Positions 1-42,064 of a stretch of DNA of 42,064 bases are shown piece by piece. The stretch comes from Bacteroidales bacterium (GTDB lineage Bacteria; Bacteroidota; Bacteroidia; Bacteroidales; UBA932), in contig JAEEVG010000016.1 of NCBI GenBank assembly GCA_016290835.1, positions 1 through 42,064 on the forward strand, written 5' to 3'. The position numbers and the translations under genes are program-made. Each line of letters begins with the position of its first letter. Within the stretch, counting starts at the first letter, position 1. The notes under the pieces were generated by a model, which searched no databases, was not told the origin of the DNA, and was given only the letters and a program-made list of their open reading frames with translations.

Positions 1-322
1 CGAAATATTCGCACCAGCCGGCCTGGCCCGCTTCCTCTTTGTGTCCGATGAAAAAGGACCCGCCGTGCATCATCAGCAGCAGGGGGCGTGCGGCGGAAGT
101 ATCCCCTTCCGGCAGGTAGATGTCCATATCGAGGTCCAGCGGACGGGTGCGCCGCAGCTGGTAGACAAGCGAAGGAAAGGCTTTCCTGTCCCCCACGGGC
201 GCGTGGGTCCAATACCCTACCGTATGGGCATAGACCACATCCCGTTCCACCTTTACCTGATAAGCAGGTTTCGTAAAGGGCAGGACGCTGAGTAGGGAGA
301 CCAGTGCGCACATAAATGTCAT
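1..322 (-). CDS. alpha/beta-hydrolase (esterase/lipase-like), 5' part only
   Basis: Reading leftward from the ATG at 322, the frame stays open to the window edge, giving about 107 residues. The start has a short hydrophobic stretch that could be a signal peptide. Near the edge comes PLLLMMHGGSFFIGHK, the HGG oxyanion-hole motif of carboxylesterase/lipase alpha/beta-hydrolases, just after a strand with the phrase MDIYLPEGD, typical of secreted esterases of this fold. The catalytic Ser, Asp and His would lie beyond the edge, so the substrate cannot be judged. A second ATG at 313 is an alternative start. A TATCTTTG box on the same strand at 343-350 could be its -7 element, though I see no matching -33 TTTG. 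Confidence 0.72.
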   Translation of the reverse strand, partial: MTFMCALVSLLSVLPFTKPAYQVKVERDVVYAHTVGYWTHAPVGDRKAFPSLVYQLRRTRPLDLDMDIYLPEGDTSAARPLLLMMHGGSFFIGHKEEAGQAGWCEYF

Positions 323-364
323 CGGAATCGTTTTTCGCAGTACAAAGATAAAAAAAATTCCACT

Positions 365-400
365 TTTGTTTGGTTTATAAAATAAACTTGTTTATATTTG
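365..400 (+). promoter_or_regulatory. Bacteroidota-type promoter for the membrane protein/regulator pair
   Basis: TATATTTG at 393-400 matches the -7 consensus TAnnTTTG. TTTG at 369-372 lies 20 bases upstream (a second TTTG is at 365-368), the usual spacing for the Bacteroidota primary sigma factor. It precedes the ATG at 467 by about 65 bases. Confidence 0.7.
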
Positions 401-466
401 CACCGTGAAAGGCGTGGACTGCGCAGCCGCGACCGGACACAAAACCCTTGTAAACAATATTTTAAA

Positions 467-1045
467 ATGGAAAGTAACATTGAAATGACCCCTCAGGAGA
501 GCCTCCGGCTCATCACTGAGACGATGAACAACAGCCGCAAGGCCATCCTTCAGGGCAGCGCGAATCACTTCCTCCTCTGGGGAATTCTTCTCACCGCCCT
601 CTCGCTGGTGATCTACTTCCTCTGGCACGGGACCGGCAATCCGGCCTGGAATTTCCTCTGGTTCGCGATGCCCGTCATCGGCTATCCCCTGGCCCTGCTT
701 CTCCGGAAACGGGAGGCAAGCATCCCGAAGAGCGAGATCGGCAAACTGTCCGGGAGCGTCTGGACGGCGTTCGGGGCTTTCGCCATCTGCCTGAGCATCA
801 TCGCCGTGAGCCTCGTCCCGATGAACGTCACCCTGCTCATCGTGGTGCTGCTGGGCTTTGCCGAGTGCATCTCCGGAGCCATCCTGAAGAACTGGCCCAT
901 CATCGTGGCCGGATTCATCCTGGGCGTGGGCGGTGCCGCCGCGGCGATGTTGCTCCGCAGCACCGAGGCGCAGCTGCTGCTCTTCACCCTGGGCGGCGTC
1001 CTGCTGGCTGCGATCGGCGTGATCGTCAAAATGCAATATCGCTAG
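467..1045 (+). CDS. Integral membrane protein, function unknown
   Basis: A 192-residue protein with a soluble N-terminus of about 33 residues (MTPQESLRLITETMNNSR) followed by about six hydrophobic segments near residues 34-52, 58-79, 97-116, 118-138, 142-160 and 165-187. The open frame extends upstream to 398, but the ATG at 467 lies correctly downstream of the promoter; an ATG at 485 is also possible. It ends 4 bases before the start of a winged-helix regulator, so the two are almost certainly co-transcribed. In Bacteroidota such membrane protein/small regulator pairs are common and mostly uncharacterised. I see no catalytic or transport motif. Confidence 0.8.
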   Translation: MESNIEMTPQESLRLITETMNNSRKAILQGSANHFLLWGILLTALSLVIYFLWHGTGNPAWNFLWFAMPVIGYPLALLLRKREASIPKSEIGKLSGSVWTAFGAFAICLSIIAVSLVPMNVTLLIVVLLGFAECISGAILKNWPIIVAGFILGVGGAAAAMLLRSTEAQLLLFTLGGVLLAAIGVIVKMQYR

Positions 1046-1049
1046 GATT

Positions 1050-1343
1050 ATGTTGCCGAAACTCGATCCGCTCCTCCATTCGGAGCTTCGTCTGGCCGTG
1101 ATCTCCATCCTCTCCGGGGTCGAGTCCGCCGACTTCACCTTCCTCCGCCAGCAGACGGGTGCGACGGCCGGCAACCTCAGCGTCCAGCTCGAGAAGCTGA
1201 CAGCCGCAGACTACATCACGGTGGAGAAGGGATTCAAGGGGCGCAAGCCCTGCACGACCTGCCGCATCACCCCGTCCGGCCTGGAAGCCTTCAATGCGTA
1301 CATCCAGGCGCTGCAGGCCTACCTCCCGGGTGCCCAGAAGTAA
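1050..1343 (+). CDS. Winged-helix transcriptional regulator (MarR/PadR-like small type)
   Basis: A 97-residue single-domain protein. The layout fits a winged helix of the HTH_34 kind: helix 1 LHSELRLAVISIL, recognition region ATAGNLSVQLEKLTAADYI, then a basic wing VEKGFKGRKPCTTCRITPSG and a C-terminal helix. A Cys pair (CTTC) in the wing is worth noting, but it is too short to argue for metal sensing by itself. It lies 4 bases after the membrane-protein gene, so it probably regulates that pair, including itself. Close to the usual family length of about 95-100 residues. Confidence 0.85.
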   Translation: MLPKLDPLLHSELRLAVISILSGVESADFTFLRQQTGATAGNLSVQLEKLTAADYITVEKGFKGRKPCTTCRITPSGLEAFNAYIQALQAYLPGAQK

Positions 1344-1365
1344 TATTCAGCACAGAATTTTGTCG

Positions 1366-1402
1366 AAGCGCGCGTCGTCCGCATTCCGCGGCACGCGCGC
1401 TT
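1366..1402. terminator. Hairpin between convergent genes
   Basis: AAGCGCGCGT (1366-1375) pairs perfectly with ACGCGCGCTT (1393-1402) around a 17-base loop. It lies between the stop of the regulator (1343) and the stop of the convergent flavodiiron gene (1412), where a two-way terminator is expected. There is only a weak T-run on either side. Confidence 0.5.
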
Positions 1403-1411
1403 TGCTGTCCC

Positions 1412-2602
1412 CTACCCTGCCAGGACGGCGTCGGCGAGGGCCTCGAGGGCGGGGATATCCGCCTCGCGCAGGCGGCTGCGGATGGTGACCCGCTCGCCCA
1501 CGAGCTGCACGTCCTTCATCGCGCTGAGCATTTCGCTCATCACGCGGCCCGCGGAAGGGGCCCAGCTGCCGTTCTCGATCACGGCGGCGCGGCGCTTCTG
1601 CCAGCCCTTGATCTGCAGGTGCCAGAGGAAGTCGTGCATCGGCGGGAAGAGGCCGGCGTCGTAAGACGGGGCCGCCACCACGAGGGTGCCGTAGCGGAAG
1701 GCGTCTTCGATGGCTTCCGCGAGGTCGTCGCGGGTCAGGTCGGTGGTCGCCACCTTCGGGCAGCCCTTCTCGCGGAGGATTTCCGCGAAGCGCTCGGCGG
1801 CCGCGGCGGTGCCTCCGTGGATGGAGGCGTAGGCCACGAACACGCCCGGCGTCTCCACGCCGTAGCTGCTCCAGATGCCGTAGAGGCGCAGGGCTTCGGC
1901 GAGGGTGTCGCGGAGCATCGGGCCGTGCAGCGGGCAGACGGTCTGTACGCCCAGCGGGGCCACCTTGGCAAGCAGGCGCTGGACCTGCGGGCCGTATTTG
2001 CCGCAGATGTTGAAATAGTAGCGACGGGCTTCGCAGGACCAGTCGGTCTCGGGGGTGCACCAGAGGCCGCCGGTCTGCTCGAGGGCGCCGAATTTGCCGA
2101 AGGCGTCGGCGCTGAAGAGCACTTTCTCCGTCTCGTCGAAGCTCACCATTACCTCCGGCCAGTGGACCATCGGGGCGAGCAGGAAGCGCAGGGTGTGGGT
2201 GCCGAGCGGCAGGGTGTCGCCCTCGGTCACGGCGCGGGTGCGGCCCGTCAGGTCTGCGCCCGGGAAGAATTGCGGAAGCATCTTCAGGGCTGCAGCCGTG
2301 GCCACGAGCGTCAGCGAGGGGTATTTCGCCATCAGGGCGGCGGCGCAGGCGGAGTGGTCGGGCTCCATGTGGTGGACGATGAGGTAGTCCGGCGTGCGGC
2401 CTGCAAGGGCCTCCTCGAGGTTCTGCATCCAGGCGTCGGCGGTGCGGCCGTCGCTGGTGTCGAGGACGGCGATCTTCTCGTCCAGGATGAGATAAGAGTT
2501 ATAGGACATTCCTTCGGGAACCTCGTACTGGCTTTCGAAGAGGTCCAGGGTATTGTCGTCCACGCCGATGTAACGGATGGTATCGCTGATGGGTCGGGTC
2601 AT
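1412..2602 (-). CDS. fprA: Flavodiiron protein (A-type flavoprotein, FprA/ROO family)
   Basis: A 396-residue protein of the expected two-domain length. Residues 1-245 form the metallo-beta-lactamase-like diiron domain, with ligands in the right order: H78-x-E80-x-D82-H83, H147, D166 and H226. Residues 252-396 are the flavodoxin domain, starting VFVAYASIHGGTAAAAERF, the FMN phosphate loop. There is no C-terminal rubredoxin, so it needs a separate electron donor. Family members reduce O2 to water or NO to N2O in the cytoplasm of anaerobes; the sequence does not say which. It stands alone behind its own promoter, consistent with an oxidative or nitrosative defence role. Confidence 0.95.
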   Translation of the reverse strand: MTRPISDTIRYIGVDDNTLDLFESQYEVPEGMSYNSYLILDEKIAVLDTSDGRTADAWMQNLEEALAGRTPDYLIVHHMEPDHSACAAALMAKYPSLTLVATAAALKMLPQFFPGADLTGRTRAVTEGDTLPLGTHTLRFLLAPMVHWPEVMVSFDETEKVLFSADAFGKFGALEQTGGLWCTPETDWSCEARRYYFNICGKYGPQVQRLLAKVAPLGVQTVCPLHGPMLRDTLAEALRLYGIWSSYGVETPGVFVAYASIHGGTAAAAERFAEILREKGCPKVATTDLTRDDLAEAIEDAFRYGTLVVAAPSYDAGLFPPMHDFLWHLQIKGWQKRRAAVIENGSWAPSAGRVMSEMLSAMKDVQLVGERVTIRSRLREADIPALEALADAVLAG

Positions 2603-2629
2603 AATGGGTCAGTGTTTTAGATAAGTTCG

Positions 2630-2661
2630 CAAATTTACAATGTTTTTCGCTCTTCCTCAAA
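2630..2661 (-). promoter_or_regulatory. Promoter of the flavodiiron gene
   Basis: On the minus strand, TTTG (2658-2661) is followed after exactly 20 bases by TAAATTTG (2630-2637), a full match to the Bacteroidota -33/-7 consensus. The ATG at 2602 lies 27 bases downstream. Confidence 0.8.
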
Positions 2662-2722
2662 TTTATCCGGGCCTCCTGTCGGGGCTTTTTGCTATCTTTA
2701 TGGGACTGATTCTGCTTTTGCG

Positions 2723-3727
2723 ATGATTCTGCTGCTCGGCGCCTCCGGCCTGCTCGGCCACAACGTGCTCCGGCTCCTGCTGGAGCGGGGGCTGCGTGTG
2801 CGCGTGCTGCTGCGGCCCGGCTCGGCGTTGCTGCCGATGGAGGGGCTCGCGGAGGTGGAAATCGTTCGTGGCAGCCTGCTGGACTATCCCACGCTTCTCG
2901 CGGCGGCAGACGGGTGCGAGGCCGTTATCAATTGCGCGGGCACGACGGATATGCGGCTGAGCCGGGTGGAGGATTTCTGTCCGGTCAACCGGGACCTGCC
3001 CGCGCTGCTGGGCCGGCTGCTGGAAGAGAGTGACGTCCGCACCCTCGTGCACACCAGCACGGCCAACACCATCGCCGCGGGCACCCGGGCCCATCCGACG
3101 GACGAAACTGCGCCTTTCGCCGCCCCGTTCGACCGCTCCCCCTATGCCATCAGCAAGCGAGAGGGCGAGGCGCTGCTGCTCGCGCGGGCTTCGGCGCTGG
3201 AGGGGCGGCGGGTGATCATCGTCTGTCCGGGTTTTATGTTGGGGCCTTACGATGCCAAGCCTTCTTCGGCGACCCTGATGCTCGCCGCCTGCCGGCGGAA
3301 CGGGGGCGCACTCCCCTTCCGGGTCCGGGGCCGGGCGCTGATGGCGGGCCCCAGGGGCGGCAAGAGTTTCCTGCACGTGCGGGATGCCGCCACGGCCATC
3401 GCGAATGCCCTCGAACGCGGCGAGAGCGGCCGCTATCTACTTACGGGAGAGTCGCTTACCCTACAGGAATTCTATGCACTGCAGGCGCAGGTCTGCGGCT
3501 ATCGCCAGCGTTTCCTGCCGCTGCCGGACGGCCTGGTGCGGGCCGCCGGACGCCTCGGCGACGCCCTGGGCCGCCTCGGCCTCCACACCATGCTCTGCAC
3601 CCACAACACCGACCAGCTCCTGATCGAAGAATGGTATGATGCCGGCAAAGCCGAGCGCGAACTCGGCCTCCCCCACACCCCCATCGCCCAAGCCATCCGC
3701 GACTACTTCACCTGGCTGGGCGGCTAG
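2723..3727 (+). CDS. NAD(P)-dependent epimerase/dehydratase (extended SDR)
   Basis: A 334-residue protein. The N-terminus carries the Rossmann glycine motif GASGLLGH (residues 6-13), and the catalytic YxxxK pair is Y141/K145 in SPYAISKREGE. A Ser/Thr-rich strand (LVHTSTANTIA) precedes it, as expected for the catalytic Ser/Thr. The downstream part (VCPGFMLGP, then GKSFLHVRDAATAI) matches the sugar-epimerase/dihydroflavonol-reductase-like branch of the family. The substrate is unknown. A TATCTTTA box at 2693-2700 may be its -7 element. Its stop lies 6 bases from the stop of the convergent ABC gene. Confidence 0.88.
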   Translation: MILLLGASGLLGHNVLRLLLERGLRVRVLLRPGSALLPMEGLAEVEIVRGSLLDYPTLLAAADGCEAVINCAGTTDMRLSRVEDFCPVNRDLPALLGRLLEESDVRTLVHTSTANTIAAGTRAHPTDETAPFAAPFDRSPYAISKREGEALLLARASALEGRRVIIVCPGFMLGPYDAKPSSATLMLAACRRNGGALPFRVRGRALMAGPRGGKSFLHVRDAATAIANALERGESGRYLLTGESLTLQEFYALQAQVCGYRQRFLPLPDGLVRAAGRLGDALGRLGLHTMLCTHNTDQLLIEEWYDAGKAERELGLPHTPIAQAIRDYFTWLGG

Positions 3728-3733
3728 CGGGGG

Positions 3734-4993
3734 TTAGAGAACGAGGGTGTGGTCGATGCAGGCGGGGTATTCTTCGGGGCAGTGGGTGACCATCAGGAGG
3801 GTTTTGCCGGGGGCGGCGCAGTAGCGGTCGAGCAGGACCTTGACGCGGCGCCGCCACACTTCGTCGAGACCGTGGAAAGGCTCGTCGAGGATGTAGAGCG
3901 CGGGGTCCTTGACGAAGGCGCGGGCGAGCAGGCACAGCCGCTGCTGTCCGCTGGAAAGCCGCAGGAAGGGTTGCGCGGCGAGTTCCCCGATTCCGAAAAC
4001 CTCCATCCAGCGGAGCGCCTGCGAGCGCTGCTCCCCGCTCGGCCGGCGGAACAGCCCCTCGGTATCGAAAAGCCCGCTCGTGACGATGTCCAGCGCAGGG
4101 GCGTCCACCTGGAAAGCACGGTGGAGTTCCGGACTCACGAAGCCGATATGGCGCTTGATGTCCCAGATAGTCTCTCCGCTCCCCCGCTGCCGCCCGAACA
4201 ACTCGATATCACAAGCATAAGCCTGAGGATTGTCGGCCGTGATCAGGCTCAGGAGCGTGCTCTTGCCGCTCCCGTTGGCCCCGGTCAGCGCCCAGTGCTC
4301 CCCCTGCCGCACCGTCCAGTCCAGCCGGTCCAGGATCACCCGTTCCCCGAAACGGATCGTAACCCCGCGCAGACGGATCACCGCCGGGGGCAGCACGGTC
4401 TCCAGGAACGCCTCCCGGGGCACCTTCTCCCCCGCCACCCCGTCCTGCACCGGAATGACGTGCGTGACAAAAGGCGGAATCTCCGCAGCGCGCGACAGCA
4501 CCAGCACAAGGGTCATCGACGCCGACAAGGCCGTCAGCAGCCGCGTGAGCGCCGCGCGGGTGGCGGGATCCAGCCCGATATAAGGATTATCGATAACAAG
4601 CGCCGAAGGGCCCCCGAGCAGGGCGCGGGTTAGCTGGTACTTGCGCATCTCCCCGGAAGAAAGCGTAACCAGCGGCTTGTCCAGCACCGGGCCGAGCCCG
4701 AAGAGGGCGGTCAGCTCCGTCAGGCGCGCGGCCGCCGCCGAAGGATCGGCGACTGCGGCCGCCTCCTTGCGCAGCAACTCCCCCACCGGGGGCGGATCGT
4801 CCTCGAGCGTAAAAAGGTTCCAGCGCTGCTGCATGAAGAAATTGCGGTCGCCATAGGCGCCGTAAGAATCACGGAAAGAAATATACCGGGCGCCGGCGAG
4901 CCCCGCCCAGCCTGCGGCGAGTCGGCTCTTGCCGGAAGCATTGCCACCCAGCAGGGCGACCTGTTCACCGGGGCGGATGTCAAGCATTTCCAT
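3734..4993 (-). CDS. Twin ABC ATPase, ModF/PhrA-like
   Basis: Two ABC ATPase domains in one chain with no membrane segment. Numbered from a possible upstream start at 5020 (428 residues), domain 1 has Walker A GGNASGKS (25-32) and signature LSSGE (120-124); domain 2 has Walker A GANGSGKST (247-255), signature LSSGQQ (355-360) and Walker B/catalytic Glu D379-E380. The first Walker B reads VIDNPYIGLD, so the catalytic Glu is Asn (N145) and site 1 may hydrolyse ATP poorly. The layout is that of E. coli ModF. I prefer the ATG at 4993 (an ATG at 4987 is also possible) because the 5020 start would overlap tcdA by 41 bases rather than 14. The function of ModF-like proteins is unsettled. Confidence 0.82.
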   Translation of the reverse strand: MEMLDIRPGEQVALLGGNASGKSRLAAGWAGLAGARYISFRDSYGAYGDRNFFMQQRWNLFTLEDDPPPVGELLRKEAAAVADPSAAAARLTELTALFGLGPVLDKPLVTLSSGEMRKYQLTRALLGGPSALVIDNPYIGLDPATRAALTRLLTALSASMTLVLVLSRAAEIPPFVTHVIPVQDGVAGEKVPREAFLETVLPPAVIRLRGVTIRFGERVILDRLDWTVRQGEHWALTGANGSGKSTLLSLITADNPQAYACDIELFGRQRGSGETIWDIKRHIGFVSPELHRAFQVDAPALDIVTSGLFDTEGLFRRPSGEQRSQALRWMEVFGIGELAAQPFLRLSSGQQRLCLLARAFVKDPALYILDEPFHGLDEVWRRRVKVLLDRYCAAPGKTLLMVTHCPEEYPACIDHTLVL

Positions 4994-5735
4994 CGGGAGC
5001 AAGGGTCTTTTGGTAAACATCCTGGATCACCAGCCCCGCGAGCGTCATCCCGAAAATGGCGGTGATGTGCACCAGGGAGCCGTTGATCTGCGCCTTGTTG
5101 AACAGGTCCGTCTCCACCAGCGCCTCCTCCCCCCGGTTGGGCAGCACCTCCTCGTCATAGACGCAACGGAACTTGTGGCCGGGCCAGGTGTGGTTCTGCT
5201 TGAACTTCTTGCGCAGGGCGGCGCCCAGCGGGCAGCCGCGGACATTCCAGAACTCGGCCACGCGCACCTGTGTGGGATCGACCTTGAGTGCGGCGCCCAT
5301 GGCGCTGAAAAAGACCGCCGGCGTGCGCGTGCCCCGCAGGATCAGCTCCCCCTTGTCCTTGAGCGAATCGATGGCGTCGAGGATGTAGTCGTAGCCCTCC
5401 AGGCCGAAGCTGTCGGCCGTCTCGGCGTTGAAGGACTTCTGCAGCGGAATGATCCCGGCATCGGGGGCGATCTGCAGCAGGCGCTCCCGCAGGGCCTCCA
5501 CCTTGATCTGCCCGACGGTGCCGGGCAGGGCCATCAGCTGGCGGTTCACATTGCTCTCGCTGACCCGGTCGGGGTCCACGAGCGTGAGATGGCGAATGCC
5601 CGAACGCACCAGGCCCTCGGCACACCAGCTGCCCACGCCGCCGCAGCCGAAGAGGATTACGCGTACCTGACCCAGGCGGGCAAGCACGTCGGCGCCCACC
5701 AGGAGTTCAGTACGATTCAAGAAAGCATTTCCCAT
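4980..5735 (-). CDS. tcdA: tRNA threonylcarbamoyladenosine dehydratase TcdA (ThiF/E1-like)
   Basis: A 251-residue E1-like protein. The nucleotide loop is G30-C-G-G-V-G35 followed by SWCAEGLVRSG, then LVDPDRVSESNVNRQ, the ThiF/MoeB ATP site with conserved Asp, Asn and Arg. The middle FFSAMGAALKVDPTQVRV is characteristic of TcdA/CsdL rather than MoeB or ThiF, and there is no zinc-binding CxxC pair or rhodanese domain. The family cyclises t6A to ct6A at position 37 of ANN-decoding tRNAs, using ATP. The downstream ABC gene overlaps its 3' end, so the two are translationally linked. Confidence 0.93.
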   Translation of the reverse strand: MGNAFLNRTELLVGADVLARLGQVRVILFGCGGVGSWCAEGLVRSGIRHLTLVDPDRVSESNVNRQLMALPGTVGQIKVEALRERLLQIAPDAGIIPLQKSFNAETADSFGLEGYDYILDAIDSLKDKGELILRGTRTPAVFFSAMGAALKVDPTQVRVAEFWNVRGCPLGAALRKKFKQNHTWPGHKFRCVYDEEVLPNRGEEALVETDLFNKAQINGSLVHITAIFGMTLAGLVIQDVYQKTLAPDGNA

Positions 5736-5772
5736 CTCAAGGCGTAAAGATAGGGATTTCCCGGGGAAATAC

Positions 5773-7008
5773 CTATTCTACGCCGAGGGCGGCTTGCAGA
5801 TGCGCCGTCGCAGCAAGCTTTTCTGCCTGCGCCTGGGCAGCCCCCAACGCCACGTCGTTGTAGGTGCGGACCGCCGTCAGCAGCTCCAGCAGCGAGACGT
5901 CGCCGTGCGAATAGGCGAACTCGATGCTCTCGAGGTTGGCCCGGGCGTCGGACACGATCTCCCCGGAATAATGGTCCGCCACCTCGCAGGCGGCTTCCCA
6001 GGCATTCCAAGCCTGCAGGACCTCGGTCCGGACCATCTGCCGGGCCGCCTGCAGATAGCGCTCCGCCTGGGCCACGGAGGCCTCGGCGGCCGCCCGTTCA
6101 CCCCGGTTGAGCGAGGAGAACTTGAGCGGAATGGTGACCCCGAAAGTCAGGCCGTTGAAGGCGGGCGCCGGGGCGATCTCGTTGCGCACCTCGGTGTTGT
6201 AGGAATAGCCGAGCTCGAGTCCGAGCTCCATCGCCCGGGAAGCCCGCACCAGGGCGAGATTCTTCTTGGAGAGCGTGGAAGAAAGTTCCGCTGCCTTGAG
6301 GTCGGCGCGCGAAGCCTCCGCCACGTCCATCAGCTCCGACAGCGTATAGGGCACCGCGAGCAGCGGGAGCGGCCCTTCGGCGAGCTCCTCCACAGCCTGC
6401 CCGCCGGCCAGCAGCGAGAGCTCGGCCAGGGCATTGCGGTAGTCGGCGCGAGCGGCCAGCCAATCCCCCTTCTGGGCAATGGCTTCCATCGACGAGGTAC
6501 GCGCGTCGGAGAGACGCAGATCGCCCAGCGCCGCCCGCAGACTGTCCGCGGCTGCCACCCGCTGCATTGTCTGATAGGAATCGAGCAGGATCTTTTCGCG
6601 CTCGCGCGCCTCCCAGGCCTCGCCCCAGGAGACGGTCGCGGCCTCGCGCAGCGTACGGAAATAGTCCGCCAGAGCGGCCCGGGAGAGTTCCTCTTCCGTG
6701 GCGGCCACCCCGATCCGGGCCCGGCGCACACCGCCCAGGGAGATATTGTAGGACAGGCCCGCCTCGTAGCTGCGGCCCATCATCAGGGTATTGTCCTCGT
6801 TGTCCGAATAGGCCAGGGACAGCTCCGGATCGTTGAACACGCGCGCGGCCTGCAGGCCCGCCGCGGCGATCTCCACATTGTACTGCTCCGCCAGCAGGGT
6901 GGCGTTGTCGCGGGCGACCGCCTGCATGAACTGCCGGTAGTCATAGGTCTGCGCCCCCAGGCCGAGGGATAGCAGCGACAGGAGAATCAGGCTATAGATA
7001 TACTTCAT
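5773..7008 (-). CDS. Outer-membrane efflux channel, TolC/CusC family
   Basis: A 411-residue protein with a cleavable signal peptide ending about LGLGAQ. The rest is long amphipathic helices with Ala/Glu repeats, e.g. LTAVRTYNDVALGAAQAQ near the C-terminus, typical of the OEP (PF02321) repeat. The length suits a TolC-type trimer subunit. Its ATG lies 17 bases inside the 3' end of the RND pump gene, so it is translationally coupled to it. It is the last gene of the metal-efflux operon and would form the exit duct for the RND/adaptor pair. Confidence 0.92.
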   Translation of the reverse strand: MKYIYSLILLSLLSLGLGAQTYDYRQFMQAVARDNATLLAEQYNVEIAAAGLQAARVFNDPELSLAYSDNEDNTLMMGRSYEAGLSYNISLGGVRRARIGVAATEEELSRAALADYFRTLREAATVSWGEAWEAREREKILLDSYQTMQRVAAADSLRAALGDLRLSDARTSSMEAIAQKGDWLAARADYRNALAELSLLAGGQAVEELAEGPLPLLAVPYTLSELMDVAEASRADLKAAELSSTLSKKNLALVRASRAMELGLELGYSYNTEVRNEIAPAPAFNGLTFGVTIPLKFSSLNRGERAAAEASVAQAERYLQAARQMVRTEVLQAWNAWEAACEVADHYSGEIVSDARANLESIEFAYSHGDVSLLELLTAVRTYNDVALGAAQAQAEKLAATAHLQAALGVE

Positions 7009-10000
7009 CGGACTTGGCTTTTTTTACCTCGTAGCGGCGCTCCATCAGGTAGTAGAGCGTCGGAAGGATGTAGAGGGTGATGATGGTGGAGAAGAGCAGG
7101 CCGTAAACGATAACCGTCGCGAGCGGACGCTGCACGTCGGAGCCGATGCCCGTGGCAAGCGAGGCCGGCAGCAGGCCCAGGATGGCCACCGTGGCCGTCA
7201 TCAACACGGGACGGAGCCGGTGCGCCGCACCCTCGATGACGGCCTCGCGCAGCGGCGAGCCGTCGCGCCGGAGGCTGTTGATATGCGAGATCATGATCAC
7301 GCCGTTCTGGATGGTCAGGCCGAACAGGGCGATGAATCCGACGGCGGAGGATACGTTGAACGTCATGCCGCGCACGTTGAGCGCGAGCAGACCGCCCAGC
7401 AGGGCGAGCGGCAGGAGCGAGATCAGCAGGCCCGCCTGGCGGAACTTTCCGAAGGCGCCGAAGAGCAGCAGGAACATCAGGGCCAGCACGAAAGGAATGA
7501 TGATGGCGAGGCGCCGGTAGGCCCGCCGCTGGTTCTCGAACTGGCCGTCCCAGCGGACCTGGAAGGCGGTATGGTCATACTGGATTTCCTTGGCGATGCG
7601 CGCGCGGGCCTCTTCGAGATAGGAGGTCAGGTCGCGTCCGCGCAGGTTGAGCCGCACGATGAGGTGGCGCCGGTTCATCTCGCGGGCGATGCTGCTGGCG
7701 CCGAGCACGGTCTCCACCTTGGCCACGGCCGAGAGGGGCACGAGGGTGCCGTCCGGCCCGACCAGGGTCAGGGCGGCGATCTTCTCCGGCGTATCGCGGG
7801 AAGTCTCGCTGTAGCGGCAGATGACATCATAGACCTTGCTGCCGATGAAGACCTGCGAAATGGCCTTGCCGCCGATGGCCACCTCAACGAGGTCGGCGAT
7901 ATCGGCCACGTTCAGGCCATAGCGGGCCACCCTTTCGCGATCCACGGAGATCTTCAGCTGCGGGAGCGGCGGTTCCTGGTCGATAAGCACGTCGGTGGCG
8001 CCCGGGATGTCCGAGACCACGGCGACGACATCTTCCGCGATGCGGCGGGCCTCGGTGAGGTCGTCACCGAAGACCTTGACGGCCAGGTCGCTGTGCGAGC
8101 CGGCGATCTGGTCCATCACCATATCGATGATGGGCTGGGAGAAGCCCGCGTGGAAGCCGGGCATCTGCGCCAGGGCGGCCGACATCTCTTCGACGAGGTC
8201 CGCCTTGGTCCGGCCCCGTTTCCACTTGGAATACGGTTTGAGGCCGATGCAGCACTCGATGTGCGAGGAGGTAAAGGCTTCGGTGCCCTCGTCGTCGCGA
8301 CCGACCTGCGTCATCACGTAGGTCACTTCGTCGAACTGCTTCATCCGGTCGCGGAGCTCGTCCGCCATCAAGGCGGATTTCTCCAGGGAGATGCCCGGAG
8401 GCGCCTGCACCTGGATCCAGATGCCGCCCTCGTCGAGAGCCGGCAAGAAGTCCTTGCCCACCGTGACGGCGAGCACGCTCACCAGCACGAGGATACACCC
8501 GATGAGGGCGAAGACCCGCTTGGGACGGAGCATCGCGCGGGCGGTGAGGCCTTTGTATTTCTCCGTCAGGGAGGCCACCACCTTGTTGTGGTAGACCTTC
8601 TGCGGCTTGCGGTAGAGCGAATAAGCAAGACCCGGAATCAGGATCAGGGCCACGGAGAGAGCGCCCAGCAGGGCATAACCCACGGTGTAGGCCATCGGGG
8701 TGAAGAGCTTCTTCTCGATGCGCTGGAAGGTAAAGAGCGGCATGTAGGCCACGATGATGATAATCGTGGAGAAGAAGATGGGCTTGGCCACGTCCGCGAT
8801 CCGGCGTATCGTGCGGCGGGGATCCAGGGGTTTATCCGGAGCGTCCTCCCGCAATTTGAGCAGGGTCTCCGTCATCACGATCGCTCCATCCACCAGGATA
8901 CCGAAATCGATGGCGCCCAGCGAGAGGAGGTTCGCCGGAATGCCGGTGAGGTGCATCAGGATGAAGGCGATCAGCAGGGAGATGGGGATGGTGGCGGCCA
9001 CGATCAGGGCGCTGTACGCGCTCCCGAGGAAGATCAGCAGGATGCCGATAACCAGCAACATACCGAAGAAGAGCGTATGCTCGACGGTGCTGAGGGTGGT
9101 TCCCACGAGTTCGGTTCGGTCCAGGAAAGGACGGATGCGCACGCCCTTGGGCAGCACGTCGGTGTTCAGTTCGTCCACGGCCGCGTGGACTTTCTCCAGG
9201 ACCGCGGAAGGGTTCTGGTAGCGGAGCATCTGGACGATGCCTTCCACGCCGTCGTGGATGGAATGCTCGTCGTCCAGGAAGCCCATTACGCCCTTGCGCT
9301 CAAGGTTGCCGTATTTGAGTTCGCCGAGGTCGGAGAGGAAGACCGGCGAACCGTCGACGGATTTCACGACGATGCGGCCGAGGTCCTCGAGGTCCTCGAC
9401 CAGGCCCACGCCGCGCACGACATAACTCTGTTCGCCGGAAGTCAGCATACTGCCGCCGCTGTTGGCGTTATTGTCTTCGATGGCCTGCTCCACCTCGGGC
9501 AGGGAAAGGCCGAATTTGAGCATGCGGTCAGGATCGATTTCCAGCTGGAACTGCGTGGTCAGGCCGCCGAAGTTGCTGACCGCCGCCACGCCCGGGATCT
9601 GCTGCAGCCGGGGAATGACCACCCACTGGTTCAGGTCGGTGAGTTCCCGCAGGGTATGGTTGTCGCTCTCCAGGATATAGCGGTAGATCTCCCCCGTCGG
9701 GGAGGTCAGCGGATTCAGCTCGGGGGCTGCGTCGTAAGGCAGGTCCACGCTCTCGATGCACTCCCGCACCCGCTGGCGGGCCCAGTAGTCCTCCGTGCCG
9801 TCGTCGAAGACCAGGATGATGACGGACAGGCCGAAGGCGTTCCGGCTGCGCATCATATTCAGCGAAGGGATGCCGTTCAGCGCCCGCTCCAGGGGGATGG
9901 TGATCTGCTGTTCGATCTCCTCGGCCGCCAGGCCGGGGACCTGGGTCACCACCTGCACGGTCACGTCGGCGATGTCCGGATAGGCATCGACCGAGAGCCG

Positions 10001-10093
10001 CGTCCAGCTGTAGATGCCGAATGCGGAGATGACCAGAAACGCCACGGCCACCAGCCAGCGGCGTCTCAAGGTGAATTCTATCAGCTTGTTCAT
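6992..10093 (-). CDS. czcA: Heavy-metal efflux RND pump, CzcA/CusA family
   Basis: A 1033-residue inner-membrane pump of normal RND length: TM1 near residues 12-30, a large periplasmic loop, a TM bundle near 340-540, a second loop, and a last TM bundle near 870-1010. In TM4 the sequence is DFGILVDGAIVMTE (D396, D402, E409), the D-D-E proton-relay pattern of the HME subfamily. In classified members this motif form goes with divalent metals (Zn, Co, Cd, Ni), whereas Cu/Ag pumps of the CusA type lack the first Asp, so a Czc-like substrate is my inference. It follows the adaptor gene by 4 bases. Confidence 0.95.
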   Translation of the reverse strand: MNKLIEFTLRRRWLVAVAFLVISAFGIYSWTRLSVDAYPDIADVTVQVVTQVPGLAAEEIEQQITIPLERALNGIPSLNMMRSRNAFGLSVIILVFDDGTEDYWARQRVRECIESVDLPYDAAPELNPLTSPTGEIYRYILESDNHTLRELTDLNQWVVIPRLQQIPGVAAVSNFGGLTTQFQLEIDPDRMLKFGLSLPEVEQAIEDNNANSGGSMLTSGEQSYVVRGVGLVEDLEDLGRIVVKSVDGSPVFLSDLGELKYGNLERKGVMGFLDDEHSIHDGVEGIVQMLRYQNPSAVLEKVHAAVDELNTDVLPKGVRIRPFLDRTELVGTTLSTVEHTLFFGMLLVIGILLIFLGSAYSALIVAATIPISLLIAFILMHLTGIPANLLSLGAIDFGILVDGAIVMTETLLKLREDAPDKPLDPRRTIRRIADVAKPIFFSTIIIIVAYMPLFTFQRIEKKLFTPMAYTVGYALLGALSVALILIPGLAYSLYRKPQKVYHNKVVASLTEKYKGLTARAMLRPKRVFALIGCILVLVSVLAVTVGKDFLPALDEGGIWIQVQAPPGISLEKSALMADELRDRMKQFDEVTYVMTQVGRDDEGTEAFTSSHIECCIGLKPYSKWKRGRTKADLVEEMSAALAQMPGFHAGFSQPIIDMVMDQIAGSHSDLAVKVFGDDLTEARRIAEDVVAVVSDIPGATDVLIDQEPPLPQLKISVDRERVARYGLNVADIADLVEVAIGGKAISQVFIGSKVYDVICRYSETSRDTPEKIAALTLVGPDGTLVPLSAVAKVETVLGASSIAREMNRRHLIVRLNLRGRDLTSYLEEARARIAKEIQYDHTAFQVRWDGQFENQRRAYRRLAIIIPFVLALMFLLLFGAFGKFRQAGLLISLLPLALLGGLLALNVRGMTFNVSSAVGFIALFGLTIQNGVIMISHINSLRRDGSPLREAVIEGAAHRLRPVLMTATVAILGLLPASLATGIGSDVQRPLATVIVYGLLFSTIITLYILPTLYYLMERRYEVKKAKSDEVYL

Positions 10094-10097
10094 CGCC

Positions 10098-11204
10098 CTA
10101 CTCGCTCAGATAGATGCCGCCCGAGGCGATGAAACGCTCGCCCTCGGAAAGCCCGGACAGGACGCGCAACTGCTCCGTCCCGGCGCTCTCTACGCGGACA
10201 GGCCGGCGCACGAAGTGCAGGTTCTCTTGCTCGAGATAGACATACTTGCCTCCCTCGCCCTGGAACACCGCGGACGCGGGAATCAGCAGGGCCGAGGTGA
10301 CGGGCGTGGTGAAGGACGCCGAGACGAACATCCCGGGCCGCAGGGCGCGGGATGCATTGTCGCACTCGAGCACGACCTCCACCGAACGAGTCTGCTCGTC
10401 CAGCATTTCCCCGACATAGACGATCTTGGCCTCCACGGGATGCTCCGGATCATTGTCCAGGATGACCTGCGCCCGGGTACGGCCCGGGACGATACGGCCG
10501 ATCTGGTCCTCCTTGACGCGGGAAGACACCCACACGCGGGAGAGTTCGGCGATCGTCGCCAGCGGCTCCGCATCCTCCTTGAGATAGGCCCCCTGCGTGA
10601 GGGAGCACGCGACGACGCGGCCCGTGATCGGGGCCGTGATCGTGACGGGCGCACCCATCTGCAGGTGGTCCAGGTCCACGCGATAGACCGACAGCGCCAT
10701 CCGGGACATCTCGAAGGCGTTGCGGGCGTTCTGCGCCTCGGCGCGCGCCTCCTCGATCTCCCGTTCGGAAAGGATGCCCGAGCGGTACATCGCCTCGCGG
10801 CGGGTCAGGTTGGCGGCGGCATTCCGGTCCTCGACCTGGTGCTCATAGTATTCGCGCACAGCGTCGTAGAAGTCGGGCGAACTCATCTCGAAGAGGGGCT
10901 GTCCGGCGCGGACGTGATCGCCCAGGCGCACCCGGACGCGGGTGATGCGGCCGGCGAAAGGCACGCCGACTTCGGCCATGCGGCCCGCCATCGGGGTGAC
11001 GGTACCGACCGTGTGGAACGTATCTTCGAAGGCGGACGGAGCGGCGCTCTCGACCACCAGTTCATTGGCAACGGGGGATGCAGGACGGACCGTGACCTCG
11101 TCTCCGGAGAAATTGAAATCCTTCTCGGACGACGCAGCGTCATTCTGACGGCAGCCTGCGAGCACCGGCAGCACGATGGCCAGTGCATACAGTATTTGTT
11201 TCAT
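10098..11204 (-). CDS. RND periplasmic adaptor lipoprotein (CzcB/CusB-type membrane fusion protein)
   Basis: A 368-residue protein starting with a lipoprotein signal (LPVLAGC, Cys18). It then shows the adaptor layout: a beta-barrel/lipoyl half (GRITRVRVRLGDHVRAGQPL), a helical hairpin at about 120-180 rich in Arg, Glu and Ala, the second lipoyl half (GAPVTITAPITGRVVACSLTQG), and barrel and membrane-proximal domains (ALRPGMFVSASF). There is no N-terminal metal-binding His/Met domain as in some CusB proteins; the separate His-rich protein upstream may take that place. It lies 4 bases before the pump gene. Confidence 0.93.
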   Translation of the reverse strand: MKQILYALAIVLPVLAGCRQNDAASSEKDFNFSGDEVTVRPASPVANELVVESAAPSAFEDTFHTVGTVTPMAGRMAEVGVPFAGRITRVRVRLGDHVRAGQPLFEMSSPDFYDAVREYYEHQVEDRNAAANLTRREAMYRSGILSEREIEEARAEAQNARNAFEMSRMALSVYRVDLDHLQMGAPVTITAPITGRVVACSLTQGAYLKEDAEPLATIAELSRVWVSSRVKEDQIGRIVPGRTRAQVILDNDPEHPVEAKIVYVGEMLDEQTRSVEVVLECDNASRALRPGMFVSASFTTPVTSALLIPASAVFQGEGGKYVYLEQENLHFVRRPVRVESAGTEQLRVLSGLSEGERFIASGGIYLSE

Positions 11205-11265
11205 CGGGTTATGTCGGGTTTTGCGGTAAGACTAACGGTTTTCTCCCGGACGGGAGTTCTGGTCG

Positions 11266-11637
11266 TTACAGCAAAACGGGCGGTGCGCGCAGCGAACGGG
11301 TGCGCAGCACGCACTTCTGCTCCTGCAGGAGCTCGGGGACATAGAAAATATCGGTCAGGACCTCGACCCGCGCGATCTCGACAGCGGGGAGAATATCGTC
11401 CGTGAACGTCAGTTCGTTGGCCTCCTGGATGGTCTGCAGCTGGCCGGGGGTATGGCCGCCGTCGGTGGGGACGGAAGCATCGGAAGTGTGGCCTTTCCAA
11501 TAGAAATGGGAGTGCACGATGACCTGCCCGCCGATTACGTGCGTATGCCAGCACATCGTAGAACTGACATACCCCAGCGACAGCAGCACGGTCAACACCG
11601 CCATCAGGAAATTCTTGCTGGATGCGGACAATTTCAT
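11266..11637 (-). CDS. Small exported His-rich protein heading the metal-efflux operon
   Basis: A 123-residue protein with an N-terminal signal or anchor helix (about residues 9-28). Immediately after it come C29, H31, H33, H42, H44, H50 and H62, in the motif CWHTHVIGGQVIVHSHFYW, a cluster suited to binding Zn or Cu outside the inner membrane. The C-terminal half has no recognisable domain. It is first in the operon, 61 bases before the adaptor gene, behind a good promoter. I infer a periplasmic metal-binding accessory to the pump; no catalytic role is visible. Confidence 0.75.
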   Translation of the reverse strand: MKLSASSKNFLMAVLTVLLSLGYVSSTMCWHTHVIGGQVIVHSHFYWKGHTSDASVPTDGGHTPGQLQTIQEANELTFTDDILPAVEIARVEVLTDIFYVPELLQEQKCVLRTRSLRAPPVLL

Positions 11638-11647
11638 AACAGGTCCG

Positions 11648-11677
11648 CAAATATACTAATTTCCAAGGGATTTCAAA
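11648..11677 (-). promoter_or_regulatory. Promoter of the metal-efflux operon
   Basis: The minus strand has TTTG (11674-11677) and TATATTTG (11648-11655) separated by 18 bases, 10 bases upstream of the ATG at 11637. The leader would be only a few bases long. No metal-regulator gene or obvious operator dyad is next to it. Confidence 0.65.
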
Positions 11678-11690
11678 TGTGCGCGGGCAC

Positions 11691-11724
11691 AAAAAAAAGA
11701 CCGGCCACCTTCCGGCGGCCGGTC
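11691..11724 (-). terminator. Intrinsic terminator of the outer-membrane barrel gene
   Basis: On the minus strand GACCGGCC (complement of 717-724 within 11717-11724) pairs with GGCCGGTC (11699-11706) around a 10-base loop, followed by T-rich sequence at 11691-11698. It lies just after the stop at 11748 and just before the efflux promoter. Confidence 0.85.
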
Positions 11725-11747
11725 CTCAGTGTTACAACGGTTTCCAA

Positions 11748-12353
11748 TTAGAAGAGGAACGCGACACCGGCGGTGAGCTGGTTGCGCTTGACCGTGTAGT
11801 TGTTGGAGTTGTAGCGGTTCAGCATACCGAAGTCATAACCGACCTGGAAGCGGATCATGTCGTTGAACACAAGACCCACACCGCCGCCGAGCATGACGTC
11901 GAAGCGCTGCAGGCTCTCATTGTCGGTGAGACGGTCATAAGTCGTGTTGCCGGACTTAATCTTGGAGGCAACGGCGATGGAGGCACTGGGGCCGCCATAG
12001 ACGAAAACGCGCATATTGCCACCCAATTCGCCACCAAAGCTCAGGTGAAGAGGGACATTGATGAAGCTGTCCTGCTGCTTGCCTTCAATCTTGAGACCGA
12101 AAATGGAAGCCACATTGTTCTTGGAGGCCATACCAAAATAGACACCCGGGGTGAAGTTGAGGCTGCCTGCCAGAGGAATCGTGTAACCCATACCGACATA
12201 GAAACCGTTCAGCGGAGTACGTTGGGTAGAAGAATTTCCAGACTTGACGGTCTCCGTCGAAGAAAGATAGCCAGCTCCGATGGAGGCCTGCCCCATGGCG
12301 TTCACGCCGGCGAGCATCAAGAATGCTGCAACAATGGTAATAATCTTTTTCAT
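11748..12353 (-). CDS. Small outer-membrane beta-barrel protein (porin-like, OMP_b-brl family)
   Basis: A 201-residue protein with signal peptide MKKIITIVAAFLMLAGVNAM and cleavage about AMGQA. The remainder consists of alternating amphipathic strands (ASIGAGYL, GFYVGMGYTIPL, VYFGMASK, FINVPLHLSFGG, VFVYGGPSASIA, FQVGYDFGMLNRY) and ends with a terminal Phe (GVAFLF), the usual signal for BAM assembly. This fits an 8-stranded barrel of the PF13568 kind. The physiological role is unknown. It is monocistronic, with its own promoter and terminator. Confidence 0.88.
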   Translation of the reverse strand: MKKIITIVAAFLMLAGVNAMGQASIGAGYLSSTETVKSGNSSTQRTPLNGFYVGMGYTIPLAGSLNFTPGVYFGMASKNNVASIFGLKIEGKQQDSFINVPLHLSFGGELGGNMRVFVYGGPSASIAVASKIKSGNTTYDRLTDNESLQRFDVMLGGGVGLVFNDMIRFQVGYDFGMLNRYNSNNYTVKRNQLTAGVAFLF

Positions 12354-12384
12354 AATAAGTAAAAAATTAAATTGTATTGCATGG

Positions 12385-12416
12385 CAAAAATACGCCCAAA
12401 AAATGACTTATCCAAA
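12385..12416 (-). promoter_or_regulatory. Promoter of the barrel protein
   Basis: The minus strand has TTTG (12413-12416), a 20-base spacer, then TATTTTTG (12385-12392), a perfect Bacteroidota consensus 31 bases before the ATG at 12353. Confidence 0.8.
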
Positions 12417-12441
12417 TTGGGGGCATTTTTTCAGCGCGCCC

Positions 12442-12473
12442 CTTGCTTGGTTCATTTTCTTTAACTATCTTTG
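12442..12473 (+). promoter_or_regulatory. Divergent promoter for the unrecognised lipoprotein
   Basis: TATCTTTG at 12466-12473 is a full -7 match. A weak -33 (CTTG, 12442-12445) lies 20 bases upstream. The ATG it serves is at 12518. Confidence 0.6.
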
Positions 12474-12517
12474 TCATAAGCGCTTCGCACGGTGCAGGCG
12501 CCTTAAAACACAAACTG

Positions 12518-13636
12518 ATGAAAAACTACCGGATCCTTCTGCCGGCGGCCCTGCTGCTCGCCGCCCTCCCCTCTTGCGACAAGAATCGCCCCGATGCTCC
12601 CAACACCCACAATCCGCCCGTCCTCGAACTCCCGGGCGCGCCGTTCGAACTCAGCGCCCTGGACCACGAACGGGGCTACCACCGCGACTCCGCCTATATC
12701 TTCGAAGGCATCTGGCGCGAGCCCCACTTCTATTTCGGGCGCGAGCGGCTGGACACCATGCAACTCAACATCACCCCCGACAACGCCATCATCCTGCAGC
12801 TCCGCTCCGACGATTCCGCCTTCAAGGGGGTCAACGCCTCCTCCTCCGCCCGTTGCATCGATATCGAGCCCGACGGAGGCGACCGCTCCCGCTACCGCCT
12901 GAAATGGAATGCCGAAGGAAGATCCGTCATCACCCTCTGGAACGGGGAAGGACCTGCCCGGCGGGAAGTCCGATTCACGGCCACTTCCCGCCGGGAAATC
13001 CCCCTGGAAGGCATCCTGGTGCGCATTGACGGGCAGGAGAAGATCCTGTGCACCGATGTGCAGTTCGGCGGGCAGATTTCGTTCAGCGCAGCGGGAGACC
13101 CCTTGCTCTATGCCAAATATTACTGGGATCTCCGCGGCTACACCCGGGAGAACAGATCCCGCCACGCCTGCTTCGAGGTCGCGGGGCCCGTGCCCCTCAA
13201 TGCCAATACCGGCAAGCTGCATATCTCCCTGGATGAGATCGGCCTCGTGGACCACGGCGCTTACTACGAAGCCCTGGCGCCGCACATCTGGCTCAAGGCC
13301 TATGGCCTCTACGAAGAGAACCTGCAGTTCAATCCCGACTTCCGCTGGTTCCACCCCTTCATCATCGAGAAGGTGCCTGAAGGCAAATGGCGCTACGACA
13401 TCCTGAATATCTGCCCGCTGTACTTCCACGACGATGCCTACACCCTCAACCCCCAGGACCTGCGCGAGCGCTTCGCCTGGATCTGGCCCCAGGCCTACGG
13501 CACCGCCTTCGTGTTCTCCATCGCTGAAGGAGACAACATCTCCGAACGCTACAACCTCTGGTACTACGACCGCGTCCACCAGATCCGCCTCAATTTCCCC
13601 AACACCGCCCGAATCCCCTGGGAGCAGTACTACTGA
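12518..13636 (+). CDS. Exported lipoprotein, function unknown
   Basis: A 372-residue protein starting MKNYRILLPAALLLAALPSC, a lipoprotein signal with Cys20. The mature part is acidic and aromatic-rich with many beta-like stretches, and has two parts: up to about residue 165 an Ig-like strand pattern (RYRLKWNAEGRSVITLWNG), then a region ending in a Trp/Tyr-rich C-terminus (WPQAYGTAFVFSIAEGDN). I do not recognise the family. The frame continues upstream to 12443, but the ATG at 12518 gives the signal peptide. It converges on the fimbrial cluster, with 5 bases between stops, and is transcribed opposite to it. Confidence 0.8.
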   Translation: MKNYRILLPAALLLAALPSCDKNRPDAPNTHNPPVLELPGAPFELSALDHERGYHRDSAYIFEGIWREPHFYFGRERLDTMQLNITPDNAIILQLRSDDSAFKGVNASSSARCIDIEPDGGDRSRYRLKWNAEGRSVITLWNGEGPARREVRFTATSRREIPLEGILVRIDGQEKILCTDVQFGGQISFSAAGDPLLYAKYYWDLRGYTRENRSRHACFEVAGPVPLNANTGKLHISLDEIGLVDHGAYYEALAPHIWLKAYGLYEENLQFNPDFRWFHPFIIEKVPEGKWRYDILNICPLYFHDDAYTLNPQDLRERFAWIWPQAYGTAFVFSIAEGDNISERYNLWYYDRVHQIRLNFPNTARIPWEQYY

Positions 13637-13641
13637 TGCGT

Positions 13642-16600
13642 TCAGAACGCTCCCGGGCCGGTCCAGAAGATGCAGGTTTTGCCTTCGGGGATGCTGAAGC
13701 CGTCCAGGCCGTCGAAGTAGTCGGAGTGGTAGTTGGCGGGATCCAGCTGGATGATCCTGGCGATGGAGCGGCTCGGGATAGAGGAAGCTACCCGGTCCAG
13801 GATATCCTGCGTCCAGACCGTGGCGTTTTCATTGCCGTTGAGGTAATACCAGGCGTATTTCACATCGTAGTCCGCAAGCGGGGTCCCGGTACGGTTCCCC
13901 GGGGCATAATAGTCGTTCGTGCCCGACCGCTTCATATAGCAGTCGGAGAGGGTCACCCTGGACATCCAGTCCGACGAGCCGAAGAGCTGCATCATCCAGT
14001 GCCGCGAATCGGCATCCACCTGCTGCCCCAGACGCTTGAGGTACTTGCTGATTTTCAGGGGCATCAGATAGACGGAAGCCTTCGCCTGCCCGCTCCGGGC
14101 CACGATGAGCAGGTCGTTGTTGATCCGGGGATAGGTGAGATAGAAACCGCTCCTGACCTTGAACTGCCGGCCATCCCACTTGTTGGTGATCGTGCCCGTC
14201 ATCAGCTGCTGGCCGAAGGGAATGATCAGGCCGCCGGGCACCGGCTCTCCGCCGGAGCTGAACTGGTGCTGATGGGCCTCGTTATACACCCATGAGAACG
14301 TGCCGCCCGATCCCTCATCCGCCTCCTCCACGACGAAATCGATGACCGGCTGCAGGGTCTCGTAGGGAGCCTTGCGGCAGGTGTAGGACGTGGCATCCCC
14401 GCTCCGCTCCCACTCGATGCGCGACAGATCCCCGTGGAAAAAGGAGAAATCGGCCCGGACGCCGAACGAGACATCCTCGCCCAGCTGGCTCTGCGTGCCG
14501 GTGTTGAAGTAGTTCGAGAACATGACGCTGGTCGGGTTCGTGGGGGTCGACTCGAAGATGGTGTTCAGCCCGCTCATCAGCGAGTTGATGTTCAGGTGGC
14601 TCACGCGCAGGGGGAAGTTCCCGCCTCCGGAGAACAGATCCGTCAGCTTCTCCGGGCGCAACAAGACATAGCCCAGACTGGTGCTGTAAGCCCCGTTGAC
14701 CGTGGAATAAGACAGTTCTTCCATCCGGAGCCCGCCCGAAGTGGTCGCCCGCACAGACATTTCGCCCGTGGCCGGGTCCAGACTCAGGCAGGACATCCAG
14801 GACGTGTGCGTGTTGTAGGCGGAGCGCAGTTCCAAGCCCAGCAGCGATGTATACAGGGACGCCTCGAATGCGTCCGCACCGATGCGCGCCGTCCCGTCGA
14901 AGTTCCAATAACCGAGGGGCGTAGTCACCTCTCCGCCGTCGATGGGCAGGAAAATATCCCGGCTCTCCGAGACCAGGCGGGGTTCGCTGATGCGGATCGG
15001 AATCTCCACACTGTCGTTGAGCCGGTCCTCCGAGAAAACCAGGATCCGTCCGTCCCGGGAGGTCCAGCCTCCGTGCGAGGCCTGGAAACGATTGGGATAG
15101 AAGGCATAGACGTCCAGGCCGCCGTCCGTCAGGCGCTGCTCCGGATAGGCGGCAGGGTCGAGCAGGACCGCACCGGAGCCGTCCAAACGGGCCGTCGGGA
15201 AGGAGGCGGACTCGCTGGAGGAGGTCTTCCACTGCCGGTTGGCGGTATGGGCCGTACCCGAAGCGCTGCGTCCGCAGGGATCCTGGTCCGCAGCATAGCA
15301 GAGCGTGGAACCGGCGAAGCCGGAGACCGACAGGTGGCGCTTCTGTCCCAGATAGAAGTCCCGGGTAAGCGATTTGCCGTCGGCCACGGTAACGGAAATG
15401 TCCTCGTAGAGCCGCAGGGAGAAGTTCAGATCGCCTCCCCCGGGCAGCAAGCTCAGCTTCAGCAGGCGCGCATCCCCCAGGTGGGCGTTGAAACGCGCGG
15501 GATCGATCACCGAGAACTTCAGCCGGGCGAGCGCGGCATCCCAGGAAGCCCGGATCCCCCGGTCGGAGAGCCACTGGTAATCCTGGGTACCGGATTGCAG
15601 GAAATCGGCCCGCCAGGCACAGTCCGCGAGCGAAGACGGGGTGAAAGAACCGCCCCCCAGGGCGTTCTTGCCGGCCAGGGCGTTCTCCCGACCCAGCTGC
15701 CCGGCCGGGTTCATATAGACGTAGAATGCCCCGTCGCGGCCCTTGCGAACAGCCACGTTGCGGCCTTCGGGGAGGCGGTCGGTGAACGCCGCATCGGCGG
15801 TCAGGCAGAAGAGGCGCCCGTCCTGCCAATCCGAGGGTTCGACTTTCCAGTCCGGTTCGAACAGGCTCCCCACCCGGAAAGACAGGGCGATCTCGTATTC
15901 GCGGTTGCGGGCGAGGTCGAAGTTGGAACAATTGTCCGCGCCCAGATAGAAGCGGTATGTCACGTCGGCACCATAACCGCCCGCGGCCGGATCCAGGCAG
16001 CCGACGAATTCCACATAGGTCAGGAAGGACTCCACCGCCGAGAGCCCCTGCCGCAGCAGTTCGTCGCGCGTCTTGCGGCGGCTGTCGGTGTTGCCGGGCA
16101 GCAGGGTCCCCTGCATATTTTCCGGTACATAGAAGCTGAAAGTCGTCACCGAGGCATTGGAAGCGGTCATATCGGGATCATAGTCGCTCTCGGAGAGCAC
16201 GTCCTCCGCCTGCGCGGCGTGCTGGGGCGCCGGAGAGAAAGGCTGCAGCCGGGCGTTGGCCTGACGGAGGTGCAGCGAGGAATTGACGAAGAAATCCGGG
16301 TGGGCGCCTTCCCCGTCGAAGGCCCCGTGGTCGATGTGCAGGGTCACCTTGCTGAAGAGCCTCCGGCACGCGTCGGAGCCCGGAATCCCCTGCCCCTGGC
16401 TGATCTGCGTGCCCGTGTCCACGTCCTTGCTGATGTGCACGTACGGAAGGCCGCAGGCGGCCACTTCCGCGAAACGCTCCCGGCGCCAGGTGGCATTGAG
16501 GTCTCCCCCGTCCAGACGGTAGACCAGGGCCTCCAGCGAGGTTTCGTCGGCCGGGAACGCACTGCCCAGCGCCTCCATCAGGTGGGTCACCCGCCCGTCC

Positions 16601-16962
16601 GACTTGTTCACGGCATTCAGGTTGCCCAGGATATAGAAATCGCAGGTGGTCAGCGGTACCCGCAATTTCAGCGGGACGCTCCGCTGCGCCTGGATTTCCT
16701 CCTCCGTGAAAAAGCGATAGGAGTCCAGCTGGCCGGTGGACGAGCGGAACACCAGCACCAGGGCGCCCGAGCCGCGGCTTTCCACATCGTGGAGCAGCGA
16801 TCCTTTGGTCAGCGCCTCGTCGGGGGCGATGGTGAGGCTGATTTCCGCCTGCGCCAGCTCCTCGGGGGTCGCGAAACGGACCACCATGGGTTCGGGTTCA
16901 CAGGCGGCCAGGCCCAGGCAGGCGACCAGCAGAAATACGATCTTTTTCGATAATCGGTTCAT
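13642..16962 (-). CDS. Giant DUF4906-like surface lipoprotein of the fimbrial locus
   Basis: An 1106-residue lipoprotein (signal LLVACLGLAAC, Cys21). The first 350 residues look like a FimB/Mfa-type pilin fold: EISLTIAPDEALTKG, then LVFRSSTGQLDSYRFF and FYILGNLNAV, the strand pattern seen in fimbrial subunits. The remainder is a long beta-rich extension with SGGXX and Asn/Ser-rich repeats and no catalytic motif. Size, position at the end of a type V pilus operon and lipoprotein signal suggest a tip-associated or adhesive protein of the DUF4906 kind. The family assignment is from memory of such loci, not a search. It lies 12 bases after the FimB-like gene. Confidence 0.78.
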   Translation of the reverse strand: MNRLSKKIVFLLVACLGLAACEPEPMVVRFATPEELAQAEISLTIAPDEALTKGSLLHDVESRGSGALVLVFRSSTGQLDSYRFFTEEEIQAQRSVPLKLRVPLTTCDFYILGNLNAVNKSDGRVTHLMEALGSAFPADETSLEALVYRLDGGDLNATWRRERFAEVAACGLPYVHISKDVDTGTQISQGQGIPGSDACRRLFSKVTLHIDHGAFDGEGAHPDFFVNSSLHLRQANARLQPFSPAPQHAAQAEDVLSESDYDPDMTASNASVTTFSFYVPENMQGTLLPGNTDSRRKTRDELLRQGLSAVESFLTYVEFVGCLDPAAGGYGADVTYRFYLGADNCSNFDLARNREYEIALSFRVGSLFEPDWKVEPSDWQDGRLFCLTADAAFTDRLPEGRNVAVRKGRDGAFYVYMNPAGQLGRENALAGKNALGGGSFTPSSLADCAWRADFLQSGTQDYQWLSDRGIRASWDAALARLKFSVIDPARFNAHLGDARLLKLSLLPGGGDLNFSLRLYEDISVTVADGKSLTRDFYLGQKRHLSVSGFAGSTLCYAADQDPCGRSASGTAHTANRQWKTSSSESASFPTARLDGSGAVLLDPAAYPEQRLTDGGLDVYAFYPNRFQASHGGWTSRDGRILVFSEDRLNDSVEIPIRISEPRLVSESRDIFLPIDGGEVTTPLGYWNFDGTARIGADAFEASLYTSLLGLELRSAYNTHTSWMSCLSLDPATGEMSVRATTSGGLRMEELSYSTVNGAYSTSLGYVLLRPEKLTDLFSGGGNFPLRVSHLNINSLMSGLNTIFESTPTNPTSVMFSNYFNTGTQSQLGEDVSFGVRADFSFFHGDLSRIEWERSGDATSYTCRKAPYETLQPVIDFVVEEADEGSGGTFSWVYNEAHQHQFSSGGEPVPGGLIIPFGQQLMTGTITNKWDGRQFKVRSGFYLTYPRINNDLLIVARSGQAKASVYLMPLKISKYLKRLGQQVDADSRHWMMQLFGSSDWMSRVTLSDCYMKRSGTNDYYAPGNRTGTPLADYDVKYAWYYLNGNENATVWTQDILDRVASSIPSRSIARIIQLDPANYHSDYFDGLDGFSIPEGKTCIFWTGPGAF

Positions 16963-16974
16963 GGTCTTGGGTTT

Positions 16975-17805
16975 TTAGATTTCAATCTGGCTAAATTCGT
17001 CGGGGCCTTCCCACGGCTGTACGGTCAGCGTCAGGCCGGCATAGACGAAGCCGACCTGGATTTCGATGTCCGGGAGGTCCTCCAGGGTCCAGTCGTAGCC
17101 CTGCCGTTCGAAGGCTTCTCCGAGGTCGAAGACATAGTCCGTCCGCCCGAGTGCGGGATTCCCCGGCTCGGGCAGATACACTTCCAGGAGCATATTGTTG
17201 GCCCGCTGGCGGGGCAGCACACCGTACCATTCCCCGAGGGCGTTCGGCCCCACGGTGGCATTGTAGCTGCCCGCGACGGGCTCAAGCGTGTAGAGATCCA
17301 TCCCGGAGCATTCCGCCCGGAGACGGAAGCGCCAGGGGTAGTCTTCAGGGGCCGTGGAACTGCCGTCGAAGAGGAAGTGCACGAGGCAGAATTGCTTGTG
17401 GGGCTCGGCATCCACGGTGTATTCATCCGCCCAGGCCGAAAAGGAGGTCCCGTAGGCCCAGATGAGATCGGCCTGGCTGCCCCGGGGCGTCTGGAGCGTC
17501 CCGTCCGAGAGGATGCCGCCCTCTACCCCGGCAAGCACGGAGACCTGGGCGAAATCCCGCGGACAGGCCTTCACATAAGCATCCCGGATCCGGGACAGGA
17601 AACTGACGCTGTCCCGGGACAGCAGGCGCGTCGTGCTGAACGAGATAAGACCCTCGCTGATGCCCCGTTGTGCGAAGCGGTCCGTCAGCACCGTGACATA
17701 CACCGGACACTCCGTGCGGTCTTCCTTGACCGAACACGCGAGTGCGACGGCCGCCGCGGCGGCAAACAGCAGGCGCCTCCCGATTGTTGTCCAAACGTGA
17801 TGCAT
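16975..17805 (-). CDS. FimB/Mfa2-family fimbrial anchor lipoprotein
   Basis: A 276-residue lipoprotein (VALACSVKEDRTEC, Cys24). The pattern C-x-x-x-x-D-R-x-x-C-P followed by VYVTVLTDRF shortly after the lipidated Cys is the hallmark of FimB/Mfa2 proteins, which anchor and limit the length of type V pili in Porphyromonas and Bacteroides. The rest is beta-rich with two transthyretin-like halves; the C-terminal half has VGFVYAGLTLTVQPW. It starts 5 bases after the upstream pilin stop. Confidence 0.85.
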   Translation of the reverse strand: MHHVWTTIGRRLLFAAAAAVALACSVKEDRTECPVYVTVLTDRFAQRGISEGLISFSTTRLLSRDSVSFLSRIRDAYVKACPRDFAQVSVLAGVEGGILSDGTLQTPRGSQADLIWAYGTSFSAWADEYTVDAEPHKQFCLVHFLFDGSSTAPEDYPWRFRLRAECSGMDLYTLEPVAGSYNATVGPNALGEWYGVLPRQRANNMLLEVYLPEPGNPALGRTDYVFDLGEAFERQGYDWTLEDLPDIEIQVGFVYAGLTLTVQPWEGPDEFSQIEI

Positions 17806-17810
17806 CGCGG

Positions 17811-18902
17811 CTAGATTTCCGGGTTGTAGGCCTCTCCGCTGTCCCAGTCGCTGACCTGGATGAGCGGCGTCAGTTCGTCGAAGCGTACCGGAATGTTGGG
17901 GTCGGTCGACCCGGGCCGGTGGACCGTCAGCCGGACGCGATACTGCTTGTTGGAAGAGAGGCCGCTGCCGAGCACGACGGGATAGTAGTACCTGACCCAG
18001 TCCTGACCGTTGAACAGGGAGGCTTCCAGCACGAGCAGGGTGGCGCGCGGGGCCCAGCTGGCATCTTCGAGCGGCGCACAGTTGTTTGGATAGGCATAGA
18101 AACTGTGCGGCGTGGAATCGGAGGAACCGTAATCGACCGTCTTCGGGCTCACCGCGTCATAGATCATCCCTTCCGCGCAGGCGGTCTTCTCCGCCGCTCC
18201 CCGGGCCAGCCAGGCTTCCGCGGGAAGCGCCGAAGGCTCCGTGGTCCCGCTGAAATTGATGCGCCCCGGGACGTTGAGCAGGTAGCAGTCCTCCACGCGG
18301 AAGACCCCGCTCTTCTGCCAGGCCGGCGAGAGGAAGTCATTCTTTACGGACTCCAGCACGACCGACGCCGCCAGGCGGCGGATATCGATCCGGAGATCCT
18401 CCTTGCCCTCGTGCAGGGTCCTGACCCCGCTGGTGCCCACCATCAGCAGTTTGTCCTTGCGCGCCGCGCCCAGGTCGTGGGTCTGCGCGAGCAGGTCCGC
18501 TTTCGTGACCACGGCTTCCTCGCCCGCAGTCCGGTCCCGTGCGTCATTGACCACGGCCCAGATCTCCCGTTCCCCGGTGGTACACTTCAGGGTGATGCCG
18601 CCGTAATTGCCGGAAGAGACTTCCAATTCGTGATCGAATCCGGCCGAGGCTGCCATCTCCAGGTTGCCGGCGTCGGCACTCGTCCCGGCACGGAACACGA
18701 AGACCTGCACGTTGCGTATCATCTTTTCGTTGGCCGCGGTCTGGGCCGCCACCTTGGTGGACGGAGCATCGAGGCGGACGGTCAATTCCACTTCCCCCGG
18801 CCCTGCGGGTCCCGTTCCGGACGGAAGGTCCGCCCTGGTACAGGCGTACAGCAGCAGCGCGGAGCCCAGCGCCAGCATCGATCTTATTGCATTCGTTTTC
18901 AT
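17811..18902 (-). CDS. FimA/Mfa1-like fimbrial subunit, second copy
   Basis: A 363-residue lipoprotein (LLLYACTRADLP, Cys21). After a Gly/Pro linker it has VELTVRLDAPSTK, then VQVFVFRAG and REIWAVVNDARD, the strand order of the FimA N-terminal domain (P_gingi_FimA). The C-terminal half has YYYPVVLGSGLSSNKQYRVRLTV, a phrase typical of these pilins, ending in a VSDWDSGEAY strand that would act as the donor strand. In Porphyromonas the prepilin is lipidated, cut by a protease after Arg and polymerised by strand exchange. Here a possible cut site is not clear. Confidence 0.83.
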   Translation of the reverse strand: MKTNAIRSMLALGSALLLYACTRADLPSGTGPAGPGEVELTVRLDAPSTKVAAQTAANEKMIRNVQVFVFRAGTSADAGNLEMAASAGFDHELEVSSGNYGGITLKCTTGEREIWAVVNDARDRTAGEEAVVTKADLLAQTHDLGAARKDKLLMVGTSGVRTLHEGKEDLRIDIRRLAASVVLESVKNDFLSPAWQKSGVFRVEDCYLLNVPGRINFSGTTEPSALPAEAWLARGAAEKTACAEGMIYDAVSPKTVDYGSSDSTPHSFYAYPNNCAPLEDASWAPRATLLVLEASLFNGQDWVRYYYPVVLGSGLSSNKQYRVRLTVHRPGSTDPNIPVRFDELTPLIQVSDWDSGEAYNPEI

Positions 18903-18924
18903 ATCTCAGATCAAGAACAGGTTG

Positions 18925-19980
18925 TCAGATGGTTTCGCTGATGCCGGTCCCGGTGGTCCAGGCGCTCACGCTCACGCTGACCGTCAGGTCACCCTTCTGG
19001 ATCCGGGCGAAGGGATCGTCCTCGGTGTTGCCCAGCCCCGCCAGGGTCAGGTCCACCTTGTATTCGGTATTCGCCGCCAGGCCCCCGCTCAGCGGGACGG
19101 GATAGTAGTATGGAATACCCTTGATGGTCGCGACGACCATCAGGACCGTGGCCGTAGGGGTGAAGGTCGCGTTGAAGCCGTTATTGGGAGTTTTCAGGGC
19201 ATTGGGGAAGCCGTAGAAGAACTTGTTGGTATAGCTCTGGGATTTGCCGGAGGCCACGCTCTCTCCCAGGGTCTTGAAGGTCAGGTCCTGGCACTCGGCT
19301 TCCACCGAGCCGGTGCCGATGACCTGCGACCTGACGTGGCCGCGGGTCGCTTCCTGGTTGACAAACAGGCTGAGTTCGGGTGCGGCATCGCCCTTGAGGT
19401 TCTGGTTGCCGACCACGTTGCAGAGGAAGGCCCGCTCCAGCTTCACCGTCCCGTAGGAAGCCGGGAGAGAATTCTTGACGCTGGACAGCGAGACCCGCGC
19501 CACGCCGCGCGTGAGCGGGACGGTGGTGCTGGCGGAGGAAGTCGTGACCTTGACGGAGTTCTTGGAGCCCCGCATCACCAGTCCCCCGGGCGCATTGTCC
19601 GAGAGGGCGTAGGCCAGAGCCTCCAGGTCGCTCAGCCGGCACACGGCGAAAGCCTGCTCCTGCAGCGAGGCGTTCAGGTTGGCGGCGGCATAGACGGTCT
19701 TGGTGCCGGTCTTGATCCGGAGCACGGCCTTCTTGTTCTGGATCTCGGCGGCGCTGCAGTTGTGCGAGAGGTCCAGCATCCCGTTCTCGTCGAAGACGAA
19801 CAGAGAGAGGTTGCCGACGGTATTCTCGGCACTCGTGCCGGTCGTGGCTTTGGTGGCGGAGATGCCCGAGAGGTCCACGGTGAGCGATCCTTCCGCCGCG
19901 GGAAGGTCCGCGGGAAGTTTGTTGCAGGCAGCCAGCAGGCAGGCCGCAACACAGAGGAGAAGAGAGAAATTGTTTTTCAT
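18925..19980 (-). CDS. FimA/Mfa1-like fimbrial subunit, first copy
   Basis: A 351-residue lipoprotein (CLLAACNKLPAD, Cys19) of the same fold as the following gene: SLTVDLSGISATK, then GNLSLFVFDENG, KTVYAAANLNASL and, near the end, YYYPVPLSGGLAANTEYKVDLTLAG. The last strand is LTVSVSVSAWTTGTG. The two pilins share layout but little sequence, so they are paralogues rather than a recent duplication. One may be the shaft and the other a tip or minor subunit; the sequence does not decide which. Gap to the next gene is 22 bases. Confidence 0.84.
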   Translation of the reverse strand: MKNNFSLLLCVAACLLAACNKLPADLPAAEGSLTVDLSGISATKATTGTSAENTVGNLSLFVFDENGMLDLSHNCSAAEIQNKKAVLRIKTGTKTVYAAANLNASLQEQAFAVCRLSDLEALAYALSDNAPGGLVMRGSKNSVKVTTSSASTTVPLTRGVARVSLSSVKNSLPASYGTVKLERAFLCNVVGNQNLKGDAAPELSLFVNQEATRGHVRSQVIGTGSVEAECQDLTFKTLGESVASGKSQSYTNKFFYGFPNALKTPNNGFNATFTPTATVLMVVATIKGIPYYYPVPLSGGLAANTEYKVDLTLAGLGNTEDDPFARIQKGDLTVSVSVSAWTTGTGISETI

Positions 19981-20013
19981 TTGTCGTCTGGTTTTATGAT
20001 AGGAATTAACTGG

Positions 20014-22035
20014 CTAAAGCGAGAGGTCTCCCCAGTCATCTTCTTCGCGCTCCCGGTTGAGTGCGTAGCGGCGGATCAGGGTGGCGATCTCGGGGTCGAG
20101 GTTGCCGCGGCTGACGAAACTCCGCTCCTGCCGGCAGGCGTCCAAGTAATACTGAACGGCCCGCTGATCATCGCCCTGGCGGGCGTACAAGATGGCGAGC
20201 ATGTAGTTGACGGTGGCGCTGCGCGGCATCGGATCGAGGATCTCCATCGCGGATGCATTGCGGTCCAGGGCCACGTAGGCCACGGCGGTGTTGTAGTCGC
20301 GGTAGGGGGCGAGGAAGGCCAGGGCGGCCTGGTAGTCGTGGTCGCGGATGGCCTGGACGCCCTTCATATAGACGGTGTCGAGTTCGGTGGTGTGGATGGT
20401 GTCCTTGACCATCCCGCGGCGCGTCAGCGCGAAGCTGAAACGGACGGTCCGCAGGCGCGGGTAGTGGGTCTGGAGCACGTGGCGGTACCAGGGTTCGGCG
20501 CGCATGGCGCGTTCCCGTTCGTCGAGGTCGGCGATGAGCCCCAGGGCGTCGTAGCGCGCCTTCTGTTCCGCGCTCATCAGGCTGTCCTGCGCCACGAGCC
20601 GGTCCAGAGAGGCCCAGTCCTCCCCGCCCGGACGGGACAGGAACGGAATCTCGCGGCGGGCGCGGCCGGAGCCGCGGACGGTCCCCTCCCGCAGGTCGTC
20701 GCCGACGGTGATGAAGGCGCCGTCCGAGCGCTGCACGGAGTCGCGCACGAAGGCGATATAACGCTGGAAGTAGTCCGATGCGGAGCGTGAGCGCCGCAGG
20801 GTCAGGGCGTTGTTGGCGGCGAGCGAGCCTTCGGGCGAAGCGGAGGCGGCGATGGTCACGCTGTCCAGATCGTAGGTTTCGTTGAGCAGCAGGTTGCGGA
20901 GGTTTTCCTTGATGAAGGCGATTTCGCGCGCGTTCCCGCCCAGGCGCTCGTCAATGTCGGCACGGCCGGTATGGAAGTCGATGTTGCAGGCGGTGTTGGC
21001 TTCGACATTGCGGGAGATGACCGTGGTCTTGTAGCGTTCTGTCCCATCCACGAAAGCCGAGACGGAGGAAATATAGAACGTGAGCGTATCAGAGGGCGGG
21101 ACGCGGTAGATGCGCCGTTCCTGCTCATAGATCTCTCCGGAGAGGACCAGATCCACCTTGCGCAGCCGGGGACGGGTGTTCAGGGTCTGGATGTAGTTGT
21201 AGATGAAGGTGCCGTTGTCGGAGCGGATCACGGTGTCGAGCCGGATGCCGTCGGAGACGATCGGCACCTTGACATAGCGGGCGAACATCCGCGCGCGGTT
21301 GGCCTTGCGCCACTCATTGCGCCGCAGGCGGAACTTGTTGGTATAGTGGTCGATGGCCTCCTGCTCGGAAACCCCGAAATAGGATTCGAAGAGTTCGTCG
21401 GAGACAAAGGTGGTGTCGCTCCTGAGGGCATAGACCTGGGGGATGTTGCGCTCGATGAAGATCTCGAGGTTGCGCCGGTCCACGAAGGCGAGGGTGTCGT
21501 CGATGATGCGTGCGAGGAAGCGTTCGTACTGCTGGTAGCCGCGCAGCTGGGCCCTGCGGTAATCCCTTCCGGTGATGACCACGTCCTCGAGCCGGAGGCT
21601 GTCCCCCAGCACGAACATATCGGGATGGAAACGGAGCTGCCAGCGGCTGTCCTGCATTTCAGGCGGCACGACCACCTGGAACTCCAGATCGATCCGGCCC
21701 CGGCGCTCGGCGATGTTGCGGAAGCGTGCGGTGACCATCGCAGCATCGAGCGTCTCCGTGGCGACCATCTCTCCCGAAGCCTCGTCCCGGACGGCCTTCA
21801 TCAGGATCATCTCCTTGCCGTCCAGGTCCGTCACGCGCAGGGTATCCCGCACGGGAGCCGCCACGCCGCGCCACTCGGGCAGGTAATCGGCCTGGCGGGG
21901 CAGCTGCAGGGAAGCGGTCATCTCCTGCTCCCGGACTACCCGGGCCTTGCGGGCGGTGCCGCAGCCGGAGGGCAACAGCAGGCCTACAAGCGCGGCCGCC
22001 AGGAGGACGGCCGGAAAGGGAAAGGGCCTGTTCAT
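20014..22035 (-). CDS. OmpA-like/DUF3868-type lipoprotein of the fimbrial locus
   Basis: A 673-residue lipoprotein starting MNRPFPFPAVLLAAALVG with Cys25 in SGCGTARK. The central part has the OmpA-like peptidoglycan-binding pattern: DFHTGRADIDERLGGN, then SVTIAASASPEGS and NNALTLRRSRSASDYF. The last 110 residues look like TPR-type helices (AVAYVALDRNASAM, LAILYARQGDDQRAVQYYL). Such proteins sit in the operons of Bacteroides type V pili beside DUF3575 proteins. The open frame runs on upstream to 22341, but that part overlaps the DUF3575 gene; the lipoprotein signal fixes the start at 22035. I infer an outer-membrane scaffold or assembly role. Confidence 0.75.
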   Translation of the reverse strand: MNRPFPFPAVLLAAALVGLLLPSGCGTARKARVVREQEMTASLQLPRQADYLPEWRGVAAPVRDTLRVTDLDGKEMILMKAVRDEASGEMVATETLDAAMVTARFRNIAERRGRIDLEFQVVVPPEMQDSRWQLRFHPDMFVLGDSLRLEDVVITGRDYRRAQLRGYQQYERFLARIIDDTLAFVDRRNLEIFIERNIPQVYALRSDTTFVSDELFESYFGVSEQEAIDHYTNKFRLRRNEWRKANRARMFARYVKVPIVSDGIRLDTVIRSDNGTFIYNYIQTLNTRPRLRKVDLVLSGEIYEQERRIYRVPPSDTLTFYISSVSAFVDGTERYKTTVISRNVEANTACNIDFHTGRADIDERLGGNAREIAFIKENLRNLLLNETYDLDSVTIAASASPEGSLAANNALTLRRSRSASDYFQRYIAFVRDSVQRSDGAFITVGDDLREGTVRGSGRARREIPFLSRPGGEDWASLDRLVAQDSLMSAEQKARYDALGLIADLDERERAMRAEPWYRHVLQTHYPRLRTVRFSFALTRRGMVKDTIHTTELDTVYMKGVQAIRDHDYQAALAFLAPYRDYNTAVAYVALDRNASAMEILDPMPRSATVNYMLAILYARQGDDQRAVQYYLDACRQERSFVSRGNLDPEIATLIRRYALNREREEDDWGDLSL

Positions 22036-22037
22036 GG

Positions 22038-22718
22038 TCAGAAGATGAATTGGAGGGCGATGCGGACCTCGTCCGGCAGCACGAAGGGACGGCTGCCGCT
22101 GTCGGTGCGCCGGCCGCAATAAGGGCAGGCATAGCGGACATAGCGGGTCATCCCGCCCCAGCCGTAGAGACCGAAATCGACATTGAGCCAATGATTGAGG
22201 TGGAAGGCGTAGCCGCCGCCGAGCGACATCCCGTAAGCATCCCCTTCCTCGGTCTCCGGAGAAAGGATGCCGCCGCGGTTGTATTCCTGGTATTGGAGAC
22301 GGGCGCCGGCCCACCAGCCGGAATAGGTGTACCAAGGCCACCAGCGCGCCCCCAGGCAGTAGGTCTGCTGGCGGGCCTGGAATTGATCCTCGCGGCGATG
22401 CCGGAAGGTCCAGCCATTGTAGCGCGCCCCTGCCTGGAGGGTCCAGCTGCGGTGCACGGAGTATTGGAGGTCGGCATTGAGCGTGCCCAGCATCAGATAA
22501 TCGGCGACATTCTGTCCGAGTGCGAGACGGGCTCGGTCGTGCAGGTCCGGGACTTCTCCCAGGGACCGGAGCGTCTGGGCGGAAAGCAGCGGAGCGCAGA
22601 GCAGGAGGAGCAGCAGGGACAGTGCCGGAATCCGGGAAAAAGGTCGGGACGGGGCCACAGGAGTGAGGCGGTTGCCGGCCCCGTCCCGGCCTGTACCGCT
22701 GCAGGACTTACATTTCAT
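22038..22718 (-). CDS. DUF3575-type outer-membrane protein of the fimbrial locus
   Basis: From the ATG at 22718, 226 residues, with a hydrophobic segment at about residues 31-47 (PALSLLLLLLCAPLLSAQ) as signal peptide. Then come the DUF3575 features: GTLNADLQYSVHRSWTLQAGA, WRHRRED-like aromatic strands, GARWWPWYTYSGWWAGARLQ, and a Phe at the C-terminus. It is probably a small beta-barrel. The n-region before the signal is unusually long and has CKSCSGTG; a GTG at 22658 would give a normal signal peptide, so the start is uncertain. The ATG at 22718 overlaps the end of ssb by 11 bases, hence translational coupling. Confidence 0.75.
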   Translation of the reverse strand: MKCKSCSGTGRDGAGNRLTPVAPSRPFSRIPALSLLLLLLCAPLLSAQTLRSLGEVPDLHDRARLALGQNVADYLMLGTLNADLQYSVHRSWTLQAGARYNGWTFRHRREDQFQARQQTYCLGARWWPWYTYSGWWAGARLQYQEYNRGGILSPETEEGDAYGMSLGGGYAFHLNHWLNVDFGLYGWGGMTRYVRYACPYCGRRTDSGSRPFVLPDEVRIALQFIF

Positions 22719-23055
22719 ACTGCATCGGTTCCGGGTCTTCGATGATGGCGAGTCGGTTGGCCAGCACGTCGGTCGCAATCCGGTCCACGCCGTCCACGCC
22801 GGTGTATTTCTGGTAGCGGAGCCGGCCGCAGACATAGAGTTTGGTCCCTTTGTTGATCCGCTCCAGGCCCTGGATATTGCGGCCTTCCCAGGCCACGACA
22901 TTGTGCCAGGTCGTGTCGATGACGGCGGTCCCCTCTCGGTCCTTGTAGGCATAATTGGTCGCCAGGTTGATCCGGGCCATCCGGCTGTCTTCGTAGGTCT
23001 GGAGCCGGACGCTGCCGACGACCCCACGCAATTCGATTTTGTTGAGTTGTTCCAT
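22708..23055 (-). CDS. ssb: Single-stranded DNA-binding protein, short form
   Basis: A 115-residue OB-fold SSB: MEQLNKIELRGVVGSV, then DTTWHNVVAWEG and the strand GTKLYVCGRLRYQKY match the core fold, including the DNA-stacking Trp. It ends LAIIEDPEPMQYEM. The acidic partner-binding tip (usually DDxPF) and Gly/Pro-rich tail are missing, so this may be an accessory SSB rather than the replicative one. It heads the fimbrial run and overlaps its first gene, an unexpected partnership. A plausible but weak -7 (TTCCTTTG, 23115-23122) lies upstream. Confidence 0.9.
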   Translation of the reverse strand: MEQLNKIELRGVVGSVRLQTYEDSRMARINLATNYAYKDREGTAVIDTTWHNVVAWEGRNIQGLERINKGTKLYVCGRLRYQKYTGVDGVDRIATDVLANRLAIIEDPEPMQYEM

Positions 23056-23377
23056 AAAGTCTTTCTTTTAAGATTTGGTCGCGGGAAAGCGGCCGCGCGG
23101 TCCGCATCCCGGCACAAAGGAACAACGCATCTGCGGATCCGGGAAGGACCGGACAGGCGCAGCGGCCAGATTTATACGAATCTTTGCGATTTTGATTTTT
23201 CTTTCCCTCCGGCGGCGGATTCGTCAGCGCACGGAAAGCACAATTTTATCAGTGCCGAAAGATCGGCGGCTGCAAAGAATCATCGGCAAGACAAAGATTC
23301 CGCAAAAATGCACGGCTCTTTGTTGCAAAGCCTTGGACGTTCCGCCCAAAGAAAGCATATTTGGAAAACTTCAAACG
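23056..23377. other. Intergenic region between divergent genes
   Basis: About 320 bases with no convincing gene. The left part is GC-rich; 23170-23350 is AT-rich. It should carry the ssb promoter (weak candidate at 23115-23122) and the promoter of the zinc-ribbon gene: CATATTTG at 23356-23363 with CTTG at 23332-23335, 20 bases apart. I see no inverted repeats of the kind that would flip a fimbrial promoter. Confidence 0.55.
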
Positions 23378-23761
23378 ATGAGCAACCACACGCCTAACGA
23401 AGAAGGCGGCATCTGCCCGGAATGCGGCAAGAGCTTCTGGGGCCGCAAAGACAAACAGTTCTGCAGCATCTCCTGCAAGAACCGGTACCACAACCGGGTG
23501 GTCCAGGAGCGGCGCAGCTACCGCCTGGCCACCCTGTCCGCCCTTTCCCGCAACTACCAGATCCTGGACGCCCTGCTCAAAGACAAGCGCACCTCCGCCG
23601 ATCTGGCAGAATTGGAAAAGGCCGGATTCGATCCGGCCTTCATCACAGGGCACCGGCGGGGAAGCCTCCGCCACGACGATTATGCTTGTTTCGACATCCG
23701 CTACTTCCGCTCCGACACCCGTATTTTCAACATCCGCCGCCTGCGGCTCAACGGACGGTGA
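23378..23761 (+). CDS. Small zinc-ribbon protein, function unknown
   Basis: A 127-residue protein with an N-terminal C4 zinc ribbon: CPECGKSFWGRKDKQFC, then SISC (C-x2-C-x12-C-x3-C), followed by a basic stretch (KNRYHNRVVQERRSYR) and a helical C-terminal domain ending RYFRSDTRIFNIRRLRLNGR. Similar small proteins with FYVE/HNH-like C4 ribbons are common in Bacteroidota, often predicted to touch nucleic acid; nothing here shows a nuclease site. The open frame starts at 23075, but the promoter and ribbon position favour the ATG at 23378. Its last 14 bases overlap the convergent 5'-nucleotidase gene. Confidence 0.75.
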   Translation: MSNHTPNEEGGICPECGKSFWGRKDKQFCSISCKNRYHNRVVQERRSYRLATLSALSRNYQILDALLKDKRTSADLAELEKAGFDPAFITGHRRGSLRHDDYACFDIRYFRSDTRIFNIRRLRLNGR

Positions 23762-24560
23762 TCTGGCCCATTTCGAGGCCCCAGCAGCCGTCGGTGATGA
23801 TGGGCACCTGCTTGCCGCGGGAATCCCTCACATAGAGCAGGTCCTCCACAAAGGTGTGGGTGTGTCCGCCGATCACCACGTCCAGCCAGCGGCTCTGCGG
23901 GACCAGCTTCTGGTCCTCGTCATAACCCATGTGGGACAGGAGGATGATCATGTCGCATTTCTCGACATCGTGCAGATAGTCCGCCCAGCGGTTGGTCTGC
24001 TCCACGGCGTCGAGCTGCTGCATACGCGAAGAGATTGTCCGGCTGACATTGGTGGACAGGTCGGCCTCGAGCCCGATGACCCCGATCTTGCGGTGCGCGC
24101 GCTCCAGGATGGCGTAAGGCTTGACATATTCGCCCAGCTCGAAGGGAGACAGGTCCACGTTGGCGCAGACGAACTTCGTCCCGTTCTTGATCATTTTCAG
24201 GCGCTCGGTGAGGTCCTCGATACCGTTGTCGAACTCGTGGTTGCCGAGCGCGACGCAATCGTAGCCCAGGGCGTCGATCATCGCCGGCTCCAGGCGGCCT
24301 TTCAACTCGGTGAAATACGAAGTCCCCTGCCCGAAATCGCCGGCGTGCAGGAGCAGGACCTTGTCCCGGCCGTAGACGGTGCGGATGGAATCCACGAACG
24401 CGGCCCGCTCGATCACGCCGCCCAGGCCCGCTTCGGCCCCGCCACGGACGGGCTCAAAATGGGAATGGGTGTCGTTGGTGTGGAGAATGACCAGCCGGGG
24501 CTGGCAGGCGCAGCAGACCATCAGGGCAGCTGCGAGGAGAATCAGAATACGCTTGCTCAT
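23748..24560 (-). CDS. 5'-nucleotidase, metallophosphoesterase half (lipoprotein)
   Basis: A 270-residue exported protein (signal VCCACQPR, Cys19). It has the calcineurin-like metal motifs ILHTNDTHSH (H27, D30, H32), a central LLHAGDFGQG and ALGNHEFDNG (GNH[ED]), then ILLSHMGYDEDQ and VVIGGHTHTF (GHTH), in the order expected for the N-terminal domain of UshA-type 5'-nucleotidases. The C-terminal substrate-binding domain is absent and encoded by the preceding gene. The two genes overlap by 4 bases (ATGA). It probably hydrolyses extracellular nucleotides or UDP-sugars. Confidence 0.9.
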   Translation of the reverse strand: MSKRILILLAAALMVCCACQPRLVILHTNDTHSHFEPVRGGAEAGLGGVIERAAFVDSIRTVYGRDKVLLLHAGDFGQGTSYFTELKGRLEPAMIDALGYDCVALGNHEFDNGIEDLTERLKMIKNGTKFVCANVDLSPFELGEYVKPYAILERAHRKIGVIGLEADLSTNVSRTISSRMQQLDAVEQTNRWADYLHDVEKCDMIILLSHMGYDEDQKLVPQSRWLDVVIGGHTHTFVEDLLYVRDSRGKQVPIITDGCWGLEMGQITVR

Positions 24561-25414
24561 TGCTCGTCCTCCTTCTGTTTCAAGGCCCGCCTGATGACCA
24601 CGCGGCCGTCTTTGGAATAATCGATCTTCTTGCCGGTGGCGGCATAGCTGCGGGCATAAGGAAGCATCGCATCGATGATCAGTTCGTCGGTGATGATGAG
24701 TTCCTTGGCATTGCGGGCTACGGACAGGCCATCGCCGCCGTCCAGCAAGAAGTCGATCGTCGCCACGCCGTAGGTCTTCTCGGGATCGATGGGCTTGCCG
24801 CCCACCAGCAGGGTGTCGATCTTGTGGTCCGTGACTACGAACTTCACCCCGCCGAGCACCTGCACGCGCGATGCGGCGAACTGCTCGAACAAGTTCTGCA
24901 GATCGGCGCCCTTAAGAGCCACATAGCAGAGGTAGTTGCGGAACGGGAACATCGACACCAGGTCATCCATCAGGACATCCCCTTCGGGCAGGTCCACGCG
25001 GATGCCGCCGAAATTGGAGATCCCCACGTCCACCTTGCGTTTGGTCTTGCGGGCGGTCTCTTCCATCAGGTGGTCGATCAGCCAGTTGGAAAGTTCGCTT
25101 TCCGGCGCGTTGGCCGACATCTCGCGCGCCGAGACGGCGATCACCTCCTTGAGCCGGGCCATCTGCGGCTGCACCGCGATCATCTCCGCGGCGGCGGCAT
25201 AGGTGGCGCTCCCCTTCGGGTAGGTCGTGCCGTTGGGCGCGTGGTAGAGGCTGTCATCCACGGTGCCGAGGGCCTGGACGACGTTATCGGCCGTGGGGAC
25301 GCCGACCCCCGTCCGGTGGCCGTCCATCTTGTAGTGCTCCCAGGAGTACCGGTACTGGCAGGAGGCGGCGAGCAGCGCGCACGCCACCAAGATGATCAGT
25401 CTTGCTTTATCCAT
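24557..25414 (-). CDS. 5'-nucleotidase, C-terminal substrate-binding half (lipoprotein)
   Basis: A 285-residue lipoprotein (LLAASCQYRYSW, Cys19) matching only the C-terminal 5_nucleotid_C domain: VDVGISNFGGIRVDLPEGDV, the NGG/NxGxxR site for the base, and then FPFRNYLCYVALKGADL and VATIDFLLDGGDG, as in UshA. In UshA both domains are in one chain; here they are two separate lipoproteins, likely acting as a complex. Ordered C-half first, N-half second, with ATGA overlap. Its start overlaps the upstream permease by 19 bases. Confidence 0.88.
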   Translation of the reverse strand: MDKARLIILVACALLAASCQYRYSWEHYKMDGHRTGVGVPTADNVVQALGTVDDSLYHAPNGTTYPKGSATYAAAAEMIAVQPQMARLKEVIAVSAREMSANAPESELSNWLIDHLMEETARKTKRKVDVGISNFGGIRVDLPEGDVLMDDLVSMFPFRNYLCYVALKGADLQNLFEQFAASRVQVLGGVKFVVTDHKIDTLLVGGKPIDPEKTYGVATIDFLLDGGDGLSVARNAKELIITDELIIDAMLPYARSYAATGKKIDYSKDGRVVIRRALKQKEDEQ

Positions 25415-26751
25415 TTCCAGAGGTCTTTCCAGGTGGATTTCTTGCCGAACATCAGAATTCCGACCTTATAAATCTTGGCCGACACCCAGGCCATCAGCAC
25501 GAAGGTGGCGATGAGCAGGGCGATGGACAGGAGGATCTCCCAGGTCGGAACACCGAAAGGCAGGCGGGAGATCATCACGATCGGCGAAGTGAACGGGATG
25601 ATGGAACCCCAGAATGCGATCGAGCTGTCGGGCGCCTTGAAAGCGTAAAGCGCGATCATGTAGGCCAGCAGCAGCGGGATGGTCAGCGGCAGCTGGAGCT
25701 GCTGCGTGTCACCCTCGTTCTCCACGGCGGAGCCGATGGCGGCGAACATCGAAGCATACAGCAGGTAGCCGAAAACAAAGTACACCAGGAAGAGGCCGAT
25801 GAGCTGGAGCCAGGGGACGCTGGCGAGCGTGCTCACGACCGTGCCCAGTTCGCTGTCGTTCGATAACTGCGCGGTCATGGCCTCGATCTGTTCGGCATCC
25901 ATGCCGCCCATCGTGCTCACCATCTCGGTGGGGTTCGAGCCCATCAGCGAGTCGAAGCCGATCAGGGCGCCGGCCACGCTGATGATCGCCACGGACAGCA
26001 CGATCCAGAGCAGGAACTGCGTCAGGGCCACCAGGGCGATGCCGATGATCTTGCCGAACATCAGCTCGGTCGCCTTGACCGAAGAGACGAGCACCTCCAC
26101 CACGCGGCTGGACTTCTCCTCGATCACCGAGGACATCACCATGCCGCCGAAGAGCGTGATGAACATAAACAGGAAGATGCCCAGGATCATCGAGAGGATG
26201 GAATACACGCCGGCCTCGGAAATCTTCTCCTCGCCACTGTCGGAAACGGTGAAGGAGCGCAGGCGGACATTGGCCTTGACATCCTTGAGGATCTGGTCCA
26301 GGCCCTCGATGTTGTAGGAAGCGATGCGGTAGTCCTCCACGGCCCGGTTGATCCGGCCGTTGATGTTGTCCACCAGATCCATTCCGAAGGGTTTGGGCGA
26401 ATAGAGGTCCGCGGGGACCGTCTTCTCGAGGGAATCCAGGGGCCCGACGGCGAGCACGCCGTCGAAACCGTAGGAGGCGAGGTTGGTCTTGACGCTGTCC
26501 AGCGGAATGCCGCTGAGCGGCTGGTAATGGATGGTCTCCGTGTCGGTCAGGTAGGGCAGCACGATGCCCGACTCATCCACCACGGCGATGGTCTTGGTCT
26601 TCTCCTTGGTGTTCATCATCGCCACCATGATGCCGATGGTCAGGCCGGCCACCAGGATGGGGACAAGGAGCGTGGTCCAGATGAAACTCTTCTTCTTGAC
26701 CTTGTTGAGGTATTCGCGGCTGATGACGATGCCTGTCGTTTTCCAATTCAT
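25396..26751 (-). CDS. ABC-2 type exporter permease (NatB-like)
   Basis: A 451-residue membrane protein. There is one N-terminal TM (WTTLLVPILVAGLTIGIMV, about residues 27-45), a long extracytoplasmic loop (45-175), then five TM helices from about residue 180, including ILGIFLFMFITLFGGMVMSS and the cytoplasmic VIEEKSSRVVEVLVSSV, a phrase diagnostic of NatB/ABC2_membrane_3 permeases. The E-E-K-x-x-R motif is the coupling-helix region. Its partner ATPase is the preceding gene, 3 bases away. The substrate is unknown; NatAB exports Na+ in Bacillus, but this family is broad. Confidence 0.92.
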   Translation of the reverse strand: MNWKTTGIVISREYLNKVKKKSFIWTTLLVPILVAGLTIGIMVAMMNTKEKTKTIAVVDESGIVLPYLTDTETIHYQPLSGIPLDSVKTNLASYGFDGVLAVGPLDSLEKTVPADLYSPKPFGMDLVDNINGRINRAVEDYRIASYNIEGLDQILKDVKANVRLRSFTVSDSGEEKISEAGVYSILSMILGIFLFMFITLFGGMVMSSVIEEKSSRVVEVLVSSVKATELMFGKIIGIALVALTQFLLWIVLSVAIISVAGALIGFDSLMGSNPTEMVSTMGGMDAEQIEAMTAQLSNDSELGTVVSTLASVPWLQLIGLFLVYFVFGYLLYASMFAAIGSAVENEGDTQQLQLPLTIPLLLAYMIALYAFKAPDSSIAFWGSIIPFTSPIVMISRLPFGVPTWEILLSIALLIATFVLMAWVSAKIYKVGILMFGKKSTWKDLWKWIKQD

Positions 26752-26754
26752 AGC

Positions 26755-27615
26755 CTATTCCTCCCCTTCCGTTACGAGTTTGATGAAAATGTCGTTCATA
26801 CGCGGCATCAGCTCCTTGTAGGAATTGATCTGCACGCCGTCCTTCTCCAGGAAGGTCCGCAGGGTCGAGGCGCCGTCGGTTTCGCGCGGGAGGACCTCCG
26901 TGTGGCGGCCCGAGGCGTCGGTCCAGACGAGTTCGACATTGTTGTTGCCATACTGGCGGCGGATCTCATTCACCCCGCCGGTGATCACCAGGCGGGCCTT
27001 GTTGATGAGGGCGATGTCGTCGCAGAGTTCCTCCACGGACTCCATGTTGTGCGTGGACAGGATGATCGTGGCCCCCTCGTCCTTCAGGCGAAGGATTTCC
27101 TGGCGGATGAGCTCGGCGTTGACCGGATCGAAGCCGGAGAAAGGTTCGTCGAGGATCATCAGCGAGGGCTTGTGGACCACGGTGGTGATGAACTGGAGTT
27201 TCTGGGCCATGCCCTTGGAGAGCTCCTCAACCTTCTTGTCCCACCAATCCTGGATACCGAAGCGGACGAACCAGGATTTGAGTTCCCGCGTGGCCTCGGC
27301 GGAAGTCATTCCCTTGAGCCGGGCCAGGTACATCGCCTGGTCGCCGACCTTCATCTTGCGGTACAGGCCGCGCTCTTCGGGCATATAGCCAATCCGGGCG
27401 ACGTCGTCCTGGGTGATGGGGCGGCCCTTGAACCAGACTTCCCCGCCTGTGGGGATGGTGATGCGGTTGATAATGCGGATCAATGTCGTCTTGCCGGCCC
27501 CATTGGGGCCCAGCAATCCGAAGATCCGGCCCTCCGGAATCTCGAGGCTGACGTGGTCCAGGGCCACTTTCTGCCCGAAATTCTTGCAAACGCTCTTACA
27601 TTCGATGATAGCCAT
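26755..27615 (-). CDS. ABC exporter ATPase (NatA-like)
   Basis: A 286-residue ABC ATPase: Walker A GPNGAGKTT (about residues 35-43), Q-loop at DVARIGYMPEERG, signature LSKGMAQKLQ, Walker B LMILDEPFSGFD with catalytic Glu, and H-loop STHNMESVE. The last 70 residues form the C-terminal extension typical of DUF4162-type exporters. Seven bases separate it from the GH51 stop and 3 from its permease, so one operon can start at the arabinofuranosidase promoter. Confidence 0.93.
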   Translation of the reverse strand: MAIIECKSVCKNFGQKVALDHVSLEIPEGRIFGLLGPNGAGKTTLIRIINRITIPTGGEVWFKGRPITQDDVARIGYMPEERGLYRKMKVGDQAMYLARLKGMTSAEATRELKSWFVRFGIQDWWDKKVEELSKGMAQKLQFITTVVHKPSLMILDEPFSGFDPVNAELIRQEILRLKDEGATIILSTHNMESVEELCDDIALINKARLVITGGVNEIRRQYGNNNVELVWTDASGRHTEVLPRETDGASTLRTFLEKDGVQINSYKELMPRMNDIFIKLVTEGEE

Positions 27616-27622
27616 ATTCGAT

Positions 27623-29170
27623 TTATTTGGCAGCCATTACGACGACCGAGCACGGCGGCAGGGTCACTTCCAGACCGGCCTTGGTGATCTTGTAGTCCTT
27701 GAAGGCGGCCGGCTTGACCACGTCGGGCTTGTCGAAATCATTGTAGTCGTGCACGTCCTTGGAGTTCAGCACGCGGGCGGAGCCGATGCTCTTGATGCCG
27801 GCGCCGTCGAAAGTGACCAGGACCTTCTTGGAGGCCTTGAGGTCGGTGTTGACCAGGCAGATGTTCATCTGCCCGTCCTTGCGGGACACGGTGGCGTCCA
27901 CCTCAGGCACGGACAGTTTGCGGTCGGTCTTGATGTGGGCGGTCATCACCTCGGAGTCCACGAACTCGGCGTTCTGGTGGACGTTGTACATCTCGAAGAC
28001 GTGGTAGGTCGGGGTGAGGACCATCTGAGTCTCGTTGGTCAGGATCATCGACTGGAGCACGTTGACCACCTGGGCGATGTTGGCCATCTTCAGGCGGCGG
28101 GTGTACTTGTGGAAGATGTCGAAGTTGAGGGCGGCCACGATGGCATCGCGCATCGTGTTCTGCTGATACAGGTGGCCCGGGTTGGTGCCCGGCTCCACGT
28201 CGTACCAGGTGCCCCACTCGTCGAGCAGCAGCGCCACGCGGCCGCTCGGGTCGAGTTCGTCCATAATCTCGATGTGCTTCTTGAGCACGTCCTCGACCTC
28301 GATGGTCTTGGCAAGGAACCAGTAGTAGTCCTTGTCCGTGAACTTGGTGGCGGAACCCTTGCTGCCGTTCCAGCCCGTAACGGTATAGTAGTGCAGGGAG
28401 ATGCCGTTCATCCCCTTGCCCACGAGGTTCTTCATCAGCACGCGGGTCCAGTTGTAGTCGTAGTCAGAGGCGCCGCTCGCGATCTTGTAGAGGCGGTTGC
28501 CCGCGAAGTTGCGCAGGTAGGTGCCGTAACGGCGGAAGAGGTCGCTGTAGTACTCCGGCGTCATGTTGCCGCCGCAGCCCCAGGCCTCGTTGCCGATGCC
28601 GAAATACTTGACCTTCCAGGGCTCCTCCCGGCCGTTGGCGCGGCGCAGGTCGGCCATCGGGGTCTTGGCGTCGGAGGTCATATACTCGACCCACTTGGCC
28701 ATCTCCTCGACGCTGCCGCTGCCCACGTTGCCGCTGATGTAGGGCTGGATGCCGAGCAATTCGCAGAGGTTGAGGAACTCGTGGGTGCCGAAGCTATTGT
28801 CCTCGAGGGTACCGCCCCAGGAGTTATTGGTCATATAGCCGCGCTTCTCCTGCGGGCCGATGCCGTCCATCCAGTGGTAGTCGTCGGCGAAGCAGCCGCC
28901 CGGCCAGCGCATCACGGGGACCTTGAGCGCCTTCAGCGCATCGAAGACGTCCTTGCGGTAGCCTTCCACATTGGGCACGGAGGAATCCTTGCCCACCCAG
29001 AGGCCGCCGTAGATGCAGCGTCCGAGGTGCTCGGAGAACTGGCCGTAGATTTCGGCCGGAATGGTGACGCCGGTGGCGGCGTCGTGTACGCGGACGGTGG
29101 CATCCTGCGCGAAGAGGGATGCCGTGGCGAGCAGGCAGGCGCTTGCCAGAAGGGTGATCAATTTCTTCAT
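27623..29170 (-). CDS. Secreted GH51 alpha-L-arabinofuranosidase
   Basis: A 515-residue protein with signal peptide ending ASLFAQ. The TIM barrel carries [18 protein letters not shown] (about residues 88-105), the acid/base [10 protein letters not shown] (E195) and the nucleophile [11 protein letters not shown] (E318), all canonical for GH51. The last 150 residues form the C-terminal beta sandwich ([23 protein letters not shown]). It releases arabinose from arabinan or arabinoxylan in the periplasm, which would feed the downstream-of-window araBAD-type operon here at 34627-40342. The upstream ATG at 29194 is less likely, as [10 protein letters not shown] is a clean signal. Confidence 0.95.
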
Positions 29171-29199
29171 ATCTGTACAGAATTGTAATTGCATAATTA

Positions 29200-29229
29200 C
29201 AAATGTACGAAGTTTTTTGCGTAAATTTG
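29200..29229. promoter_or_regulatory. Back-to-back -7 elements of GH51 and holA
   Basis: The short divergent gap has TACATTTG on the minus strand (29200-29207), before the GH51 ATG at 29170, and TAAATTTG on the plus strand (29222-29229), before the holA ATG at 29237. Neither has a clear -33 TTTG. The plus box ends only 7 bases before ATG, so the holA mRNA may be leaderless or nearly so. Confidence 0.55.
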
Positions 29230-29236
29230 TGCTGCG

Positions 29237-30283
29237 ATGGCCAAGAGTTCTGTCAATATTGATGCACAATGTGCTAAAATCATCTCCGAAGTGCGCGCAG
29301 GCCGCTTCTGTCCCGTCTATTTGCTGATGGGCGACGAGCCGTACTACCCCGAGATGGTCTTTGACGAAATCCTGCAGCACTGCATTCCCGAAGAGGAAAA
29401 AGATTTCAACGAGACCGTCTGCTACGGCGGCGAGGTCACGGCCGCGCAGGTGGTCACGGCTGCGCGGCGCTTCCCGATGATGGCGGAGCGCCAGCTGGTC
29501 GTGGTCAAGGAGGCCCAGCAGATGAAGGGCATCGAGGACCTGGCGTCCTATTGCCACGAACCCCTGGACAGCACCGTGCTCGTGATCCTGATGCACAAGG
29601 CCTCGGCCGACAAGCGCAAAGGCTTCTACAAGGCCGTCCAGAAGATCGGCACCATCGTGGATTCCCCCGCCCTGCGGGACTACCAGGTCCCCGAGTGGAT
29701 CCGGTCCTATTTCGCCTCGCGCGGCCTGCAGATCGATCCGCCGGCGGCGGCGCTGCTCGCGGAATCCGCCGGGGTCGAGCTCACGACGATCGTCGTGGAG
29801 ACGGACAAGTTGACCAAGGCCCTGCCGGAAGGGGCCACGCGCGTGACTGTGCAGGACATCGAGCGCAATGTCGGCATCTCGCGGCAGTTCAGCATTTTCG
29901 AGCTCACCCGGGAGCTCTCCTACAAGAACGCCACCAAGGCCCTCAAGATCGCCGCCCACCTGGGGAATGCGGCCCGTTTCGCCATGCCCATGGCCGTGAG
30001 CGCGCTCTATACCTATTACAATCGCATCCTCAAATACGGCGCCCTGCTCGCCGGCGGGGGCTACCCTTCCCCGGAGGACAAGGCCAGGGCCCTCGCGGGG
30101 GTCAATCCCTATTTCTACAAGGAATATGATGCGGCGGTGCGCAACTATCCCGTCAAGAAGGCCATGGCCGCCATCTCGCTGCTCTGCGAGTACGACTATC
30201 TCGGCAAAGGCGGCGACGGCACCACCCTCGTCTCCGACGGAGAACTCCTCGTCGAACTCACTGCCAAACTCCTGAATCTGTAG
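29237..30283 (+). CDS. holA: DNA polymerase III subunit delta
   Basis: A 348-residue clamp-loader delta subunit: N-terminal AAA+-like domain opening with [18 protein letters not shown], then [17 protein letters not shown] and [28 protein letters not shown], a phrase diagnostic of HolA. There is no Walker A lysine, as normal for delta. The C-terminal collar domain has [16 protein letters not shown] and [17 protein letters not shown]. Delta opens the beta clamp. Its stop (30281-30283) is followed by the Rhs remnant on the opposite strand. Confidence 0.94.
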
Positions 30284-30285
30284 AC

Positions 30286-30323
30286 AAAAAGGCCGTGAAT
30301 CCCTGGCATTGACAATGATTCAC
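30286..30323 (-). terminator. Candidate terminator of the Rhs-remnant region
   Basis: On the minus strand GTGAATC (30317-30323) pairs with GATTCAC (30295-30301) around a 15-base loop, and GGCC then TTTTT (30286-30290) follow. The stem is short and the loop large, so this is tentative. Confidence 0.4.
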
Positions 30324-30379
30324 CTGTAGCCTTCCCTAAAAGGGGACGCTTACAGTTGAAGGAGGCGTGGGGTTCCTTT

Positions 30380-30534
30380 CCTACCTCTGGTACTTCTTGG
30401 GCAGGAGGGTCGTCGAGGTCCCGGTCGGCAGTGGTCGGAAGCGGTCCGCCGAACGGATAGTAGTCATCGGTCTCCAGGACCGTCCCGGCGTCGACCACGA
30501 TTGTTTCATTACTTTCCGTACAAGTCAAGGTCAT
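30380..30534 (-). pseudogene. Decayed Rhs-core fragment
   Basis: Reading on the minus strand, IVVDAGTVLETDDYYPFGGP (codons for YYPFGG at 30445-30462) is the conserved YYPFGG segment found before the variable tip of Bacteroidota Rhs proteins. Further on, in a different frame, LPKKYQ (30387-30398) is followed by codons reading R-stop-E-R-N where intact cores have KYQGKEWN; the match to G-K-E-W-N is by position, with a frameshift and a nonsense codon. So this is a remnant, not a gene, although a 112-codon frame stays open over it. It lies directly after the candidate immunity gene. Confidence 0.6.
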
Positions 30535-30997
30535 CGATAAATCTGGTACCTATTACTGGTTTTAAGCCATCCCAGAGTCTATGAAGCTCGTATGCTATAC
30601 TATCTTCATCTTTCCAAGGAAGTTGTTTGAGTTCTCCTGTTTTTTGTTTTATGAGATAGAGTGGCTTAAGATCAAGATCACTTTTAGAATCATCATAGGG
30701 TACAATATCCCATTTTTCGGAAGAAGCATGATGAAATAGATATCCTCTTGGGGAAAGCACAAGTGTGTCCCCCTGTTCTTTCCATAAACCACCAATAGAC
30801 ATAGTTGTTCCTTGGTAACAATAAACCGCAGTATAAGTTTGTTCACTGTTATTATGTAAGACAAGCATTCTCTCTTCGTGAAAAGGTCCGAATTCTTTCC
30901 ATGTATAATAGATAGACGATCGCCGAAAGAGATGTCCCTGTCCATATAAAGATATGGATACAATAATCAACAATAAGTTGAGAAATACTTTTTTCAT
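30509..30997 (-). CDS. Secreted candidate immunity protein of the Rhs toxin tip
   Basis: A 162-residue protein with signal peptide MKKVFLNLLLIIVSISLYGQ (no lipobox Cys). The mature part is polar and Trp/Tyr-rich (IYYTWKEFGPFHEERM, GGLWKEQGDTLVLSPRG, YLIKQKTGELKQLPW). I do not recognise the family. The ATG at 30997 comes 4 bases after the toxin-tip stop, the tight coupling usual for polymorphic toxin-immunity pairs, and an exported immunity protein suits a toxin acting outside the cytoplasm. The AT content (about 62%) contrasts with the neighbouring genes, a sign of transfer. The frame continues upstream to 31024 inside the toxin gene, less likely. Confidence 0.65.
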   Translation of the reverse strand: MKKVFLNLLLIIVSISLYGQGHLFRRSSIYYTWKEFGPFHEERMLVLHNNSEQTYTAVYCYQGTTMSIGGLWKEQGDTLVLSPRGYLFHHASSEKWDIVPYDDSKSDLDLKPLYLIKQKTGELKQLPWKDEDSIAYELHRLWDGLKPVIGTRFIDDLDLYGK

Positions 30998-31001
30998 ATA
31001 G

Positions 31002-31361
31002 TCAATATCTATAGGTTTTTCCATTTATTCGAAATGCCATCTTATATTGTTTTGCTATCTTTTCGGGGCCTTGTGCCATAATTGATTGTTTGCTGAAAGG
31101 ATTTCTTTCAGGCAAAGAATCATACGCTTCAATGCCTTTAATAGCCTCCCTTGAAAAGTAACCCCCGTTAAAATGAGCTTGTCTGTGGAAAGCCTCATAT
31201 TCATCTTCTATATCATAAAGATAACCTGCCCCATAAGTGAGTCCACTACTAAACTCTCCTATCTCAAATTGATATCCGTGCTTAAGTTCATGAGCAACCA
31301 ACCCAGGGATGCCGTCAAAAGGAACAACCATATCGAACAAATTAGTATCGAAGTTAAACAA
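31002..31361 (-). pseudogene. Orphan C-terminal tip of an Rhs-type toxin (HExxH zincin)
   Basis: A 119-residue open frame beginning at TTG 31361 (first ATG at 31331), with HELKHGYQFEIGEFSSG, an HExxH zinc-peptidase motif, and a candidate third ligand in DEYEAFHRQAHF 30-40 residues later. HELxHAYQ followed by a Glu-rich EYEA stretch is a pattern I associate with the metallopeptidase tips of Bacteroidota Rhs toxins. There is no Rhs core or signal in front: the frame runs, without an ATG, back to the hpf terminator (31380-31403). So it is a detached tip, probably untranslated or started internally. AT-rich like the immunity gene. Confidence 0.62.
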
Positions 31362-31379
31362 GGTACCTATCGAAATGGT

Positions 31380-31403
31380 AAAAGGCCGCCCCGGAGGGCG
31401 GCC
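31380..31403 (-). terminator. Intrinsic terminator of hpf (end of the ara-to-hpf run)
   Basis: On the minus strand GGCCGCCC/GGGCGGCC (31384-31391 with 31396-31403) form a perfect 8-bp stem with a 4-base loop, followed by TTTT (31380-31383). It lies 14 bases after the hpf stop. Confidence 0.88.
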
Positions 31404-31417
31404 CTGGATGGGAAGGT

Positions 31418-31711
31418 TTAATTCTCGAATTTCTTTTCCTTGACGCGGGTTAGCTTTTCCTTCATTGCGTCCACGGCCTCCGTGACCGCATTCTCGAAGG
31501 TGTCGGCTTCGCGCTCGATGATGAGCTCTTCACCCGGAACGTGAATCTGGATCTTAGCCAGCTTGCCTTGTTTGAGATGGTCTTCGAGCGCCACCTCGAC
31601 CTCCTCGGTCAGGCCTTCGCAGAAGCGGGCCAGGCGGGAGGCTTTCTTTTCGACGAAGGCGGCGAGCTGCTCGCCGGCTTCGAACTTCAGGGCCTTGAGT
31701 TTAATCTCCAT
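31418..31711 (-). CDS. hpf: Ribosome hibernation-promoting factor (short HPF/YfiA)
   Basis: A 97-residue S30AE-domain protein: MEIKLKALKFEAGEQLAAFV, then ASRLARFCEGLTEEVEVALE, AKIQIHVPGEELIIERE and FENAVTEAVDAMKEKLTRVKEK, the two-helix/four-strand fold with the basic C-terminal helix that binds the decoding site of the 30S subunit. The length is that of the short form. The ATG at 31711 overlaps the end of the recombinase gene by 11 bases; the longer frame from 31756 is inside that gene. Confidence 0.92.
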   Translation of the reverse strand: MEIKLKALKFEAGEQLAAFVEKKASRLARFCEGLTEEVEVALEDHLKQGKLAKIQIHVPGEELIIEREADTFENAVTEAVDAMKEKLTRVKEKKFEN

Positions 31712-32795
31712 GGTTACCGTCGTTTTTTGCCCTTGGATGGGCGGAGTTATACACATTTTGCAGCCGCTCGATGGAATTGTGCGTGTAGACCTGGGTTGCC
31801 GCCAGGGAGCTGTGGCCCAGCATTTCCTTGATGGAATTGAGGTCCGCTCCCCCGTCCAGCAGTTCCGTCGCCAGCGTGTGGCGCAGGACGTGCGGGGACT
31901 TCCTGCCGCTGATGCCGGAGACGCCGCCGAGGGCCTCCTTGACCGCCCGGTCCACGTAGACCGGGTAGAGACGTCCGCCTTTGGGGGTCTGGAGCAGCGG
32001 GGCTTCCGGGGTCTTGTCCGCGTATTTCAAAGAGTCAACCGATTGTAAATATAACAAAATTTCGTCACAAAGTGAAGGGAGGAGCGGAATTTCGCGAATT
32101 TTGTCGCCCTTTCCCAGGACGCGCAAGGTGTGGCGGGACCAGTCGACGGAGTTCCGGTTGAGGCCGATGAGTTCGGAGCGGCGGAGGCCGGTGCCGTAGA
32201 GCAGGCCGAGGATCATGCGGCGGAGCTGATCTTCGTAGCGGCCGTATTCGAGCACGCCTTTGGTCTGCTCGAAATAAGCCTGCATGGCATCCTCGCGATA
32301 GAAGGCCGGCAGGCGTTTCTCCTGTTTGGGGCGCGAGACGAGGCGCACCGGATTGCTCTCCAGGGCGCCCTGCTTGATCAGGAACTTGCAGAAGCCGCTC
32401 AGCACGCTCAGATGAAGATTCACCGTCCGCGCACTCTCCTTCCGCTCATCCATCAAATACACCTCATACCGCCGCACATCCTGAACCGACAACACCTCGC
32501 TCCACGGATAACTGCCCCCGGAAACGTCCGTCGGTTCAGCACCAGACGGAGCCTCAGCAAGGCTCTGCCCGGCAGAACCGTGGCCGCCCGTGGTCTCGTG
32601 AACGGGAGGGGCCCAACCGTCAGGTTGGGAGGGATGAGCGCGGAGCGCGAAGTTCTGCCGGGCAGAGGCCTTGCTGGGCTCCACACTATCTGAGCAGAAA
32701 CAAAGGTATTCTTCGAGGACGCTGCGATAGATCTCGCAAGTACGCGGAGAATAACGCCGGACGCCCGAAAGATATTCAATGTAGCGATCGATCAT
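31701..32795 (-). CDS. xerC: Tyrosine recombinase (XerC/XerD-type) with a palindrome insertion
   Basis: A 364-residue recombinase, about 60 longer than its relatives. Catalytic residues are present: R205 (GTGLRRSELIGL), K229 (LGKGDK), H302-x-x-R305 (PHVLRHTLATELLDGG), H328 (LGHSSLAATQ) and the nucleophile Y337 (QVYTHNS). It is of the Xer chromosome-dimer-resolution type, no phage partner near. The surplus lies in the N-terminal core-binding domain, at about residues 38-95, between YLCFC and VQDVRRYEVYL, and coincides with a palindromic element in the DNA (32549-32681). The frame is preserved through it. Whether the enzyme still works cannot be told from sequence. Confidence 0.88.
   Translation of the reverse strand: MIDRYIEYLSGVRRYSPRTCEIYRSVLEEYLCFCSDSVEPSKASARQNFALRAHPSQPDGWAPPVHETTGGHGSAGQSLAEAPSGAEPTDVSGGSYPWSEVLSVQDVRRYEVYLMDERKESARTVNLHLSVLSGFCKFLIKQGALESNPVRLVSRPKQEKRLPAFYREDAMQAYFEQTKGVLEYGRYEDQLRRMILGLLYGTGLRRSELIGLNRNSVDWSRHTLRVLGKGDKIREIPLLPSLCDEILLYLQSVDSLKYADKTPEAPLLQTPKGGRLYPVYVDRAVKEALGGVSGISGRKSPHVLRHTLATELLDGGADLNSIKEMLGHSSLAATQVYTHNSIERLQNVYNSAHPRAKNDGNHGD
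32549..32681. repeat. Palindromic element inserted in frame in the recombinase gene
   Basis: Arms of 30 bases (32549-32578 and 32652-32681) match in inverted orientation except for one single-base gap in each (GAGCCTCAGCAAGGC against GAGCCCAGCAAGGCC, then a perfect TCTGCCCGGCAGAAC). The 73-base centre has three smaller hairpins: CCCGT/ACGGG (32587-32591, 32602-32606), CCCAACC-gtca-GGTTGGG (32612-32629) and GCGC-gga-GCGC (32638-32648). A further stem TCCGTC/GACGGA lies next to it (32527-32532, 32545-32550). The transcript could fold as a long stem with a branched loop. It encodes about residues 39-83 of the recombinase. Confidence 0.85.
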
Positions 32796-32806
32796 GGGAG
32801 TGGCGA

Positions 32807-34231
32807 TTAGACTTCGTGCAGGCCCAGCTCGGGCGCGTGAAGACGCATGAAGGCGTCGGCCTCGGCGAAATTATTGCCGATCACCCCATCCAGGATCGCC
32901 TCCTTCACCATCTCCTTGATCACCCCGATCTCCCGGCAAGGCGGAATTCCATACACCGCCATCACATACTCCCCGTCGATCGGATTCTTGAAATTGCGGA
33001 TCGCATCCTTCGCCTCCACCTCCACCAACTTCCGCCGCACCAACTCGAAATTCCCCCGGATCCGCGCCACCTTCGCCTCATTCTTGGAGGTGATGTCGGC
33101 ATTGCAGAGCAGCATCAGATCGTCGATATCGTCCCCAGCATCGAAAAGCAGCCGGCGCACCGCGGAATCCGTCACCTCCTCGTCCACCAGCGCGATGGGC
33201 CGCAGATGCAGCCGCACCAGCTTCTGGACATATTTCATCTCATCCAGCGGCAGCCGCAGCCGGTCGAAAATCTTCGGGACCATCCGCGCCCCAATCACCT
33301 CGTGCCCGTGGAAAGTCCAGCCCAGCGCCGCATCATAACGCTTGCTGGCGGGTTTGCCAATATCATGCAGCAACGCCGCCCACCGAAGATAGAGTTTATC
33401 CGAAACTTCGGCTACATTCGTGAGGACTGCGAGGGAGTGGGCGAAGTTGTCTTTGTGGCCGCGGCCATCCACCGTCTCGACCCCCTTGAGCGCCAACAAC
33501 TCCGGCAACACATAAGCCAGCAACCCCGCCTCGTCCATCAAGCGGAACGCCATCGCGGGACGGCCCGAAGCGAGCATCTTGTTCAGCTCCTCGGCGATAC
33601 GCTCACACGAAAGAATCTCCAGCCGCCCGGCGAGACGGCGCATCGAATCCATCGACTCGGGCACGATGCGGAAACTCTGTTCGGCCGTGGAGAGCTTGGT
33701 GGCGAAACGCACGGCGCGCAACATCCGGAGCGGATCGTCGGAATAGGTCGTATCCGGATCAAGCGGCGTGCGGATGATGCCGGCGTCCAGATCCCGGATG
33801 CCCCCGAAAGGATCCACCAGCGCCCCGAAATCCTCCCGGTTCAGGGAGAACGCCATCGCGTTGATGGTGAAATCCCGGCGCTTCTGGTCATCCTCGAGGG
33901 TGCCGTTCTCCACGATCGGCTTGCGCGACTCGCGGCGGTAGGACTCGCGGCGCGCACCCACGAACTCCACCTCGTCGCCGCGGTAATGGAGCATCGCCGT
34001 CCCGAAATTCTTGAAATAGGAGACGAACTGGCCGGTCCGCTCCCCCACCGCCCAGGCGAAATCGATGCCGCTCCCCTCCACGACGATGTCGATATCGTCG
34101 GTAGGACGGCCCAGGAAACAGTCGCGCACATAGCCGCCGATCACGAAGGCGCGGACGCCCTTCTCGGCTGCTATCTCGCTGACGATCCGGAAGATGGGTC
34201 GTGAGAGGAACTGATCGGTTATCGTGGACAT
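32807..34231 (-). CDS. cca: CCA tRNA nucleotidyltransferase (class II, with HD domain)
   Basis: A 474-residue protein. The nucleotidyltransferase head has FVIGGYVRDCFLGRPTDDID (G32-G33, catalytic D46 and D48), then the EFVGARRESY and DDQKRRDFTINAMAF motifs typical of class II CCA/poly(A) polymerases. A tRNA-binding helical middle follows, then an HD phosphohydrolase motif WAALLHDIGKPASKRYD at about residue 285, and the C-terminal HD-associated helices. Repairs or adds the CCA 3' end of tRNA. It begins inside the last 13 bases of the HSDR_N gene, 11 bases before the recombinase. Confidence 0.93.
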   Translation of the reverse strand: MSTITDQFLSRPIFRIVSEIAAEKGVRAFVIGGYVRDCFLGRPTDDIDIVVEGSGIDFAWAVGERTGQFVSYFKNFGTAMLHYRGDEVEFVGARRESYRRESRKPIVENGTLEDDQKRRDFTINAMAFSLNREDFGALVDPFGGIRDLDAGIIRTPLDPDTTYSDDPLRMLRAVRFATKLSTAEQSFRIVPESMDSMRRLAGRLEILSCERIAEELNKMLASGRPAMAFRLMDEAGLLAYVLPELLALKGVETVDGRGHKDNFAHSLAVLTNVAEVSDKLYLRWAALLHDIGKPASKRYDAALGWTFHGHEVIGARMVPKIFDRLRLPLDEMKYVQKLVRLHLRPIALVDEEVTDSAVRRLLFDAGDDIDDLMLLCNADITSKNEAKVARIRGNFELVRRKLVEVEAKDAIRNFKNPIDGEYVMAVYGIPPCREIGVIKEMVKEAILDGVIGNNFAEADAFMRLHAPELGLHEV

Positions 34232-34620
34232 ACCATTTCTTCATAGCCGGGGAAACGCTCGCAGGGCACGAAACGCTCCCCTTCCAGCCTGTAAAGATAC
34301 GTCATTTTTCCATTTGTCACGGCGAGGAAGCGCACGCTCAGCACGGAATTGTAGCGCATCGCCTGCTCCAGCACGGCGGGAGAGAGCGCCACTTCGGGAC
34401 GCTTGCACTCCACCACGAGCAGCGGCGCGGCGTTCCGGTCATAGACCAGGATGTCGGCCCGGTACGGCTTGGCGCCGAATCGGAAAGAGACCTCGCTGCG
34501 CATCAGGTGCTCCGGGACGCCGAACGTGTCCCGGAGTTCCCGGATAAACCACTGCCGCACCCGTTCCTCGGGTGTGGCAGCGACTTCTCGTTTGCGGAGC
34601 GGGTCCCAGATCAGCTCCAT
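34219..34620 (-). CDS. Stand-alone type I restriction HSDR_N nuclease-fold protein
   Basis: A 133-residue protein that matches only the N-terminal PD-(D/E)xK fold of type I restriction R subunits (HSDR_N): RADILVYDRNAAPLLVVECK gives D56 and E71-x-K73, the active-site triad, and VLEQAMRYNSVLSVRFLAVTNG follows. There is no helicase, no methyltransferase or specificity gene nearby, so it is not part of a restriction system here. Such orphans are common in Bacteroidota, function unsettled. Six bases separate it from the araB-like gene. Confidence 0.85.
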   Translation of the reverse strand: MELIWDPLRKREVAATPEERVRQWFIRELRDTFGVPEHLMRSEVSFRFGAKPYRADILVYDRNAAPLLVVECKRPEVALSPAVLEQAMRYNSVLSVRFLAVTNGKMTYLYRLEGERFVPCERFPGYEEMVCPR

Positions 34621-34626
34621 CGCAAA

Positions 34627-36219
34627 CTATTTCTTGCAGCGCACGGCCGCTTCCTCGATGGGGAAAGCCGCCTTGTAGTTCTCGAGGTAAGCCTCGAAAC
34701 CGGCGACATCCTCCGGGACGGGTGCGATCTCGGTCCCCGTGTTGCCGGCGAAGACGATCTTGTCCAGGTAGTCCGGAAGGCTCATCTTCCCGCCGTTGTT
34801 CACGAGGTAGGAGGCCAGCAGGGCGATGCCCCAGGCGCCGCCCTCACCCGCCGTCTCCATCACGGAAATCGGCGAATTCAGCGCGGCGGCCAGGATACGC
34901 TGTCCCACCACGGGCGTCTTGAACAGGCCGCCGTGGCCGGTGATGCGGTCCACCTGCACGTTCTCCTCGCGGAACAGCACATCGTTGCCGATCTTCAGCA
35001 CCACGAGCGAGCCGTAGAGCTGCGCGCGCATGAAATTCGCGAGCGTGAAGTTGTCGGAAGCGCTCCGGACGAACAGCGGACGTCCCTCCGCGAAACCGGT
35101 GACCGGTTCGCCGGAGACGTAGTTGAAAGCCACCAGGCCGCCGCAGTCGGGGTCCCCCTCCAAGGCGTGGGTGTACAGTTTGCGATAGATGTCGTGCTTG
35201 TCGTCGACCGGGCCCAGCAACTGCTGGTACTCCCGGATCATCTTCACCCAGGCGTTCAATTCGGACGTGCAGTTGTTGCAATGCACCATCGCGACGAGGT
35301 TCCCGTCGGGCGTGGTGACGATGTCGATCATCTCGTTGGGCTTGGACAGTTCTTTCTCCAGGACGATCATCGAGAAGGAGGAAGTGCCGGCCGAGACATT
35401 GCCCGTACGGGGCTTGACGGCATTCGTCGCCACCATCCCGGTCCCGGCGTCGCCTTCCGGCGGACACATCGGGACACCGGGCTGCAGGTGGCCCGAGATG
35501 TCCAGGCGCTTGGCGCCGGTCTCGCTGAGGAAACCGGCATTCTCGCCGGCCTTCAGGACCTTGGGCAGGATGTTGTGCAACTTCCAACGGAAACGCTCCG
35601 GAGCCACGAGAGATTCGAACTTCTCCACCATGTCGGCGCGATAAGTGCCGGTCTCGGGATCCACGGGCAGCATTCCGGAAGCATCGCCCACGCCAAGCAC
35701 CTTCTCTCCGGAGAGTTTCCAGTGGATGTAGCCGGCGAGGGTGGTCAGGTAGCCGATGTCGTGCACGTGCGTCTCCTTATTCAGGATGGCCTGGTAGAGG
35801 TGGGAGATGCTCCAGCGGAGCGGGATGTTGTAGACGAAGAGTTCCGACAGGGCTGCGGCCGCGGGACCGGTGTTGGTGTTGCGCCAGGTGCGGAACGGGA
35901 CCAGCAGGTGTCCTTCCTTGTTGAAGGGCATATAGCCGTGCATCATCGCGCTGATGCCGATGGAGGCGAGGTGCTCGATCTCCACGTCGTAGCGCTTGCG
36001 CACGTCGGCGCGCAGGTCGGCATAGCAGTTCTGCAAGCCGAACCAGATCACCTCCTTGCTGTAGGTCCACAGGCCGTTCACGAGCTGGTTTTCCCATTCG
36101 TGGCTACCCTGGGCGATGGGGACGTTGTCCTCGTCCACCAGCACCGCCTTGATGCGGGTGGAGCCGAACTCGATGCCGAGGACGGCCTGTCCGGATTCGA
36201 TGGTTTTCCTCGCGTCCAT
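34627..36219 (-). CDS. araB: FGGY carbohydrate kinase, probable L-ribulokinase
   Basis: A 530-residue sugar kinase of the FGGY family: phosphate loop [19 protein letters not shown] at the start, [10 protein letters not shown] (sugar site), [19 protein letters not shown] and [15 protein letters not shown] (phosphate 2), and, late, [20 protein letters not shown] (adenosine-site motif). The isomerase AraA and epimerase AraD lie directly upstream, so L-ribulose is the expected substrate, although the sequence is not close to E. coli AraB. It starts 1 base after the araA stop. This is the kinase of Bacteroides arabinose operons. Confidence 0.87.
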
Positions 36220-36220
36220 A

Positions 36221-37756
36221 CTACTTGAGCGCCTTGTTCAGCATATAGTAGACCTCGTTCATCCGGAGTTCTTTCTTGAACGCGGGGATGGTGGTCCCCT
36301 TGTGGATGTGGACGAACTCGATGCCGGTCATCTCGGCGAAATCATCCCAGTAATCGGCGGTGATGTCGTAGCTGAAAGCGGAGTGGTGCGTGCCGCCGGC
36401 GAGGATCCAGGCGCCTGCGCCTACCTCGAAGGTCGGCTGCGGGACCCAGAGGGCCGAGGCGACGGGGAGCTTGGGCATCGGCTTGGGCTCGATGCACTCC
36501 ACGTCCTGCGCAATCAGGCGGAAACGGTTCCCGAGGTCCACCACGGTGGCCTTGATGCCGGGGCCGGTCTTGGAGGTGAAGACCAGGCGGGCGGTCTGCT
36601 GCTTGCGGATGCCGATGCCGAGGAAATGCACCTCGAGTTTGGGACGGTCGCTCGCAATCATCGGGCAGATCTCCAGCATGTGGCTCTGCAGGCAGGAGGA
36701 ACGGTCACCCGCGAAATTGAGGGTGTAGTCCTCCAGGAAGGAGCAGCCGGTCGGCAGGCCCTGGCTCATCACCCAGAGGGTGCGGACCAGGCAGGCGGTC
36801 TTCCAGTCGCCCTCGGCGCCGAAGCCGTAGCCTTCTTCCATCAGGCGCTGGGAGGCCAGGCCCGGGATCTGGTCGAAGCCGCAGAAGTCCGGGGCGTCGA
36901 TGTCGGCGTCGCCCAGGTCGTCGAAGTTGGTGGTGAAAGCCGTGGCACCCTCGTCCGCGAGGACGCGGCGCAGGGCGATCTCCGCCTTGGCGGAGTTGCG
37001 GACCTTCTCCCAGTACACTTCCTCGCCGGACTCGTCGATCTTGATGGTATAGAGCTTTTTATACTCTTCCACGAGGGCGTCGGTCTCGGCGTCGGTCACC
37101 TTCTTGTAGTACTCCATCAGCGAGGAGACCGGGTAGTAGTCCACGTGATAGCCGAGGCGCTGCTCGAACTCCACGCGGTCACCGTCGGTCACGGCGACGT
37201 TGTTCATGTTCATGCCGAACATCAGGCAGCGGACATTCTTGGCGTCGGCCACACCGGCGGCCACGCGGGCCCATACGGCGATCTTCTGCTGGGCCTCGGG
37301 GCTCTTCCAGTAGCCGACGACGACCTTGCGCGGCACGCGCATCCGGGTGCAGATGTGGCCGAACTCGATGTCGCCGTGGGCGCTCTGGTTGAGGTTCATG
37401 AAGTCCATGTCGATCTTGTCCCAGGGGATCTCGGCGTTATACTGGGTGTGGAAATGGAGAAGCGGTTTCTCCAGGGCCTGGAGACCCTTGATCCACATCT
37501 TGGCCGGAGAGAAAGTGTGCATCCAGGTGATGATGCCCACGCACTTGGGATCGTTGTTCGCAGCCTTCATCACGTCCTCGACTTCGCGGCTGCTGTTGGC
37601 CGTGCCCTTATAGACGATCTTGACGGGGATGTTGCCGGAGGCGTTGAGGCCTTCGACCATCTCTTTGGAGTGTCCGTCCACGGCGACCACGGCGTCACCT
37701 CCATAAAGGAGCTGGGCACCGGTCACCCACCATAATTCACAATTTTCAAATGCCAT
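36221..37756 (-). CDS. araA: L-arabinose isomerase
   Basis: A 511-residue enzyme of the usual length (about 500). Features: [17 protein letters not shown] at the N-terminus (WxxTGSQHLYG in E. coli), [20 protein letters not shown], then the Mn site: E in [16 protein letters not shown] in [10 protein letters not shown] and His in [12 protein letters not shown]. It converts L-arabinose to L-ribulose in the cytoplasm. The gene is 18 bases after araD and 1 base before the kinase. Its own promoter is not visible. Confidence 0.95.
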
Positions 37757-37774
37757 AGCGGTATGGTTTTAATG

Positions 37775-38611
37775 TTATTCTTTGGTCTTTTTCACGCGTA
37801 CTTTCTTCACGCGCTCTTTCTTCACGCGCTCTCTTTTCGCTTTGCGCTCTTTCTTCGCCGGTTTCTCCAGCTTTTCCGGGGTCTCCTGTCCATAGTAGGC
37901 ATTGGGGCCGTGCTTGCGGCTGTAGTGCTTGCGGATGAGGTTCAGGTTCATCGTGGGCGCCTGCGGGATTAGTTCCCCGTAGCCGAGGGTCTTCAGCGAC
38001 AGGTTGATGCCCACGGACAGGAAGGCCATCTTCGCGACCTCCTCCAGCACGACTGCGTTGTGGACGGCGTTGTCCGCATCCGTTCCCCAGACGAAGGGGC
38101 CGTGGTTCTTGACCAGGACGGCGGGCGTGCCGGCGGGGTCGATCTTGCTGACGGTGAAGCGCTCCACGATCACGTTGCCGGTCTCCGTCTCATATTCACC
38201 GAAGACCTCCTTGCGCTTCATGTCGCGCGTGCAGGGGATGTTCTCGAAGAAGTAATCGGAGTGGGTAGTGCCGATGTTGGGGATGTCCCGGCCGGCCTGG
38301 GCCCAGGCGGTGGCGAAGGTGGAATGCGTGTGCACCACGCCGCCGATTGCGGGGAATGCTTTGTACAGGACCAGGTGGGTGGGCGTGTCGGAAGAGGGCT
38401 TGAAGCTGCCCTCCACGACCTTGCCGTCCAGGTCCACGACGACCATGTCCTCGGGCTTCATCGTGTCATAACTGACGCCCGAGGGCTTGATGACCACCAG
38501 GCCGCTCTCCCGGTCGATGGCGCTCACATTGCCCCAGGTGAAGAGCACGAGGCCGTGGCGCACGAGGTCGAGGTTGGCCTGGCAGACTTTCTCTTTCAAT
38601 GATTCAAGCAT
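37775..38611 (-). CDS. araD: L-ribulose-5-phosphate 4-epimerase with a basic tail
   Basis: A 278-residue class II aldolase-fold enzyme. Metal ligands H94 and H96 ([18 protein letters not shown]) and H170 (KNHGPFVWG) are present, with the C-terminal ending [12 protein letters not shown] at about residue 242, where E. coli AraD stops. Thereafter 36 residues form a highly basic tail, (RVKK[E/V/T]) repeats, coded by a 15-base tandem repeat (37787-37831). The tail is not needed for the fold. It converts L-ribulose-5-P to D-xylulose-5-P. Three bases after the symporter stop. Confidence 0.93.
37787..37831. repeat. 15-base tandem repeat in the araD 3' end
   Basis: TTTCTTCACGCGCTC occurs twice exactly (37802-37816 and 37817-37831) and once imperfectly before (37787-37801). 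On the coding strand it makes the RVKKx repeats of the AraD tail. A repeat this short can expand or contract by slippage in steps of five codons. Confidence 0.85.
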
Positions 38612-38614
38612 AGA

Positions 38615-40342
38615 CTACCAGAAATAAATGTAGAATGCGACCGTGAAGGCCAGGATGATGCAGGTATGGATGATGTCCCAGGTACCCCAGGAGGCGCGGG
38701 TGGCGGCTTTCTGCTCGGGCGTGGCCGTGCCGAAGCACAGACCCCGGACCTGCTCTTCGTCCGGCTTCGGGGTGAGCAGGGTCACCACGATGGCCAGCAC
38801 CACGCAGAAGAGGAACATCCAGACGCAGAACGCATAGACGTTCAGCTCGTTGAAGATGAAAGTGAAGATGTTGTGCGACTCGGGGTTGATGATCATCGTG
38901 ATCAAGCGCGTGAAGCCGAGCACCAGACCCACGATGAGGGTCCACATACCGGCCTTGGGCGAGGTCTTCTTCCAGCAGACGCCGAGCAGGAACACCGCGG
39001 CGATGGCCGGGGCCAGCAGGCTCTGCACGCTCTGGATGTAGTTGTACAGGCTCTTGCCCATGCGCTGGATGACGAAGATCCACAGCACGCCCAGCACGAC
39101 CACCACGACGGTGGCGATACGGCCGATGAGCACGAGTTTCTTCTCCTCGGTATCCGGGTGCTTGCGCTTGTAGATATCGATGGTGTAGAGCATGGCGGAG
39201 GAGTTGTACAGTGAGGCCAGGGAGCTCATCAGGGCAGCGAGGATACCGCAGATCACCACGCCCTTGAGGCCGACCGGCAGCAGGGTGTTGACCAGCATCG
39301 GGAAGGCGATGTCCGGGTTGGCGACGGTCCCGTCGGCCTGCACGCCGAGGGCGGCGGCGAGGGTCTGTCCGATGGCGGATTCAGGGTGCTTGGTGAGCGC
39401 GAAAGCGATCATGCCCGGGATGAGGAACAGGAACACCGGGAGGAGCTTGAGGTAGGCGCCGAAGATGGTACCCCGGCGGGACTCCTTCTGGTTCTTGCCG
39501 GAGAGCACGCGCTGGACGATGAACTGGTCGGTGCACCAGTACCAGAAGCCGATGATGGCGGAGCCGAAGAGGGCGCCGTACCACGGGAACTCCTTGTCCT
39601 GGCCGCTGCGCATCAGGTCGGTCATGTTATCGCCGAGGTCGTTGACCGGCTGGGCGCGGCAGATATCCATCATCGCGTTCCAGCCGCCCAGTTCGCGGAG
39701 GCCGAGCCAGAGGATGACCAGCGAGCCGAGCAGCAGGATGGGCGTCTGCAGGACCGAGGTCTTGAGCACCGACTCCATACCGCCGATGACGGTGTAGATG
39801 GCGGTGATGATCACCAGGGCCAGGGCGGCCACCCAGAAGTTGATGCCCAGCAGGGTGTTCAGCGCGAGGCCGCCTGCCAGGACGGTCACGGAGACCTTGG
39901 TGAGCACGTAACTGGCCAGGGACAGCCAGGTCAGGATGCCGCGGCTCTCCTTGTTGTAGCGCTTCTCGAGGAACTCGGGCATCGTATAGACCATGCTGCG
40001 CTCGTAGAACGGCACGAAGACCCAGCCGAGGATGAGGATCATCCAGCCCTGGATCTCCCAGTGGGCCTGGGCCATGCCGGCGGAGGCGCCGGTGCCCGCG
40101 AGGCCGATGAGGTGTTCGGAGCCGATGTTGGATGCGAAGATGGAAGCGCCGATGGCGATCCAGGTCGCCGTGCGGCCGCTCAGGAAATAATCGCCGGAAG
40201 TCTCTTTCTTCTTGCGGGAGACATCCCAGCAGATCCAGACCATCGCGAGGAAGAACAGACCGATGACGATCCAGTCCCAGGACGCGAGGGAGATGCGGTT
40301 CAGGTCCGCAGCCTGTAAAGGCAGGAATCTAAGCATATACAC
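38615..40342 (-). CDS. Sodium:solute symporter (SSS family), probable arabinose transporter
   Basis: A 575-residue protein with about 14 TM helices and the SSS/SGLT signatures: SGDYFLSGRTATWIAIGASI, FASNIGSEHLIGLAG, TVIGGMESVLKTSVLQ and FWYWCTDQFIVQRVLSGKN (the SSSF pattern). The Na+-binding helix LYNSSAMLYTIDIYKRK is present. Bacteroides arabinose operons carry such a symporter (AraP); placement between galM and araD gives the substrate by context, not by sequence. The start at 40342 is 12 bases after the galM stop. Confidence 0.9.
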   Translation of the reverse strand: MYMLRFLPLQAADLNRISLASWDWIVIGLFFLAMVWICWDVSRKKKETSGDYFLSGRTATWIAIGASIFASNIGSEHLIGLAGTGASAGMAQAHWEIQGWMILILGWVFVPFYERSMVYTMPEFLEKRYNKESRGILTWLSLASYVLTKVSVTVLAGGLALNTLLGINFWVAALALVIITAIYTVIGGMESVLKTSVLQTPILLLGSLVILWLGLRELGGWNAMMDICRAQPVNDLGDNMTDLMRSGQDKEFPWYGALFGSAIIGFWYWCTDQFIVQRVLSGKNQKESRRGTIFGAYLKLLPVFLFLIPGMIAFALTKHPESAIGQTLAAALGVQADGTVANPDIAFPMLVNTLLPVGLKGVVICGILAALMSSLASLYNSSAMLYTIDIYKRKHPDTEEKKLVLIGRIATVVVVVLGVLWIFVIQRMGKSLYNYIQSVQSLLAPAIAAVFLLGVCWKKTSPKAGMWTLIVGLVLGFTRLITMIINPESHNIFTFIFNELNVYAFCVWMFLFCVVLAIVVTLLTPKPDEEQVRGLCFGTATPEQKAATRASWGTWDIIHTCIILAFTVAFYIYFW

Positions 40343-40354
40343 GTAGTTTTAGGA

Positions 40355-41440
40355 TTATTTCACGCTGAAAGCGAAGATGCAGTGGCTGTGGTAGGTCTCG
40401 CCGGGACGCAGCACGACCGAGGGCCACTCGGGCTTGTTGGGGCTGTCGGGATAGTGCTGGGTCTCCAGGCAGATGCCGGTGCGCTGGTTGTACACCATTC
40501 CGTATTTGCCGGTCACCGTGCCGTCGAGGAAGTTGCCGGTGTAGACCTGAATGCCGGGCTCGTCGGTATAGACCTTGAGGTCGATGCCGGTCTCCTCGCA
40601 ATAGACCTCCGCGGCCACCACGTCGAGGCTGCCGCCGGTGTCCAGGACCCAGTTGTGGTCATAGCCGTTGCCGTTCTTGAGCTGCACGAAGTCGAACTCG
40701 GTGATGTGGTCGCCGATCTTGTGGGGCGTGGTGAAGTCCATCGGGGTGCCGGCCACGGGCAGAATCTCGCCGGTGGTCATATAGGTCGAATCCACCGGGG
40801 TATACTGCGAGGCGTTGATGTATAGGATATCGTCGCAGATGCTGTGCTCCGCGGGATTGCCGGCGAGGTTGAAATAGGAGTGGTTGGTCATATTGATGAT
40901 CGTCGGGGCCGTGGATACGGCCTCATAGGCGATATCGATCCGGTTGTCGTCGGTCAGGGTGTAGGTGACGAAGGCGGTGACGGCGCCCGGGAAGTTATTG
41001 TCTCCGTCCGGGGAGTCCATCCGCAGTTTGATATGGCGGGCGTCTGCCTCCACGACCTTGTAGGGCTGGTACTGCCAGCCGGTCGGACCGCCGTGCAGGC
41101 AGTGGCCGAAATTGTTCTTCGGCAGGTCATAGGTCACGCCGTCCAGGGTAAAGCGGCCCTGGTTGATGCGGTTGGCATAACGGCCGATCGCGGCGCCGAA
41201 GTCGGACTGGTTGTTCTCGGGATAGTAATCCTCGACCTTATCGAAACCCAGTACCACGTCGCGGGCGATGCCGTCGCGGCCCGGAACGACGATGGAGGTG
41301 ATGCGGCCGCCGTAGTTGGTGACGGTCACTTCCATTCCGGATTTATTGGTCAATTTGAAGAAACGGTCACCCTGTTCCTTGTAACAGGAAGCGGCCAGCA
41401 CGGCGCAAAGCGCCAGCAGAATAAGTTTTAGAGTTTTCAT
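40355..41440 (-). CDS. galM: Aldose 1-epimerase, exported lipoprotein form
   Basis: A 361-residue GalM-fold protein. The lipoprotein signal MKTLKLILLALCAVLAASC puts it outside the inner membrane, unlike cytosolic E. coli GalM. Then NYGGRITSIVVPGRDG, GRYANRINQGRFTLDG, the catalytic His region NMTNHSYFNLAG and the Glu near CLETQHYPDSPNKPEW match the family. It equilibrates alpha and beta sugar anomers, here likely arabinose before uptake. The frame starts at 41458, but the ATG at 41440 gives a clean signal. First gene of the operon. Confidence 0.93.
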   Translation of the reverse strand: MKTLKLILLALCAVLAASCYKEQGDRFFKLTNKSGMEVTVTNYGGRITSIVVPGRDGIARDVVLGFDKVEDYYPENNQSDFGAAIGRYANRINQGRFTLDGVTYDLPKNNFGHCLHGGPTGWQYQPYKVVEADARHIKLRMDSPDGDNNFPGAVTAFVTYTLTDDNRIDIAYEAVSTAPTIINMTNHSYFNLAGNPAEHSICDDILYINASQYTPVDSTYMTTGEILPVAGTPMDFTTPHKIGDHITEFDFVQLKNGNGYDHNWVLDTGGSLDVVAAEVYCEETGIDLKVYTDEPGIQVYTGNFLDGTVTGKYGMVYNQRTGICLETQHYPDSPNKPEWPSVVLRPGETYHSHCIFAFSVK

Positions 41441-41446
41441 ATCGTG

Positions 41447-41478
41447 TAAAGATAGCATTTTCTCCCGAATCCATCAAA
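41447..41478 (-). promoter_or_regulatory. Promoter of the arabinose operon
   Basis: The minus strand has TTTG (41475-41478), a 20-base spacer and TATCTTTA (41447-41454), close to consensus, 6 bases before the galM ATG. No AraR-type operator could be assigned; the stretch 41455-41474 has no palindrome. Confidence 0.75.
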
Positions 41479-41504
41479 TATTTGTATCGGCAGGGCGGGA
41501 TTCA

Positions 41505-42064
41505 TCACAAACGGACCTTCTGCGCAGCGCCGTCATAAGCGACTTCCCGCACCTTCCCGTCGGGGGTGACCACACGGAAACGGCGGACGGCGAGCATCCC
41601 CGGGAACGATCCCCGGCGTGCGGCGATCGTAAGCGTGCCGCCCCGGAGGCTGAATTCGATCTCGGAGCAGGCGCCCTGCTCATAGGCATAGGTATCGCCC
41701 TCATCCTCATACAGAACGAAGCGGCCGTCCGCACCCGGGAAGACGCGGATTTCCAGGTCGTCCCAGGGCTTTTCGGAAGTGTATTGCACGTCCGGGCCGA
41801 TGGGAATGATAGCGCCGGCGCGGGCGTAGAGCGGCACGGTGTCGAGGTGCGTCGGGCGCGTGATCGTCTGGCCGCCTTTCAGACGCTCGCCCGTCCAGAA
41901 GTCATACCAGTTGCAGCCCTGCGGGAGATAGACTTCCGTGCTGCGTTCGGGGCTGAAGTCCACCGGCGTGGTGTCGAAGGTCGTGCGCTCCGGGGTGTAC
42001 TGGGCGTGCAGGACGGGGGCGACCAGCAGCGAACGTCCGAAGAGGAACTCGTCCCCGCGCTCCC
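41505..42064 (-). CDS. GH31 alpha-glycosidase, C-terminal part only
   Basis: Open leftward to the stop at 41505 and open across the right edge, giving about 186 visible residues. FGRSLLVAPVLHAQYT, then VYLPQGCNWYDFWTGERLKG, VPLYARAGAIIPIGPDVQY and LEIRVFPGADGRFVLYEDEG match the C-terminal beta domains of GH31 alpha-xylosidases/alpha-glucosidases, where this region frames the active site. The catalytic Asp pair is beyond the edge. Its 3' end is 26 bases before the arabinose promoter box (41478), so read-through into the ara operon is possible. Confidence 0.9.
   Translation of the reverse strand, partial: ERGDEFLFGRSLLVAPVLHAQYTPERTTFDTTPVDFSPERSTEVYLPQGCNWYDFWTGERLKGGQTITRPTHLDTVPLYARAGAIIPIGPDVQYTSEKPWDDLEIRVFPGADGRFVLYEDEGDTYAYEQGACSEIEFSLRGGTLTIAARRGSFPGMLAVRRFRVVTPDGKVREVAYDGAAQKVRL

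Follow-up and report, generated by a model that had tools for sequence, protein, structure and literature searches.

The stretch of DNA analysed here (the window) comprises 42,064 nucleotides of the forward strand of contig JAEEVG010000016.1, from a genome of an uncultured Bacteroidales bacterium (GCA_016290835.1). On its minus strand a gene for a tyrosine recombinase is read through a large palindrome, and an initial annotation made from the letters alone rightly placed the insert at residues 39-83 of the protein (minus-strand positions 32681-32549). The features of the locus, with the evidence for each, are as follows.

31701..32795, minus strand: host gene for a XerC/XerD-type tyrosine recombinase of 364 amino acids, read through the element (open reading frame, protein-family profiles)
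32549..32578, plus strand: 5' arm of the closing stem P1, mostly copy-specific, the bases just before the core being of the AAAAC type in most copies (repeat search, folding, copy comparison)
32579..32585, plus strand: 5' side of pseudoknot helix A, CGTGGCC (both-side changes in 5 of 6 counted pairs)
32586..32586, plus strand: single linking purine (G or A), its identity coupled to that of the purine at 32600 (purine counts over copies)
32587..32591, plus strand: 5' side of pseudoknot helix B, CCCGT (both-side changes in 2 of 5 pairs)
32592..32598, plus strand: 3' side of pseudoknot helix A, GGTCTCG (covariation, pair types)
32602..32606, plus strand: 3' side of pseudoknot helix B, ACGGG (covariation, pair types)
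32607..32611, plus strand: conserved AGGGG (columns invariant or almost so)
32612..32629, plus strand: hairpin P3, with a CCC/GGG base invariant in the 59-copy alignment and a variable top (folding, alignment)
32630..32635, plus strand: conserved AGGGAT (alignment)
about 32636..32651, plus strand: region of hairpin P4, variable and missing from many copies (alignment)
32652..32681, plus strand: 3' arm of the closing stem P1 (repeat search, folding, copy comparison)

The palindrome at 32549-32681 is confirmed as real and far beyond chance. The 30-bp inverted repeat annotated at 32549-32578 and 32652-32681 is present; its arms are 77% complementary when gaps are disallowed (the repeat search places them at 32548-32578 and 32652-32682), and one bulged base per arm turns them into a near-continuous stem. 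Folding of both strands, a check proposed at the outset, gave z-scores of -7.1 (plus) and -7.4 (minus), and 0 of 200 dinucleotide shuffles folded as well on either strand. The three further hairpins ascribed to the centre prove, on comparison of copies, to be a pseudoknot at 32579-32606 together with the two hairpins P3 and P4. A BLAST search with the 133 bases gave no second copy in the window, in line with the earlier reading. The host is indeed XerC/XerD-like: the protein matches NCBIfam TIGR02224 (E 8.4e-73; 245 bits, below the cut-off of 335 for that model) as well as Pfam Phage_integrase and an N-terminal SAM-like domain, and these matches flank the insert on either side. The insert itself contributes the peptide WAPPVHETTGGHG. 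An AlphaFold model of the protein (20 sequences, mean pLDDT 71) assigns a pLDDT below 50 to residues 39-94, a stretch lying between helices 17-36 and 104-117, and the insert peptide in this linker is accordingly predicted to be disordered.

The same element occurs at many other places. The recommended search with the full 133 bases found 13 places in the genome of origin, including the query, plus two arm self-matches, and a covariance model built from 59 copies found 20 copies there in the genus and family scans (17 and 9 in the stricter order and class scans). A first search matched 20 of 41 genomes, all of the same genus, and 0 of 16 from other families. Within the genus, the covariance model matched 50 of 61 genomes (1 to 40 matches in each); 20 of 59 genomes in the family, spread over 9 of 25 genera, with 1 to 47 matches; 4 of 198 genomes in a sample of the order, two of them outside the family; and in a sample of the class only 1 of 395, which was the genome of the window itself. 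Few candidates were scored per genome (59-61 in the genus and family scans, 18 in the order and 9 in the class), so the copy numbers given are minimum values and weak relatives could have escaped notice. Scanning named genomes with a core pattern yielded at least 112 stretches, and the 80 titles listed are Bacteroidales, Bacteroidia or Bacteroidaceae, mostly metagenome-assembled genomes from ruminant and other animal guts, one of them a Candidatus Cryptobacteroides. The genomes are mostly metagenome bins, one per species; the copy counts include orthologous copies in related species, which are not independent, and core conservation is overstated because most copies were fetched through a match to the core. 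Viral contigs gave no exact match to the degenerate core pattern, and plasmids and phages no BLAST match to the element.

At the xerC locus itself, filled and empty sites can be compared. A protein search found XerC matches in all 61 genomes of the genus, and the covariance model, applied to 30 of these loci (30 of 61 genomes), detected the element in three: that of the window, G311 and G008. Among named loci, L092 and L134 likewise carry it in xerC. The insert is antisense and at one common xerC position in the window, G311, L092 and L134; G008 and a second copy in L134 are variants in the opposite orientation within the same linker, whose length varies among relatives. A relative lacking the insert, which had been named as a desirable check, exists: the xerC gene of G015, on a partial contig and 83% identical to the window protein over residues 87-283, continues across the site and has neither arm. 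Comparison of orthologous loci yielded two further empty sites, both intergenic (L133 against L010/L073; L088 against L084); both are without arms and their surrounding bases align poorly, and a short target duplication at L010/L073 is possible by eye. With many dispersed copies inside and between genes and a relative whose xerC is free of it, the suggestion of a mobile or once-mobile element is supported, and the palindrome is one copy of a dispersed element family rather than a loop expansion; the same insert in all relatives with no copies elsewhere, the pattern of an ordinary loop, was looked for and not found.

Comparison of the copies also reveals what they have in common. In the usual plus-strand order, drawn from 138 distinct core matches, the first arm is followed by CGTGGCC, a purine, CCCGT, GGCC.CG, T-purine-A, ACGGG, AGGGG, P3, AGGGAT, an optional P4, AAG or similar, and the second arm. 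CGTGGCC pairs with GGCC.CG, which itself lies in the loop of CCCGT/ACGGG, an arrangement that constitutes an H-type pseudoknot. Among 25 diverse copies, 7 of the 11 pseudoknot pairs have changed on both sides, where shuffles give 4.0, and there are 43 double-change cells against 13.5 (0 of 500 shuffles); sliding the pairing partner abolishes the signal, and the count of pair types alone lies within the shuffles (117 of 500). Two of the 27 rows prepared were dropped to give these 25: one was the second standard copy in L048, the other L119 (+), whose decayed copy has unpaired arms and a helix A that does not pair; at least four rows (L200, L210, one of L211, and L267) are out of register in helix B and were left as aligned. 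A descriptor that demands pairing retrieved helix A as GGCC/GGCC, AGCC/GGCT, TGCC/GGCA, CTGC/GCAG and others, and the same approach retrieved helix B as CCCGT/ACGGG, CCCGC/GCGGG, CCCTC/GAGGG, CCCAT/ATGGG and CCCAC/GTGGG. The linking purine covaries with its counterpart in the T-purine-A loop, with GG in 120, AA in 12 and other combinations in 6 of the 138 copies, and GG in 126, AA in 17 and AG in 3 of 146 descriptor hits. The conserved core is a pseudoknot with compensatory changes in both crossing helices, followed by one or two hairpins. Individual copies depart from this plan: L073 and L098 have an additional GC-rich hairpin in P4 (CCCCGCAAATC...GATTTGTGGGG), and in L108 (7221-7395) and L031 the pseudoknot part of the core is partially duplicated in tandem.

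Many copies reside within genes. According to our own codon-usage gene finder, 111 of 124 copies lie far enough from the ends of their loci; seven have no gene on one side, and the remaining 104 could be classed. Of these, 29 are inside predicted genes, 22 antisense and 7 sense, and none of the 29 host genes is interrupted by an internal stop. The 15 different host genes, some hit in several species, are xerC, dnaX, polA, uvrD/pcrA, trmB, rlmB, murB, rsmA, rsmE, ygiQ and genes for an RlmI-like 23S rRNA methyltransferase, an aminotransferase-fold protein, a nucleotidyl transferase, an arginase-family protein and a DUF5107/TPR protein, several of these assignments resting on model scores below the curated cut-off. 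The inserts in polA, dnaX and uvrD lie between Pfam domains. In RsmA the insert parts two segments that directly adjoin each other in a solved structure (the first aligns at only 3.3 bits), and in MurB, the product of a usually essential gene, it lies in the segment left unaligned between residues 67 and 120. One species has an rsmA gene (L063, 4150-4640) with about 110 codons at the site of the element in one open frame, made up of a sense-orientation element and another GC-rich palindrome.

The reading frame leaves its own imprint on these copies. At least one antisense frame is open in 115 of 124 copies, and stop codons account for most of the antisense excess within genes (22 of 29; p 0.008 against one half), since open frames alone lead one to expect 65% (p 0.25). 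The 22 antisense copies in genes encode a peptide of the WAPPV type in 16 cases and of the GPLPF and GPSRS types in 3 each, while overall the three frames are similarly open (80, 76 and 74 of 124 copies). The preference for the WAPPV frame has p 0.0004 by copy and p 0.025 by host gene (7 of 10, grouped by hand with one mixed-frame host left out), and stop codons do not explain it. In one of the 16 WAPPV copies, L022, the frame shifts within the element; the polA copies L020 and L022 are read in different frames over part of the element and both genes are open, which suggests that an open frame is selected for.

The arms behave differently from the core. The threshold for paired arms was reached by 124 of the 134 copies with sufficient left flank; both partners have changed in 15 of the 16 arm pairs of the 59-copy alignment, and double-change cells over the whole structure number 341 against 117 in shuffles. 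Yet in most genomes looked at no arm sequence is common to all copies. Arm wobbles in 83 non-redundant copies (G.U 37, A.C 13, p 0.0009; other mismatches 39, Watson-Crick pairs 1429) favour the plus strand as the folded one, a smaller earlier count having been non-significant (G.U 13 against A.C 8, p 0.38); P4 pair counts were not used for this purpose because one P4 sequence is common to many copies. In the same 83 copies G.U makes up 2.4% of arm pairs, a share that a selected RNA stem would be expected to exceed and that weighs against our preferred explanation.

How the arms come to differ is clearest in G007. In eight of its nine copies the P3 hairpin varies by no more than one base (of eight matched by pattern seven are alike to this degree, and the ninth copy, L294, has the same P3 as judged by eye), and the left arms of the nine show a mean identity of 0.32 over 36 pairs, or 0.40 over the 12 pairs whose 36-base interiors are at least 97% identical; even so, 19-20 of 20 arm positions pair. 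By the same interior criterion, arm identity is 0.41 in G293 (20 pairs; 8.1 of 20 positions pair in register, a low value due to mismatches and gaps), 0.50 in G000 (11 pairs, 3 of them below 0.5) and 0.73 in G092 (17 pairs, 4 below 0.5). At orthologous loci, compared over 24 chosen and partly overlapping pairs, the arms are 79% and the flanks 78% identical. At fixed loci the arms thus change at about the rate of their flanks, so turnover of the arms would go with movement, and from these sequences it seems to take place when new copies arise, with G007 as the clearest case. Arm changes between orthologues comprise 40 one-sided, 22 Watson-Crick double and 11 other double changes, and the excess of one-sided over Watson-Crick double changes speaks against the preferred explanation.

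Taken with the patchy distribution, the dispersal, the presence and absence at orthologous sites, the pseudoknot core, the covarying arms and the in-frame placement in genes make it probable that we are dealing with a family of small, non-autonomous, dispersed palindromic (MITE-like) elements belonging to one Bacteroidales family, a copy of which inserted in frame into xerC in an ancestor common to a few species. At about 120-190 bp the element is too short to hold a transposase gene. During movement the plus strand would fold, as single-stranded RNA or DNA, into the form recognised by a trans-acting enzyme, which would explain why the core is kept. A new copy would start with perfectly paired arms, perhaps because insertion uses the other arm, or the target, as the template for one of them, and XerC may tolerate its insert because the antisense orientation usually keeps a frame open and the linker is predicted to be disordered.

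A stronger version of this proposal, in which the knotted core travels as a folded single strand and a new complementary pair of arms is made at many insertions, we regard as rather unlikely. The G007 copies, with near-identical interiors and left arms that differ yet pair, are what it would lead one to expect, but interior-identical copies in G092 more often have like arms, those of G000 fall half way, and neither the two intergenic empty sites nor the empty xerC show either arm. In several subfamilies, moreover, arm segments are common to different loci, so the arms must be at least partly inherited. Insertion into palindromes that existed beforehand is not favoured either, because the empty sites lack a palindrome and a perfect one of roughly 50-70 bp would presumably be needed each time.

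One genome, G075, presents the element in the form of a MITE. Here terminal repeats, TAYGATTATCCGCAAAATTACC and its complement with no more than 4 mismatches over 19 bases, enclose 13 of the 20 copies read. Next to the ends of these copies the longest direct repeat has a mean length of 8.1 bases, against 5.7 when the right flanks are permuted (0 of 2000 permutations as high), and reaches at least 8 bases in 9 of the 13 copies; this test concerns G075 alone, and single copies are often unremarkable because the flanks are AT-rich. The terminal sequence has 99 matches in the genome (up to 3 mismatches) and its reversed control none. Three of the matches read are hairpins of about 55-85 bases that lack the core, and L223, one of the three, is apparently an internal deletion. 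Elements of about 56, 69, 82, 170 and 394 bases with common ends occur in G075, for example at L217-L219 and L222-L224. The significant target duplications and the abundance of the terminal repeat would suit a classical MITE, with a transposase acting on the terminal inverted repeats and the core as a passenger. For the family as a whole we nevertheless give this explanation only a small chance: outside G075 the inverted repeats formed by the arms vary for the most part from copy to copy, without common ends beyond the AAAAC/GTTTT-type bases beside the core, and neither a transposase nor an autonomous element with the same ends was recognised, by eye and from partial translations, in the 20 of 99 G075 terminal-repeat loci read.

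Could the core instead be kept for the benefit of the host, as a cis-acting regulatory RNA (riboswitch-like or a processing signal) that was once spread by mobility? Compensatory changes in both pseudoknot helices and the coupled purine pair would fit such an RNA, and the xerC copy of G311, found independently by the protein search, keeps 35 of 36 core bases. Core identity at orthologous sites is 92%, against 78% for the flanks, a figure biased upwards because most loci were fetched via the core pattern; it hints at a function in place and to that extent counts against the preferred explanation. On the other side, there is no fixed gene class or orientation: among the 75 intergenic copies with genes on both sides, 28 run opposite to and 17 along co-directional neighbours, 19 lie between convergent and 11 between divergent genes, the in-gene copies are mostly antisense as described above, and no common promoter was seen by eye in the printed copies. 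A regulatory RNA of this kind is improbable.

Still more doubtful is the idea that the element is of REP type and owes its movement to a Y1 (RAYT) transposase encoded in the same genome. The genome of the window has three Y1_Tnp genes, and in G091 the only copy listed lies some 40 bases behind such a gene; this was the one case in which the stretch around a Y1 gene contained the element among 23 loci read, a part of those present in these genomes, and at the other 22 no copy flanked the gene as one would in a REP/RAYT system. Y1_Tnp was found in 17 of 20 genomes with the element and in 23 of 39 without (Fisher p 0.076), and three element genomes (G045, G049 and G058) had no match to it. All six Y1 loci searched for palindromes have others of their own; at these loci (L144, L146, L267, L268, L273 and L285), whose genes are RAYT-like, the nearby palindromes differ from locus to locus. 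Gene distribution, the locus scan and the palindromes around Y1 genes thus all fail to support this idea. A link to reverse transcriptases was rejected likewise, RVT_1 being present in 4 of 20 element genomes and 12 of 39 others without association. Across these 59 genomes no enzyme is tied to the element by Y1_Tnp or RVT_1 association, which counts against the preferred explanation. An ordinary loop expansion of XerC, finally, although compatible with a disordered linker of variable length, has next to no chance, given that the same core recurs some 20 times in the genome and is present, across species, in 14 further genes, and that G015 has a xerC without the insert.

The closest likeness is to the Rickettsia palindromic elements, which are 105-146 bp long, form a long stem-loop, lie in and between genes and produce in-frame fusions (PMC2229807, PMC10969869), and which reviews give as the best-known case of protein-coding palindromes. 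The comparison drawn in the initial annotation holds in the sense that the present element appears to work like them: it is a palindromic stem-loop of about 100-150 bp, genic as well as intergenic, and by our own gene calls inserted in frame in conserved protein genes. Compared by description only, the two differ in that the Rickettsia elements belong to another phylum and, in the accounts consulted, are described only as long stem loops with terminal inverted repeats, whereas the present element has a conserved pseudoknot core and covarying arms whose sequence changes from copy to copy. Bacterial MITEs (NEMIS/Correia, ERIC, RUP, YPAL) are alike in size, base-paired RNA and lack of an enzyme of their own (PMC2229807), and the G075 form adds terminal repeats and target duplication to the resemblance; the family differs in that its arms are not common to all copies in most genomes and its conserved part is central and knotted. 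GTAG- and CGTC-tagged REP palindromes share dispersal, opposite-orientation pairs and occasional placement in genes, including those of replication and repair, but are 20-40 bp long (PMC3733652); the present element is larger and without linkage to Y1 genes. Resembling Rickettsia palindromic elements and MITEs in what it seems to do, it may best be filed as a member of neither.

With the structured RNAs of Rfam 15 the element shares comparative evidence for an RNA-like fold. It reached no Rfam gathering score in 21 loci and 401 bases of the window: the window gave two hits (E 0.19 and 0.26) far below gathering, eleven loci searched at gathering gave two tRNAs only, and ten loci searched by E-value gave sub-gathering matches to microRNA-precursor models (best E 8.5e-5) and to sroD (E 0.36), which are taken as long hairpins fitting hairpin models. 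The families of a study of 104 candidate RNAs are reportedly included in Rfam. In the openly licensed literature we found no described Bacteroidales counterpart, the initial annotation likewise having known of none, and we know of no described small bacterial repeat with a pseudoknot core and covarying, mostly copy-specific arms; the family is apparently undescribed. It would offer an apparently independent and wide case of protein-coding palindromes, in Bacteroidales of animal guts and in frame in conserved genes, and the many conserved genes that carry the insert allow its effects on how proteins function and genes evolve to be compared from gene to gene. The combination of a pseudoknot core with covarying, copy-specific arms points to an unrecognised way of moving, which it would make testable.

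Some copies are found in unusual company. Adjoining pairs in opposite orientation occur in L134 (4371-4651), L093 (1888-2170), and L210 and L211 (G258); the paired copies in L134, L093 and L210 belong to different subfamilies, one with GGGAGGGGT replacing GGGAGGGAT. At the start of a contig in G013 (L287, 1-787), a divergent copy is contained within a 306-base tandem array of 2.6 units with 95% matches.
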